This document shows, one piece after another, positions 1 through 46,021 of a stretch of 46,021 bases of DNA. The position numbers and the translations under genes were made by a program. Each line of letters opens with the position of its first letter. Position 1 is the stretch's first letter. The stretch is taken from positions 1 to 46,021 of the forward strand of contig JACQCA010000093.1 of the NCBI GenBank assembly GCA_016201865.1, written 5' to 3'. The notes below the pieces were generated by a model. The model ran no database searches, was not told the DNA's origin, and saw only the letters and a program-made list of their open reading frames with translations. Source of the stretch: Nitrospirota bacterium (GTDB lineage Bacteria; Nitrospirota; Nitrospiria; JACQBZ01).

Positions 1-1
1 C

Positions 2-100
2 AACCGCAAACGCCGTCATTCAACCCTCGGTTACACCTCGCCGATCCAGTTTATGGAACACTGGATGCGTGGACAGTATGAAGAAAAACTGGTAGCATGA
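2..100 (+). mobile_element. IS3-family transposase, C-terminal end only
   Basis: The reading frame is open from the window edge and ends at TGA 98-100. It encodes the last 32 residues of a DDE transposase. The stretch NRKRRHSTLGYTSP is the familiar C-terminal signature of IS3-family OrfB proteins (H-S-x-L-G-Y-x-S-P), followed by a short charged tail. The rest of the element lies left of the window, so whether it is intact cannot be judged. No clear terminal inverted repeat was recognised downstream. It marks the left edge of an accessory zone that also holds hicBA and an orphan gene. Confidence 0.8.
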
Positions 101-166
101 ACCGCTTGCCTTGGAAGACGAAAAACAGAGGGAACCTCAATTCGTTGATCGTTTTGGAGATCATTG

Positions 167-847
167 ATGTTCATCGGACATTTTGCGGTCGGGTTTGCAG
201 CCAAGAGAGTCGCCCCGCGGGCCTCGCTGGGCGCACTGATGGCCGCGCCGATTTTTCTCGATCTGCTCTGGCCTGTGTTTCTAATTCTCGGGTTGGAGCA
301 GGTGCGGATCGAGCCGGGTAACACGGCCTTTATGCCTCTGAACTTTGTCCATTACCCGATCTCTCACAGTCTATTGACCTCTTTAAGTTGGGCCACGGGG
401 TTCGCGCTTCTTTATCATTTCCGGACCCGCTACTGGCCCGGAACCCTTTGTACTTGGTTCGGTGTGATCAGTCACTGGGTTTTTGATGCGATCGTTCATC
501 GTCCAGACCTGCCGCTCTATCCCGGGGGTGAAATGCGCATTGGGCTCGGACTATGGAACTCCATCCCGGCGACCATTGTCGTGGAGGGAACCCTCTTTAT
601 CATTGGAGTCTGGCTTTATGCCAAACAGACCCGTCCGATGGACAACATCGGCGTTTACGGATTCTGGTCGTTTGCCGCGTTGCTAATCCTGCTCTATTTG
701 GGTAATCTGTTCGGGCCACCTCCGCCCAGCGAGAAGGTCCTGGCCTTCGCCGCTTTGATCATCTGGCTCGTGATTCCCTGGGTTTGGTGGTTCGATCGGC
801 ATCGCACCATCGAGAATAATCGGGCAACAAGGAAGGTATCGTTCTGA
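167..847 (+). CDS. Membrane-bound metal-dependent hydrolase-like protein (YdjM/DUF457-like)
   Basis: This 226-residue protein is mostly hydrophobic with about five membrane segments. It carries scattered His/Asp residues that could bind metal: H5, H62 and H67 in a VHYPISH stretch, and H103, D107, H111 and D114 in HWVFDAIVHRPD. This layout resembles the YdjM/DUF457 group of inner-membrane proteins annotated as metal-dependent hydrolases; the biochemical role of that group is poorly known. I chose ATG 167 because a TTGGAGA Shine-Dalgarno-like run lies 6 bases upstream; an in-frame TTG at 164 is the alternative. The gene stands alone, between the IS3 tail and the hicBA promoter. Family assignment is by pattern memory only. 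Confidence 0.6.
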   Translation: MFIGHFAVGFAAKRVAPRASLGALMAAPIFLDLLWPVFLILGLEQVRIEPGNTAFMPLNFVHYPISHSLLTSLSWATGFALLYHFRTRYWPGTLCTWFGVISHWVFDAIVHRPDLPLYPGGEMRIGLGLWNSIPATIVVEGTLFIIGVWLYAKQTRPMDNIGVYGFWSFAALLILLYLGNLFGPPPPSEKVLAFAALIIWLVIPWVWWFDRHRTIENNRATRKVSF

Positions 848-860
848 CGCCGTGCTGAAC

Positions 861-888
861 CGTCCGAGAACCCGCGGCGGCGCGGTTT
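861..888 (+). repeat. GC-rich dispersed motif, copy 1
   Basis: The core reads CCGAGAACCCGCGGCGGCG, followed by CGGTTTG. It begins 14 bases after the stop of the preceding gene. AACCG at 858-862 can pair with CGGTT at 883-887 to form an imperfect hairpin. Related copies occur at 1397-1426, 2176-2203 and, inverted, 45888-45915. The last two bases overlap the -35 box of the hicBA promoter. Confidence 0.55.
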
Positions 889-915
889 GACGTAGACCGG
901 CGGCTCTGTTACAAT
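887..915 (+). promoter_or_regulatory. Predicted sigma70-type promoter of hicBA
   Basis: TTGACG at 887-892 and TACAAT at 910-915 are separated by exactly 17 bases, one mismatch from consensus in each box. The predicted start lies about 28 bases before the hicB ATG. HicB proteins commonly repress their own promoter, but no clear operator was identified here. Confidence 0.6.
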
Positions 916-950
916 GACGGTATTCCAAAATACCCGAAAAGGAGCCGCAA

Positions 951-1172
951 ATGTCCAAACCCATTGGGCAAACCGTGAAATACACCGTGGTGATCTACAA
1001 AAGTCTGCGCGGCTATCATGTGGCATGCCCGGCTCTCTCCGGATGCGTCAGTCAGGGAGACTCGTTATCACAGGCCCTGGAGAACATCAAGAAGGCCATT
1101 CGAGACTATCTCCTCATGATCAAGAAAGAGACCCGGAACAAAATGACGGCCGAGGTGCAAGTGGCGGTATAA
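951..1172 (+). CDS. hicB: HicB-family antitoxin
   Basis: This 73-residue protein has the HicB core: a partial RNase-H-like fold that begins with YTVVIYKSLRGYHVACPALSGC and continues with GDSLSQALENIKKAIRDYL. Antitoxins of this family bind and neutralise the HicA mRNA interferase. There is no obvious C-terminal DNA-binding HTH or ribbon-helix-helix, so this is the short form. A strong AAAGGAG site lies 7 bases before ATG 951, and a good promoter lies upstream. The stop codon abuts the ATG of a hicA-like sequence at 1173, the usual tight coupling. Because the toxin frame is broken, this antitoxin may be an orphan. Confidence 0.82.
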   Translation: MSKPIGQTVKYTVVIYKSLRGYHVACPALSGCVSQGDSLSQALENIKKAIRDYLLMIKKETRNKMTAEVQVAV

Positions 1173-1445
1173 ATGCCATTCCCGACCTCTCGGCCGATGG
1201 GATCGTTCGCGCCCTCCGTAAGGTCGGATTCGAAGTTATCCACGAAGGCAAACACATCGGCATGTCGGATGGGTTCCACCGAGTGACAATCCCCCGCTAC
1301 AAACGACTGAATCCCTACACCGTCGCAATCCATCATCCGACATGCAGGCCTGACGGATCGGAAGTTTAAGGAGTTATTACGACAAGGCCGACCCCCCCGC
1401 GAACTCGCGGCGGCGCGGATTTTCCGATTAGGCCATGCAGCGTGA
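1173..1445 (+). pseudogene. hicA: hicA toxin, apparently disrupted by two frameshifts
   Basis: An ATG at 1173 directly follows the hicB stop, but its frame closes soon. The next frame encodes IPDLSADGIVRALRKVGFEV, then H-I-G and RVTIPRYKRLNPYTVA, a good match to the HicA double-stranded-RNA-binding-like fold (GF-x5-G-x-H core). Near 1330 the sequence then shifts again into a frame reading SIIRHAGLTDRKFKELL, the usual HicA C-terminus. One added base near 1180 and one removed base in the GCAA at about 1328-1331 would restore a full protein. The restored frame lacks a stop after KELLRQ and runs through the GC-rich motif to TGA 1443-1445. It is either a decayed toxin or an assembly error. Confidence 0.65.
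1397..1426 (+). repeat. GC-rich dispersed motif, copy 2
   Basis: It reads CCGCGAACTCGCGGCGGCGC, then GGATTTTCCG. CCGCG-AACT-CGCGG forms a small perfect hairpin. It is followed at 1427-1433 by ATTAGGC, close to an attC R' box (GTTRRRY). The motif lies just downstream of the hicA coding sequence. Confidence 0.5.
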
Positions 1446-1460
1446 GCGCCGGAGGATTTC

Positions 1461-2150
1461 ATGGACGATTTACGGTATCTGAACAACCCGGATAAGTTTT
1501 TGAACGATGCCTTTGACGTATTCAAAGAATATTTTGCAAATCGGAAGCAGTTTGATGACTTCTTTGCATCCATCCCGAGCGATGAGGCAAAAAACAGATT
1601 TTTGAAGATGGCGTCGCTTTATAAGTTCCTCATTAAAGATAGACGCCTTGCACATGAAAACCAAGATTACGTTGATTATATCGATGAAACATATGAGTAT
1701 ATTGCGCTGGTTTCTCTGATCGAGGCGCTATGCGGCAGGGAGGATTATATCCAATGCTATGACGGACCGGAAAAGGGAGCATCCCCTGGAGCGTTTCCAG
1801 TCGTCGATTCCCATACGCTGCAGACGCTTTGCGAGAAATATAAGAGGGACCCTGATTCCATCCATAAGATGATGATCTTTTTCAGGTCCCTTGATGCGGC
1901 CGGTCAGAAATTTCTTCAGACCAAGCTCAAGGTCAGCCGTCAAGAAGAAACGGTCGAGCCGTTAACAAAACTGCTGTATCAATTTAAATCCGAATTTCTT
2001 CGCCACGCCAGGCTGGTTCTGGAGTTTGGGGACAGCACCGTGCTTTCAGCAAGGAAGAAGGTCGTCCAGACGGGTCTTACGCTTGACGACATGAGCGTAT
2101 TCTTTGAACGCGGACTGTTGACCCATTTTGGATATTCAGGGAAATTTTAG
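1461..2150 (+). CDS. Hypothetical protein, orphan
   Basis: This 229-residue soluble protein matches no family I recognise. It starts with a GGAGG site 5-6 bases before ATG 1461, so the start is well supported. It is rich in charged and aromatic residues and looks entirely alpha-helical. It has no signal peptide, no membrane segment, no Cys-rich motif and no obvious catalytic triad. The codon use is more AT-rich than the aro block, and it lies between two copies of the GC-rich dispersed motif next to a toxin-antitoxin pair. That setting fits horizontally acquired cargo. No function is proposed. Confidence 0.7.
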   Translation: MDDLRYLNNPDKFLNDAFDVFKEYFANRKQFDDFFASIPSDEAKNRFLKMASLYKFLIKDRRLAHENQDYVDYIDETYEYIALVSLIEALCGREDYIQCYDGPEKGASPGAFPVVDSHTLQTLCEKYKRDPDSIHKMMIFFRSLDAAGQKFLQTKLKVSRQEETVEPLTKLLYQFKSEFLRHARLVLEFGDSTVLSARKKVVQTGLTLDDMSVFFERGLLTHFGYSGKF

Positions 2151-2175
2151 AAGGGGATTGTAAAAAATCTAACGG

Positions 2176-2203
2176 CGTCCGCGAAATCGCGGCGGCTCAA
2201 CGG
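2176..2203 (+). repeat. GC-rich dispersed motif, copy 3
   Basis: It reads CGTCCGCGAAATCGCGGCGG, then CTCAACGG. CCGCG-AAAT-CGCGG is a perfect short hairpin. It is preceded at 2168-2173 by TCTAAC, the same six bases that open the attC site at 45917-45922. It lies 25 bases after the stop of the orphan gene. Confidence 0.5.
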
Positions 2204-2213
2204 TGAATCGAAA

Positions 2214-3506
2214 TTGACCGGATATCTGCTTATCCTCGTTACAGTCATTATGATGATCTGGACCCTCCAGGCCCATTTCCGGAAGAAGAGGGACAAAAAA
2301 AATCTTCAAAGACTTCAGGCGACGGTCGCGGAAGGGCTTACGGAGCCCGTCTCGTTGCATCCCCTCATCGACACGGACATCTGCATCGGTTCCGGCGCCT
2401 GCGTGGCGGCCTGCCCGGAAGGCGATGTCCTGGGCATGATCAAGGGGAAGTCCGCGCTGATCAATCCGACCCACTGCATCGGTCACGGCGCCTGTCAGGC
2501 CGCCTGCCCGGTTCATGCGATCACACTCGTGTTCGGGACCGAAAAAAGAGGCGTGGACATTCCCTACGTCAGCCCTACTTTTGAGACAAACGTGCCGGGG
2601 ATCTTCATCGCGGGCGAGCTGGGCGGAATGGGTCTCATTCGAAATGCCGTCGAGCAGGGCCGTCAGGCGATCGAAGCGATTCGAAAACTGAAGCCCAACG
2701 GATCCCCGTTGGATGTTGTGATCGTCGGCGCGGGACCGGCCGGTTTTTCGGCGTCCCTGGCCTCTCTTCAGCACAAGCTGCGTTGCGTGACGGTCGAACA
2801 GGACGCATTGGGCGGGAGAGTGGCGCACTTTCCCCGCGGAAAAATCGTGATGACCCAGCCGGCCAAGCTTCCGCTGGTGGGCAAGATCAAATTCCGTGAG
2901 ATCGGAAAGGAAAAACTTCTCGACTTTATGCGCGATGTGGAAAAGAAAACGGGGATCCGGATCCGGTACAACGAGCGAATGGAGGATATCCAGAAAACGG
3001 ACCGAGGATTCGTCGTCAAGACCGCGCTGGGATCGTATGAAACTCGGGCCGTTTTGTTGACCGTCGGCCGGGGCGGAACGCCGCGAAAACTGGAGGTGTC
3101 CGGCGAGGAGCTCCCCAAGGTGGTTTATCGTCTAATTGATCCCGAGCAGTACCGCCGTCAACGCGTCTTGGTGGTGGGCGGCGGCGACGCCGCGATGGAG
3201 GCGGCCTGCAGCATTGCCGCAGAGCCGGGAACGACCGTGGCGCTCTCCTATCGGGGCGACGCCTTTTCAAGAGTCAAGGATAAAAACCGGCTTAAGATGA
3301 AGGAGGCCGAGGCCAAGGGACGGTTGCGCGTGATCCTGAACTCCAATGTCAAGGAAATCCAACCGGAGAAGGTGGTCCTGGAAAAACAGGGAGAGACGAT
3401 CGAGCTTCCCAACGATGCCGTCATCGTCTGCGCGGGCGGCGTTCTGCCGATCGAGTTTTTAAAGAAGATCGGGATTCGGGTTGAAACAAAATACGGCACC
3501 GCATAG
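2214..3506 (+). CDS. Membrane-anchored 2x Fe-S / FAD-NAD(P) oxidoreductase
   Basis: This 430-residue protein has, in order: an N-terminal membrane helix (residues 3-19), a ferredoxin-like double motif (57-98), a flavoprotein-like segment PGIFIAGELGGMG (128-140), a dinucleotide fold with VIVGAGPAGF (169-178), and a second nucleotide fold with VLVVGGGDAAMEA (318-330). This is the thioredoxin-reductase-like architecture. Each Fe-S motif has only three Cys in C-x5-C-x3-C-P form (57/63/67 and 88/94/98). Ser60 and His91 occupy the usual second Cys position. The start is TTG 2214, because an in-frame stop at 2148-2150 precedes it and no ATG precedes the membrane helix. It probably moves electrons between NAD(P)H and a membrane or Fe-S partner; the substrate is unknown. 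Confidence 0.72.
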   Translation: MTGYLLILVTVIMMIWTLQAHFRKKRDKKNLQRLQATVAEGLTEPVSLHPLIDTDICIGSGACVAACPEGDVLGMIKGKSALINPTHCIGHGACQAACPVHAITLVFGTEKRGVDIPYVSPTFETNVPGIFIAGELGGMGLIRNAVEQGRQAIEAIRKLKPNGSPLDVVIVGAGPAGFSASLASLQHKLRCVTVEQDALGGRVAHFPRGKIVMTQPAKLPLVGKIKFREIGKEKLLDFMRDVEKKTGIRIRYNERMEDIQKTDRGFVVKTALGSYETRAVLLTVGRGGTPRKLEVSGEELPKVVYRLIDPEQYRRQRVLVVGGGDAAMEAACSIAAEPGTTVALSYRGDAFSRVKDKNRLKMKEAEAKGRLRVILNSNVKEIQPEKVVLEKQGETIELPNDAVIVCAGGVLPIEFLKKIGIRVETKYGTA

Positions 3507-3555
3507 GACCATACCTATTTCGAATCCTGGAAAGCGGCGCCGTAGGTCCGAGCTG

Positions 3556-4445
3556 TTATGGCTTCTTCCATCGGTCCAGATCGTCCGATGCCGCTTCCTG
3601 GGCTTCTTGGTCCTCGATCAGAAATTCCGGCCGGGGCGTGTCGTGAATGAGCGCTTCGGCCGTCGCCACGGCTTCTTTCCGGGAGTCCTGATCCAGATCC
3701 CAGAGGGCCTCGGCCAGGTAAAGGCGGTTGATCGAATTGCGCGGCCCGACCCGGTTTGCGCGCCGGAGAAATTCGACCGCCTTCTTTGTTGAGGCCCAGC
3801 CCGTGATAAAAGGAATGGAAGGCGTCTGATGATGAGCCGTCCCAGTACGCGGTATCCTCCTCCTTCGGCGTAGTTCGGATCCATCAACGTGACGGCCGTG
3901 GCCAGGTCGCGGATCTTGGTCGCGGCCCCTTGCCGAACGGCCTGGAACTTTCCGTAAGCAAGCGCCCATTCCCCCCAGTTCGCAGAGGACCAGAGAAAGC
4001 AAGCGATGACGTCGGGAGAATCGTTGAAGATCGGCGCCAACTCGACCGGGCCGGATTGATCCATCGGTCGGCCCGCGCGTCGTGAGGCCTCCTGCCGGAT
4101 CCGCTGCAGGCTCTCCTCGCCGATCCTCTTTCCCTCATCAAAAATCCTTTTTTTCTCTGCTTTGTCTTCCGTCGTGTACTCCCCCTTGAAGAAAAAGGCC
4201 CGCATCAGCCGCTGACGGACGGCGAGCGATTCCGGCGCCGCGGCCAGGGCTTGCCGGTATGCCGCGATCGCCCGGTCCACCTCCTGAGGAGCGGCATCCG
4301 TTCCTTTCGCATGCTCGGCGCGGAGGTTCCAGTGATGATCTCCGGATTCGATGAATGACTGTTCGGGGGAAACGGCTTCTTGAGCCGAAGAGGCCGAAGG
4401 GAAAAGGGCGCCCGATAGGAGGAGAAGCGGCAGAAGTGTCTTCAT
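3556..4445 (-). pseudogene. Exported TPR (TatT-like) protein, frame-shifted
   Basis: From ATG 4445 (minus) the frame encodes a signal peptide (MKTLLPLLLLSGALFPSASSA) and helical repeats containing RAIAAYRQALAAAPESLAVR. It then reads to GGGYRVLGRL near 3836 and loses sense. The continuation HHQTPSIPFITGWASTKKAV is in the neighbouring frame and runs to the stop at 3556. One extra base at about 3834-3838 would join them into about 296 residues. GYRVLGRL-H-H/K-T-P resembles TatT-type TPR proteins associated with TRAP transporters, but no TRAP genes are nearby. It lies 29 bases after the DUF486 gene on the same strand. It is either a real pseudogene or a sequencing indel. Confidence 0.6.
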
Positions 4446-4474
4446 GGTTTATCTTCTCGGTCGGGCGATGCCGG

Positions 4475-4804
4475 CTACCATTCTTTGAAGATGAAGAAGA
4501 CGGCGCCGATCATCATCGAAAACCCGACAAGGGTGTTCCATTTCAGGCCTTCTTTCAGATACAGCACCGAAAAGATGCAGAAGACGACCAAGGTGATGAC
4601 CTCCTGGATCGTTTTCAACTGCGCGGCCGTAAATTGGTAATGCCCGATGCGGTTGGCCGGGACCTGGAAACAGTACTCCACGAACGCAATCAGCCAACTG
4701 ATCAGGATGGCCTTCCAGAGAAGAGAGTCTTTGTACTTGAGATGCCCATACCAGGCGATCGTCATAAAGATGTTCGAGACCGTCAAGAGGAGGATCGTTG
4801 TCAT
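4475..4804 (-). CDS. DUF486 / DMT-like small membrane protein
   Basis: This 109-residue protein has four membrane helices. It begins MTTILLLTVSNIFMTIAWYG, continues with AFVEYCFQVPANRIGH and QLKTIQEVITL, and ends in FFIFKEW. These are the conserved blocks of DUF486, a single-domain relative of drug/metabolite transporters. The length matches the family. ATG 4804 is chosen because family members begin there, although a longer open frame exists upstream. No clear Shine-Dalgarno site is seen; a TATATT run lies very close to the start, so the mRNA leader may be very short. Substrate unknown. Confidence 0.78.
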   Translation of the reverse strand: MTTILLLTVSNIFMTIAWYGHLKYKDSLLWKAILISWLIAFVEYCFQVPANRIGHYQFTAAQLKTIQEVITLVVFCIFSVLYLKEGLKWNTLVGFSMMIGAVFFIFKEW

Positions 4805-4898
4805 GAAAATAAATATACCAGAAAGTCTGCGGTCAGGCAAGAAGAGCATCCGCCATGAAAACGGGATTGCAAAAGCGATCAGGGATCGGGTATTCTTT

Positions 4899-4920
4899 GG
4901 GCGACGCAAGCCCCTATGAT
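4899..4920. repeat. REP-like element, GGGCGAC...GCCCCTA type, copy A
   Basis: GGGCGACGCAAGCCCCTATG closely matches 4984-5002 and the reverse complement of 34983-35003. The inverted core is GGGC...GCCC. It lies in the 211-base gap between the DUF486 and exbB genes. Confidence 0.5.
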
Positions 4921-4955
4921 AAATTCCCGGCGAGCAAGGCGAGCGGGAGGGGGAG

Positions 4956-4982
4956 GCTCCATTCCGCCTTAGGCGGATGGAG
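4956..4982. repeat. Hairpin CTCCAT-CCGCC / GGCGG-ATGGAG
   Basis: CTCCATTCCGCC pairs with GGCGGATGGAG across a TTA loop, with one bulged T. There is no T-run, so a simple terminator is unlikely. It sits directly before the next REP-like copy and forms a composite intergenic element. Confidence 0.5.
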
Positions 4983-5002
4983 GGGGCGACACGAGCCCCT
5001 AC
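4982..5002. repeat. REP-like element, copy B, before exbB
   Basis: GGGGGCGACACGAGCCCCTA then C. It is the inverted form of the 34985 copy in the rpsA leader with one or two differences. The exbB start lies 13 bases downstream, so the element is in the exbB mRNA leader or promoter. Confidence 0.55.
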
Positions 5003-5015
5003 AATGGGAGTCGAG

Positions 5016-5678
5016 ATGAAAATCACGCAGATGTTTCTTGCCTTCAGCCTCGTCGGGGGAATCTGGATCCTCTACCTTCTGATCGGCCTGAGCGTGTTGT
5101 CGGTGGCGATTATCCTGGAGCGGCTGCTCTATTTCCGCGCGAACCGGCCCAAACCCGGCGACTTTCAGCCAAAACTTCTGTCGTATCTACAGACCGGGAA
5201 GATTGAAGACGCGATCGGCCTCGCCCAAAAAGCCGCGGGCCCCGAAGCCCGCTGCGCGCGATTGGCCCTCTATTCCCGGCATGAGGGCACGGACGTGATC
5301 CGGCAAAATCTCCTGAACGGCCTTCTGACGGAACAGCATCGGATGGAAAAGAGGCTGTTGATCTTGGGGACATTGGGAAACAACGCCCCATTCATCGGAT
5401 TGCTGGGGACGGTGCTCGGCATCATCAAGGCCTTCTATGATCTTTCCATCGCCGGCGCGGGCGGGCCCAGCGTCGTGATGCTTGGGATTGCGGAGGCGCT
5501 TGTGGCGACGGCCATGGGACTTTTTATCGCGATCCCGGCCGTGATCGCGTACAACTATTTCCAGCGCCGTACCCGTCAGACGCGCCAGCAGTTGGAACGT
5601 CTCGCCGAGACCCTTCTTCTCTATCTCAAATCGGAACCGACCTCCGGCTCATCCGGCGCCGGAGCGAAAACGCGATGA
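5016..5678 (+). CDS. exbB: MotA/TolQ/ExbB proton-channel family protein
   Basis: This 220-residue inner-membrane protein belongs to the ExbB/TolQ family. It has one N-terminal helix (about 10-32), a cytoplasmic loop, and a long C-terminal helical pair. The pair contains the family core LGTLGNNAPFIGLLGTVLGI and AEALVATAMGLFIAIPAVIAYN. With ExbD it forms the proton channel that energises TonB. ATG 5016 is preferred over ATG 5004 because GGGAG lies 5 bases before it. The stop overlaps the exbD start (ATGA, 5675-5678). The adjacent tonB and receptor genes argue for ExbB rather than TolQ. Confidence 0.88.
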   Translation: MKITQMFLAFSLVGGIWILYLLIGLSVLSVAIILERLLYFRANRPKPGDFQPKLLSYLQTGKIEDAIGLAQKAAGPEARCARLALYSRHEGTDVIRQNLLNGLLTEQHRMEKRLLILGTLGNNAPFIGLLGTVLGIIKAFYDLSIAGAGGPSVVMLGIAEALVATAMGLFIAIPAVIAYNYFQRRTRQTRQQLERLAETLLLYLKSEPTSGSSGAGAKTR

Positions 5679-6085
5679 TTTTTCGGGAAGACCATGACGG
5701 TGAAGAAGACCTGGTCACCGGGATCAATATCATCCCGCTGGTGGACATCTCGCTTGTTCTGTTGATCATCTTCATGGTCACGACAACGATTATCCTTTCT
5801 CCCTCTCTTCGAATGGATCTTCCGAAGGCCAGAACGGCCGAGCCCAGCCCGCTGACCCGACTGACGGTTTCGATGGGGAAGAACGGGGAGCTGTTTCTAA
5901 ATGATCAGGCCACGACCGAAGAAGCGCTTCGGCAACTGTTTCATCAAAAAGCCGAGGAGAGTCCCGCGCCCCAGGTCGTGATCAATGCGGATCGCGGCGT
6001 GGAGCACGGTGCGGTCATTCATCTGATCGATCTGGCCCGCGCGGCCGGTCTCACCCGGTTTGCGTTCATGGTGGAGAAAGAATGA
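5675..6085 (+). CDS. exbD: ExbD/TolR biopolymer transport protein
   Basis: This 136-residue protein has a short cytoplasmic tail and one membrane helix (about 17-38), in which VDISLVLLIIFMVT contains the conserved proton-carrying Asp. It is followed by a periplasmic domain ending in VINADRGVEHGAVIHLIDLA, the typical ExbD/TolR C-terminal motif (D-x4-Y/H-G). It overlaps exbB by four bases, and its own stop overlaps tonB by four (6082-6085), so the three are probably translationally coupled. Confidence 0.88.
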   Translation: MIFREDHDGEEDLVTGINIIPLVDISLVLLIIFMVTTTIILSPSLRMDLPKARTAEPSPLTRLTVSMGKNGELFLNDQATTEEALRQLFHQKAEESPAPQVVINADRGVEHGAVIHLIDLARAAGLTRFAFMVEKE

Positions 6086-6747
6086 CCGAACGATGGTCGG
6101 ACCCCGTTCGCGGCGGGATGGGCCTTCTGCTTTCGGCCCTTTTCCACGTCTCGCTTTTCATGACGGCCCTGCAGCTTTCCGGTCCGGCGCGTCGTGTCAG
6201 TCTCCCGGTCGAGATCGAGATCATCACCGCAACACGGCCGCCGGCCGTCGAGCGCTTACAACCGCTGCCTCCCGCGAAGGTTTTGCCGACGAGACCGGAG
6301 AGGCCGGTCACGACCGTTCTTCCGACGGCGCCGTCGCCGGAATCGGTTCCGGCCGAACCGGCCGCGCCGATGCCTGAATCGGCCGGCCTTCCGACCGAAA
6401 CGGTGCCGCCAGTGATGCCGTCCGAGCCGGCGGTGTCGGATACGAAAGCGCCGGTCTACACGCCGCTAACTCAGGTGAGCCGACTACCGACCTTCAAGAC
6501 GAAGGTCGAGCCGGTCTATCCGGAATTGGCCCGAAGGCTTGAGAAAGAGGGGACGGTGATGGTCGAGGTGACGATTTCGGAAAGCGGCGATGTCATGAAA
6601 GCCGAGGTGGTTCAGGAATTGGGCTTCGGTTTTGATGAGGCCGCGAAGGCCGCGATGGAGCGGTCCCGATTCGAGCCGGCCCGCGCGGGCGACCGGCCGG
6701 TGGCGGTCGTCGTTCGAATTCCGATCCGGTTCCGGTTCAAGGATTGA
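6082..6747 (+). CDS. tonB: TonB energy transducer
   Basis: This 221-residue protein has an N-terminal signal-anchor helix (about 12-31), a long periplasmic stretch rich in Pro, Glu and Val (about 40-140), and a C-terminal TonB fold starting VEPVYPELARRLEKEGTVMV and ending in FEPARAGDRPVAVVVRIPI. It links the ExbBD proton channel to outer-membrane receptors. The four-base overlaps on both sides (ATGA at 6082, TTGA at 6744) tie it to exbD and to the receptor gene. Confidence 0.88.
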   Translation: MTERWSDPVRGGMGLLLSALFHVSLFMTALQLSGPARRVSLPVEIEIITATRPPAVERLQPLPPAKVLPTRPERPVTTVLPTAPSPESVPAEPAAPMPESAGLPTETVPPVMPSEPAVSDTKAPVYTPLTQVSRLPTFKTKVEPVYPELARRLEKEGTVMVEVTISESGDVMKAEVVQELGFGFDEAAKAAMERSRFEPARAGDRPVAVVVRIPIRFRFKD

Positions 6748-8972
6748 CACGCTTGACAAAACGTGCACCGGTTTTGATTGTGCTTATTTTGGGTTGCTCC
6801 TGGGCATCGGCTCAAGAGATCCAGACCGGCTCGCTGTCCGGCCGCGTGATGGAGAAGGGAACGAAGCAGGTTCTGTCCGGCGCGAATCTTTTTCTGGAGC
6901 CGATCGGCGAGACCGTGCTGTCCGACGAGGCCGGGGGCTTTCGGTTTCAGAATCTCGCGCCCGGGGAGTACCGTCTCATCATCGCGGCCGTCAATTATCG
7001 GAAGCTGGAGCCGATTCCGATCCGGATTCTCGAAGGACAGGATCAGACGGTCACGCTTTATCTTGAGCGGGAGCCGATCTCGATGTTAGAGATCGTGGTC
7101 GAGAGTGAGCGCAAGCCGCCGGACCCCGGCCGACAGACGCTTCAACGGGAAGAGGTCCGAAAGATCCCCGGCGCCGGCGGGGATCTGATCATGGCGGTCC
7201 AGAGCCTGCCCGGCGTGACGGCGGCCGGCGGATTCGGGGGGGATTTCCTGTCGCGGGGATCGGGCCCGTTGGATAATTTTGTTTTGTTGGATCAGATGCC
7301 CGTCTTTCTCACCTTTCATTTCGGCGGTTTGATCAGCACGATCGGCGCCGATCTGGTCCAGTCGATGGACTTTTACGCCGGCGGATTCCCAGCGCGATAC
7401 GGAGATGCGATGGGCGCCGTACTGGATATCTCCAGCCGGGACGGCCGGAAGGATCGGATCGAAAGCCGCCTAAACGTCAGCCCGGTCCTCATCGAGGCGC
7501 GCGTCGAGGGTCCGGCCGGGAGCGACGCGAACTTTTTCCTGGCCGGCCGTCGTGGCCTGATCGAGTACCTTCCGCTTCCGACGCCGAGCGGCACGACCGT
7601 GATTCCGGCCTTCAACGATTATCAGGCCAAGGTCGGCTACGACTTATCGGCCCGCCACCGGCTGAGCCTGCTCTTCTTCGGCTCGCACGATGGATTCGTT
7701 TTCGAGACGAATGAGCCCGATCCCCGCGACCCGATTCTCAGCAGTTTTAATCTCAATATCGATTTTCACAATCAGGGCTTGAGTCTGCGTTCGTATCTCA
7801 CGCCGCAGCTTACCTCCACATTGACGCTGTTTAACAGTTACAATACTCAGCGGACCGCCATCGGCCCGGACATTTTTCTGAACTTTGTCTCGGATCAAGT
7901 GAGACTCAAGGGCCATTTCGTCTACGAACTTCCGTCGCAGACCGTGGCGACGGGCTTCGAGGTCGGCCATGTCTGGTACTCGATTGATTCGCACTTTGTC
8001 CGCTTCTGCCGAGAGGGGGAACCGGCCTGCAACCTGACGAACGCCGAACGGATCGAGACCCATTTCAGCGACACCGGCGACGGAGGCGATCTCTATCTGC
8101 AAGATACGCTGCACCTTCCGTCCCGACTCGATCTGACGCTGGGCGGGAGGGCGGACTATTTCGGGCTGACCCGCGCGCTGGACTTCAGCCCGCGGCTTTC
8201 CGCGCTGCTGCATCTGACGGAGGATCAACGGATCAAGGCGGCCTACGGCTATTATTATGAATGGCCGGATCGGAATGGCGAATTCATCAAGGGATTCGGC
8301 ACGCCGGATATCGGGTCCAGCCGGGCTATCCATTATGTGCTGGGTTACGAGCGCCGGTTTAGTCCGGCCGTGGATCTGGACCTCCAGGTCTATTATAAGG
8401 CGTTGGACCATCTGATCGTGACGTCAAATGATCCGGGGGTCGTGTACGACAACGACGGTGTGGGATACGCGACGGGAGCGGAACTTCTGCTGCGGCATCG
8501 TTTGACGGATCGTTTCTTCGGCTGGCTCTCCTACGCCTATTCCATTTCCAAGCGGCGGAATCATTCGGGAGAAGACTGGCGGCTCTCGGATTATGACCGT
8601 CCAGAGGCGATCACCCTCGTCGGCAGTTACCAGCTCACCCAACGCTGGAATCTCGGCGGCCGATGGCGGTTTACCTCCGGCGCGCCCTACACCCCCGTCA
8701 TCGGAAGCGCGTTTGATCCCGTGAATAACCGCTATGATCCGATCTATGGAGAGGTGAATTCGAGGCGACTGCCGCCGTCGCATCGCCTGGATCTGCGCGC
8801 GGAATACAAAAAAGCCTACGATACTTGGATCCTGACGACCTATCTTGAGATCTGGAATGTCTACAACCGTCGAAACCCGATCGGGATCGACTATTCGGAC
8901 GACTTTTCCGAGAAGAAGTTCACGACGGAACCCGGCCTGATTCCCTTTATCGGGATCACGGCCGAGTTTTAA
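6744..8972 (+). CDS. TonB-dependent receptor with carboxypeptidase-regulatory-like N-terminal domain
   Basis: This 742-residue outer-membrane protein has a signal peptide cleaved near residue 23 (WASA-Q). It continues with a beta-sandwich regulatory-like domain (about 28-108), a TonB-box-like EIVVE (116-120), a plug (about 125-240, with SLPGVTAAGGFGGDFLSRGS) and a beta-barrel ending in an aromatic residue (ITAEF). The terminal Phe is typical of outer-membrane barrels. The start is TTG 6744 overlapping the tonB stop; TTG 6753 is also possible. It is encoded in the same operon as its energisers, so it probably serves one dedicated substrate. The substrate is not evident, as no siderophore, cobalamin or sugar genes are adjacent. 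Confidence 0.86.
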   Translation: MTRLTKRAPVLIVLILGCSWASAQEIQTGSLSGRVMEKGTKQVLSGANLFLEPIGETVLSDEAGGFRFQNLAPGEYRLIIAAVNYRKLEPIPIRILEGQDQTVTLYLEREPISMLEIVVESERKPPDPGRQTLQREEVRKIPGAGGDLIMAVQSLPGVTAAGGFGGDFLSRGSGPLDNFVLLDQMPVFLTFHFGGLISTIGADLVQSMDFYAGGFPARYGDAMGAVLDISSRDGRKDRIESRLNVSPVLIEARVEGPAGSDANFFLAGRRGLIEYLPLPTPSGTTVIPAFNDYQAKVGYDLSARHRLSLLFFGSHDGFVFETNEPDPRDPILSSFNLNIDFHNQGLSLRSYLTPQLTSTLTLFNSYNTQRTAIGPDIFLNFVSDQVRLKGHFVYELPSQTVATGFEVGHVWYSIDSHFVRFCREGEPACNLTNAERIETHFSDTGDGGDLYLQDTLHLPSRLDLTLGGRADYFGLTRALDFSPRLSALLHLTEDQRIKAAYGYYYEWPDRNGEFIKGFGTPDIGSSRAIHYVLGYERRFSPAVDLDLQVYYKALDHLIVTSNDPGVVYDNDGVGYATGAELLLRHRLTDRFFGWLSYAYSISKRRNHSGEDWRLSDYDRPEAITLVGSYQLTQRWNLGGRWRFTSGAPYTPVIGSAFDPVNNRYDPIYGEVNSRRLPPSHRLDLRAEYKKAYDTWILTTYLEIWNVYNRRNPIGIDYSDDFSEKKFTTEPGLIPFIGITAEF

Positions 8973-9074
8973 AGCCGTTTCAAGTCATCCGGTCCTCTCT
9001 AAAGGTTCGGAAAACACAAACAAAGCCCGCCGTTTTTTGAAATTCCTGCTATACTTCAAAGGGAAGGTAATCTC

Positions 9075-9983
9075 ATGAAGCCCTGCCCGGCATGCCGGCG
9101 CGAAGTTCAAGATGCAGCAAAAGAATGCCCGCACTGCGGCGTGGTGTTTGCGAAGTGGAAAGCTTCCTCCGAACGTCCGGCCCCAAAAACTGATTTACCG
9201 CGTTCCGAATCGAACCGAAACGAAGCCTCTGAGCGAAAGATGACCCGCCGCAAGGTCACCAGTCTTAATGTGGTTGGTATCGGAATCGTTCTTGGCTTCG
9301 CGGCCATGGACGCATGGGAAGCAGGAGGGTTTGCTGTCATTTTTTCCATCCTGGGTCTTGCCTCTTATGCGGGGGCCAAGGGACGCAGTGCCGCGTGGGG
9401 TTTGCTGGGACTCCTTCCGCCCTACGGAACGCTTGTCGGATTAGGCCTGCTCCTCTGGCTCCCAGACGTGATCCGGGCGACGACGCCTCCCGCTCGGTCA
9501 AGGGCTCCCCTGTGGGTCTCCGGGCTGGTCCTCTTCATCATGTTTATGTATGTCTCGAGCGCCGTTCCCCCATACATTAAGTACAAGAAGCGTTCGCGGA
9601 CCGCCGACGCATCTACTCACGCCCAGATGATCTGTAAAACGGTCGCCTCCTGGATTTCGGCGCAGGGCAAGACCGAGGGAAGCCCTTCTTTTCCGCCGGA
9701 TCCCTATCAGGTTGGCCATGATGGAAAGCCGTTTCGGGAGCGCCATCCCTCCGAGTCGGGCTGGATGGTCGATGGGGACCGATACTACCGCTATTCGATC
9801 TTCAACGATGGGTCATTCGGCTCAGGCCCACAAAACCCGGTCGTCGTGGCCGAATCAAAAGAAGGACCGGACGACAGCCGTGTCTATGGTGCAATAGTGC
9901 AGACGGGAGGAAAAGGGCGGAAGTCCGGACAGGATCTTTCCGGCTGCAAGAGCAACGTCGAGGACGTTTCGAGTAGTTATTAA
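9075..9983 (+). CDS. Zinc-ribbon membrane protein with pilin-like C-terminal module
   Basis: This 302-residue protein begins with a zinc ribbon (C4, C7, C18, C21; ends CGVVFAKW), followed by a charged linker and three or four membrane helices (about 63-162). The last helix runs into AVPPYIKYKKRSRTADAS, which resembles the amphipathic N-terminal helix of type IV pilins. The C-terminal domain holds YYRYSIFNDG, GPQNPVVVA, YGAIVQTGG and LSGCKSNVE. C187 and C291 could form a pilin-like disulfide. The next gene repeats this C-terminal half without the ribbon. ATG 9075 follows AAGGTAATCTC; a TATACT -10-like box lies at about 9051. Function unknown. Confidence 0.62.
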   Translation: MKPCPACRREVQDAAKECPHCGVVFAKWKASSERPAPKTDLPRSESNRNEASERKMTRRKVTSLNVVGIGIVLGFAAMDAWEAGGFAVIFSILGLASYAGAKGRSAAWGLLGLLPPYGTLVGLGLLLWLPDVIRATTPPARSRAPLWVSGLVLFIMFMYVSSAVPPYIKYKKRSRTADASTHAQMICKTVASWISAQGKTEGSPSFPPDPYQVGHDGKPFRERHPSESGWMVDGDRYYRYSIFNDGSFGSGPQNPVVVAESKEGPDDSRVYGAIVQTGGKGRKSGQDLSGCKSNVEDVSSSY

Positions 9984-9996
9984 AGGACAACACCCT

Positions 9997-10707
9997 ATGC
10001 GCAAGATCATCGCCGCTACGTTGATCCTATCGGGCCTGGTCGTCTGGATCATCGCCTACCGGGTCCATCGGGCCGGAATGGAAATCGGAATTTTCTTGGG
10101 GCCATTTGCGATCGCGCTGGGTATCGGCCTGTTCGCAAGCGCCAAGCGTCGCAGCCTTTGGTGGATGACACTGTCCTTCCTCGGCCCGCCCGTCGGGATC
10201 GCGGTTCTGCTCGTCCTCATTCTGCTATCGGACAAGTCGCCGGAACGCCTGGTCGGCTCCCGGTGGTTCTGGGAACGGATTCTTCCGATGGTATTGTCCA
10301 TCCCGTTTTTCCTGATTTTCCTCGCCATCACCGTTCCGGGTTATGTAAAGTATATCAAGCCGGCGCGAACGGAGGATGCCTCAGTCCGAGCGGAACGGAT
10401 CTGCAGGGCTGCAATGGATTGGGTTGGGGGCGGTAAAGTGATTGACGAAAAGTTATTTCGCGCCCGCTTTCCGGCCGAATCCGAATGGCTGATGAAGGGC
10501 GATTCTTACTACCGATATGCCGTCTCGGTCGACGGCACGCAGGGTTCATCTCCTCAAAATCCGGTGGTGGTGGCCTCGTCCCGAAACGGCGCAGCCGACC
10601 CGGCGGTTTACGGCGCGACGGTCCAGGCCGGAGGAATCGGCATGAAGTCCGGGCTGGATCTTTCCGGTTGCAAGAGCAACGTCGAATACGTTTCAGACGG
10701 CTATTAG
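9997..10707 (+). CDS. Membrane protein with pilin-like C-terminal module (paralogue of the preceding gene)
   Basis: This 236-residue protein has no zinc ribbon. It starts directly with three membrane helices (about 4-22, 30-48, 57-78) and a fourth (about 96-114). The fourth leads into TVPGYVKYIKPARTEDASVR, the same pilin-like helix as in the upstream gene. The C-terminal domain shares SYYRYAVSVDG, SPQNPVVVASS, VYGATVQAGG and LSGCKSNVEYVS. C136 and C225 match the conserved Cys pair. It lies 13 bases after the upstream gene, with AAAGGA before ATG 9997, and 10 bases before the next. Tandem duplication is the simplest origin. Confidence 0.62.
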   Translation: MRKIIAATLILSGLVVWIIAYRVHRAGMEIGIFLGPFAIALGIGLFASAKRRSLWWMTLSFLGPPVGIAVLLVLILLSDKSPERLVGSRWFWERILPMVLSIPFFLIFLAITVPGYVKYIKPARTEDASVRAERICRAAMDWVGGGKVIDEKLFRARFPAESEWLMKGDSYYRYAVSVDGTQGSSPQNPVVVASSRNGAADPAVYGATVQAGGIGMKSGLDLSGCKSNVEYVSDGY

Positions 10708-10717
10708 AAGGATTATG

Positions 10718-11728
10718 ATGAAGCCCTGCCCCGCCTGCCAGCGTGAGGTTCAAGACGAAGCGAGCGAATGCCCCTTCTGCGGAGTGGTGTTTGCGAAGTG
10801 GAAAGGGAATGCTTCGGTGAAGGCAGTTAACCCGCTTGCTCAAGGCCCTGTTGCGGATAAATCAACAACCGCCTCGCAGAAACAGAGAGGTTTCTTCTCC
10901 ACTTGCATTTTAGTTCTTTCTGATCCCGCAAGATTCTTTAAAGACGTTAAGGAGTCCGGAAACATAAAACAGGCACGGTGGTTTACCCTCAAAGTTTTAA
11001 GCCTGGGTTATGCCGTGGTGATGATCGAATTGTGGAAAAACGGACATCCACCGCTAATAGAGATTTTCACTCCAGTGTTTCTCATGATGTTTGTGTCATT
11101 TGGAAGTCTATTGCTCCTTGTATTTATCCTTACTTTTATGCTCGCAGGTTTTTATCATATGTGTGTCAAATTTTTGAGGGGGAAGGGCTCCTATGCCGAT
11201 TCATATCACATCCTCCCCTATGGAGCGATACTACCAGGAACTCTCGGATTTCTTGCTTCAGGAGTACTCAACTCATTTATCAGATTGCTGTTTGATTCTC
11301 GTGGGAGTTCCTTCTTGATCCTGATTCCGATCGCCGGTCTGGTCTGGGGTTTATATAATATGAGCATTGGAGGCTCTATTCTCCACAGGATAAGTATGAA
11401 AGCTGCAGCCTTTGCTGCTGTGTTCTATTTATTAATGCCGGTGTCCTTAATCAGCTACCCATCACTCAAGATCCAGTGGGCAAAACATCAGGCGGAATCC
11501 CTTTGCGCCGAAGCCGTCATCGGCGGGCCGGTCGAAGGGCTTGAGGCCAAGGCCAGAGATCTGGGATTGAGAGTTATCTCGCAGCCTGCCGGGTGGTATA
11601 CAGACCCGAAAAATCCGCCCCCTGCGCGAATTAGTGCGTGGGAGGGATGGATATTCGCGCGCTGGTTCTGTGACATCGAACATGCGGATGGCAAGGTCAT
11701 TCAGAAGCACACGTTTTATCTTGATTGA
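10718..11728 (+). CDS. Zinc-ribbon polytopic membrane protein (Yip1-like)
   Basis: This 336-residue protein opens with the same zinc ribbon as 9075 (C4, C7, C18, C21, ending CGVVFAKWK). A linker then leads to LVLSDPARFFKDVKESG, which resembles the entry of Yip1-type domains, and about five membrane helices (about 85-245). The tail is soluble, with QPAGWYTDPKNPPPARISAW. ATG 10718 aligns with the other ribbon starts; the tandem ATG at 10715 is an alternative. AAGGA lies just upstream. It has no pilin-like module. The Yip1 call rests on topology and one motif, so it is tentative. Confidence 0.55.
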   Translation: MKPCPACQREVQDEASECPFCGVVFAKWKGNASVKAVNPLAQGPVADKSTTASQKQRGFFSTCILVLSDPARFFKDVKESGNIKQARWFTLKVLSLGYAVVMIELWKNGHPPLIEIFTPVFLMMFVSFGSLLLLVFILTFMLAGFYHMCVKFLRGKGSYADSYHILPYGAILPGTLGFLASGVLNSFIRLLFDSRGSSFLILIPIAGLVWGLYNMSIGGSILHRISMKAAAFAAVFYLLMPVSLISYPSLKIQWAKHQAESLCAEAVIGGPVEGLEAKARDLGLRVISQPAGWYTDPKNPPPARISAWEGWIFARWFCDIEHADGKVIQKHTFYLD

Positions 11729-11815
11729 ATAGGGATGAGAGTTTGATGGGAGCGGTTCAATCATTTTTTTACATCACCTTGTGGGCCACGGCTTAGTCTT
11801 GAAAGGTTGCTAAGA

Positions 11816-12355
11816 ATGAAATCCTGCCCCGCCTGTCAGCGTGAGGTTCAGAGCGAAGCGAGCGAATGCCCGCACTGCGGCGTGGTGTTTGCGAAGTGGT
11901 CGGGGCGTTCCCCGAAGTCCTCCTCAGTGCCTACCCCTAAAAATACAATCCCTACAAAAACAGAATCCAGAGGGCTATCAGTGGTGCTGGTTCTTTTGAT
12001 GCTGATCTTTACTGGGCTCGGGTTCAAAGGTGTTATAACCACTTTTATGGATGCCGCCTCCATTGGTCCCGCTCTGTTTATCTTTAGGATCTTGTTCAAT
12101 GGGTCATTGATTTTTACCGCTATCGGCCTATGGCACTATAAAAAATGGGCCTACGTGGCAGCAATCATCTATGGAATGATTATGATATTATTGCCGCTTG
12201 TTATTTTCAGTCCGTTTGCAGCAAGCGATTTGGGAACCCACCATCCGGCCGTCGATCTCCCGTTTGGAGCAGTCTATGCCATCACCATACTATGGATCGG
12301 ACTGTGGTTGGTGATTCTGTATGTACTCAGACGGCACGAAAGTAGATTCCGTTAG
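11816..12355 (+). CDS. Zinc-ribbon membrane protein, third paralogue
   Basis: This 179-residue protein begins with the ribbon MKSCPACQREVQSEASECPH (C4, C7, C18, C21) and FAKW. A Ser/Pro/Thr linker follows, then four membrane helices (about 57-170) and a basic tail. The first 80 bases are nearly identical in DNA to those of the 10718 gene, yet the rest is unrelated. ATG 11816 is chosen over an upstream TTG at 11807. An 87-base gap separates it from the previous gene, with no clear terminator. Function unknown; the cytoplasmic zinc ribbon is presumably a protein- or nucleic-acid-binding adaptor. Confidence 0.6.
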   Translation: MKSCPACQREVQSEASECPHCGVVFAKWSGRSPKSSSVPTPKNTIPTKTESRGLSVVLVLLMLIFTGLGFKGVITTFMDAASIGPALFIFRILFNGSLIFTAIGLWHYKKWAYVAAIIYGMIMILLPLVIFSPFAASDLGTHHPAVDLPFGAVYAITILWIGLWLVILYVLRRHESRFR

Positions 12356-12425
12356 CGACGGTTTTCTGAAGGTCTTGGTCGATCACCAATAAAAAAACCG
12401 CAGATAACATGTGGGGGGAAATTAA

Positions 12426-12893
12426 ATGAAGATAAAAACATGGCTTATCGGTACGCTATTGACCGTCACCATAGCATCGGTGATCGGATTCATGTACTGG
12501 AATTCCCCGGAGCGCCGGATTCGTGCGGTGCTGTCGGACGGCAAGGCGGCGATTGAGGCGAAAGAGATGGACCGTGCAATGTCTCACGTCTCGCTGCAAT
12601 ACCGGGACGAGAACGGGCTTGCCTATATGACCGTCAAAAAGCTTTTGAAGATGGCCTTCGACCAATTTGAAGGTTTTGAGCTTCGGCTTACGAACGTCGC
12701 GTTGGAAATCGAAAAGGACCACGCCGTCGTCCGCGCGGACCTCGATGTAATCGGCATCCACCAGAAAGAGAAATCCTACCTGATCGGGAGTCAGCAGGAA
12801 CCCGTCCCGATTCGAATCACACTGGTCAAAGAGACGATGAAATGGCAAGTCGTGAGCGTGGATGGAATCAAGATGCCGTTTGCTGATTTCTGA
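12426..12893 (+). CDS. Membrane-anchored or exported protein, NTF2/SnoaL-like
   Basis: This 155-residue protein has an N-terminal hydrophobic segment (about 5-24), either a signal anchor or signal peptide. The globular part starts SPERRIRAVLSDGKAAIEAK, has the alternating pattern of a cone-shaped alpha+beta NTF2-like fold, and ends in ITLVKETMKWQVVSVDGIKM, a typical last strand of that fold. A run of six Gs about 7 bases before ATG 12426 is the likely ribosome site. It may be transcribed with the upstream membrane-protein cluster or alone. Fold assignment is by pattern only; no ligand can be named. Confidence 0.5.
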   Translation: MKIKTWLIGTLLTVTIASVIGFMYWNSPERRIRAVLSDGKAAIEAKEMDRAMSHVSLQYRDENGLAYMTVKKLLKMAFDQFEGFELRLTNVALEIEKDHAVVRADLDVIGIHQKEKSYLIGSQQEPVPIRITLVKETMKWQVVSVDGIKMPFADF

Positions 12894-12915
12894 ATATTGC
12901 CTCCTTTCCCATCAT

Positions 12916-12944
12916 TGCAATTGTTCCGCAATCCGAATACAATG
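12916..12944 (+). promoter_or_regulatory. Predicted promoter of the beta-CASP nuclease gene
   Basis: TTGCAA (12916-12921) and TACAAT (12939-12944) with a 17-base spacer. The start codon at 12985 lies about 34 bases after the predicted transcription start. Confidence 0.55.
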
Positions 12945-12984
12945 AGGCCCGTAATTCACTAACGGAGCGTTGCGCGGGTCTTCA

Positions 12985-13944
12985 ATGATTGAACTCAATA
13001 AAGGAATCCGGATCGTCGGCACGGAGCTGTGGCTGGATTCGACAAAGGCCCGGCCGCTCGGTTTCATCTCCCATGCCCACGGCGATCATACCGGAAAACA
13101 TCAGCAGGTGATCGCGACCCCGGCCACCTGGTCGCTCTGCCGCCATCGGCTTGGGACCAAACCTCAAATCACTCCGCTTGAGTTTCGTGTACCTTATTCA
13201 GTGGACGGCCTTACGATTGAACTTTTGCCGTCGGGCCACATCCTCGGCGCGGCCCAGATTTTAATTCAGAACGGACAACGCATCGTCTACACCGGAGATT
13301 TCAAGCTCAAGCAGAACCGGACGGCCGATTTGGCCGAGGTCCCGAACTGCGACACATTGATCATGGAATGCACCTTCGGAAAGCCGCAGTATGTTTTTCC
13401 ATCTACGGACGAGGTCGAGCGGCGGCTGATTGAATTCATTGAATCGGCGTTTGAGGACCAAATGGTCCCGATACTGCTCGCCTATGCGATGGGAAAAAGC
13501 CAGGAGGTTTTGAAATTCCTCGGCGACCGGGGCTACACCGTCTGTCTTTCGAAGCAGACGATGGATGTCGTCAAGCTGTACGAGTCCTGCGGCGTGACCT
13601 TCAAAAATTACGAACGCTTCGAGAACGGCAACCTGCAGGGGAAGGTGGTCTTAATGCCTCCTTACCTGGCCCGGACGCGGATGGTCGAGAAGATTTCGAA
13701 CCGCCGCACGGCCGCACTGACCGGCTGGGCGATGGATGAGGAGGCCAAAAACCGTTTCGGTGCGGACGAAGCGATCCCGATGTCGGACCATGCCGATTTC
13801 GAGGAGTTGAACGAATACGTCGACCGGGCGCGGCCGTCGAAGATATACACCGTCCACGGCGGTCCGGAATTCGCCCGGCATCTTCGCGCGCGCGGCTTCC
13901 GGGCCGAGCACCTCGCCCCCGGCACCCAGCTCGCGTTTTGGTAG
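12985..13944 (+). CDS. MBL-fold beta-CASP exonuclease-like protein
   Basis: This 319-residue protein has the metallo-beta-lactamase motif HAHGDHTG (H30, H32, D34, H35), SGHILGAAQ (H85), YTGDFK (D105) and an ECTFG segment. It ends with MSDHADFEEL and VHGG, the order seen in beta-CASP nucleases that act on RNA or DNA. Its short length and SDHADF motif are like the ligase-associated/Ysh1-type single-domain exonucleases, but no DNA ligase is adjacent. ATG 12985 is chosen over an upstream TTG because the protein then begins MIELNKGIRI. It has its own promoter and a following leader with an inverted repeat before comF. Substrate uncertain. Confidence 0.75.
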   Translation: MIELNKGIRIVGTELWLDSTKARPLGFISHAHGDHTGKHQQVIATPATWSLCRHRLGTKPQITPLEFRVPYSVDGLTIELLPSGHILGAAQILIQNGQRIVYTGDFKLKQNRTADLAEVPNCDTLIMECTFGKPQYVFPSTDEVERRLIEFIESAFEDQMVPILLAYAMGKSQEVLKFLGDRGYTVCLSKQTMDVVKLYESCGVTFKNYERFENGNLQGKVVLMPPYLARTRMVEKISNRRTAALTGWAMDEEAKNRFGADEAIPMSDHADFEELNEYVDRARPSKIYTVHGGPEFARHLRARGFRAEHLAPGTQLAFW

Positions 13945-13964
13945 CGTATTAGGCAAACGGTCAT

Positions 13965-14052
13965 CCATAGCGGGTGGCCGGAGCCGCAGGGCTCAGTGCC
14001 AAACGGCCTCGTGGTTGACCTCGATTGAGCCGAAGGACAGGACCCGCTATGG
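13965..14052 (+). promoter_or_regulatory. Inverted repeat spanning the comF start codon
   Basis: CCATAGCGGGT at 13965-13975 is perfectly complementary to ACCCGCTATGG at 14042-14052, which contains the comF ATG (14049-14051). A smaller GAGCC/GGCTC hairpin lies inside, and the likely ribosome site AAGGACAGG is in the enclosed region. The pairing could hide the start codon; no regulator is known. Confidence 0.35.
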
Positions 14053-14801
14053 AAAAAACAGCGACCGGCTTTCACTGGCAATCCCTTCTGAGTCTTATTC
14101 TTCCCGCGCGATGCCATGCCTGCCGTCGGTATCTACGCGACGAGGCGAGTCCTTGTTTCTGCCGTGACTGCTGGGACACCGTCTCGCTGATCGACGGGCC
14201 GTGCTGTCCCTGCTGCGGCAAGCCGTTCGCGTCGGAGGCGGCGCTCTCGCATAGTCCGGGCCATCTCTGCGGCGACTGCCGCGAACGATCGCCGTACTTT
14301 GACCGCGCCGTCGCGGCAGGATGGTACGAAGGCGTGCTGGCCGAAGCGATCCATCTTTTTAAATACCGCGGCAAAACAGTTCTGGCCCGGCCGTTGGGAG
14401 CCCTGCTCCTCCATGCGATGGAGCGGCTTCCGAAAGCGGACGGTCTTGTGCCGGTCCCTCTTCATCCGTCCCGTCTGCGTGAGCGGGAGTTCAATCAGGC
14501 GCTTCTTTTGTGCGATTCCGTGAAGGCCGAGTCGGGCCTGCCGGTGATTCCGGACGGTCTTGAACGGGTTCGCGAGACGCCGCCTCAGATCGGGCTTTCT
14601 CATGAAGACCGCCGACGCAACGTCCGCCGTGCTTTTGTCCCGAAGCGTCCCGAACGGATCGAGGGACGGCGGATCGTCCTGATCGATGACGTTCTCACGA
14701 CCGGCGCGACCGTGAACGACTGCGCGCGGGCCTTGAAACGGGCCGGGGCTGAGAGGGTCTGTGTGCTGACCGTCGCGCGGACGCCCGACGGGTTCGGTTG
14801 A
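14049..14801 (+). CDS. comF: ComF-family phosphoribosyltransferase-like protein
   Basis: This 250-residue protein has an N-terminal Cys-rich zinc region (CHACRRYL, CFCRDCW, CCPCCGKPF, CGDCRE), the block LFKYRGKTVLARPLG and VPVPLHPSRLREREFNQA. It closes with the phosphoribosyltransferase motif RIVLIDDVLTTGATV. These are the defining parts of ComF, a protein needed for DNA uptake or recombination of single strands in competent bacteria; its catalytic activity is not established. The length is typical. ATG 14049 follows an AAGGACAGG region. No other competence genes are adjacent. Confidence 0.85.
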   Translation: MEKTATGFHWQSLLSLILPARCHACRRYLRDEASPCFCRDCWDTVSLIDGPCCPCCGKPFASEAALSHSPGHLCGDCRERSPYFDRAVAAGWYEGVLAEAIHLFKYRGKTVLARPLGALLLHAMERLPKADGLVPVPLHPSRLREREFNQALLLCDSVKAESGLPVIPDGLERVRETPPQIGLSHEDRRRNVRRAFVPKRPERIEGRRIVLIDDVLTTGATVNDCARALKRAGAERVCVLTVARTPDGFG

Positions 14802-14825
14802 GAAAAACGGGAAGGGAGGGTGACG

Positions 14826-15308
14826 ATGGAATTTAAAACGGTCAAGATCGAAAAGCCGGAAGAACTCAATTTCATCCTGGGCCAGGCCCATTTCATCAAG
14901 ACGGTCGAGGATCTGCATGAAACGTTGGTTTCGGCCGTGCCCGGAATCAAGTTCGGCCTGGCCTTCTGCGAATCGTCCGGACCGTGTCTCGTTCGCGCCA
15001 GCGGGACGGATCCGGGTCTGGTCGAGCTGGCGAAGAAAAACGCGTTCGCTTTATCCGCCGGCCATGTCTTTATCATCTTTCTGCGGGACGTTTTCCCGAT
15101 TAACGTACTCAACGCCATCAAGTCGGTCCAGGAGGTCTGTTCGATCTACTGCGCGAGCGCGAACCCGGTCGAGGTGGTCCTGGCCGAGACGGAACAGGGC
15201 CGCGGGATCATGGGCGTGGTGGATGGCTTTATGTCCAAAGGGATCGAGAAGGACAAAGATGTCGCCGCCCGGAAAGATCTGCTTCGGCGCTTCGGGTACA
15301 AGTCATGA
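14826..15308 (+). CDS. Adenosine-specific kinase-like protein (DUF355 family)
   Basis: This 160-residue protein contains LIRVRASGTDP-like FCESSGPCLVRASG, AGHVFIIFLRDVFPINVLNA, CSIYCASANPVEVVLAETEQ and RGIMGVVDG. These blocks are characteristic of the small family called adenosine-specific kinase (DUF355). The family is best known from archaeal structures and its cellular role is not firm. ATG 14826 is chosen because GGGAGGG ends 5 bases upstream; GTG 14820 is less likely. The last four bases overlap trmO (ATGA at 15305), indicating coupling with tRNA modification. Confidence 0.78.
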   Translation: MEFKTVKIEKPEELNFILGQAHFIKTVEDLHETLVSAVPGIKFGLAFCESSGPCLVRASGTDPGLVELAKKNAFALSAGHVFIIFLRDVFPINVLNAIKSVQEVCSIYCASANPVEVVLAETEQGRGIMGVVDGFMSKGIEKDKDVAARKDLLRRFGYKS

Positions 15309-15778
15309 AGACCGCCGGATACTCAGACCGCCATCCCAAGAACAAGCAGATCGTCTTCCGTCCCATCGGCATCGTCCGTTGTCAACAGAGTGAACCAGGG
15401 TGGCGGGACTGGGACAAGCTCGTCTCCGAGATTCGGATTGATCGGAAATGGGCCAGGGGACTGAAAGGCCTTGAAGACTTCTCTCATATCATCGTACTGT
15501 TCCATCTCTCCCGCGCACAGGGCGTAGCTCCGCTCGTTCATCCCCGGCGCCGGTTGGACCTTCCGCTGGTCGGGATGTTTTCGACCCGCTCGCCCCATCG
15601 GCCGAATCCGATTGCCCTTACGATCTGCCGGTTATTAAAACGACGCGGAACGCGCCTCACGGTCAAAGGACTCGATGCGATCGATGGTACCCCCGTGATC
15701 GACATCAAGCCGTACATTCCGGACAACGACCTCGTCAAACGCGCCCGGGTGGCGAAGTGGGTTTATAAGTTGAGATAG
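15305..15778 (+). CDS. trmO: TrmO-like tRNA (adenine-N6)-methyltransferase (TsaA/VirR family)
   Basis: This 157-residue protein has the TsaA-family beta-barrel signature. FRPIGIVRC near the start is followed by GLKGLEDFSHIIVLFHLSRA, then GMFSTRSPHRPNPIALTICR and IDIKPYIPDND. TrmO proteins methylate t6A37 of threonine tRNA using S-adenosylmethionine. The family also includes uncharacterised members, so exact specificity is inference. It is slightly short because the C-terminal domain of the E. coli enzyme is absent. It overlaps the preceding gene by four bases. Confidence 0.8.
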   Translation: MKTAGYSDRHPKNKQIVFRPIGIVRCQQSEPGWRDWDKLVSEIRIDRKWARGLKGLEDFSHIIVLFHLSRAQGVAPLVHPRRRLDLPLVGMFSTRSPHRPNPIALTICRLLKRRGTRLTVKGLDAIDGTPVIDIKPYIPDNDLVKRARVAKWVYKLR

Positions 15779-15878
15779 ACCGAGCCCTAAACTTCTAAAA
15801 TGGATCATATTGAACTGTACCAGCGCCTACGATGCGTCAATCATCGCCTGGCCTGAATCCAAACGTTGCTGTAGGTTG
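15779..15878. other. Convergent intergenic gap
   Basis: One hundred bases between the trmO (+) and TPR (-) stop codons. A weak imperfect hairpin can be drawn around 15822-15853 but no T-run follows. No gene, promoter or RNA was recognised. Confidence 0.4.
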
Positions 15879-17741
15879 TCAGGGGTGTTTTAAGGGGTCC
15901 TTGTCCCCCATGCGCTTGAACAGCTTTCTGGCGTCATCCGCTCCTTTAAAGTCGTTAGAGAGGGCCAAGGCTTTCTTGATATGTTCCCTGGCTGCCTGAC
16001 TGTCGCCGATCGCATGGTAGACGGCCCCCAGGTGATACAGGATGACGGGGCTGTCAGGGGACAACGAGGCGGATTTTTTCAGCACCGTAAGGGCTTCTTG
16101 ATTTTTGCTCTGTTTGAACAAAATCCAGCCAAACGTGTCTTGAACCATGACATTGTCTGGAACGAGCGATAAAGCCTTCTGGGACAATTTCAAGGCTTCC
16201 TCTTGTTGTCCTGATTCAGACAGCATCGCCGCAAGATTGTTCAAAGACAGAACGTGGTTCGGATCTTGGGCGAGAATCTCTCGATACAGTTTGATGGCGT
16301 CCTTGTCGTGTTGCGCGTCTTGCGTCAGGGCTGCAAGATAGAATTTATCCGGGATGCTGTCAGGCTTGGTTTTAAGGAGCCGCTGTGCCATCTCGATCGA
16401 CTTGCCACGGTCGCCCTTTTGATTGTAGGCCACGCTCAGCGCCTTGAGAATCGCCGGATCCTCAGGTGATTTTTTAAAGGCTTTTTTCAATTCGCCGATT
16501 GCCTGATCATACTTTTTGATGTACCCATAAAAGACACCCAAGCGGTAGACCGGATAGGGAGTGCTTGGAAACTTCTGGACCATCTCTTTGTAAGTCTTTT
16601 CCGCTAAATCGAACTGGTCATTCATCTGGTAGGCGGACGCAAGTTGATCGTAAATGTCCATGCCCGGAGCTTTTTTGATCTGCAGGAGGTCTTTGTAGAG
16701 CGCGATGGCCTCCGAATATTTGTGTTGCTTCACATAGACGTCAGCAATTCTTTCATTGATCAATTCGGGATTGCGGCTGACTGCCTGAGCCTTTTGATAG
16801 TTTGCTAAAGCAGGGTCATACTGTCCCATCGCAAAGTAGGTCTCTCCTATTTGATAAAATCCGGCAGACCAGGAGGGTTTGATTTTAAGAACCTTCTCCA
16901 GTTCCTTGAGAGAGGCCGCATAGTCGCCTTGTTCTCGGTAGGCGATGCCGAGTGCCAGGGGGGCCTGCTCGTTCCCGGGCTCCAGTCGCTCGGCAATCCG
17001 GTACTCATGGAGAGCCTGATCCATCTTCTTTGTGCCGAGATAAGCGCTCCCCAAGATGAGATGCGCCTGGACGTCTTGGATGTCTTCACGGACCGGCCCC
17101 TGCAGTAATGCGATGCTCTTCTCAAATTGCCCCGCCATGTTGTAAAGACCGGCAAGATTGACCTTGATTCCCAGGTAGCCGGCCGGCGTTCCCGTCAACC
17201 CCTTTTCGTAATAGTCCACGGCCTGCGCGAGATTGTCCTCTCGTTCATACAGGATACCGAGTCTCTGGTACGCTCGACTGTTGTTCGGATTGATCTGGAC
17301 GGCCTTGAGAAACTCGTCCTTCGCTTTTTTGTCCTCGCCGCGGGATAGGTAGACGTCTCCAATCTTTGTGATGGCGGTGCTCTGCCGGGGAGCGATCTGG
17401 ACGGCCTGCTGGAGCGCGCCGAGTCCCTCATCGACGTCTCCCTTGAGCACCTGGGCGGCTCCGAGTAATTCATAGGCGGAGGCGGACCGGGGGTTGTCCT
17501 TCAGGAACTTCCGTACTATGTCGATGGCTGCTTCGTATTTCCCGGAGTTCACCTGATCGAGGGCCTGAAGGAGCGTGGTATCAGACTGAGGCGACAGGGT
17601 TTCTTCCATATCGAAATCGAAGGCCGGCCGCTGAGGTGTCTCTGAAGTTATGGAGGTAGCGGAAGAGACGGCAGGGATTAGAACCAGAACCATCATGACG
17701 ATGGCTAAAACAGCGACGCGTAGAGGATCCTTCTGAAGCAT
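15879..17741 (-). CDS. Exported tetratricopeptide-repeat protein
   Basis: This 620-residue protein has an N-terminal hydrophobic signal segment (about 8-28) and then about 15 TPR units from residue 58 to the end. Examples are SASAYELLGAAQVLKGDVDE, NPNNSRAYQRLGILYEREDN and DPNHVLSLNNLAAMLSESGQ. TPR arrays are scaffolds for protein assembly, here in the periplasm or at the outer membrane. Its neighbour upstream on the same strand is a PEP-CTERM protein, and large TPR proteins (PrsT type) are known companions of exosortase/exopolysaccharide systems. That link is inference: no exosortase is in the window. AGGAAG precedes ATG 17741, and a strong promoter lies at 17793-17821. Confidence 0.8.
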   Translation of the reverse strand: MLQKDPLRVAVLAIVMMVLVLIPAVSSATSITSETPQRPAFDFDMEETLSPQSDTTLLQALDQVNSGKYEAAIDIVRKFLKDNPRSASAYELLGAAQVLKGDVDEGLGALQQAVQIAPRQSTAITKIGDVYLSRGEDKKAKDEFLKAVQINPNNSRAYQRLGILYEREDNLAQAVDYYEKGLTGTPAGYLGIKVNLAGLYNMAGQFEKSIALLQGPVREDIQDVQAHLILGSAYLGTKKMDQALHEYRIAERLEPGNEQAPLALGIAYREQGDYAASLKELEKVLKIKPSWSAGFYQIGETYFAMGQYDPALANYQKAQAVSRNPELINERIADVYVKQHKYSEAIALYKDLLQIKKAPGMDIYDQLASAYQMNDQFDLAEKTYKEMVQKFPSTPYPVYRLGVFYGYIKKYDQAIGELKKAFKKSPEDPAILKALSVAYNQKGDRGKSIEMAQRLLKTKPDSIPDKFYLAALTQDAQHDKDAIKLYREILAQDPNHVLSLNNLAAMLSESGQQEEALKLSQKALSLVPDNVMVQDTFGWILFKQSKNQEALTVLKKSASLSPDSPVILYHLGAVYHAIGDSQAAREHIKKALALSNDFKGADDARKLFKRMGDKDPLKHP

Positions 17742-17792
17742 GAAATCTTCCTATGGTTAGACTTTAGATATCAGCCCATCTTTCATGGCTGC

Positions 17793-17821
17793 ATTATACA
17801 GTGCCGGAGCCGTTCCATCAA
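17793..17821 (-). promoter_or_regulatory. Predicted promoter of the TPR gene
   Basis: On the minus strand, TTGATG (17821-17816) and a perfect TATAAT (17798-17793) are 17 bases apart. The -35 box abuts the T-run of the terminator of the upstream PEP-CTERM gene, so the two units are tightly packed. Confidence 0.7.
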
Positions 17822-17822
17822 T

Positions 17823-17871
17823 AAAAAAAAGAAGGCAGATCGGTGGATTGGAGACACATCGATCTGCCTTC
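17823..17871 (-). terminator. Intrinsic terminator of the VWA/PEP-CTERM gene
   Basis: GAAGGCAGATCG (17831-17842) pairs perfectly with CGATCTGCCTTC (17860-17871), a 12-bp stem with a 17-base loop. On the minus strand it is followed by eight Ts (17830-17823). It lies 28 bases after the stop at 17899. Confidence 0.85.
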
Positions 17872-17898
17872 TTCACTGCAAAACCGCAAAGGAACGGT

Positions 17899-19059
17899 TT
17901 AGTTGCTGCTGTATTTCCTCCGGCTGTAGACCGCCAAAGTAATCAACCCCATCCCTAACAACAGGCTTCCCGGTTCCGGCACTGCCGAAGTGGAAACGAT
18001 CCTGTCATGTTCCGTCGCCACGGTGCCGCCATCCACGAGCGCGTTAATGACGAACGAATGGTCACCCGGCACCAGGTCGTGGAAGCCCACAGTGAAACCA
18101 AAGGTCCGATCGACGGACCGATCAAACGCACCGGTAAAACACGGGGTTATCGAGACGGCAACGTTGGGTACATTGGTTCCGTCGGTAGCCAGGCAGACCG
18201 AGCTATAGGTCGCAAACGCCGTGGTGATCGCGGCATTAATGGCAGCCACAACCCCGGCGGTCGAGACGCCAGTGAACAGCGTACCTCCCGTCGCGGTTGT
18301 GATCCGGGTCCCTTGGCCGGCCAAGCAATCGGCGCCTCCGCAAGCAGCGTCGAGGCCTCCGCCGCTGGTGAGGCTGATCCCTTCAACCTTGACGTTATTA
18401 GCATTGAGAGCCGCAATGGCGCCGGCCTCGGTAGTCGGAGTGGCCGTTATGGATGGATCGTGTCCCGGGTTATCGCCGAACCAGACCAGAATCCGTGCTG
18501 AGCCAGAGCGCCATGCAGTGGTAGTGGCCGCTTGCTGAAGACCAACGAGATTCGATTCGGGGGTGTCTCCGCCTCCGCTTGCAGCCCACAACCCAATCCC
18601 CGCAATAGCAGCAGCCTGGTTCGCAGCAGCGGTCCCGCCGGTGCTGATGTTCGAGTTTAGCCGATACTCATAGGGATCGAAACTGCCCGTGTTAATCGGC
18701 CCGTCCTTATATTCGCCCACCCCAAATCGCACATCGCCCAGCCCAGCCGTGGTCGTTAGAATCGTGCTTGCGGCGGCTTGGACTGCTGCAATCGACGGGC
18801 CCATACTCCCGGTCGTGTCAGAGAGGAAAAAGACATCGACCTTGGAGGTCGTGGGCGTTCCGGCATTCACCGTCACGGTCTTATTCACACTCGTGGTAAA
18901 TCCCGTCGGTCCGGTCGCTGAAAACGTACTGGGTGAGATCGAATCGGCGAACACCAAGCCGGGGACCGGTGACAGTACCGTTCCGGACGCAACAAGAAAG
19001 GTTGCTACGAGTCCCTTCACGATCCAGCCCATTCTCATACTCTCTCTACTGGTTTGCAT
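17899..19059 (-). CDS. VWA-domain protein with PEP-CTERM sorting signal
   Basis: This 386-residue exported protein has a signal segment (about 10-38), then a von Willebrand A domain starting KVDVFFLSDTTGSMG. The D-x-T-G-S-M MIDAS metal site is intact, with further strands VRFGVGEYKDGP and ARILVWFGDNPGHD. The C-terminus is a canonical exosortase signal: VPEPGSLLLGMGLITLAVYS, then RRKYSSN. Such proteins are cut and anchored or released at the surface. The protein is rich in Ala, Gly and Thr. AAAGGAG lies 8-10 bases before ATG 19059. The long AT-rich leader upstream suggests separate regulation. A surface adhesion role is likely but not shown. Confidence 0.85.
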   Translation of the reverse strand: MQTSRESMRMGWIVKGLVATFLVASGTVLSPVPGLVFADSISPSTFSATGPTGFTTSVNKTVTVNAGTPTTSKVDVFFLSDTTGSMGPSIAAVQAAASTILTTTAGLGDVRFGVGEYKDGPINTGSFDPYEYRLNSNISTGGTAAANQAAAIAGIGLWAASGGGDTPESNLVGLQQAATTTAWRSGSARILVWFGDNPGHDPSITATPTTEAGAIAALNANNVKVEGISLTSGGGLDAACGGADCLAGQGTRITTATGGTLFTGVSTAGVVAAINAAITTAFATYSSVCLATDGTNVPNVAVSITPCFTGAFDRSVDRTFGFTVGFHDLVPGDHSFVINALVDGGTVATEHDRIVSTSAVPEPGSLLLGMGLITLAVYSRRKYSSN

Positions 19060-19439
19060 TTGTCTGGTCTCCTTTCATTTTTTTAATCTCAATAATCGTC
19101 CACATTGAGCAAATCACTCTCCTTTGTTGTTACCCCCTTTCTGATGAAAGCCAAAGGCTAAGCTTCTTTGATAAATGAACAATTTTTCACGATTGCCTTC
19201 CCATTTTGGTGTTTTTCATTAAGCGTCATATTTCCTCTGTTTTGAGCCCAACGCATAATATAAAATGCAATATCCTTGCTATTAACATAACACATTGATT
19301 TTAAATAGATCACACTTTTACCACTTCCTGGAAGTGTAAACTTTTCCGTCATAAGAAGAAAATGTTTTCTTCTTAGCTTTTGAGCCGCTGCTTAACAATG
19401 ATGTCGTGAAATGCCTGACGGCTTATGCCTAATTGCTTC
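19060..19439. other. AT-rich intergenic region with two palindromes
   Basis: This 380-base stretch is much richer in A+T than its neighbours. It holds a perfect palindrome TAAGAAGAAAA-TG-TTTTCTTCTTA (19352-19375) and CACTTCC-T-GGAAGTG (19322-19336). It is the upstream region of the VWA gene and the downstream region of the ABC permease. The 24-base palindrome lacks a clear T-run, so a terminator or operator role is open. A possible small ORF lies inside. Confidence 0.5.
19158..19352 (-). CDS. Possible small protein of unknown function
   Basis: A 64-codon frame on the minus strand starts at ATG 19352, inside the edge of the 24-base palindrome. It encodes a basic, Asn/Lys-rich peptide. No Shine-Dalgarno site precedes it and no family is recognised. 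Its AT-rich codon use matches the surrounding region rather than the genome. It may be a chance frame, a remnant of foreign DNA or a short acquired gene. It is recorded only because the region is otherwise empty. Confidence 0.2.
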   Translation of the reverse strand: MTEKFTLPGSGKSVIYLKSMCYVNSKDIAFYIMRWAQNRGNMTLNEKHQNGKAIVKNCSFIKEA

Positions 19440-20549
19440 TCACCCCAGCGTCCTGCGGAAACGGAGCACGCTCATCGAAAAGATGACGACGGCGAGAAGG
19501 GCCAGGGGAACCACCTGCGGCCAGAGCACGTCGATCCCGCTTCCTTTTAAGAAGATCCCGCGGATGATGACGAGGAAATACCGCACCGGGGAAAGATAGG
19601 AGAGGTCTTGGAAGAAGACCGGCATGTTGGCGATCGGAAAGGCGAAGCCGGACAGGATCATCATCGGAAACATGATGAAGAAGGTGGTGATCTGGGCCTG
19701 GTTCTGCGTTTTGGAGATCGTCGAGACGAACAGGCCCAGACCCAGCGTCGTCAGGATATAGACGGCCGCCAGCGCAAACAGGAGCAAAACGCTCCCACGC
19801 ACCGGGACATTAAACCAAAAGATCCCGAACAGCAGAACGACGCCGATATCGATGAACCCGATCACGACGAAGGGCAGCAGCTTCCCGATCATCAACTCCG
19901 ACCGCCGAAGCGGCGTGACGATCAATTGTTCAATCGTCCCGATCTCTTTTTCCTTCACGATCCCCAGCGCCGTCATCATGCTCGTGATCACGATCAGGAG
20001 CACGGCCATGACGCCCGGGATCATATAGTTTTTGCTCAACAGCTCCGGGTTGTACCAGATCCTTAAACGGCTATCCACTCCCGATCGTGCCTCGACAGGT
20101 TCCAGACGAACCTTGGACGAAAATGCCTCCGTAATCCGGTTGATGTAGTTCAACCCGATCAGTGCCGTATTTGAATTACTACCGTCCATGATCGCCTGGA
20201 CCGTGACCGGCCTCCCGCCCTTGAGCCGCTGGCCGAAGTCCGGTGGAATGACAAACAGGACGACCGCCTTGCCCCGGTCGATCCGGGCTATCCCCTCGTT
20301 GTAATCCTTTACATACGCCTTCACGATGAAATACTCGGTCGGTGTGAAAGCCCGGATATAGTTTCGGCTTTCGGCCGTACGGTTCTGATCCCAAACCGCA
20401 ATCTCGAGATTTTTGAGATCGAAGGTCGCCCCATACCCGAGAAGGGTCAGTTGGACGATCGGCGCGATGAACAGGATCGGGAACAGCCGGGGATCCCGCT
20501 GAAGTTGTTTGGCCTCTTTCCAGGCCATCGTGAGCATCCGTTGAATCAT
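19440..20549 (-). CDS. ABC-2 transporter permease (YbhR-like)
   Basis: This 369-residue protein has an N-terminal helix (about 24-44), a large periplasmic domain (about 45-175) and five C-terminal helices. This is the type V (ABC2_membrane_3) arrangement. The typical block ALGIVKEKEIGTIEQLIVTP precedes helix 3, and SGFAFPIANMPVFFQDLSYL lies before the last. It is the last gene of the exporter block, and its start lies 8 bases after the preceding permease stop. The pair of permeases with one ATPase and a HlyD protein matches the E. coli YbhGFSR exporter. Substrate unknown; drugs or lipids are plausible. Confidence 0.85.
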   Translation of the reverse strand: MIQRMLTMAWKEAKQLQRDPRLFPILFIAPIVQLTLLGYGATFDLKNLEIAVWDQNRTAESRNYIRAFTPTEYFIVKAYVKDYNEGIARIDRGKAVVLFVIPPDFGQRLKGGRPVTVQAIMDGSNSNTALIGLNYINRITEAFSSKVRLEPVEARSGVDSRLRIWYNPELLSKNYMIPGVMAVLLIVITSMMTALGIVKEKEIGTIEQLIVTPLRRSELMIGKLLPFVVIGFIDIGVVLLFGIFWFNVPVRGSVLLLFALAAVYILTTLGLGLFVSTISKTQNQAQITTFFIMFPMMILSGFAFPIANMPVFFQDLSYLSPVRYFLVIIRGIFLKGSGIDVLWPQVVPLALLAVVIFSMSVLRFRRTLG

Positions 20550-20556
20550 CTCGCCC

Positions 20557-21669
20557 TCATGTCATCTGGGCCCGGAACCGCCGAATGCTGATCGTGATTA
20601 CGACCAAGGCAAAACCCAGAAGGATCAGCGTATGCGGCCAGACCGTCTCGGCCCCGACCCCCTTTAAGAGAATAGCCCGTAGGATGATCAAAAAATGGGT
20701 GGACGGAATCAGAAAGCTCACGCCTTGAAGCGGCAGCGGCATGCTTTCGACCGGAAAGATAAATCCGGACAGGATGAAGGTCGGGAGCAGTGTCGTCAAC
20801 AGGCTGATGAAATAGGCCACCGCGCGCGTCTTGGCGATCGTCGAGATCAGAAGGCCCATCCCCAGCGTGGCCAGCAGGAAGACCAGCGTCTGTCCCATCA
20901 ACTGGATGGCGCTCCCGCGAAAGGGGACTTGAAACACCGCCACGCCGGTCAGCACGATCAGAACGACCACGACGAGGCTGATGATCCCGTACGGGAGCAT
21001 CTTCCCGAGGATCACCTCCCACGGCCGAACCGGACTGGACAGAAGGACCTCCAGGTTCCCGAGCTCCCGTTCCCTCACCACCGCCATCGCCGGAAGGGCG
21101 ACGCCGATGATCATGATCAGCAGCCCGACGATCCCGGGCGTGATGAAGATGGTGCTGTTGAAGTCCGGGTTGAACCAGACCCGGCTTTTGATCTCGAGCG
21201 CTTTCGGGACTGCGGCGCCGCGCGGATGCGACGAATAACCGATCGAATAGTCATGAAGGACCTGTTCCACATAGCCGGAAGCGACGCTGGCGGTGTTGTT
21301 GTCCGAGCCGTCGAGAAGGATCTGGATCGGCGAGAGGATTCCGGAGGCGATCCGGTCCCCGAAGCCGGGCGGGATCTCGAGATAAACTTTCGCCGATCCC
21401 CGGTCCAGCAGCTCGGCCTCCCGTCCGCAGGCCTCCGCCTCAACCGGCATAAAATAACCGGAACTAAAAACCCCCTCGGCCAGTGCGCGCGACTCGGGCG
21501 TGCGGTCGCGGTCGCAGACCGCCGTGGGAATCTGCCGGATGTCCAGATTGATTGCAAACCCGAACAGGATCAGAAGAAGGATCGGCATCAGGACGATGAG
21601 TCCCAGCGTTCGAGGGTCCCGCCGGATCTCGATAAATTCCTTGATCATGATCGCCCATAATCGGCCCAT
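20557..21669 (-). CDS. ABC-2 transporter permease (YbhS-like)
   Basis: This 370-residue paralogue of the following permease has the same topology: one helix near residues 22-43, a periplasmic domain with MPVEAEACGREAELLDRG and GSDNNTASVASGYVEQVL, then five helices. The conserved ALPAMAVVRERELGNLEVLL block joins the helices, and SGFIFPVESMPLPLQGVSFL lies before the last. The two permeases probably form a heterodimer. The start lies 14 bases after the ATPase stop. Confidence 0.85.
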   Translation of the reverse strand: MGRLWAIMIKEFIEIRRDPRTLGLIVLMPILLLILFGFAINLDIRQIPTAVCDRDRTPESRALAEGVFSSGYFMPVEAEACGREAELLDRGSAKVYLEIPPGFGDRIASGILSPIQILLDGSDNNTASVASGYVEQVLHDYSIGYSSHPRGAAVPKALEIKSRVWFNPDFNSTIFITPGIVGLLIMIIGVALPAMAVVRERELGNLEVLLSSPVRPWEVILGKMLPYGIISLVVVVLIVLTGVAVFQVPFRGSAIQLMGQTLVFLLATLGMGLLISTIAKTRAVAYFISLLTTLLPTFILSGFIFPVESMPLPLQGVSFLIPSTHFLIILRAILLKGVGAETVWPHTLILLGFALVVITISIRRFRAQMT

Positions 21670-21683
21670 TCGGTTCCACTCCC

Positions 21684-22601
21684 CTACATTATTTTGGATA
21701 ACGACACAAAAACATCCTCGATGGATGGCTGGATCCGCTCCAGCCGCTCCACCGAAAGTCCGGCCGCCTCCATGACCGCGCGAAGGCGCGGGATCGCCTC
21801 CTCCGCCCGCGGCACAGCAACATGGATTTCCTCTCCATAGATATTGACGTCGATGATCCCGGGAAGCAGCCGAATCCGCCGGAAGGCCTCGTTGAGCCGG
21901 ACGGTCTGTATCGTCACAATTTCATGGGCATTGAATCCGGTCCGGATGCGGTAGGGGCTGTCCAGCGCGGCGAGCCGGCCGTTCCAGATGAAGCCGATCC
22001 GGTGGCAGCGTTCGGCCTCCTCCATGTAATGCGTCGTGACGAACAGCGTCTTTTCCCTCTCGGCAAGGCCGTAAAAATAGTCCCACATCGTCCGTCGGGA
22101 GACCGGATCGATCCCGGCCGTGGGTTCATCCAGGAAAACCACATCGGGGTCGTGGACCAGCGCGCAGCCCAGCGCGAGCCGCTGCCGCCACCCGCCGGAG
22201 AGCTGCGCCGCCAGCGTCGTCCGGTACGGTTCGAACCCGAGCGAGGCGATCGTCTCTTCGGACTTCTCCCCCGCCGTTCGGGCCGGAAGGTACAGCCTCG
22301 AATAGAACCAGAGGTTCTCTTCCACCGTCAGATCGGAGTACAGCCCGAAACTCTGGGACATGTATCCGATGAGCGGCTTGACGCGATCGATTTCGGCATT
22401 GACATCGCAGCCCATGATCTTTGCGGTCCCCGAAGTGGGGAGCAGTATCCCGCAGAGCATCCGGATCGTGGTGGATTTGCCCGAGCCGTTCGGGCCGAGG
22501 AAGCCGAAGATCTCGCCCTTTTCGATCTGAAAACTGACGTCGTCCACGGCCGTGACCTTTCCGAACCGTTTAACCAAGCGGTCGGCCTCAATGGCGTTCA
22601 T
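21684..22601 (-). CDS. ABC transporter ATP-binding protein (YbhF-like, single domain)
   Basis: This 305-residue ATPase has Walker A GPNGSGKST, signature LSGGWRQRLALG and Walker B VVFLDEPTAGID, followed by a C-terminal substrate/regulatory extension ending near EDVFVSL. The CcmA/DrrA-type extension and the D-E-P-T-A-G-I-D block are typical of ABC-2 exporters. E. coli YbhF carries two nucleotide domains, whereas this protein has one and must dimerise. It overlaps the HlyD-like gene by four bases (22598-22601). Confidence 0.88.
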   Translation of the reverse strand: MNAIEADRLVKRFGKVTAVDDVSFQIEKGEIFGFLGPNGSGKSTTIRMLCGILLPTSGTAKIMGCDVNAEIDRVKPLIGYMSQSFGLYSDLTVEENLWFYSRLYLPARTAGEKSEETIASLGFEPYRTTLAAQLSGGWRQRLALGCALVHDPDVVFLDEPTAGIDPVSRRTMWDYFYGLAEREKTLFVTTHYMEEAERCHRIGFIWNGRLAALDSPYRIRTGFNAHEIVTIQTVRLNEAFRRIRLLPGIIDVNIYGEEIHVAVPRAEEAIPRLRAVMEAAGLSVERLERIQPSIEDVFVSLSKIM

Positions 22602-23593
22602 CGTTTTTCCTCCTGAACCGACAACTCCACGTCCGCAGGCATGCCGGGTTTGAGCTCCCCGTTCTGATTCTCGATCGCGACCTTCACCTCGAACACCAGC
22701 TTCACCCGCTCTTCTTTCGTCTGGATCGTCTTGGGCGTGAACTCGGCCTTGTTCGAAATATGCGTCACCTTCCCCCGATAGGATTTCCCCGGAAAACTAT
22801 CCACCGCGACCCGGCCCTCGCCGCCCAGCTTGACCCGTCCCAGGTCCGTCTCCTTCAGATAGATCGAGACCCAGAGATGATCCAGATCGCCCAGCGTGAG
22901 GATCGGCGTCCCGGATGTCGCGAGTTCCCCGGGCTCGCGGTTTCTCAAAAGCACCGTGGCCGCGAGCGGAGCCGTCAGGCGGGTGTTGTCGCGCTGGACC
23001 TGCACCAGCTCCAGCGCGGCCTGGGCCCGACGGAGTTCCCCGCGGGCTGCTTCAATCACCTGCCGGCGCGTCCCGGCCTTTAAGAGATCAAGATGTTCTT
23101 TGGCCTCGCGCTGTTTGGCGACCGCCACGTCGTTTGCCGTTTTGGCCCGCTCCCATTCCTGATCCGAGACGACCTTGTCGTTGTGCAGTTTTTCCAGTCG
23201 GTCCCGATCGGTCCGGGTCTTTTCCAGATTCGCATTCGCCTCTTGGAGAGAAGCCTCGGCTTTTTTGATCTCCTGTTCACGCGACCCGGCTTCGAGGTTC
23301 GCCAGGTTGGCGCGTGCGGCCTCCACCTGGGCCTCCGCTCCTCGAACCTGAGCCTCGATCTCCCGCGTCTCGATCTGGACCAACAATTGGCCTTCCGTCA
23401 CATGGTCTCCCTCGTCCGCCCGGATTTGCTCGATGCGGCCGGTGACCTTGGACTCGACAGCCACCTCGGTCGCCTCGATCGTCCCGCTGGCCATGATGCG
23501 ACCCCCATTCACACGATGATTGAAATATCGAACCGCCGCGATCACTCCCAAAAGGACGACGATCGCCGCGCCGACGGCAACGCGCTTTTTCAT
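22598..23593 (-). CDS. HlyD/YbhG-type membrane fusion protein
   Basis: This 331-residue protein has an N-terminal signal-anchor (about 4-26), a lipoyl-like half motif (GRIEQIRADEGDHVTEGQLL), a long coiled-coil hairpin (about 75-185, Ala/Glu/Lys/Arg-rich), the return motif LTAPLAATVLLRNREPGELA, and a beta-barrel end. It spans the periplasm between the Ybh-type permeases and an outer-membrane channel. It overlaps both neighbours by four bases, including the TolC-like gene at 23590-23593, which supports use of that channel. Confidence 0.88.
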   Translation of the reverse strand: MKKRVAVGAAIVVLLGVIAAVRYFNHRVNGGRIMASGTIEATEVAVESKVTGRIEQIRADEGDHVTEGQLLVQIETREIEAQVRGAEAQVEAARANLANLEAGSREQEIKKAEASLQEANANLEKTRTDRDRLEKLHNDKVVSDQEWERAKTANDVAVAKQREAKEHLDLLKAGTRRQVIEAARGELRRAQAALELVQVQRDNTRLTAPLAATVLLRNREPGELATSGTPILTLGDLDHLWVSIYLKETDLGRVKLGGEGRVAVDSFPGKSYRGKVTHISNKAEFTPKTIQTKEERVKLVFEVKVAIENQNGELKPGMPADVELSVQEEKR

Positions 23594-24996
23594 GGCCTCC
23601 GCTCCCCTTCCGTGCTGATGGTTGAAGCCGCCGGCAATCCCATCGCCCGATGCAGTCGGGCCGTTGCGGCCTTGAAGTCGTAAACCGCATTGGTGTGATT
23701 CGCGCGCGCCGAGATGAGGAGGCTCTCGGCATCCAGGACCTCGGTGTTGGTCGTCACGCCGGCCTTGAACCGCTCTTCCGTAATCCGGTAATTTTCCTCG
23801 GCCTGCTCGATCGCGGCCCGGGCCACCGCGATCTTTTCCCGGGCCTCCGCCGCGCGGAGGTGTTGTTCACGAACCTCCAGCGCGATGCGGTCTTCCAGCG
23901 ACTGAAGGTCGTCCTCGCTCTGACGGAGTCGGACCCGTGTCCGCTCGACCTCCCGGCCGGTTTTTCCCCATTCCCAGAAGGTCCAACGGAGGATGCCCAG
24001 GACCTCCCAGTTCTCGGGAATCACGGCCGTGGTCTCTTTCGCGCGGGTATAATTGACGACGGCGCTCAATTTCGGATAGTAATCGCTCTCGGCCAGGTGT
24101 TGATGAACCTGCATCGTTTGAACCCGGGTCTGCCCGGCCGCCAGCTCCATCCGATGATCCCGAGCGGCCTTCACGGCCTCGTCATAGGACGGCAGTTGGG
24201 TCGCCTCGTCCCCCTTCGGATCGGCCGCCGTCATCGGCGCGGCGAGATCCCGACGCAAAAGGTTGTTCATGGCCATCTTGGCCAGTCCGGCATTGTTCCG
24301 CGCCGTGAGGAACCGCTGCTCGGCCTCGGCTAAATTCACCAGGGTCTTTAAGACCTCATTATAAGGAACGCTCCCCGCGTTGTACGAGGCCTTGACCACG
24401 CGGAGATGCTCCTTGAGGTCCGACACCTGCTGTCCGGCCACCTCCTCCAACCGTTCCGTCTTCAAGATATCCCAGTAGGCCAGTTCCACGCGAAGGAGAA
24501 GATCCTGAACCGCCTGTTGAAAACTGAAATCCGAAGATGTATATCCCAATTTCTCCGCCTCGTACGAATAATAAATCGCCCCGCCCGCGAACAACGGCTG
24601 CTCCAGCGTCAGTCGAAGGTTATAGTTGGCCAGCGCGCCGGTCGTCACATCCGCATCGGCGGGCGGAAGAGGCGGAGACGCATTAAAGGATCCCGCCGGA
24701 ATCCGGATCCGCTGCAGATCTCCCGCGCGGCTGTACCGCGCCTCGGCCGAAAGCTTCGGGAAGAAGTCGGCCCGCCGGCTTTCGGTAGACGCCCTCGCGC
24801 TCAACACCTCGGCCCGTGCCGATTTAAGTCCCAGGTTCCGCTCCAACGCCATCCGCTTCGCGTCGTCCAGGGAGATCGGTCGGGCCGTGTCCTGCGCCGA
24901 CGGCTGGGCCCGCAGCGCCGGCCCGGACAAAAACAAAAACGAAAAAATGATGAGGACCAATCCCGCCCATCCAAACCCCGTTACCTGATTGTTCAT
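23590..24996 (-). CDS. TolC-family outer-membrane efflux protein
   Basis: This 468-residue protein has a signal peptide (about 10-37), then two repeated outer-membrane efflux domains. PISLDDAKRMALERNLGLKS opens the first; the second ends near LDAESLLISARANHTNAVYD, the usual TolC helical-hairpin pattern. ATG 24996 is chosen because AAGGTGGTG lies upstream and it overlaps the preceding stop in ATGA (24993-24996); a longer open frame exists but lacks support. It sits between the MacA-like and YbhG-like adaptor genes, so one channel probably serves both ABC machines. Confidence 0.87.
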   Translation of the reverse strand: MNNQVTGFGWAGLVLIIFSFLFLSGPALRAQPSAQDTARPISLDDAKRMALERNLGLKSARAEVLSARASTESRRADFFPKLSAEARYSRAGDLQRIRIPAGSFNASPPLPPADADVTTGALANYNLRLTLEQPLFAGGAIYYSYEAEKLGYTSSDFSFQQAVQDLLLRVELAYWDILKTERLEEVAGQQVSDLKEHLRVVKASYNAGSVPYNEVLKTLVNLAEAEQRFLTARNNAGLAKMAMNNLLRRDLAAPMTAADPKGDEATQLPSYDEAVKAARDHRMELAAGQTRVQTMQVHQHLAESDYYPKLSAVVNYTRAKETTAVIPENWEVLGILRWTFWEWGKTGREVERTRVRLRQSEDDLQSLEDRIALEVREQHLRAAEAREKIAVARAAIEQAEENYRITEERFKAGVTTNTEVLDAESLLISARANHTNAVYDFKAATARLHRAMGLPAASTISTEGERRP

Positions 24997-26003
24997 GGCA
25001 TCACCACCTTTTCCCGCTCTTTGAGTCCTTGAAGGATCTCGACATCCCACCGGTCCTGCGCCCCCGGCGCCACACGGCGGACTTCCCATCGGTCGTTTTT
25101 CACCACCGCGACATAGTAACCCTCTGCATCCTGTCGGATCGCACGACGCGGGAGCTTCAAGACATGGTCGCGCCGGATCACCTCGATTTTCAGATCCACC
25201 GTCATCCCCAGTTTCAAATCGGCTTTGACCGCCTCGGGCAACTCGATTTTCGCTTCGAGGACCTTTGTGTCCGTGATCTTCGAAGGGTCCTCCAACTTGA
25301 TCGCCCGTTTGCCGACCCGCTCGCCGATCTCGATCACCTTTCCGGTGAAGACACGGCCGGGATAAGCGTCCGAGGTGATCGCCGCCGACTGCCCGAGAGC
25401 CAGCCGGCCGATGTCGTCTTCATCAATCTCGGCCCGAACCCGGACAACCGAAGCATCGGCGACGGTCAGGATGGGAACGCCGGCCTTGATCGATTCGCCG
25501 GCTTCCCGGTATTTCGTAATCACCTTGCCCGAAATCGGTGAGGCGATATGCATGTCGTTTAACAGGGCGTCGGCCATTTCAAGATGAGCCCGGGCCAGAT
25601 CCCGTTTCACGGCGGCCTCGTCGAACTCGGCCGTTGAAACCGCCTTGGACTCGAGGAGCCGTCGGCTGCGTGCATAGTTGAGTTCCGCGTCTTTTAATTC
25701 GGCCCGGGCCTGGGAGACGGCGGCCTTGGCATAGTCGTCGTCCAGCGTGATCACGACCTGACCCCGCTTGATCTTCTCGCCCTCCTCGGCCGCAATGGTT
25801 TGGATCCGACCGTCAACCTTGCCGGCCAGATCCACGGTCGTCTTGGCCTCGACCTTTCCGCGGGCCGCAATCCGGTCCAGGATGTCGCCGTAGACGACCG
25901 TCGCCGTTCGCCCCGCCTCGGCCGGGCCGCGGAGCGCCCGCACGCCGAGCACGATCAGCCCCGCCGCTAAAACAAACACCGCCAGTCCGATGACGCGCTT
26001 CAT
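24993..26003 (-). CDS. MacA-like membrane fusion protein
   Basis: This 336-residue protein starts with a signal-anchor (about 3-24). It carries the split lipoyl motif GRIQTIAAEEGEKIKRGQVV and SPISGKVITKYREAGESIKA on either side of a helical hairpin (about 85-150), and ends in a beta-barrel and membrane-proximal domain. This is the adaptor class that couples MacB-type ABC transporters to TolC. It overlaps the ATPase gene by four bases at 26000-26003 and the TolC gene by four bases. Confidence 0.87.
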   Translation of the reverse strand: MKRVIGLAVFVLAAGLIVLGVRALRGPAEAGRTATVVYGDILDRIAARGKVEAKTTVDLAGKVDGRIQTIAAEEGEKIKRGQVVITLDDDYAKAAVSQARAELKDAELNYARSRRLLESKAVSTAEFDEAAVKRDLARAHLEMADALLNDMHIASPISGKVITKYREAGESIKAGVPILTVADASVVRVRAEIDEDDIGRLALGQSAAITSDAYPGRVFTGKVIEIGERVGKRAIKLEDPSKITDTKVLEAKIELPEAVKADLKLGMTVDLKIEVIRRDHVLKLPRRAIRQDAEGYYVAVVKNDRWEVRRVAPGAQDRWDVEILQGLKEREKVVMP

Positions 26004-26674
26004 GATACCAGAACTCCATCTTCCAAATGATAGACGCGGTGGACAAGATCCATCATGCGCGTGTCGTGCGTGACCACCACGACGGATCGGCGTTCTTTCA
26101 CCACGAGATCGCGCAGCAGCTCGATGACGGCGTGGCCCGTTTTCGAATCGAGATTTCCGGTCGGTTCATCCGCCAGGATCAGCGGCGGACGGTTCACAAG
26201 CGCGCGCGCGATCGAAACGCGTTGCTTCTGGCCGCCGGAAAGATCGCGCGGGAGGAAATCCAAACGGTCGCCGAGCCCCACGGCCTCGAGCATTTCCCGC
26301 GCCCGCCGCCGCGCCGGGGAGCCTTTGATCCCCCGCAGGTCCAGGGCCACCTCGACATTCTCAAGCACCGTCAAGGCCGAAAACAAATTATAGCTCTGGA
26401 ACACGAACCCGATGGAGGCCAGTCGGACCCGTGAGAGGTCGTCCTCCTCCCATCGCACCGGACGGTCCTCGATGATCACCTCGCCGCGGGTCGGCCGGAG
26501 GATACAGCCGATCATCGAGAGCAGCGTCGTCTTCCCGGACCCGGACGGACCCATGATGGCCACACTCTCGCCGGCAAGAACCTTCAGCGACACGTCGCGA
26601 ACCGCCTCAACGGTTACCGGCCCTTCCTCATAGACTTTGCGAAGCCCTCGGGCCTCCAAAAGATTCTCGCTCAT
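26000..26674 (-). CDS. ABC transporter ATP-binding protein (MacB/LolD type)
   Basis: This 224-residue ATPase has Walker [10 protein letters not shown], signature [10 protein letters not shown] and Walker [13 protein letters not shown]. The E-P-T-G-N-L-D form is diagnostic of the MacB/LolD/FtsE subfamily, which works with FtsX-type permeases. ATG 26674 starts the typical [15 protein letters not shown] and overlaps the permease stop in ATGA (26671-26674). MacB itself fuses the two domains; here they are separate polypeptides. Confidence 0.88.
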
Positions 26675-27792
26675 GCCCGGAACACCATCACGGGATCCAG
26701 TGTCCTTACCTTCCGGATCGAAATGATCGAGGCCGAAAGGCACATCGCCAGCGTGACGATAAACACGATTCCCATCAGCGTCTGCGGAATAAGCATTGCG
26801 ATCCCCAGCGCATCGTAGCCCTTCTTGATCAGCAGCACGAGAACGAGCCCGACGCCGAAACCAATGACGGCATTTAAGGCGGCCTGCTCAAGAATAATCT
26901 TGTCGATCGTCCAGTTCGTCGCCCCGATCGCCTTGAGCGTCCCGAATTCGCGGATATGCTCGATGGTGGAGGAGTAGATCGTCTGGCTGACGACCACCAT
27001 CCCGACGACAAACCCGACGAAGGCCGTCATCAGGAATCCCATGCCCATGCCGGTCGCGACGGTCCAGTACCATCGGGTCTTGGCGGATAAACCGGCCCGG
27101 CTATAGACATCCACATCCTTGACGTGGTCTCGGATCCGTTGCGCGACCGTCTCGACCGCCTCCCCGGGAACCGTCCGGATCAGAACGAAAACCGGTTCGC
27201 GGAAATAGGGATTGAAGATCGCGGCCGTGTCGTAGGACGTGATCACATACGGCGCGGTCGTGATCGATTTTAAACCCCGGGTCAGTCCGACGATCTTGAC
27301 CCGGTGATCGTTGATCTCGCGGATGTCCCCCACCTTCAACCGGCCCAATCGTTTGACCGAGGATTCATCCACGATCACAAAATCGCCTCCCTCAACATCC
27401 GTCGGCCGGCCCGAGGTCATCCGCCACGGGAATCCCAGCTGCCCGCGTGGATCGTATCCGATAATCTCGACCTGTTCCGTTCCGCCGTTGGACAGCTTCA
27501 TCACGCCCCACGAATGGAGCAGGTTCTCGGTGTAGGCCACGCCCTTCACCCCTTTGATCTGATCCGCCTTGCGCTCGGAAATCGGCCAGGCAAAATTGAA
27601 GTTCTGGAGATTTTTAGATGTGACCCAGAGATCGGCCGGGATCGAATCCACAACGAAGGCGGCATCCTGCATGAACCCGAGATAGATCCCGACCGTGGTA
27701 AAGATCAGGACGACCGAGAAGGTGATCCCGATCACGGTGATCGTAAAACGGATCCGGTCATGAAAAAGGTTTTTTCGCGCGATCGAGGGCAT
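26671..27792 (-). CDS. FtsX-family ABC permease (DevC/MacB-like)
   Basis: This 373-residue protein has an N-terminal helix (about 16-37), a periplasmic MacB-core-like domain (about 45-240), and three C-terminal helices containing REFGTLKAIGATNWTIDKII, the FtsX-family coupling block. It ends near DPVMVFRA. This is a single FtsX unit, so a dimer forms the transporter. DevC-type permeases match in length. The gene lies between the TetR gene and its ATPase; the 44-base gap upstream contains a 28-base palindrome. Confidence 0.86.
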   Translation of the reverse strand: MPSIARKNLFHDRIRFTITVIGITFSVVLIFTTVGIYLGFMQDAAFVVDSIPADLWVTSKNLQNFNFAWPISERKADQIKGVKGVAYTENLLHSWGVMKLSNGGTEQVEIIGYDPRGQLGFPWRMTSGRPTDVEGGDFVIVDESSVKRLGRLKVGDIREINDHRVKIVGLTRGLKSITTAPYVITSYDTAAIFNPYFREPVFVLIRTVPGEAVETVAQRIRDHVKDVDVYSRAGLSAKTRWYWTVATGMGMGFLMTAFVGFVVGMVVVSQTIYSSTIEHIREFGTLKAIGATNWTIDKIILEQAALNAVIGFGVGLVLVLLIKKGYDALGIAMLIPQTLMGIVFIVTLAMCLSASIISIRKVRTLDPVMVFRA

Positions 27793-27812
27793 ATTTGTTG
27801 TCCATCGGTTCT

Positions 27813-27840
27813 GTAGGGGCGGTTCGCGAACCGCCCCTAC
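27813..27840. repeat. Perfect 28-bp REP-like palindrome
   Basis: The arm GTAGGGGCGGTTCG is followed at once by its exact reverse complement. The outer GTAGGGGC/GCCCCTAC is shared with the 38669 and partly the 34985 and 45006 elements; the inner GGTTCGCGAACC is unique. It overlaps the TetR stop codon (TAG, 27839-27837), which the element itself supplies. Confidence 0.8.
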
Positions 27841-28463
27841 CGGTTTGGCGGTTTTACAAAAAACCCCGTTCCAAACAGTTTCGTCAACGTCTCTTTCGCC
27901 TCTTCCAACGTATAGGGCTTTTCTTTACCAAAAAGTTCCGGATGGGTCCGACGCAAAAGCCAGCCGAGAAGGATACTCTCCACCGCACCGAACAGAAAGC
28001 CGCGGGCGATCCGGGTATTGATATCTTTCCGGATGACCCCCTGCACGATTCCCTCTTTTAGAATTTCCTCGAGGAGATCCAGAAACTCAAGGATCACGGC
28101 CATCGGCTGGCTGGAGAAACATTTTCCGCTCTGCCGAAGCTCCACTAGAAAAACTTCAGCCAACTGGGGGTCGGACTCGAACAGGTCGATCACGGTCGTC
28201 AGCACCAGGGTCATTTTCTGAATCGGATCGTGAATAGGTTGGAGAACCGCCCGCAAGGCCCGAATCATGTCGCGCCAGGTCTGCTCAAAAATGGTGAGGA
28301 TCAGATCGTCTTTGCTCTTGAAGTAGTTGTAGATCGTGCCCTCGGCCACACGGGCCTCGCGCGCGATTACGGCCGTCCGCGCGCGGGAAAAGCCGCGGCG
28401 GGCGAAGACCTTGATGGCGGCCTTTAGGATGAGGTTCTTTTTATCAACGACGGGCCGAGGCAT
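27837..28463 (-). CDS. TetR-family transcriptional regulator
   Basis: This 208-residue regulator has an N-terminal HTH with FARRGFSRARTAVIAREARV and AEGTIYNYFKSKDDL, followed by a helical ligand-binding domain. ATG 28463 gives MPRPVVDKK; a TTG at 28490 would lie within a few bases of the transcription start, so it is unlikely. A 20-base palindrome (28479-28498) overlaps the -10 region, consistent with autorepression and control of the whole exporter block. In E. coli, the TetR-type CecR (YbiH) controls ybhGFSR; the present regulator is an analogue by context only. Confidence 0.87.
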   Translation of the reverse strand: MPRPVVDKKNLILKAAIKVFARRGFSRARTAVIAREARVAEGTIYNYFKSKDDLILTIFEQTWRDMIRALRAVLQPIHDPIQKMTLVLTTVIDLFESDPQLAEVFLVELRQSGKCFSSQPMAVILEFLDLLEEILKEGIVQGVIRKDINTRIARGFLFGAVESILLGWLLRRTHPELFGKEKPYTLEEAKETLTKLFGTGFFVKPPNR

Positions 28464-28478
28464 GACGGTCAATCCAAC

Positions 28479-28498
28479 ATGAGTGAGCAATCACTCAT
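28479..28498. promoter_or_regulatory. Predicted TetR operator
   Basis: ATGAGTGA-GCAA-TCACTCAT is a perfect 8-bp inverted repeat with a 4-base centre, typical in size and position for a TetR-family operator. It overlaps the -10 region and start of the exporter transcript, so binding would block RNA polymerase. Confidence 0.75.
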
Positions 28499-28499
28499 T

Positions 28500-28529
28500 A
28501 TAGTATCTTTTTAAATCCGGTTCTGTCAA
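28500..28529 (-). promoter_or_regulatory. Predicted promoter of the tetR-exporter block
   Basis: On the minus strand, a perfect TTGACA (28529-28524) and TACTAT (28505-28500) are 18 bases apart. An overlapping TATAAT (28502-28497) would give a 21-base spacer. The operator lies immediately downstream. Confidence 0.65.
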
Positions 28530-28570
28530 GATGGATCCGCGTCCCGCTAAAAAATTTTTCCTTTCACCCA

Positions 28571-28600
28571 TTGACGTCGGCCGTTTAAGACTGGTAGAGT
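28571..28600 (+). promoter_or_regulatory. Predicted promoter of pntA1-pntA2-pntB
   Basis: TTGACG (28571-28576) and TAGAGT (28595-28600) are 18 bases apart. The start codon at 28645 follows a 38-base leader with GAGGA. It is divergent from the TetR promoter. Confidence 0.5.
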
Positions 28601-28644
28601 ATGCGGACGCCAAACGCGTTCGACACCAACCGCGAGGACTTTTT

Positions 28645-29829
28645 ATGATCATTGGAGTTCCCAAAGAAACGTTTCCGGGCGAACGGCGCGTTGCGCTGAT
28701 CCCGGCCAGCATCCCTTCGCTCACCAAGGCGAAATTGGATGTTTTAATCGAAACGGGTGCCGGAACAGCCGCCGGTTTTCCGGACGCCGCCTACCAGGAA
28801 AAGGGCGCGAAGATCGCGGCCCGACGCGCCGAGGTTTTCGGTTCGGCCGATGTCATTCTTCAGGTGCGCGCCTATGGGGCCAACCCGGAGGCCGGCCACG
28901 CCGATCTGGATCTGATGCGACGCGACCAGATCGTGATCGGTTTCCTCGAGCCGCTCTCGGCGCCGAAGGCGGCGCGTGAAATGGCCGAACGGGGCGTGGT
29001 CGCGCTGTCCATGGAACTCATGCCGCGGATCACCCGTGCCCAAAGCATGGACGCGCTTTCCTCGATGGCCACGGTGGCCGGCTACAAGGCCGTGCTGCTC
29101 GCGGCCGAGGCGCTTCCACGGATGTTTCCGATGCTGATGACGGCGGCCGGCACGGTCGCCCCGGCCCGTGTCTTCGTCATCGGCGCGGGCGTGGCCGGGC
29201 TGCAGGCGATTGCGACGGCGAAGCGGTTGGGGGCGGTCGTCCAGGCTTATGACGTCCGTCCCGCGGTCAAGGAGCAGGTGAAGAGCGTGGGGGCGAAGTT
29301 CGTGGAGCTGCCGTTAGAGGCGGCCGGCACCGAGGGAACCGGCGGCTATGCGAAGGCCATGGACGAGGCGTTTTACCAGCGGCAGCGCGAGATGATGGCC
29401 CGCGTCGTGGCCGAAAGCGACGTGGTGATCTCGACGGCCGCGATCCCGGGCAAAAGGGCGCCGGTCCTGATCACGTCCAAAATGGTCGAGGGCATGGCGC
29501 CGGGCTCGGTCATCCTGGACCTCGCCGCCGAGAGCGGCGGAAACTGCGAGTTGACGAAGCCGGGCCAGACCGTCACGGCCCACGGCGTGACCCTGATCGG
29601 GGCCGTCAACCTCGCCTCGACCGTTCCCTACCACGCCAGCCAGATGTACGCCAAGAACATCGCCACATTCCTCCTCAGCATAATCAAGGAAGGCCGGCTT
29701 GGGTTCAACCCGGAGGACGAGATCATACGCGAAACGATGGTAACCCGCGGGGGAGATGTGGTTCATCCGCAGATCCGCGAACTCCTCGGCCTCGCGAAAA
29801 CCGAATCCACTGAAAAGCAGAAAGGATAA
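28645..29829 (+). CDS. pntA1: NAD(P) transhydrogenase subunit alpha 1
   Basis: This 394-residue soluble NAD(H)-binding subunit starts MIIGVPKETFPGERRVALIP, close to alanine-dehydrogenase/PntA domain I. The nucleotide motif is VFVIGAGVAGLQAIATAKRL, with VQAYDVRPAVKEQVKSVGAK following. It transfers hydride between NADH and NADP+ with the proton-translocating membrane subunits. ATG 28645 has GAGGA about 9 bases upstream. An 8-base gap separates it from the alpha-2 gene. The split into three polypeptides is known from many bacteria and is not unusual. Confidence 0.9.
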   Translation: MIIGVPKETFPGERRVALIPASIPSLTKAKLDVLIETGAGTAAGFPDAAYQEKGAKIAARRAEVFGSADVILQVRAYGANPEAGHADLDLMRRDQIVIGFLEPLSAPKAAREMAERGVVALSMELMPRITRAQSMDALSSMATVAGYKAVLLAAEALPRMFPMLMTAAGTVAPARVFVIGAGVAGLQAIATAKRLGAVVQAYDVRPAVKEQVKSVGAKFVELPLEAAGTEGTGGYAKAMDEAFYQRQREMMARVVAESDVVISTAAIPGKRAPVLITSKMVEGMAPGSVILDLAAESGGNCELTKPGQTVTAHGVTLIGAVNLASTVPYHASQMYAKNIATFLLSIIKEGRLGFNPEDEIIRETMVTRGGDVVHPQIRELLGLAKTESTEKQKG

Positions 29830-29836
29830 ATGCCGG

Positions 29837-30115
29837 ATGGACCTCTTCATTTCATCGTTGACGATTTTTGTGCTTGCGATCTTCGTGGGGTTTGAGGTGA
29901 TCAATAAAGTGCCTCCGCTGCTTCATACGCCGCTGATGTCCGGATCGAACGCGATCTCGGGCATTACGGTCGTCGGGGCGATGATTTCAGTGGCAACCCC
30001 TAACACGTTTACGACGATCCTGGGTTTCATCGCGGTCGTCTTGGCCATGATCAACGTGGTCGGCGGATTCGTCGTGACCCACCGAATGCTCGGCATGTTC
30101 AAGCGAAAGGAGTAA
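29837..30115 (+). CDS. pntA2: NAD(P) transhydrogenase subunit alpha 2
   Basis: This 92-residue protein has three membrane helices. It begins MDLFISSLTIFVLAIFVGFE, continues with TPLMSGSNAISGITVVGAMI and closes with a helix ending VVTHRMLGMFKRKE. These are the conserved parts of the small transhydrogenase membrane subunit, including the SGSNAISG loop near the proton path. It lies between pntA1 and pntB, with a 3-base gap to the latter. Confidence 0.9.
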   Translation: MDLFISSLTIFVLAIFVGFEVINKVPPLLHTPLMSGSNAISGITVVGAMISVATPNTFTTILGFIAVVLAMINVVGGFVVTHRMLGMFKRKE

Positions 30116-30118
30116 CCC

Positions 30119-31513
30119 TTGCAAAACGCCCTGATCAATATTTCATACCTGATCGCTTCTATCCTGTTCATCCTCGGGCTGATCGAGTTGGCGCATCCAC
30201 GAACGGCCGTTCGAGGGAATTTCCTCGGCGCGATCGGGATGCTGATCGCCATTGTCGCCACCCTCCTGGACCGGGGCATCATCGCGGCCGGAGTAAACGG
30301 CTATCTCATCATCTTCGCCGGACTGCTCGTCGGCTCGATCATCGGCATGCTGCTCGCGTTGAAGGTCCGGATGACGGCGATGCCGCAGATGGTCGCGCTG
30401 CTGAACGGCTTCGGCGGCGGCGCCTCGATTTTGGTGGCCGGCGCGGCACTGATCGACGCGAAGGATCCCAACCTCCAGCTCACGGTGGCGACGGTCGCCT
30501 CCGGAATCATCGGCGCGGTCACGTTCTGGGGCAGCCTCGTGGCCTTTGCCAAGCTGCAAGATTTGATCTCGGATCGGTTCGGCCGTTTCTCCGGTCAGCA
30601 ATTCTTGAATGCCGCGCTGCTACTGATCTCACTTCTGCTCGGCGTCTGGATCGTCGCGGACCCGACCGCCACGCACGCTTATTGGCTTCTGGTCGTTGCG
30701 GCCTCGGTGCTGGGGATTTACGTGGTGACACCGATCGGCGGCGCCGACATGCCGGTCGCGATCGCGCTGTTGAACTCTTATTCCGGTCTGGCCGGCGCGG
30801 CGACCGGTTTCGTTCTGAACAACAACGGACTGATCATCACCGGCTCGCTGGTCGGCGCCTCCGGAATCATCCTCTCGCAGATCATGTGCAAGGCGATGAA
30901 CCGGTCGCTGGCCAACGTCTTGTTCGGCGGGATGGGCGCGATGCCGGCCGCCGGCCCGACGGCCGACCAGGTCTACGGGGGCAAGGTCAAGTCCGCGACG
31001 GCCGAGGATGTCGCCATGGTCCTCGATGCCGCGCGGCGCGTCGTGATCGTTCCGGGATACGGCATGGCCGTCTCCCAGGCCCAGCATGCCGTTCGCGACC
31101 TGGCGAGCCTTCTCGAGGAGCGCGGCGTGGAGGTCGAGTTCGCCATCCACCCGGTGGCCGGACGGATGCCCGGTCACATGAATGTACTGCTGGCCGAGGC
31201 CGACATTCCTTACGACAAGCTCAAGGAAATGGACGAGATCAATTCCACCTTTGAGCAGACCGACGTCGCGATCGTGATCGGCGCGAACGATGTCGTAAAT
31301 CCCGTCGCGCGAACCGATCCGAAGAGCCCCATCGCCGGCATGCCGATCTTAAACGTGGACAAGGCCAAGACGGTCATCGTGGTCAAACGCAGCTTGAGTC
31401 CGGGTTTCGCCGGGATTCCCAACCCGCTCTTCGCGGCCGAGAACACCCTGATGTTCTTCCACGACGGCAAGAAGGCCGTTCTGGAGCTGATCGGCGCGCT
31501 GAAGGCGGCGTGA
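30119..31513 (+). CDS. pntB: NAD(P) transhydrogenase subunit beta
   Basis: This 464-residue protein has about nine membrane helices (to about residue 265), then the NADP(H)-binding domain with VIVPGYGMAVSQAQHAVRDL, HPVAGRMPGHMNVLLAEADI and VIGANDVVNPVAR. These are family-typical. The start is TTG 30119, because AAAGGAG lies 7 bases upstream and family members begin with this residue (QNALINISYLIASILF). It forms the proton channel and domain III of the transhydrogenase. Confidence 0.9.
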   Translation: MQNALINISYLIASILFILGLIELAHPRTAVRGNFLGAIGMLIAIVATLLDRGIIAAGVNGYLIIFAGLLVGSIIGMLLALKVRMTAMPQMVALLNGFGGGASILVAGAALIDAKDPNLQLTVATVASGIIGAVTFWGSLVAFAKLQDLISDRFGRFSGQQFLNAALLLISLLLGVWIVADPTATHAYWLLVVAASVLGIYVVTPIGGADMPVAIALLNSYSGLAGAATGFVLNNNGLIITGSLVGASGIILSQIMCKAMNRSLANVLFGGMGAMPAAGPTADQVYGGKVKSATAEDVAMVLDAARRVVIVPGYGMAVSQAQHAVRDLASLLEERGVEVEFAIHPVAGRMPGHMNVLLAEADIPYDKLKEMDEINSTFEQTDVAIVIGANDVVNPVARTDPKSPIAGMPILNVDKAKTVIVVKRSLSPGFAGIPNPLFAAENTLMFFHDGKKAVLELIGALKAA

Positions 31514-31516
31514 TGG

Positions 31517-32095
31517 ATGTCCCAAACGATTCCACCCGAACTGCTTGAAGAAGCCTACCGTCAGGGCATCTTTCCGATGGCGGACGAGGACGGGCGGATT
31601 CATTGGTACTCGCCCGACCTCCGCACGATCATCGAGCTGGAACGATTTCACATCCCTCGGCGATTGAGCCGGACGATTAACCAGCAAAAGTTTGAAATCG
31701 CGATTAATCGCGATTTCGAGGGCGTCGTGAGGGGCTGCGCGAATCGAGAGGAGACATGGATCGGCGAGGAAATCGTGTCGGCCTACACGGCGATGCACCG
31801 GTTAGGCAAAACCCATTCGGTCGAGGCCTACTACGATGGGAAACTGGCCGGAGGGATTTACGGCGTGAGCCTGGGCGGGGCGTTCATGGGGGAGTCCATG
31901 TTCACGATCGTGAGGGACGCCTCGAAGGTCTGCCTGGCTTTTCTCGTCGGTCGGCTCAAGGAGCGGGGTTACACGTTATTCGACGTCCAGTTTACGACGC
32001 CGCACCTCAAACGTTTCGGCGCGAGCGAGATCTCGCGCGGTGAATACCTGCGACGTCTTCAAAAAACGCTGAAGCTCACCTGCCGGTTTGATTAA
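31517..32095 (+). CDS. aat: Leucyl/phenylalanyl-tRNA--protein transferase
   Basis: This 192-residue enzyme has YRQGIFPMADEDGRIHWYSP near the start, then WIGEEIVSAYTAMHRLGKTH, GKLAGGIYGVSLGGAFMGES, MFTIVRDASKVCL and LFDVQFTTPHLKRFGASEI. These blocks define Aat, which adds Leu or Phe to the N-terminus of proteins with basic first residues, marking them for ClpAP/ClpS degradation. It starts 3 bases after the pntB stop. Its end overlaps the convergent ihf gene by four bases. Confidence 0.9.
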   Translation: MSQTIPPELLEEAYRQGIFPMADEDGRIHWYSPDLRTIIELERFHIPRRLSRTINQQKFEIAINRDFEGVVRGCANREETWIGEEIVSAYTAMHRLGKTHSVEAYYDGKLAGGIYGVSLGGAFMGESMFTIVRDASKVCLAFLVGRLKERGYTLFDVQFTTPHLKRFGASEISRGEYLRRLQKTLKLTCRFD

Positions 32096-32370
32096 CCGTT
32101 CACGATCTCTTTCAATTCTTTTCCGGCCTTGAAAAACGGCACGCGCTTGGCCGGGACATGGACCTGAGAGCCGGTCTTGGGGTTCCGTCCCTCACGCATC
32201 CGACGGTTGCGGAGCTTGAAGCTCCCGAAGCCGCGGATCTCGATCTTTCCTCCATCGGCCAGCGACTGCCGGATGGTGTTGAAGATCGTGTTGACGATCA
32301 TCTCGGTTTGACGCTTGGTCAGGTGGGTCACCTTCTGGGACATCGCTTCGATCAATTGGGCTTTGGTCAT
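32092..32370 (-). CDS. ihfB: Integration host factor / HU-family DNA-binding protein
   Basis: This 92-residue protein begins MTKAQLIEAMSQKVTHLTKR and has the beta-arm with IEIRGFGSFKLRNRRMREGR followed by NPKTGSQVHVPAKRVPFFKA. These are the HU/IHF family motifs; the arm Pro (VPAKR) that intercalates DNA is present. Position next to sppA and rpsA is typical of ihfB (himD), so the beta-subunit name is given by context; HU cannot be excluded. GGGGGG before the ATG may serve as the ribosome site. Confidence 0.85.
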   Translation of the reverse strand: MTKAQLIEAMSQKVTHLTKRQTEMIVNTIFNTIRQSLADGGKIEIRGFGSFKLRNRRMREGRNPKTGSQVHVPAKRVPFFKAGKELKEIVNG

Positions 32371-32401
32371 AGCTCCCCCCTTTAATGAATACGGTACGCG
32401 C

Positions 32402-33283
32402 TTAAAAAGCCAGAAGATATTTCAACGAGACGCCGGTCTGGGGCAATTGCATGCCGGGCAGCCGCCCGATGAATTGGTCCCGAAGCAGATCCAACCATGA
32501 AATCCGTTTTCGGGACTCCACGATCCGCGGCTCGCCCTTGATCCCGACAATGTCGGCCGTGAGCCGGACGGTATCTTGAAAATCGCCGATCTCGTCCACC
32601 AGCCCGAGCTCCTTGGCCTGCCGTCCGGTGAAGACGCTTCCGTCCGCCATTTCGCGCACCCGTTTCTCCGTCAGTCCACGCCCCTGGGCCACCGCCCGGA
32701 TGAACTGGGCATGGACGTCGTCCATCAGCCGTTGCAGGACGGCCCGTTCTTCCGGACGCATCTTGCGAAAAGGCGATCCGATATCCTTGTTCCGGCCGCT
32801 CTTGATCACCATGCTTTCCACGCCGATCTTTTTCATCAGCCCTTCCACATTGGCCAGTTCCATGATCACGCCGATGCTGCCCGTGAGCGTGCCCGGATTG
32901 GCCACGATCCGATCCGAGGCGCTGGCGATGTAATACCCTCCGGAAGCCGCCACCGTCCCCATCGAGACCACAATCTTTTTCTTCCCCTCCTCGCGGATCT
33001 TCTTGACCTCCTCATAGATCTCCTGCGAGGGGACGACGCCGCCGCCGGGGCTGTTGATCCGAATAATAATGGCCTTGATTCCGGAACTGTCTTTGTACCT
33101 CCGGAGTTCTTCAATCGTATCAGTGGAATCGAGGATGACGCCCTCGATCTTGATGAGGGCGATGCGATTGTCGAGGAGGCCCCCGCCGGACTGCATCACC
33201 GTGGAGGAATAGGTTGCGACAAAGAAGAGAACGGCCAGACCCACCAGTACCGTCAAACCGATGATCAACGGATGCCTTTTCAT
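32402..33283 (-). CDS. sppA: Signal peptide peptidase SppA
   Basis: This 293-residue inner-membrane protease has an N-terminal anchor (about 5-27), then RINSPGGGV, VAASGGYYIASASDRIVANP and GTLTGSIGV. Ser114 in AASGGYY is the predicted nucleophile, and Lys166 in SGRNKDIGSP the general base. This is the short 36-kDa type with one catalytic domain. It degrades leftover signal peptides. It lies 19 bases after rpsA on the same strand, an arrangement also known in other bacteria. Confidence 0.9.
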   Translation of the reverse strand: MKRHPLIIGLTVLVGLAVLFFVATYSSTVMQSGGGLLDNRIALIKIEGVILDSTDTIEELRRYKDSSGIKAIIIRINSPGGGVVPSQEIYEEVKKIREEGKKKIVVSMGTVAASGGYYIASASDRIVANPGTLTGSIGVIMELANVEGLMKKIGVESMVIKSGRNKDIGSPFRKMRPEERAVLQRLMDDVHAQFIRAVAQGRGLTEKRVREMADGSVFTGRQAKELGLVDEIGDFQDTVRLTADIVGIKGEPRIVESRKRISWLDLLRDQFIGRLPGMQLPQTGVSLKYLLAF

Positions 33284-33302
33284 TTTCGGTCCCGTTTTCT
33301 CG

Positions 33303-34955
33303 TTACTTATCCTTCTTCTGGGCGCGTTCCTGTTCGTTCTTGTAAGCCCGGATGCTCAAGGCGATCTTGCGTTCCGTCAGGTCCATCTTGATAATCTGTG
33401 CGCGGATAACATCGTTGATCTGCATGGCGTCCCCGATGCGTGAGGACGGCTCGATGCCGGTCTCGCTGACATGGATCAGCCCTTCCACGCCGTCTTCCAA
33501 CTCGACGAAGATTCCGAAATCGGTCACCTTGACGATCTTGCATTTCGCCACGTCCCCGACGCGGTATTTTTCGGTGATCCCGGTCTCCCACGGATCGGTC
33601 TGAAGCTGCTTGAAGCCCAGCGACAGCCGCTCTTTTTCTTTGTCCACTTTGAGGACGACGGCCTCGACCGGCTGCCCTTTTTTGAACAGCTCCGAAGGAT
33701 GCGTCAGGCGCTTGGTCCAGGACATGTCCGAGATATGGATCAGGCCGTCGATGCCTTCCTCCAGCCCGACAAACGCGCCGAAGTCGGTCAGCCCTTTGAT
33801 CTTGCCGGTCACCCGGCTCCCGATCGGATATTTGCCCTCGGCCGCAGTCCACGGATTCGGCATCACCTGCTTCATGCCCAGCGAGATCTTGCGGTTGCCC
33901 CTGTCCACCGTCAGGACGACCACATCCACATGGTCTCCGACCGAAACCAGCTTGGAGGGATGGCGGACCTCATGGCTCCAGGACATTTCCGAGATATGGA
34001 CCAGTCCCTCGACGCCGGGTTCGAGTTCCACAAACGCCCCGTAATCCGTGATGCTCACGATCCTCCCTTTGATCCTCGTCCCGACGGGGTATTTCTGCTC
34101 CACCTGGGTCCACGGATCCGGCGTCTTCTGCTTGAGTCCGAGAGAAACGCGGCCGGTCTCTTTATCGTATTTCAGGATGATCACGCCGACCCGGTCTCCG
34201 ACCGAGACGATCTCGGAAGGATGATTCACGCGGCCCCAGGACATGTCCGTGATATGAAGCAATCCGTCGATTCCGCCCAGATCGATGAAGGCCCCGTACT
34301 CCGTGATGTTCTTGACCATGCCCTCAATCAACTGGCCGTCCTCCAGCGTCGCCATCGCGGCACGGCGTTTCTTGTCCCGCGAATCCTCCAACAAGATGCG
34401 TCGGGACACCACGATGTTGCCCCGGCGGTGATTCATCTTGATGATCTTCATGGGAAAGGTCTTGCCGATCAGCGAATCGAGGTCCCGCACCGGGTGAAGA
34501 TCGATCTGCGAGCCGGGGAGGAAGGCCTTGACGCCGATATCCACCATCATCCCGCCCTTGACCTTCGAGATCATTCGGCCATCGATCACTTCTCCTTTCT
34601 CAAAGGACTTCTCCAGGACCTCCCAGACCTTCATCTTGGCCGCCTTTTCCTTGGAGAGGATCAGATTTCCCTCACTATCCTCGCGCTCTTCGAGATAAAC
34701 CTGGATGCGTTCTCCGACCTTGAGGGCGGCGACTTCGGCGCTGTTGAACTCCCCGATCGGGATCATCCCCTCGGATTTATAGCCGATATCCACCACCACG
34801 CCGTCCTGCCGAACGGCGATGACCGTTCCCTCGACGATCCCCCCTTCCTTTAAATTCTTGAACGACTCCTCATAGAGGGCCTGCATATCCATCGGGGCCT
34901 CTTCACCCCGGGGCCCGGTCGTTTCGGCGATCTGTCCGTCTTGCGAAAGCGTCAT
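33303..34955 (-). CDS. rpsA: 30S ribosomal protein S1
   Basis: This 550-residue protein holds six S1 RNA-binding domains. Recognisable repeats include GGIVEGTVIAVRQDGVVVDI, YGAFIDLGGIDGLLHITDMS, YGAFVELEPGVEGLVHISEM, FGAFVGLEEGIDGLIHISDM and FGIFVELEDGVEGLIHVSET. It lengthens mRNA contact of the 30S subunit. AAAGGGG lies about 12 bases before ATG 34955. Its leader contains a REP-like inverted repeat (34985-35009) and its own promoter (35048-35077), so it is transcribed both from the upstream aro-cmk-plsC genes and independently. Confidence 0.92.
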   Translation of the reverse strand: MTLSQDGQIAETTGPRGEEAPMDMQALYEESFKNLKEGGIVEGTVIAVRQDGVVVDIGYKSEGMIPIGEFNSAEVAALKVGERIQVYLEEREDSEGNLILSKEKAAKMKVWEVLEKSFEKGEVIDGRMISKVKGGMMVDIGVKAFLPGSQIDLHPVRDLDSLIGKTFPMKIIKMNHRRGNIVVSRRILLEDSRDKKRRAAMATLEDGQLIEGMVKNITEYGAFIDLGGIDGLLHITDMSWGRVNHPSEIVSVGDRVGVIILKYDKETGRVSLGLKQKTPDPWTQVEQKYPVGTRIKGRIVSITDYGAFVELEPGVEGLVHISEMSWSHEVRHPSKLVSVGDHVDVVVLTVDRGNRKISLGMKQVMPNPWTAAEGKYPIGSRVTGKIKGLTDFGAFVGLEEGIDGLIHISDMSWTKRLTHPSELFKKGQPVEAVVLKVDKEKERLSLGFKQLQTDPWETGITEKYRVGDVAKCKIVKVTDFGIFVELEDGVEGLIHVSETGIEPSSRIGDAMQINDVIRAQIIKMDLTERKIALSIRAYKNEQERAQKKDK

Positions 34956-34984
34956 GCTGATTCGTATCCCCTTTCTTGTTGATT

Positions 34985-35009
34985 GTAGGGGCTCGCGTCG
35001 CCCCTCTAC
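34985..35009. repeat. REP-like inverted repeat in the rpsA leader
   Basis: GTAGGGGC (34985-34992) faces GCCCCTCTAC (35000-35009) around TCGCGTC. It is a near copy of the inverted 4982-5002 element and belongs to the same family as the perfect palindromes at 27813 and 38669. Confidence 0.6.
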
Positions 35010-35047
35010 TTCGTTGCGATCGGTTCCTGACCGAAAACTGAATGCGC

Positions 35048-35077
35048 ATTGTACTATAATTGTTTCGGATTTGTCAC
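35048..35077 (-). promoter_or_regulatory. Predicted promoter of rpsA
   Basis: On the minus strand, GTGACA (35077-35072) and TACAAT (35053-35048) have an 18-base spacer. The resulting leader of about 85 bases contains the REP-like hairpin. Confidence 0.5.
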
Positions 35078-35093
35078 TATCTTAATTGTTCCG

Positions 35094-35768
35094 TCACCCT
35101 TTCGGCCTGCCGGAGTGCACGGCGGTCTCACGGGAAACGCAGGGCGCCTTCCCGATCGCTTTGGACCGGGCCTCCAGCCGGCTGATCTGCTTCATCACGG
35201 TGCGACTGATCTGACGATAGAGATCCTTCCCGTTGCTGTCCCGGATCAGTTCCCTGAAATCGAGCGGCTCGCCGATCAAGACGGTCACGGGATGGATCCG
35301 GATCCGCCATGTGCCTACCGGCAAAACCTTGTCGGTCCCGGCCACGTAGGCCGGAATCACCTTCGCCCCGCTTAAGGCGACCACCAACCCGATTCCCGGC
35401 ATCGGCTTCTGTAGCCGGCCGCTTTGACTCCGGCCGCCTTCCGGATACATCACCACGCACCGGCCCTCCTTCAGCCTTCTTACGGCTTCCATCAACCCCT
35501 CCCGGGAACGATGCCCTCGTTCAACGGGGAAACCGTATAAGGCCCGATACAGCCGACCGACCAGTGGAATACGGAACAGGCTGGCCTTCCCCATAAAATG
35601 AAGCGGCCGGTCGACCATCGCGCTCAGAAGAGGGATGTCCAGATAACTGACATGATTCGGAGCGATCAGGACCGGCCCGGTCTTTGGAATATGCTCCGCT
35701 CCGATGACGCGCACCCGGAACAGAAGCCGCCCCAACATTTTCACAAGCCCATGAGCAATCGTATACAT
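35094..35768 (-). CDS. plsC: 1-acyl-sn-glycerol-3-phosphate acyltransferase
   Basis: This 224-residue membrane-associated enzyme has the acyltransferase box NHVSYLDIPLL (H-x4-D-like; here N-H-V-S-Y-L-D), the block GFPVERGHRSREG and VMYPEGGRSQSGRL, then VIPAYVAGTDKVLP. It transfers an acyl chain to lysophosphatidic acid in phospholipid synthesis. It starts 10 bases before the cmk stop region and is followed by rpsA, the common cmk-plsC-rpsA order. Confidence 0.85.
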   Translation of the reverse strand: MYTIAHGLVKMLGRLLFRVRVIGAEHIPKTGPVLIAPNHVSYLDIPLLSAMVDRPLHFMGKASLFRIPLVGRLYRALYGFPVERGHRSREGLMEAVRRLKEGRCVVMYPEGGRSQSGRLQKPMPGIGLVVALSGAKVIPAYVAGTDKVLPVGTWRIRIHPVTVLIGEPLDFRELIRDSNGKDLYRQISRTVMKQISRLEARSKAIGKAPCVSRETAVHSGRPKG

Positions 35769-35777
35769 ATAGGACGA

Positions 35778-36479
35778 TCAGCGGCCTGCTTTCTCCTCGA
35801 TGGCCGCGACCATCGCCGCGACCACTTCTTCCTGCCCCAAGGCCGTGGAGTCGATCCGGATCGCATCCTCGGCCGGCCGCAACGGCGCGACCTCCCGGCT
35901 TGCGTCGGATAAATCCCGCATATCGATCTCTCTCCGGGTTCCGGTCAGATCGACCGCCAGGCCTTGCTGCTTCAGTTCCCGGTATCTCCGCTTTACGCGA
36001 ATCTCGGTCGAGGCGTCAAGAAAAAACTTGACGGGGGCCTCCGGAAACACGACCGTTCCGATGTCGCGTCCCTCGACCACGACGCCTCCCTCCGGACCGA
36101 CGTTCTTGCCGACCGCCCGCTGGACCTCCAGCAACCGTCGGCGGACGGCCGGCGCCGCGGCCACGGCCGCCGCGGCCCGGCTGACCTCCGGCGTGCGGAT
36201 CTCACCCGTAATGTCCCGACCGTCCACATAAACCTTCGTCCCGTCGCGGTGCGGCGTTGCAACCAAGTCCAAACCAGCGCACAATCCCCGCAGAGCCTCT
36301 TCATCCCGGAGATCCGCCTTCTCCTTCAAGGCCTTCCATCCCACCGCGCGGTAGAGAGCGCCGGTATCCAGATAGAGATACCCCAGCCGCTTGGCCAAGA
36401 GACGAGCGGCGCTGCTCTTGCCGGAACCAGCCGGACCGTCGATCGCGACGATCAGTCCGGTTGTCGTTCGAGCCGCCAT
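35778..36479 (-). CDS. cmk: Cytidylate kinase
   Basis: This 233-residue kinase has the P-loop IDGPAGSGKSS, then YLYLDTGALYRAVGW, VVVEGRDIGTVVFP and VKFFLDASTEIRVKRR, the standard CMP-kinase motifs. It converts CMP and dCMP to the diphosphates. ATG 36479 (MAARTTTG) is chosen because GGGGAG lies about 6 bases upstream; a longer frame to 36548 would overlap aroA. The gap from the aroA stop is 11 bases. Confidence 0.9.
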   Translation of the reverse strand: MAARTTTGLIVAIDGPAGSGKSSAARLLAKRLGYLYLDTGALYRAVGWKALKEKADLRDEEALRGLCAGLDLVATPHRDGTKVYVDGRDITGEIRTPEVSRAAAAVAAAPAVRRRLLEVQRAVGKNVGPEGGVVVEGRDIGTVVFPEAPVKFFLDASTEIRVKRRYRELKQQGLAVDLTGTRREIDMRDLSDASREVAPLRPAEDAIRIDSTALGQEEVVAAMVAAIEEKAGR

Positions 36480-36490
36480 CCGACTCCCCG

Positions 36491-37777
36491 TCACGCCGTC
36501 ACGCTTTTGAGGAGCGATTGGAAACCGGGGAAAGAGGTCTCGATCCATTCGGCGCCTTCCACCGCCGTTTCACCGGAGGCCGTCAGTCCGGCCACGGCCA
36601 GAGCCATCGCGATCCGGTGATCACCGTGGCTTGAGCATCGGGCCCCGGAAAGTTTCCGGCCGCCTCGAATCACCAGGCCGTCCGGAAGCTCCTCAAGATC
36701 GGCCCCCATCTTTGAGAGTTCCGAGGCGACGGTCCGAATCCGGTCGGATTCTTTCATGCGAAGCTCTTCCGCTCCACGGATGACCGTCTCGCCTTCGGCC
36801 GCGGTCGCGGCCACGCACAGGATCGGAAACTCGTCGATCGTCTTGGGCACGCTCTCCGGCTTCACCCGGACGGCCCGGAGCGGACGGGAACGGACGATCA
36901 GATCGGCCACCGGTTCATGATCGAACTCGCGCCGGTTCTCAAACCGAATCTCGGCCCCCATCTCGGCGAGGATCTCAAGAAGACCGATGCGCGTCGGGTT
37001 CACGCCCACATCCCGGATCCTCAACTCGGAGTTTCGAACGATCGTCGCCGCCACGATGAAAAATGCGGCCGACGAGAAGTCCCCCGGCACGACGATTTCA
37101 CGGCCGGAAAACTCGGAGGGCGGCGAAAGAAGCAGTTGATTCCCTTCGATCTCAAGAGGAATCCCCATTCCACGGAACATCCGCTCGGTATGATCCCGGG
37201 AGGGCAACGGCTCGGTCAACACGGTGCGGCCGTCGGCCAGAAGGCCGGCCAGGAGCAGCGCCGATTTGACCTGCGCGCTGGCCACCGGCAGCGCGTACGT
37301 CAATCCCTTCAGCCGCCGCCCGCGGACGGCCAGCGGCGCCCGATTCCCGTCTTCCCGACCCTCAATCTCGGCCCCCATCCGCCGAAGCGGATCGACCACC
37401 CGGCGCATCGGCCGGCGACGAAGCGACTCGTCTCCCGTCACGACCGAAAAAAAATCCTGGCCGGCCAGGACCCCCGTCAGGAGTCTCAACCCCGTTCCGG
37501 AATTTCCGAGGTCCAGGACGGTCGCCGGCTCGGAAAGACCGTGAAGTCCTTTTCCCTCGATTCGCAACCGACCGTTCTTGTCTTCGATGGAAATTCCCAT
37601 CAAACGGAAGGCTGAGGCGGTATGCAGGCAGTCTTCGGCGGACAGGTAGTCCTTCACCACCGTGGTTCCGCGGGCGAGCGAGCCCAGGATGATCGCGCGG
37701 TGGGTGACCGACTTGTCGCCCGGCACCGAGATCGTTCCCTGAAGCCCCCGACTTTCCCGCACCACGATCGGTTTCAT
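36491..37777 (-). CDS. aroA: 3-phosphoshikimate 1-carboxyvinyltransferase (EPSP synthase)
   Basis: This 428-residue enzyme has VPGDKSVTHRAIILGSLARG near the start, LGNSGTGLRLLTGVLAGQDF, RRPMRRVVDPLRRMGA, VKSALLLAGLLADG, VPGDFSSAAFFIVAA, RMKESDRI and SSHGDHRIAMALAVAG, the full set of EPSP-synthase blocks. It joins PEP to shikimate-3-phosphate. Its start overlaps the tyrA stop by four bases (37774-37777). Confidence 0.92.
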   Translation of the reverse strand: MKPIVVRESRGLQGTISVPGDKSVTHRAIILGSLARGTTVVKDYLSAEDCLHTASAFRLMGISIEDKNGRLRIEGKGLHGLSEPATVLDLGNSGTGLRLLTGVLAGQDFFSVVTGDESLRRRPMRRVVDPLRRMGAEIEGREDGNRAPLAVRGRRLKGLTYALPVASAQVKSALLLAGLLADGRTVLTEPLPSRDHTERMFRGMGIPLEIEGNQLLLSPPSEFSGREIVVPGDFSSAAFFIVAATIVRNSELRIRDVGVNPTRIGLLEILAEMGAEIRFENRREFDHEPVADLIVRSRPLRAVRVKPESVPKTIDEFPILCVAATAAEGETVIRGAEELRMKESDRIRTVASELSKMGADLEELPDGLVIRGGRKLSGARCSSHGDHRIAMALAVAGLTASGETAVEGAEWIETSFPGFQSLLKSVTA

Positions 37778-38667
37778 GGAATCCTCTCACGCAATTTTTC
37801 CTTGACGTCTTTGGCGCGTTCGAACTCGCGCCGAAGCCCTTCCGAGTTGCCCTCGACCATCAGTCGTTTCAACCGATCGAGGGTTTTCTCGTAGGCCTCG
37901 ATCACGGCCAACAGATTCTCTCGATTGAAGAGGCAGATGTCGCGCCACATCTCGGGCGAGCTGGCCGCCACGCGGGTGAAATCCTTGAATCCGCCGGCCG
38001 AATACGACAGGAGATCGCCGTTTCGAGACTGAAGTTCCAAAACGGTATTCACCAACGCATACGCAACCAGATGCGGGAGGTGGCTCACGGCTGCCAGGAT
38101 GCGGTCATGCGCATCGGGATCCATCGAAACGACCCTGGCCCCGATCGCCTCCCAAAACCGTTTGACGGTTTCGAGGGCGTTTGGAGCGGTTCGGGGGGTC
38201 GGCGTGAGAATGCACAGTGCGCCGGAAAACAAGGCCGCAGAGGCCGCCGCCACGCCGGATTTTTCACGACCCGCAATGGGGTGGCCGCCCACGAATCGTC
38301 CCGGAGAAGAAAAACAGCCTTCCAACCGATGGACCAGAGGTCCCTTGACGCTGCCGACATCCGTAACGACGGTTTCGGCCGTAAGCGCAGGCGCCAATTC
38401 GCGGGCCGCGGTTTCCAACTCGGCCACCGGCGCGGCCAGAACCACGAGATCCGCCCCTTCGACCGCTTTTCGGATCATCCGGGAATCCGTCGCGTACTCG
38501 TCAATCGCCTTGCGCTCGACCGCCTGTTTCAACTCCTCCGCCTTGGGCCCCACGCCGACGACGGTATCCGCCAGGCATTTTTTTTGAACGGCCATTCCGA
38601 TCGAACCGCCGATCAGACCGACCCCGACGATCACGACCTTTCGGAACGGGCGTTTTTTGGACATCAT
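37774..38667 (-). CDS. tyrA: Prephenate dehydrogenase
   Basis: This 297-residue NAD(P)-dependent enzyme has VVIVGVGLIGGSIGMAVQKK at its start, VVTDVGSVKGPLVHRLEG, GRFVGGHPIAGREKSGVAAA and SHLPHLVAYALVNTV, the TyrA family motifs (G-x-G-x2-G, H-P-x-A-G). It makes 4-hydroxyphenylpyruvate for tyrosine. I place the start at ATG 38667 (next ATG 38664). Family homology begins right after it, and the upstream frame would translate a REP-like palindrome (38669-38696). No Shine-Dalgarno site is visible, because that palindrome abuts the start. Confidence 0.88.
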   Translation of the reverse strand: MMSKKRPFRKVVIVGVGLIGGSIGMAVQKKCLADTVVGVGPKAEELKQAVERKAIDEYATDSRMIRKAVEGADLVVLAAPVAELETAARELAPALTAETVVTDVGSVKGPLVHRLEGCFSSPGRFVGGHPIAGREKSGVAAASAALFSGALCILTPTPRTAPNALETVKRFWEAIGARVVSMDPDAHDRILAAVSHLPHLVAYALVNTVLELQSRNGDLLSYSAGGFKDFTRVAASSPEMWRDICLFNRENLLAVIEAYEKTLDRLKRLMVEGNSEGLRREFERAKDVKEKLRERIP

Positions 38668-38668
38668 C

Positions 38669-38696
38669 GTAGGGGCACGGCGCGCCGTGCCCCTAC
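38669..38696. repeat. Perfect 28-bp REP-like palindrome between aroF and tyrA
   Basis: The arm GTAGGGGCACGGCG is followed by its exact reverse complement. It shares GTAGGGGC/GCCCCTAC with the 27813 element but has a different inner arm (ACGGCGCGCCGT). It fills the gap between the aroF stop (38698-38696) and the tyrA start (38667). Confidence 0.85.
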
Positions 38697-39712
38697 TAGA
38701 TTTCGCGGCCGATCGCTTCGGCAATTTTCTTAAGCTCCCCCATCATCGTTTTGAACTTGCTCGGCTTGATCGACTCCTCGCCGTCGCAGAGGGCCTCCTC
38801 CGGGTTGAGGTGGACCTCGACCATGATCCCGTCCGCGCCCGCCGCCACGGCCGCGCGCGCGAGGGGAACGACCAGTTCCCATTTCCCGGTCGCATGACTC
38901 GGATCCACAATGATCGGCAGATGGCTCAACCCCTTGATCACCGGCACGGCCGACAGGTCGAGCGTGTTCCTCGTCGCCGTCTCAAACGTCCGGATCCCGC
39001 GCTCACAGAGGATCACCTTGTGATTGCCGCGCGCCATGATATATTCGGCCGAAAGCAGAAACTCCTTGATCGTGGCCGACAGACCTCGCTTCAGCAGCAC
39101 CGGCTTGTCTTGGGAGCCGACTTCGGTCAGAAGCCGGAAATTCTGCATATTCCGCGTGCCGACTTGGAGGATATCGGCATGTTGGGCCACCAGCGCCACA
39201 TCCCGCGGGTCCACCACTTCCGTCACGATCGGAAGCCCGGTCTTTTTTCTGGCCTCCACCAGGAACTCGAGCCCCTGTTCCTCCAGGCCTTGAAAGCTGT
39301 AAGGAGAGGTGCGCGGCTTGAAAGCCCCGCCGCGAAGGATCGTGGCGCCGGCCTCTTTGACTTCCTGCGCGATGCGGATCAGCAGATCCTGTTTCTCGAC
39401 GGCACAGGGACCGGCCATCACATGCACTTTCTTTCCGCCGACCCGGACGCCCTTCGCCACCTCCACCAGCGTATCGGTCTTTTTGAACTCACGGCTGACC
39501 AGCTTGTACGGGGACAGGATCGGCATCACCGTCTCGACGCCCGGAAAGATGGAGAGCGGCTGACTTGCCAGTTGACGCTCGTCCCCGATCGCCCCGATGA
39601 TCACGCGTTCCTCGCCGCGGGAGACATGCGGCTTGAGGCCGTACTCTTTCAGCTTCTCGATGATGTGGTTGATCTCCTTCTCGGTGGCGTCCGGTTTTAA
39701 TACAATGATCAT
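38696..39712 (-). CDS. aroF: 3-deoxy-7-phosphoheptulonate synthase (type I beta, FL-domain form)
   Basis: This 338-residue enzyme has an N-terminal ferredoxin-like regulatory domain ([20 protein letters not shown]), then the barrel with [78 protein letters not shown] and [20 protein letters not shown]. This is the AroAI-beta class, seen with an FL domain in Thermotoga. It catalyses the first step of the shikimate pathway and may be feedback-controlled through the FL domain. Confidence 0.92.
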
Positions 39713-39726
39713 GCTTTTTCCTTTCC

Positions 39727-40815
39727 TTATCTTGATCCCGTTTTCAGAACTTGGCCCAGCGCCTTCACAAACCGCCGGTTCTCGGCCGGCCGCCCGATCG
39801 AAATCCGCAGCCGGGGCCCCTCCATATGACGGACGATGACGCCCTTTCGCAGAAGCCGTTCATACACGGCCGCGCCGTCCCGGCCGATATCCACATAGAT
39901 AAAGTTGGCCTGGCTCGGCAGGAACGTGAGCCCCAGGTCCGCAAATGCATTCGACAGATAGCGCCGTCCTTCCCGGTTCAACCGAAGGCTCCGAGCCGTA
40001 TGGGACTCGTCCGAGAGAGCGGCGAGGGCCGCGGCCTGTGCAAGGCTGTTCGTGTTGAACGGCAGCCGGACGCGGTTCATCGCCGCCACCACCGCCGGCG
40101 TCGAAAGCCCGTACCCGATCCGAAGGCCGGCCAGGCCGTACATCTTTGAGAAGGTCCGAAGCACCAGAACCGGAGCCCCGCGTTTGACGTCGTCGATCGT
40201 ATTCGGGAATTCCGGGTCGTCGGCATATTCGGCATAGGCCTCGTCCATGATCACCAGCGCGTTCGGGGGCAGGCGATTCAACAAACGATCCAGCTCCCGT
40301 CGTCTGATCATCGTGCCGGTCGGGTTGTTGGGATTGCAGATGAAGATGAGCCGGGTCATGGGCGTCAGACGCGTTGCCATCGCCTCCAGATCATACCGCC
40401 CGTCGCGCAATGGGACGCGGACGCTGATCCCGTGATGAGCCGTTACGCTGATGTGATAGATCGCGAAGGTGATGTCTCCAAGAATCGCCTCATCTCCGGG
40501 CGCCAGAAAGGTCTTGGCCGCCAGATCCATGATCTCGTCCGAACCGTTTCCGAGGATCACCTGCTCCGGTTTGAGCTTATGTTTCTGTGCAATCGCCTCA
40601 CGCAACCGCCGGCCGCTCCCTTCCGGATAACGGTGCAGACCGGTCAGGCCCTTTTTTAAAACAGCCAGGGCCTTCTTTGACGGCCCGAGCGGGTTCTCGT
40701 TCGAGGCCAGCTTGATCGCGTCCTTGATCCCGAGCTCGCGCTCCAACTCTTCAAGCGGCTTGCCCGGCTTGTACGGCTCGATGGATCGAATATGTTCGCC
40801 GATTTCGATGGTCAT
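39727..40815 (-). CDS. hisC: Histidinol-phosphate aminotransferase
   Basis: This 362-residue PLP enzyme has [55 protein letters not shown] and [20 protein letters not shown], where the Lys of S-K-M-Y-G binds PLP. The family includes aromatic aminotransferases. Its place between pheA and aroF suggests it may also act on phenylpyruvate or prephenate/4-hydroxyphenylpyruvate; that is inference from context. Gaps to neighbours are 14 and 10 bases. Confidence 0.88.
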
Positions 40816-40825
40816 GATCTTCCTT

Positions 40826-41932
40826 TTAATCGTTGCCTTTCTCCGTCGCCGATGGGTACGATCCCAAAACCTTCAGGAAAAGGCATTGCTCTTTCAGCGC
40901 CTCCACGGCCGATTTTACCTTCTCATCCGCCTGGTGGCCTTCGAGATCCACAAAGAAGATATATTCCCAGGCCTTCTTCTTGGACGGCCGGGACTCGATC
41001 TTCGTCAGGTTGAGGCCGTATTCGGAAAACGGCTTCAGCATATCATGCAGCGCGCCGACCCGATCGCGGATTGTGAACATGATCGAGGTCTTATCCCGTC
41101 CGGTCCGCCCGAGACTCTTTTGGGAGATCACCAGGAATCGCGTGAAGTTGTTGATGTTGTCCTCGATCCGTCGCTGAATGATCTGAAGGCCGTACAACTG
41201 GGCCGCCAGTTCCGAGGCGATCGCGGCCGCGGACGGATTCTCATTGCAGACCTCGGCCGCCTTGGCCGTGCTGTAGACCTCGGTCGTCGGGATCCGGGAC
41301 AGATGATTCTCCAGCCAGACGCGGCATTGCGCGATCGCGTGCGGATGGGAGTAGAGATGCTTCACGTCTTCGATCCGGCCGCTCTTGTTCATCAGATGGT
41401 GGGACACCTCCTGCATCACCTCGCCGACGATCTTCAACGGGGAGTCGATAAACATGTCCAGCGTGTGATTGACCACTCCTTCGGTCGAGTTTTCGATCGG
41501 GACCACGCCGTAATCGGCCCGCCCCCGCTCCACCTCGCTGAAGACATCCTTGATGCTGTTCACCGGAACATAGGCCGCCGAGAAACCGAACTGCCGCAGG
41601 CTGGCCAGGTGCGTGAAGGTCGCCTTCGGGCCGAGATAGGCCACCTTGAGCGGGCCTTCCAAGGAGAGGGATGCCGAGATGATTTCCCGGAAGACGGCGC
41701 GGAGGGCCTCATTCGGAAACGGCCCCTTATTCAGTCGAGAAAGCCGTTCGTAGATTTCGATTTCACGGACGGGGGCATGCAGATCGGATAGACTGGCCTT
41801 CTTCAATTTCCCGATCTGCATCACAATCCTGGCGCGCTTGTTCAACAAGGACAGGATCTGCTCATCCAGCCTGTCGATCAACCGCCGCAATTGTGCGATG
41901 TTTTTATTGTCTTTCGCGGATGCCACGGCCAT
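40826..41932 (-). CDS. pheA: Bifunctional chorismate mutase / prephenate dehydratase
   Basis: This 368-residue P-protein has an N-terminal AroQ-type mutase (about 10-95, starting LRRLIDRLDEQILSLLNKRA). Then come the dehydratase domain with VAYLGPKATFTHLASLRQFG, YGVVPIENSTEGVVNHTLDM and TTEVYSTAKAAEVC, and an ACT domain with DKTSIMFTIRDRVGALHDML and LTKIESRPSK. The ACT domain (ESRP) binds phenylalanine for feedback inhibition. It is the first gene of the aro block, with a predicted promoter 27 bases upstream. Confidence 0.92.
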   Translation of the reverse strand: MAVASAKDNKNIAQLRRLIDRLDEQILSLLNKRARIVMQIGKLKKASLSDLHAPVREIEIYERLSRLNKGPFPNEALRAVFREIISASLSLEGPLKVAYLGPKATFTHLASLRQFGFSAAYVPVNSIKDVFSEVERGRADYGVVPIENSTEGVVNHTLDMFIDSPLKIVGEVMQEVSHHLMNKSGRIEDVKHLYSHPHAIAQCRVWLENHLSRIPTTEVYSTAKAAEVCNENPSAAAIASELAAQLYGLQIIQRRIEDNINNFTRFLVISQKSLGRTGRDKTSIMFTIRDRVGALHDMLKPFSEYGLNLTKIESRPSKKKAWEYIFFVDLEGHQADEKVKSAVEALKEQCLFLKVLGSYPSATEKGND

Positions 41933-41958
41933 TTTGCCTTTAGAATTGAAGACCTGTC

Positions 41959-41987
41959 ATCCTAACCGATTTCGGCCTGCATTTCAA
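41959..41987 (-). promoter_or_regulatory. Predicted promoter of the pheA-aro-cmk-rpsA block
   Basis: On the minus strand, TTGAAA (41987-41982) and TAGGAT (41964-41959) are 17 bases apart, directly before the short pheA leader. No attenuator or T-box was recognised. Confidence 0.5.
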
Positions 41988-42042
41988 GTGATTTATCCGG
42001 ACTGATTTGATAAAATGGACGAAACTCAAGGATGATCTTCCT

Positions 42043-43014
42043 ATGATCTACACAAAACTCGGACGAACCGGACTGCAGGTCAGTCGTCTCTGCCTGGGGA
42101 CGATGAACTTCGGGCCGGAGACCGATGAAAAAGAGAGCCATGCCATCATGGATGAGGCCGAATCGCTCGGGTTTAATTTCTTCGATACGGCCAATGTCTA
42201 CGGCTGGAAAAAAGGAGACGGCTGGACGGAGCAGATCATCGGACGTTGGCTTGCGCTTGGCGGCGGCCGTCGGGAGAGAATCGTCCTGGCCACCAAGGTC
42301 TACGGCCGGATGGGCGACCGGCCGAACGAGCGGGGTCTCTCGGCCTATCATATCCGTCGTGCCTGCGAAGAGAGCCTGCGACGACTCCAGACCGATCATA
42401 TTGATCTCTACCAGATGCACCATATCGACCGCGACACACCGTGGGAGGAGATCTGGCAGGCGATGGAGCAACTGGTTCGCGAGGGCAAAGTGATTTATGT
42501 AGGCAGCAGCAACTTTGCCGGCTGGCAGATCGCGACGGCCAACCAGACGGCCGCGCGTCGCAACTTCATGGGGCTGGTGAGCGAGCAGAGCATCTACAAT
42601 CTTCAGAATCGCGCGATCGAGTTAGAGGTGATCCCGGCAAGCCGCGCGTATGGGCTGGGACTGATCCCGTGGAGTCCGCTTGCGGGAGGAGTTCTCGGCG
42701 GCGCAATTGAAAAAGCCAAGAAAGGCCGTCGCGCCGATTCAGAAGCCCGGGAGCTGCTGGCCAAGCATCGTCCGCAATTGGAGCAGTACGAAGCCCTCTG
42801 CAAGCAGATCGGGGAGACGCCGGCCAGCGTGGCATTGGCCTGGCTTCTGGCAAACCCGTCCGTCACCGCGCCGATCATCGGACCCCGTACGATGGATCAA
42901 CTCAAGAGCAGTCTCCGTGCGCTTGACGTTCGTCTGGATGAATCCGCGATGAAGAAACTCGACGCGATCTGGCCCGGCCCCGGCGGCGAAGCGCCCGGGG
43001 CCTACGCGTGGTAG
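42043..43014 (+). CDS. Aldo/keto reductase
   Basis: This 323-residue NADPH-dependent enzyme begins MIYTKLGRTGLQVSRLCLGT and has FNFFDTANVYG (catalytic Asp and Tyr), VLATKVYGRM (Lys) and YQMHHIDRDTPWEEIWQAME (His), then VGSSNFAGWQ and PIIGPRTMDQLKSSL. The family reduces aldehydes and ketones; the YghZ/YajO-like subgroup fits the sequence. ATG 42043 matches the family start. The physiological substrate cannot be read from the neighbours. Confidence 0.88.
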   Translation: MIYTKLGRTGLQVSRLCLGTMNFGPETDEKESHAIMDEAESLGFNFFDTANVYGWKKGDGWTEQIIGRWLALGGGRRERIVLATKVYGRMGDRPNERGLSAYHIRRACEESLRRLQTDHIDLYQMHHIDRDTPWEEIWQAMEQLVREGKVIYVGSSNFAGWQIATANQTAARRNFMGLVSEQSIYNLQNRAIELEVIPASRAYGLGLIPWSPLAGGVLGGAIEKAKKGRRADSEARELLAKHRPQLEQYEALCKQIGETPASVALAWLLANPSVTAPIIGPRTMDQLKSSLRALDVRLDESAMKKLDAIWPGPGGEAPGAYAW

Positions 43015-43041
43015 TCCGGGGAAAAACCGGGCCGATAGAGC

Positions 43042-43905
43042 TTATTTGACTGTGAACTCGTGCGTCATGCCCAGAGCAAAATGAGGCGCCTTCTTCGTTC
43101 CGTCCATGAAAAAGCAGATCAGTCCGTAATGACCCGGTTCAAATTTCGCCGTGAAGATGCCATGTCCGCCTTTGTCGATTCCGGTCATTCCTCCGATCGG
43201 CTTGCCCGGAGGCGTGCCGGAATGGCCGGGCTCGAAGGCCGCGGCAAAATCCTTGATCGTCTTGTCGGGAGGAAGAAGAACCACGAGGACTTCATGCGGC
43301 TGCGTCCCGGCATTGGCAAAACGGATCGTCTGGGTCCCGGCCGCGATCGGCTTGTCGATGGCAAAATTGAAATCCATGGCCGTGATATTGATCGCAGCAG
43401 CCGGCTCCGGGGCCTTGGAGTCCGCGGTACCCGTAACCTTGAGCGCTTTGACCATTCCCGAAGTGATATGCGGAACGCCCTTGCTGTCCGGGATGAAACA
43501 GATCATGACATAATTGCCCGGTTCCAGGTTTATGATGGCCGTGGACGATTCGCCGGGGATCACGCCGTTGGGGCCGCCGGCGAATTTAACCCAGGCCGGT
43601 GCTGCGGCCGGGCCCATGGGGTTAAATGGAGCGGTCTTCACCGTGGCCGCAAAATCTTCCGCTGTTTTTCCATCGGTGAGGCGGATGAGTTGGACATGGT
43701 GCAGGTCCGTCCCCTTATTAACGATCTGGATCAAGGTCAATCCAGCCGGGACGCTTTCGGGACCCTTGAAGCTCATCCCCACTGTCTCAAAGGTGACTTC
43801 TTGGATGACGGCCTTGGACGCGGCCTCGACCGGAACGGGCCGGTCCGCGTTGAGAATCAGAGCCATGACGATTGCAGCGACGAGCAAAGGATACCTGTCA
43901 TTCAT
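43042..43905 (-). CDS. Exported protein with two cupredoxin-like copper domains
   Basis: This 287-residue protein has a signal peptide (about 1-29) and two similar cupredoxin domains. Domain 1 carries DLHHVQLIRL (H69/H70) and CFIPDSKGVPHITSGM (C136, H146, M151). Domain 2 carries PHEVLVVL (H204) and CFFMDGTKKAPHFALGM (C264, H275, M280). Both have the full His-Cys-His-Met set of a type 1 blue-copper site, with a longer Cys-to-His loop than plastocyanin. It may carry electrons or store copper in the periplasm. ATG 43905 follows GGAGGAGAG. It converges with the aldo/keto reductase gene. Confidence 0.78.
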   Translation of the reverse strand: MNDRYPLLVAAIVMALILNADRPVPVEAASKAVIQEVTFETVGMSFKGPESVPAGLTLIQIVNKGTDLHHVQLIRLTDGKTAEDFAATVKTAPFNPMGPAAAPAWVKFAGGPNGVIPGESSTAIINLEPGNYVMICFIPDSKGVPHITSGMVKALKVTGTADSKAPEPAAAINITAMDFNFAIDKPIAAGTQTIRFANAGTQPHEVLVVLLPPDKTIKDFAAAFEPGHSGTPPGKPIGGMTGIDKGGHGIFTAKFEPGHYGLICFFMDGTKKAPHFALGMTHEFTVK

Positions 43906-44026
43906 CGTTCTCTCCTCCGGTTCAATGCGAGCCGAGCGGCACAAGGTTGACATTACAGCACAAGGTTTTTGAAATTATCAAGCCTCGTCTCAAAGGACCC
44001 GTTCATTCGGCGCTGCATTTTTCTCT

Positions 44027-44055
44027 TGGCATCAGTTCGCTTTTACGCTAATCTA
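44027..44055 (+). promoter_or_regulatory. Predicted promoter of metF
   Basis: TTGGCA (44027-44032) and TAATCT (44050-44055) are 17 bases apart. The leader to ATG 44130 is about 68 bases. No SAM or SAH riboswitch motif was recognised in it. Confidence 0.45.
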
Positions 44056-44129
44056 TTTCGGAGACCGTCTGACGAATACCCCAACCCTCTTGAGATGAAA
44101 CGCTTGTTTATGAAAAGGATCAGACCGCA

Positions 44130-44996
44130 ATGAAGGTTCGGGAATGTTTTGACGGCAAAAAACCGGTCTTCTCATTTGAGTTCCTCCTGCCCAAGACGCC
44201 GGAAGGAATGGTCCAATTCAAATCGACCGTCCGTAATCTAAAACGGCTTTCGCCTTCCTTCGTCACGCTGACCTACGGGGCCGGCGGGTCGGCCCGCGAA
44301 CGGACGATCGAGACGGCCGGGATGATCCAGAACGAGCTGGGGCTCACGACCGTCGCCCATCTCACCTGCATCGCCCATACGCGGGTCGAGATCCGGGCGA
44401 TCCTTGAGAAGATCCGCAGCCTCGGCATCGAGAATGTCATGGCGCTGCGGGGGGACCCACCACGGGATATCGCGCTTCCGCCCGAGGATCGCCGGGACTA
44501 TCGGCATGCCGTGGACCTGGTCCGCCACATCCGGAAGATGGACGGTTTGTGCATCGGCGTCGCGGGCTATCCAGAAAAACATCCCGAGGCCGTCACGATG
44601 GAGGAGGACCTGCAGCATCTAAAAGATAAGGTCGCGGCCGGGGCGGACTTCATCACGACCCAACTGTTCTTTGAGAACAAGGACTACTTCCGGTTCATCG
44701 AGAAGGTCCGGGCGATGGGGATCCCGCAGCCGATCCTGCCCGGCCTGATGCCGGTCACCAATTACGGCCAGCTCCAAAAATTTGCGGCGATGTGCGGCGC
44801 GCGCATCCCGGACGAGATGATCCGAGCCCTGGAATCCCGGCAGACCGATACAGAGTACGTCGTCCGATACGGGATCGAATGGACCACCCGTCAGGCCCGT
44901 GATCTCTTAGGCAAGGGCGCGCCCGGAATTCATTTTTATACGCTCAACAAATCCCGTTCGACCGAAGTGATTCTGTCGCGGCTGCTGGGACGGTAA
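44130..44996 (+). CDS. metF: Methylenetetrahydrofolate reductase
   Basis: This 288-residue flavoenzyme begins MKVRECFDGKKPVFSFEFLL and has FVTLTYGAGGSARERTIETA, TVAHLTCIAHTRVEIRAILE, ENVMALRGDPPRD, GVAGYPEKHPEAVTMEEDLQ, AGADFITTQLFFENKDYFRF and GIHFYTLNKSRSTEVIL, all MetF family blocks. It makes 5-methyl-THF for methionine synthesis. AAGGA lies about 10 bases before ATG 44130. A REP-like palindrome follows the stop by 9 bases. Confidence 0.92.
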   Translation: MKVRECFDGKKPVFSFEFLLPKTPEGMVQFKSTVRNLKRLSPSFVTLTYGAGGSARERTIETAGMIQNELGLTTVAHLTCIAHTRVEIRAILEKIRSLGIENVMALRGDPPRDIALPPEDRRDYRHAVDLVRHIRKMDGLCIGVAGYPEKHPEAVTMEEDLQHLKDKVAAGADFITTQLFFENKDYFRFIEKVRAMGIPQPILPGLMPVTNYGQLQKFAAMCGARIPDEMIRALESRQTDTEYVVRYGIEWTTRQARDLLGKGAPGIHFYTLNKSRSTEVILSRLLGR

Positions 44997-45005
44997 GATT
45001 TTTTT

Positions 45006-45031
45006 CAGGGGCGTATTGCAATACGCCCCTG
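45006..45031. repeat. Perfect 26-bp REP-like palindrome after metF
   Basis: The arm CAGGGGCGTATTG is followed by its exact reverse complement. It shares AGGGGC/GCCCCT with the other palindromes and has a third inner arm (GTATTGCAATAC). It may also act as a processing or termination hairpin for metF, but no T-run follows on the plus strand. Confidence 0.8.
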
Positions 45032-45063
45032 CTGCTGGTAAAATTTATCTCGTCTCAATTTCA

Positions 45064-45251
45064 GGGGGTCACTCTCCCCCGAGTCTCTCGATCAATGAGA
45101 GGCGGCTCATCGGGCCGGCAGCGGCGGCCGGTTCGGTGGGGCGGGCGGACCTGGGTCCGGCCCGGCGCGGTGAGGCGCCGATGGAAGGAGGTGGTCCAGT
45201 GGGAAGCAGTATTAACCCTACGGCGAGTGAGGTGGCCGCGTCCTAAGCGCC
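45064..45251 (+). ncRNA. Candidate structured RNA of unknown family
   Basis: The stretch is very GC-rich and full of nested complementary arms: GGGGG/CCCCC (45064-68/45076-80), CTCTC/GAGAG (45085-89/45097-101), CGGGCCGG/CCGGCCCG (45111-18/45157-64), GGCGC/GCGCC (45164-68/45247-51), CGCGG/CCGCG (45166-70/45236-40) and CGCCG/CGGCG (45176-80/45221-25). At the tip, UCC-AGUG-GGA followed by AGCAG (45195-45209) recalls the signal-recognition-particle RNA domain IV, but the invariant CAGG and GGAA loop are missing. A strong terminator follows at 45321. No convincing ORF occupies the region. Identity is unproven. Confidence 0.3.
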
Positions 45252-45258
45252 ACAAGCT

Positions 45259-45283
45259 GGGGACAGATTTCAAATCTGTCCCC
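45259..45283. repeat. Palindrome GGGGACAGATTT-C-AAATCTGTCCCC
   Basis: A perfect 12-bp inverted repeat with a 1-base centre. It resembles REP sequences linked with RAYT (TnpA-REP) transposases in other genomes; no such transposase is in the window. Confidence 0.75.
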
Positions 45284-45292
45284 GCGGTGTAG

Positions 45293-45311
45293 CCTGGGAT
45301 GCATTCCCAGG
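45293..45311. repeat. Palindrome CCTGGGA-TGCAT-TCCCAGG
   Basis: A perfect 7-bp inverted repeat with a 5-base centre, 9 bases after the previous palindrome. Together they look like a REP doublet of two types. Confidence 0.65.
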
Positions 45312-45320
45312 GCCACCAAG

Positions 45321-45380
45321 CCCGGAAGCGCGGACGTCGTAGCCGCTTTAGGATGAAGAATCCGCTTCCGGGTTTTCTTT
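45321..45380 (+). terminator. Predicted intrinsic terminator with a branched loop
   Basis: CCCGGAAGCG (45321-45330) pairs perfectly with CGCTTCCGGG (45363-45372), followed by TTTTCTTTTTT. The 32-base loop can hold two small hairpins, CGG/CCG and GGAT/ATCC. It ends whatever is transcribed across 45064-45320 and insulates the DUF433 gene. Confidence 0.7.
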
Positions 45381-45415
45381 TTTCTAACGTCCGTCCCGGT
45401 TGTATTCCAAAACTA

Positions 45416-45444
45416 TTGCAACCTTCTCTCTTTTATGTTATTTT
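45416..45444 (+). promoter_or_regulatory. Predicted promoter of the DUF433 gene
   Basis: TTGCAA (45416-45421) and TATTTT (45439-45444) are 17 bases apart, 26 bases before the ATG. Confidence 0.4.
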
Positions 45445-45470
45445 TGCGGTGCATGCTCGATGGAGAATTT

Positions 45471-45686
45471 ATGAACCCGCGCATCGTATCCGACCCACAA
45501 ATCTGTGGCGGCGAACCCTGCATCAAGGGAACGCGCATTCCCGTCCATATCGTGCTCAGCCACCTTGCCGCCGGGGAAGACTACAAAACAGTCCTAAAAC
45601 AGTTCCCGCGACTGACCAAAGAAGATATCCTTGCCTGTCTTGAATATGCCGCATACCTGGCCACTGAGAAGGTGGCGTCTGGGTGA
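45471..45686 (+). CDS. DUF433-family antitoxin
   Basis: This 71-residue protein has IVSDPQICGGEPCIKGTRIP and VLKQFPRLTKEDILACLEYA, the DUF433 signature (D-P-x-I-x-G-G-x-P-x-I-x-G-T-R-I/V). The fold is a winged helix, and DUF433 proteins are usually encoded just before a DUF5615 PIN-like toxin. GGAGA lies 5 bases before ATG 45471. Its stop overlaps a GTG that looks like the old toxin start (GTGA, 45683-45686), but only the toxin's C-terminal half remains. Confidence 0.85.
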   Translation: MNPRIVSDPQICGGEPCIKGTRIPVHIVLSHLAAGEDYKTVLKQFPRLTKEDILACLEYAAYLATEKVASG

Positions 45687-45855
45687 AGTTCGGTTTCCCC
45701 CTAACCGGACTGCCGGCATCATTTTCATCCGGCGCGGCAATCTCACTTCAGAGGAAGAGATCGGGCTGGTTCGAGACTTCCTGTCGCACCATTCGCCGGA
45801 AGACTACGCGGGCAGGCTTGTGACCCTTTACAAGAACAGCGTGAAGATTCGTTAA
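45683..45855 (+). pseudogene. DUF5615 PIN-like toxin remnant
   Basis: The overlap GTG AAG TTC at 45683-45691 matches the usual start of DUF5615 toxins (M/V-K-F). A different frame then encodes TAGIIFIRRGNLTSEEEIGL and HHSPEDYAGRLVTLYKNSVK-IR, the family C-terminus, ending at TAA 45853-45855. About half of the usual 115 residues, including the acidic N-terminal active-site region, are missing, and the two ends are out of frame. It is an internal deletion, so the toxin is very probably inactive. Confidence 0.7.
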
Positions 45856-45887
45856 ATTATTGCGGGATACCGGGCCTCAACACCCCA

Positions 45888-45915
45888 ACCCGCGCCGCCG
45901 CGGATTCTCGGTCGG
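45888..45915 (-). repeat. GC-rich dispersed motif, copy 4 (inverted)
   Basis: On the minus strand it reads CCGAGAATCCGCGGCGGCGC, then GGGTTG, closely matching copy 1 at 861-888. It directly precedes the attC site. Confidence 0.55.
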
Positions 45916-46013
45916 CTCTAACGCTCCCGGTGAGCGGCGGCCCACAGATACGGAGCCAGACATGGAGAAAAAAGCCTGCGCTGTGGGCCGTCCGCTCCAC
46001 TGGGTTGTTAGGC
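45916..46013 (+). repeat. Integron attC recombination site
   Basis: The left end is CTCTAAC (45916-45922) and the right end is GTTAGGC (46007-46013), a perfect GTTRRRY R' box. Between them, GAGCGG-CGGCCCACAG (45932-45947) pairs with CTGTGGGCCG-T-CCGCTC (45981-45997), leaving one T unpaired. An outer CCC-G-GTG/CAC-T-GGG arm has a second extra base. Extrahelical bases on one strand and a central loop of about 33 bases are the features the integrase uses. The site is 98 bases. An ATG at 46019 may begin the next cassette. Confidence 0.78.
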
Positions 46014-46021
46014 CAGGGATG

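Follow-up and report, generated by a model that had tools for sequence, protein, structure and literature searches.

Three neighbouring membrane-protein genes of a Nitrospirota bacterium open with a zinc-ribbon-like module that was probably copied at the DNA level

INTRODUCTION

To our knowledge, bacteria have no introns of the exon-shuffling kind, and therefore one seldom gets to see how a short N-terminal domain spreads onto numerous proteins that are not related to each other. Among membrane proteins with an N-terminal zinc ribbon, a CxxC-x10-CxxC start is followed by a linker and membrane helices, and the bodies are unrelated in several phyla. YdjG, encoded in the pspA-ydjGHI operon of Bacillus subtilis, is a membrane protein that carries ribbons (PMC11237479, PMC9239133), and the protein, as distinct from its ribbons, is described as needed for the membrane placement of PspA and YdjI (PMC8581546). 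Movement of domain sequence has been described as DOMO (domain movement) in the specificity subunits of H. pylori, where it occurs within one gene and where the authors link it to flanking repeats (PMC3077401).

Here, we describe a locus within a 46,021-nucleotide stretch of DNA from a Nitrospirota bacterium (contig JACQCA010000093.1; the whole stretch is hereafter called the window), whose junctions, composition, and codons still carry marks of a copying event, making it a small bacterial example of cut-and-paste protein building. The locus has the start, linker, and helices in common with the ribbon-bearing membrane proteins described above, and it differs from them in that its Pfam matches lie below cut-off and in that three near-identical copies stand side by side. 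By description (i.e., ribbons on a membrane protein), it can be likened to YdjG. As in DOMO and in short-tract gene conversion, domain sequence would have moved between gene contexts via recombination; unlike in DOMO, the 5' module here is common to neighbouring genes, and the repeat finder returned no flanking repeat around the modules that would mark a mechanism. A search of titles and abstracts, with most subscription journals outside its reach, returned none describing this cluster or a ribbon-pilin protein.

RESULTS AND DISCUSSION

Three adjacent genes share a 28-codon 5' module

A 28-codon module with the pattern CPxC-x10-CPxCGVVFAKW opens genes A (9075), B (10718), and C (11816), all of which lie on the forward (+) strand, as do all features given below. 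It spans positions 9075..9158 in A (MKPCPACRREVQDAAKECPHCGVVFAKW), 10718..10801 in B, and 11816..11899 in C; the first ATG of B is at 10715, in frame with 10718, and the start of C is either ATG 11816 or TTG 11807. Per 84 coding bases, 70 are identical between A and B, 68 between A and C, and 74 between B and C, and pairwise 21 to 23 of 25 amino acids are the same. The repeat finder returned a single family with three 88-base copies, those at 10718 and 11816 being 84% and 78% identical, respectively, to that at 9075. The similarity stops at codon 28-29 on the 3' side (identity of 0.20-0.35 in the 20-base window beginning six bases past codon 28) and near the ATG on the 5' side (0.10-0.30 in windows beginning 20 to 40 bases 5' of the ATG). 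Both the near identity of these gene starts and its sharp end had been pointed out in a first-pass annotation of this DNA, and both hold.

The cysteine spacing is alike in all three proteins (C4, C7, x10, C18, C21, then GVVFAKW), and this zinc-ribbon pattern of four cysteines in two knuckles predicts zinc binding. Matches to the Pfam zinc-ribbon families PF10571, PF13240, and PF13248 all fall under the curated cut-off (best, 25.3 vs 29 bits), and an NCBIfam TcaA match covers the start only, at 21.6 bits vs a cut-off of 550. The ribbon would fold around zinc on the cytoplasmic side and form a small cap, or a knob for docking, ahead of a flexible linker, with the helices and any outer domain varying from gene to gene behind it. 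Knowing the function of this cap would shed light on a broad and poorly characterised class of ribbon-capped proteins.

Codon agreement, composition, and a mosaic pattern point to copying

Codon agreement was compared with the expectation at saturation, calculated from the codon usage of the 37 window ORFs taken as genes. B and C use the same codon at 18 of their 23 same-amino-acid positions, with 11.0 expected (P = 0.0021; P = 0.0011 when usage was taken from 13 rather than 37 genes). Over the whole module, agreement is within saturation for A and B (14/22; P = 0.10) as well as for A and C (13/21; P = 0.14). Conserved amino acids together with codon bias are thus a sufficient account of the A-B agreement, and the same combination of constraint on the protein and codon bias may explain A along the full length of its module.

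The ribbons of B and C each have a GC3 of 21/28, and their bodies have 98/216 (B without its C-terminal domain; 155/308 for the whole body) and 78/151, i.e., GC3 falls at the junctions from 0.75 to 0.45 in B and from 0.75 to 0.52 in C (pooled Fisher test of ribbon vs body, P = 1.6e-4). In A, the ribbon (18/28) is like the body (173/274). In both B and C, body GC3 is lower than the GC3 of any of the other 37 window ORFs (mean 0.738, sd 0.046, minimum 0.644). These ORFs mostly begin lower in GC3 than they continue (mean -0.087, largest excess +0.101), and none of the 37 matches the start-versus-rest excess of B (+0.296) or C (+0.233). The low GC3 of the two bodies could also have another cause. 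The first-pass annotation proposed to compare synonymous divergence in the module with that in the remainder of the genes, which presupposes a homology that A, B, and C do not detectably show outside the module. The nearest stand-in is A against its paralogue at 9997; their dS is 1.89 and that of the ribbon module is 0.40-0.94, a contrast that favours copying and is drawn from 16-17 synonymous sites in a module of 84 bases.

A 36-base tract of A, codons 17-28 (9123..9158), is identical to positions 11864..11899 of C, and this exact run ends at codon 28. The odd-one-out sites along the A/B/C alignment read CCAACAAACCCAAAAA, then BBBB, and a breakpoint permutation yielded P = 0.0011 by base and 0.0097 by codon. 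In the 5' half, A and C agree at 2 of 10 codons, and in the 3' half they agree at all 11, a split at codon 16/17 that was picked post hoc; the breakpoint test, which allows for this choice, is weaker by codon (0.01). The longest-run test gave P = 0.025 for A-C before correction for three pairs (0.61 for A-B and 0.77 for B-C). An exact 3' run next to seemingly saturated 5' halves suggests a conversion tract.

DNA-level copying is the better reading of these data, most strongly for B and C, and on balance we think it probable that a 28-codon zinc-ribbon module was copied between neighbouring membrane-protein genes and now caps unrelated bodies. That a 5' module was copied or recombined, one of two explanations offered in the first-pass annotation, is supported in part, chiefly for B and C (codon agreement above saturation, a GC3 step at both junctions, and the mosaic), the codons of A staying within saturation against either of them over the whole module. 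The composition of the module fits this genome, and a copy of it would have been joined to two membrane genes of low GC, B (Yip1) and C, or would have taken the place of a ribbon that they had before, a direction of copying that we infer. The B and C copies are the closest pair overall, and the 3' half of C matches A exactly, as after a short A-C conversion tract. It seems improbable that the genome keeps the ribbon as a resident cassette for gene starts, fitted repeatedly onto incoming membrane-protein genes by short-tract recombination at their 5' end; if so, foreign proteins would gain a home-made cytoplasmic handle by which the cell could place or control them.

The bodies behind the module are unrelated

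Downstream of the module, the genes differ, in line with what had been noticed from the sequence at first. BLASTP of the bodies found no match between A and B, nothing better than E = 1.8 between B and C, and 26% over 97 aa (E = 0.017) between A and C, which is too weak to call homology. A has a pilin-like domain at its end, B combines Yip1 with a C-terminal domain, and C has four hydrophobic helices.

In A, the module is followed by a linker with three stretches predicted to be hydrophobic (9159..9509; weak DUF6249 match, 20.7 bits vs a cut-off of 33) and then by a last hydrophobic helix and the pilin-like domain (9510..9980), which is homologous to pilins of its own genome and to a pilin of genome G003. 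With the A body as the query, the G003 pilin was matched at E = 5.8e-27 and the own-genome pilins on contig C58 at E = 1.7e-16 and 6.2e-9. Gene 2 (9997..10707) is, by sequence comparison, a paralogue of the A body (40% aa) that has no ribbon, and thus the body can occur apart from the ribbon and the two are not passed on as a single unit. Both proteins have the helix end P-x-Y-x-K-Y, two cysteines, and the C-terminal tyrosine in common with type IV major pilins (own contig C58 and G003 contig C7), and they differ from these in the three hydrophobic stretches ahead and in lacking the N_methyl motif: PF07963 (prepilin motif, GFTLIE) gave no match at E<=1 for A or gene 2 and is present in the three pilins. 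As judged from sequence, A and gene 2 are multi-helix type IV pilin relatives without the prepilin motif. Structure prediction for A from a two-sequence input yielded helices and then strands (mean pLDDT 45.4, pTM 0.24), with residues 1-20 modelled best (pLDDT 73-74) and the rest poorly. No solved structure matched the pilin-like part at E<=1; a profile built from alignment A2 finds pilins among solved structures, and since this alignment includes true pilins, these matches are no independent proof.

The linker and Yip1 domain of B (10802..11449) match Pfam PF04893 at 55.7 bits, above the cut-off of 28.6, which places B in the Yip1 family. The C-terminal domain follows (11450..11725), with GC back to 0.57 from 11486 and GC3 above that of the Yip1 part (P = 0.023). 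Among 245 genomes of the phylum, the B body was matched in one other (G071), by the C-terminal domain alone, in a relative that has neither a Pfam Yip1 match nor a ribbon; no solved structure matched B at E<=1. The C body, a linker and about four hydrophobic helices (11900..12352), had two weak matches in the same genomes (E about 0.003). Plasmids searched by tblastn gave no match to either body, and PHROGs searched with the bodies only gave none at E<=1. Full-length C matches phrog_22898 at 1.7e-6, a match that rests at least partly on the ribbon, since the body alone finds nothing there.

The GC3 difference within B and the Yip1-less relative of its C-terminal domain indicate that body parts do get exchanged. 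Both fit an account in which one ribbon gene was duplicated in tandem to give B and C and foreign bodies subsequently replaced those of the two duplicates, as does the fact that their ribbons are the closest pair and neighbours. Such a history requires more events than copying, from which the present data do not separate it, and we regard it as credible but unlikely.

Neighbouring genes and a common partner

The other explanation put forward at first was a selected zinc adaptor, with one cytoplasmic partner binding all three ribbons and keeping them alike. Residues are conserved beyond the cysteines, as it would predict, and the need for ribbon-bearing YdjG in PspA and YdjI placement offers a parallel, although the two-hybrid partner of PspA and YdjI given in that report is YdjH (PMC8581546). 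Protein-level selection explains neither the codon agreement nor the GC3 step. A conserved partner nearby had been suggested as a check, and when 17 ORFs from 4-18 kb of the window were compared with the ORFs next to ribbon genes in 16 stretches, none of those lacking a ribbon had a match at E<=1e-4; each stretch covers at most 8 kb, two represent the same place, and the gene for a partner could lie elsewhere. An adaptor with a single partner is neither supported nor refuted by this comparison, and we regard the idea as credible but unlikely. Away from the window cluster, two ribbon genes (L032 and L035) both follow a cNMP-binding-domain gene, which is a lead, not a finding.

Ribbons elsewhere in this and other genomes

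The ribbon type is in itself nothing special, since related ribbons sit on unrelated proteins in other phyla and on viral contigs, and same-kind ribbons cap M50-like, thioredoxin, and secretion-type F proteins. In its own genome, a DNA search with a query mixed by hand from the three copies returned these three at E<=1.3e-24 (next, E = 0.18), and a nine-row ribbon profile returned them at E<=2.7e-18 (next, E = 0.07). Searching the genome for ORFs with this ribbon, as the first-pass annotation had advised, yielded no close copy beyond these three. Their pairs are the three most similar among the 41 same-genome ribbon pairs compared; the other 38, from four of 11 genomes and 17 of 21 listed ribbon matches, reach at most 17/25 identical amino acids (mean 0.40).

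A further account would see ribbons of old and separate origin whose likeness is maintained by codon bias and by constraint on the protein. The motif CGxxFAK[WYF] recurs in conserved form in different phyla, and high DNA identity can thus arise without recent copying; ribbons ending in CGV[VI]FAKW on unrelated proteins of other phyla and the whole-module codon agreement of A with B and C fit this account. We consider it doubtful, given the B-C agreement above saturation (P = 0.002), the matching of B and C at variable positions (among them codon 16, where both use AGC for serine, an amino acid with six codons), the lower ceiling in the four other genomes, and the GC3 step in B and C.

Ribbon queries against other genomes turned up no second case of three near-identical side-by-side copies, and these genomes included no second one of the genus for dating the events. 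Six other genomes of the family were searched; three had no match, and three had one weak match each (E 0.005-0.008) in a different protein. Insertion of the cluster as one island is not claimed, because a plain short gap was seen in just one family genome. One close ribbon pair was found in G273, where the two lie 527 bases apart, the ribbons are less similar, and the bodies look alike.

A shared ribbon module on three unrelated bodies

Three forward-strand genes, A (9075-9983), B (10718-11728, with a first ATG at 10715), and C (11816-12355), start with the same 28-codon zinc-ribbon module (CPxC-x10-CPxCGVVFAKW), which is identical at 70 (A-B), 68 (A-C), and 74 (B-C) of its 84 bases. The identity stops around the ATG and, within one or two codons, at the last residue of the module, W28. 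The downstream bodies differ; BLASTP among them yielded no match better than A-C (26% over 97 aa, E = 0.017). On all three points, the first-pass annotation held. No further close copy of the module was found when the genome itself was searched.

The 302-aa product of A has hydrophobic stretches at ~61-79, 83-101, 109-129, and 146-164, followed by a domain matching type IV pilins. Its body was matched in 3 of 245 genomes of the phylum (its own included), and it resembles pilins on contig C7 of genome G003 (E = 5.8e-27) and on contig C58 of its own genome (E = 1.7e-16 and 6.2e-9). Gene 2 (9997-10707) is a paralogue of the A body (40% identical) that lacks the ribbon. When aligned with the pilins, both A and gene 2 share their P-x-Y-x-K-Y, two cysteines, and final tyrosine; the prepilin cleavage motif, present in the G003 and C58 pilins, was found in neither. 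Judged from sequence, A and gene 2 are apparently uncleavable multi-helix pilin relatives. Their pilin-like ends span 9510-9980 and 10291-10704, respectively, each with three extra hydrophobic stretches N-terminal to it. By search score, A is nearer to the G003 pilin than to those of its own genome, and in a multiple alignment it is 36% identical to the former versus 38% and 28% to the latter.

B comprises a Yip1 domain (55.7 bits, cut-off 28.6) and a C-terminal domain (11450-11725). It was matched in 2 of the 245 genomes, its own included; in the other, G071 (L017), the match covers the C-terminal domain only, in a protein without ribbon, Yip1, or any Pfam match. This domain represents a second movable part within B. 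The body of C, with about four hydrophobic helices, matched no PHROG or Pfam family.

Copying versus constraint

The first-pass annotation had proposed that the 5' module was copied or recombined, or that a zinc adaptor recruiting one partner is under strong constraint. We scored the share of same-amino-acid positions that also have the same codon against the expectation at saturation, with codon usage taken from 37 window ORFs regarded as genes (12,247 codons). B and C agree at 18 of 23 positions (11.0 expected if saturated; P = 0.0021), and therefore these two have kinship at the DNA level. Agreement was 14 of 22 for A-B (P = 0.10) and 13 of 21 for A-C (P = 0.14); usage from 13 ORFs gave P = 0.0011 (B-C), 0.07 (A-B), and 0.11 (A-C). 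Nei-Gojobori dS of the module, calculated over only 16-17 synonymous sites, was 0.40 (B-C), 0.75 (A-B), and 0.94 (A-C), as against 1.89 for A versus gene 2.

Third-position GC content (GC3) also changes at the junctions. It is 21/28 in the ribbons of both B and C, compared with 98/216 in the B body up to the Yip1 end (P = 0.004) and 78/151 in the C body (P = 0.024; pooled P = 1.6e-4). With its C-terminal domain included, the B body stands at 155/308, and both bodies are lower than all 37 other ORFs (minimum 0.644). In those ORFs, the first 28 codons are on average poorer in GC3 than the remainder (mean -0.087), and the largest initial excess among the 37 is 0.101, smaller than that of either B or C. 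Joining would be expected to leave such a trace, ribbons that have the home composition attached to bodies that do not. Since GC3 rises again from 0.46 in Yip1 to 0.61 in the C-terminal domain (P = 0.023), B looks like three pieces. No such step occurs in A (ribbon 18/28, body 173/274).

Recombination of the 5' module is thus supported for B and C; for A, over the whole module, constraint together with codon bias is compatible with the codon test. Within the module, B and C agree over codons 1-16, where A mostly differs, and A and C are identical over the 36 bases of codons 17-28, where B differs; A-C codon agreement is 2/10 in the first part and 11/11 in the second. This split was picked on sight, and a permutation test over all breakpoints gave P = 0.0011 by base and 0.0097 by codon. 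A longest-run test was weaker (A-C, P = 0.025 uncorrected; A-B, 0.61; B-C, 0.77). Based on this mosaic and both tests, gene conversion between A and C over a short tract is likely, not proven.

Ribbons in other genomes

The pattern CG-[VIM]-x-[FY]-AKW was absent from the DNA of all 244 further genomes drawn from the phylum; a Nitrospirales genome outside that draw (L034) does have such an end. Across the genome collection, CGV[VIM]FAKW was matched by 16 stretches, and an ORF scan placed it within an ORF of at least 60 aa in 11 of them (L021, L022, L026, L027, and L029-L035), with the L027 ribbon one cysteine short. The scan recovered no such ORF for L023, L024, L025, L028, and L036, whose matches may be due to chance. 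The ribbon is carried by an M50-like protein in L022 (PF02163, below cut-off) and by a thioredoxin body in L031. In six relatives (L003-L008), it ends in FAKY, always on one HEAGH-bearing protein, and FAKF ribbons occur on three viral contigs.

We also observed a CGVVFAKW ribbon fused to a T2SSF (GspF/PilC-type) protein (L068:1501-2715, the L035/L068 gene; PF00482, 4e-37). The viral ribbons (L084, L085, and L086) read MNECPKC...FAKFE; L084 and L085 encode proteins that match each other along 181 aa, and L086 has a second ribbon.

All 11 genomes searched further, corresponding to 11 of the 16 loci, contained ribbon matches, with up to eight per genome (G269, on eight contigs). Several of these eight (L091-L098), reached via Elusimicrobia record L026, have a proline/alanine-rich linker. 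From 17 of 21 matches in four of the 11 genomes plus the A, B, and C ribbons, 41 same-genome pairs were obtained; the A/B/C pairs were the top three, and the other 38 shared at most 17 of 25 residues. An additional G274 pair shared 11 of 25. Therefore, the cap is common, and near-identity as in A, B, and C is unusual. Neighboring ribbons are not strictly unique to these genes, because G273 has two, less alike, 527 bases apart on bodies that resemble each other. By eye, those bodies resemble cNMP-binding domains.

Neighborhood and possible function

The region is flanked by a DMT-type gene (4475-5026) and an MBL-type gene (12970), which in G003 are separated by 117 bases (L090, 4756 and 4874). 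The 8-kb block between them (4800-12985), comprising ExbB, ExbD, TonB, a receptor, A, gene 2, B, C, and the gene at 12426, is missing there; 15 kb of G003 gave no match to any of these at E ≤ 1e-3. The MBL protein was present in 5 of 7 family genomes (own included); in the stretches retrieved from the other four, A, gene 2, and B were unmatched, and C had a single ribbon-like match, of 17 residues, in L087. The difference may reflect either gain in the window genome or loss in the relatives.

A conserved partner near the ribbon genes did not emerge: comparing 17 ORFs around the cluster with those of 16 ribbon-bearing stretches (up to 8 kb; two from the same place) gave no match for any non-ribbon window ORF at E ≤ 1e-4. 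In two unrelated genomes, a cNMP-binding-domain gene (PF00027) directly precedes the ribbon gene (L032:1846-2373 and L035:7334-7780).

Free cysteines and positively charged loops suggest that the ribbon would face the cytoplasm. As a guess, the pilin-like domain of A would lie outside only if the proline-bearing third stretch were re-entrant. Excerpts of the literature describe Bacillus subtilis YdjG as a membrane protein with ribbons (PMC11237479, PMC9239133), needed to place PspA and YdjI at the membrane (PMC8581546), and it may offer a studied parallel for the role of A, B, and C. YdjG is also described as having an NTF2-like domain (PMC11237479), and the gene following C (12426-12893) shows a weak SnoaL-like, NTF2-type match (PF13474, 18.4 bits, below the cut-off of 22).

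Follow-up and report, generated by a model that had tools for sequence, protein, structure and literature searches.

The last 106 bases of a groundwater Nitrospirota contig are occupied by a sequence resembling an integron attC site, which raises the question of whether the element is a real attC and, if so, to what kind of structure it belongs. The window analysed here is this whole contig (C27 of genome G000, 46,021 nucleotides), and its right edge is the contig end, 8 bases beyond the attC; the array itself is unseen in this genome. We consider it very likely that the element at 45916–46013 is the last attC of the array in a decayed chromosomal integron located between metF and tpmt and linked to a second contig, C97. 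The find is a modest one, mostly an ordinary attC of a decayed chromosomal integron of the reversed type. The features of the locus are collected in Table 1.

Table 1. Positions of the features at the attC locus and of related sites; coordinates without a contig label refer to the window.
Feature	Position	Strand	Evidence
metF (methylenetetrahydrofolate reductase-like), left anchor of the locus in the family	44130..44996	+	ORF; orthologues in 7/7 family genomes
DUF433 antitoxin-like gene, intact, array flank	45471..45683	+	Pfam PF04255, 89 bits
DUF5615 (PIN-like) toxin remnant, frameshifted	45683..45855	+	comparison with G006
Array flank, 99.6% identity to G006:C201	45688..45923		sequence comparison
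Contig end, 141 bases, 100% identical to end of G005:C11 (another genus)	45881..46021		sequence comparison
attC (top strand = window minus strand), terminal attC of cassette array	45916..46013	-	covariance model R1, template, DNA folds
R' box GTTAGAG; expected crossover G|TT between 45922 and 45921	45916..45922	-	sequence
Second EHB, T, bottom strand	45991	+	plus-strand fold; 6 bases between it and first EHB, class 1 spacing
First EHB, C (45997 = equivalent choice)	45998	+	plus-strand fold
R'' box GCCTAAC, fits RYYYAAC	46007..46013	-	sequence; covariance model alignment
IntI remnant, TIGR02249 253-304, 99 bits	C97:3-158	-	profile search of genome
tpmt (TPMT-like methyltransferase gene)	C97:1096-1761		ORF/locus comparison
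attC	G006:C201 1377-1439	-	locus comparison
Cassette ORF, 199 residues, T5orf172 (PF10544)	G006:C201 2033-1434	-	Pfam
IntI C-terminal remnant	G006:C201 2483-2238	-	locus comparison
C28-end attC sites (L195), around DUF1801 ORF	C28:79286-79334 and C28:79729-79793		R1, 27.4 and 19.4 bits
attC candidate	C75:2614-2704		R1, 27.6 bits

The element is a genuine integron attC, ordinary in kind. It forms a 98-base palindrome with the plus-strand ends CTCTAAC and GTTAGGC. Folded as single-stranded DNA, the plus strand reaches −30.1 kcal/mol (z −5.6; none of 200 shuffles folded equally well), compared with −25.8 kcal/mol (z −4.3) for the minus strand. Matched against a rigid template of class 1 geometry, in which R'' is followed by 8 nt, an extra base, 6 nt, a second extra base, the stem, 6 nt, 9 nt and R', the element reaches a score of 19 out of 21, and no other site in the window scores 14.5 or more. 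The top score in 40 Markov shuffles was 16.0, while the scores of established class 1 attC sites range from 16.5 to 20.5, with all best matches in the expected orientation. The covariance model R1, built in this analysis rather than taken from IntegronFinder, was trained on 15 attC sites (11 from class 1 plasmids and 4 relatives) with the element itself excluded. It yields a single significant match in the 46 kb window, on the minus strand of the element only, with 38.4 bits and E = 2.1e-8, E-values being rough for a model of few sites, many of them aadA-like. Rfam at gathering thresholds gives no match in the window. The first-pass annotation had called the element an attC from its sequence and terminal boxes, and the folds, the template and the covariance model all confirm that assignment. 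Two other searches were set aside: a plain RYYYAAC...GTTRRRY search of the genome was uninformative (47 matches compared with 79 for the reversed-pattern control), and an initial symmetric-hairpin scan produced many false sites and was superseded by the covariance model together with a template that takes the EHBs into account.

Compared with class 1 cassette attC sites of the aadA1, aadA2 and aadB type, the element has the same R''-8-EHB-6-EHB geometry, the same right-arm spacing of 6 and 9, complementary R boxes, and an array-end R' of the GTTAGA type. It differs in its variable terminal structure, which is longer (41 bases compared with 3 in the model), and in its first bottom-strand EHB, which is C where class 1 sites usually have G.

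The polarity of the site follows from the EHBs, which by definition sit on the R''–L'' arm (PMC2727003), where two or three are expected 6–8 nt apart. The two found here, C45998 and T45991, are in the right-hand arm of the plus-strand hairpin, and therefore the minus strand is the attC top strand, with R'' and R' swapped relative to the earlier assignment. The complementary boxes GCCTAAC and GTTAGAG pair at 5 of 7 positions, and the last R' base is not Y. GTTAGAG is thus an incomplete GTTRRRY, which is normal for an array end, yet no proof of one; class 1 array ends carry GTTAGAT. The imperfect last base is expected because the right half of R' (TTAGAG) belongs to the flank after the last cassette. 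A comparison of C27 with contig C201 of genome G006 supports the polarity independently: the plus strands are identical through CTCTAACG, the expected crossover, and diverge directly after it. This polarity places the cassette to the right, beyond the contig end, and makes position 45916 the array terminus; the array that the attC closes very probably extends past the contig. In the presence of an integron integrase, the bottom strand of the attC (the plus strand here) would fold into a hairpin whose polarity the EHBs determine, and a cut at G|TT in R' (45922/45921) would excise or insert a cassette to the right.

The sequence that such a contig end may lead to can be seen in a sister genus. 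Contig G006:C201 (record JACQHO010000228.1, 3154 bases, from a groundwater Nitrospirae bacterium, contig name k141) carries the metF tail, DUF433, an intact DUF5615 gene, attC, one cassette, attI, an IntI C-terminal remnant and the start of tpmt, in this order, and so connects the left flank with both attI and the IntI remnant in a span of ~900 bases. In G000, the left part of this locus is the end of C27 and the right part is the start of C97, where the IntI remnant is followed by nucleotidyltransferase and HepT-like genes, tpmt and a P-type ATPase. Because the same left flank bridges to the same IntI remnant in G006:C201, C27 and C97 are very probably neighbours with a cassette array between them, as judged from the sister genomes. 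The attI present in G006 would fall in the C27–C97 gap in G000, and the array would be read on the minus strand, from attI by the IntI remnant on C97 leftward to the window edge. Genome G005 has an identical split of the locus (contigs C11 and C34). The genes metF and tpmt are also near neighbours in G001, G002 and G003, with variable content between them and no IntI or attC match in that interval. The genomes are metagenome bins, in which mis-binning or a chimeric contig is possible, and we considered whether G006:C201 is a chimera; the order of metF, the toxin-antitoxin pair and tpmt on it is consistent with that of the locus in the family. No exact end overlap was found between G006 contigs C201 and C40 (which holds the rest of metF), and that link is unproven. 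A search for the continuation to the right of the window found no exact match among viral contigs.

A different explanation would take the site as a lone attC, that is, a secondary insertion of a single cassette with no integron platform nearby, in the CALIN sense. The C27 contig indeed has one attC only, and further attC sites are scattered at C75 and C28. We nevertheless find this improbable, as G006:C201 links the same left flank to attI and an IntI remnant, and the same remnant opens C97, upstream of tpmt. A CALIN is a cluster of at least two attC sites without intI (IntegronFinder; PMC9024848); there is one attC at the C27 locus, while the C28 end has two, ~440 bases apart. The likeness to CALIN consists in the absence of an integrase above the cut-off and in attC sites scattered on C27, C28 and C75, whereas attI and an IntI fragment persist in the G006 locus and a single attC is visible here. 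The earlier suggestion of a CALIN therefore holds in part: an array very probably runs past the window and no full-length integrase accompanies it, but the attI and IntI remnant in G006 and the remnant on C97 mark an integron platform.

Less probable still, and already contradicted, is the orientation proposed in the first-pass annotation, with CTCTAAC as R'' of a plus-strand attC, the DUF433 gene and toxin remnant as its accessory cassette, and a new cassette running rightward from an ATG 6 bases after the site. The right-end GTTAGGC is a perfect GTTRRRY, and the gene pair does stand before the site. The two unpaired bases in one arm, cited as the hallmark of attC, are real, but it is the right arm (plus strand) that carries them, so the site is reversed, and both the covariance model and the template match the minus strand only. 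Moreover, the left flank is conserved while the sequence right of CTCTAA|C varies between genera, no attC was found left of the gene pair by the template or R1 in the window, and attI and the IntI remnant are on the right side in G006. The ATG consists of the last 3 contig bases, is on the wrong strand for the cassette that the site closes, and is uninformative. The DUF433 antitoxin gene and the frameshifted DUF5615 toxin gene are flank, not a cassette; relative to G006, where the intact DUF5615 homologue scores 67.6 bits with PF18480, the toxin remnant has a 178-base internal deletion between two GTTCG copies. That annotation is thus partly supported: it correctly recognised the site and a cassette array on the right that lacks a functional local integrase, but misjudged the orientation and the role of the toxin-antitoxin pair. 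The lesson is that attC polarity should be taken from the EHBs and not merely from the better-looking GTTRRRY box.

That the element is a chance palindrome, a transcription terminator or a REP-like element is next to impossible: its hairpin is GC-rich and strong on either strand, but it has no T-run, its attC geometry outscores all 40 shuffles, its R1 E-value of 2e-8 comes from a model independent of the site, and the sister genus has a different attC of the same geometry at the equivalent position.

The integrase of this integron appears to be broken. No full-length IntI was found over the TIGR02249 cut-off in the genome (completeness 95%, with an integrase in a gap possible), in line with the earlier suggestion of an array possibly lacking a local integrase; the profile search finds only the C-terminal remnant on C97 (TIGR02249 253–304). 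Its counterpart in G006 covers TIGR02249 positions 253–315 with 117.8 bits over 63 residues, a tail of about 62–63 residues. The remnant is without the core-binding domain and without the first catalytic arginine, and its 5' truncation lies inside contig C97 and is therefore not an assembly cut. The remnant is probably inactive, and with the integrase reduced to a C-terminal fragment the site would be inert in cis unless an integrase were supplied in trans. Among 296 sampled Nitrospirota genomes, 70 have an integrase over the family cut-off and others have fragments only, which indicates that integrons are widespread and often decayed in Nitrospirota. A 2022 survey of complete genomes recorded just two CALIN in Nitrospirota, both from one genome (PMC9024848).

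In Treponema integrons, intI, attI and the cassettes run in the same direction (PMC3607928). This reversed layout, with intI and cassettes on the same strand and attI at the intI 3' end, is seen directly in G006:C201, and the orientations of the C97 remnant and the C27 attC give the same layout in G000, assuming that the two contigs are joined. The likeness lies in the common direction of remnant, attI and cassettes; the differences are that here the integrase is cut to its C-terminal end, the host is a member of Nitrospirota, and the array is unseen in this genome. The 62 residues of the remnant were judged too few for an IntI C-terminal tree, and layouts were read from attC polarity around full-length intI genes. 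Within the class, full-length intI is found in the reversed layout in G018 and in the standard divergent layout in G011, G013, G016, G017, G029 and G038; the reversed layout is also common around close IntI relatives in other phyla.

In genome G010, from a related family, contig C11 has an attI with 77% identity over 177 bases to that of G006, followed by two cassettes in the same direction. Their attC sites (87 and 53 bits) are intact and point away from attI, which confirms the attI polarity. The two loci share homologous attI sequences and cassette direction; they differ in that no IntI remnant was found beside the G010:C11 attI, where two cassettes and their attC sites remain intact. G004 has an attI homologous to that of G006 with one cassette-like ORF. 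The first attC of the G010:C11 locus (L167 5140–6742), with 87 bits, is closely like a class 1 resistance cassette attC. On G043:C16 (L044 5240–5850), an IntI C-terminal remnant is flanked on both sides by attI-like sequence, with a cassette and attC at 4759–4815 beyond the remnant; this looks like nested or duplicated integron platforms.

The position of the contig end has a plausible explanation. The identical stretch common to C27 and G005:C11 is exactly the final 141 bases of each contig, and a second stretch of exactly 141 bases is common to C97 and G005:C34 on the opposite side. A search of about 400 Nitrospirota genomes found this end of C27 only in G000 and G005, apart from a weak partial match (88%) in G002. 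The 141-base end reads as an assembly-graph (de Bruijn) node entered from two genomes in a k141 assembly. A shared node of this kind would mean that both species carry identical sequence from 45881 on, and the contig would then end where the same sequence occurs in two co-assembled species. G000 and G005 would, accordingly to this picture, come from one co-assembly.

The ends of the array are far more similar between genera than the genes around them. Between G000 and G006, identity is about 79–85% in metF and tpmt (about 79–84% for metF, read in 100-base steps), compared with 99–100% at 45700–45899 and 98.8% at C97:1–240. This contrast suggests that the segment has recently been exchanged between genera. 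The match of G005 to the final 141 bases is exact, yet no match to C27 was found just left of them. The simplest reading would be that the integron segment has recently moved between three genera belonging to one family. One could speculate further that the integrase-less integron still turns over cassettes among co-occurring genera, with whole arrays being swapped, though we regard this as doubtful. In such a swap the constant ends (the array terminus at one end, attI with the IntI remnant at the opposite one) would serve as homology arms for homologous recombination; alternatively, an integrase could act in trans. At this locus, the behaviour of a cassette array once its integrase is broken can be compared cleanly across three genera.

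Downstream of metF, the segment 45067–45381 contains an element that recurs between metF and tpmt in those family genomes that were examined. It carries a strong ribosome-binding site, a GTG start and a 15-codon ORF (MGSSINPTASEVAAS), as well as a CCACCA segment and an intrinsic terminator. The Rfam family Ms_IGR-5, an actinobacterial sRNA, matches 45177–45381 over its full length, although its 32.6 bits (E = 8e-6) do not reach the gathering score of 45.

Further attC sites had been anticipated at the outset, and this genome does contain other attC-bounded cassettes, at the C28 end and on C75. The C28 end, close to the contig end, is a second cassette locus of this genome. Contig C6 has apparently degraded sites at 1770–1835 and near 2433, below the reach of model R1. 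Nucleotidyltransferase/HepT-like toxin-antitoxin pairs occur near integron remnants on both C6 and C97 (L009 200–900, L008 400–1050), identified by Pfam on C97 and by sequence reading on C6.
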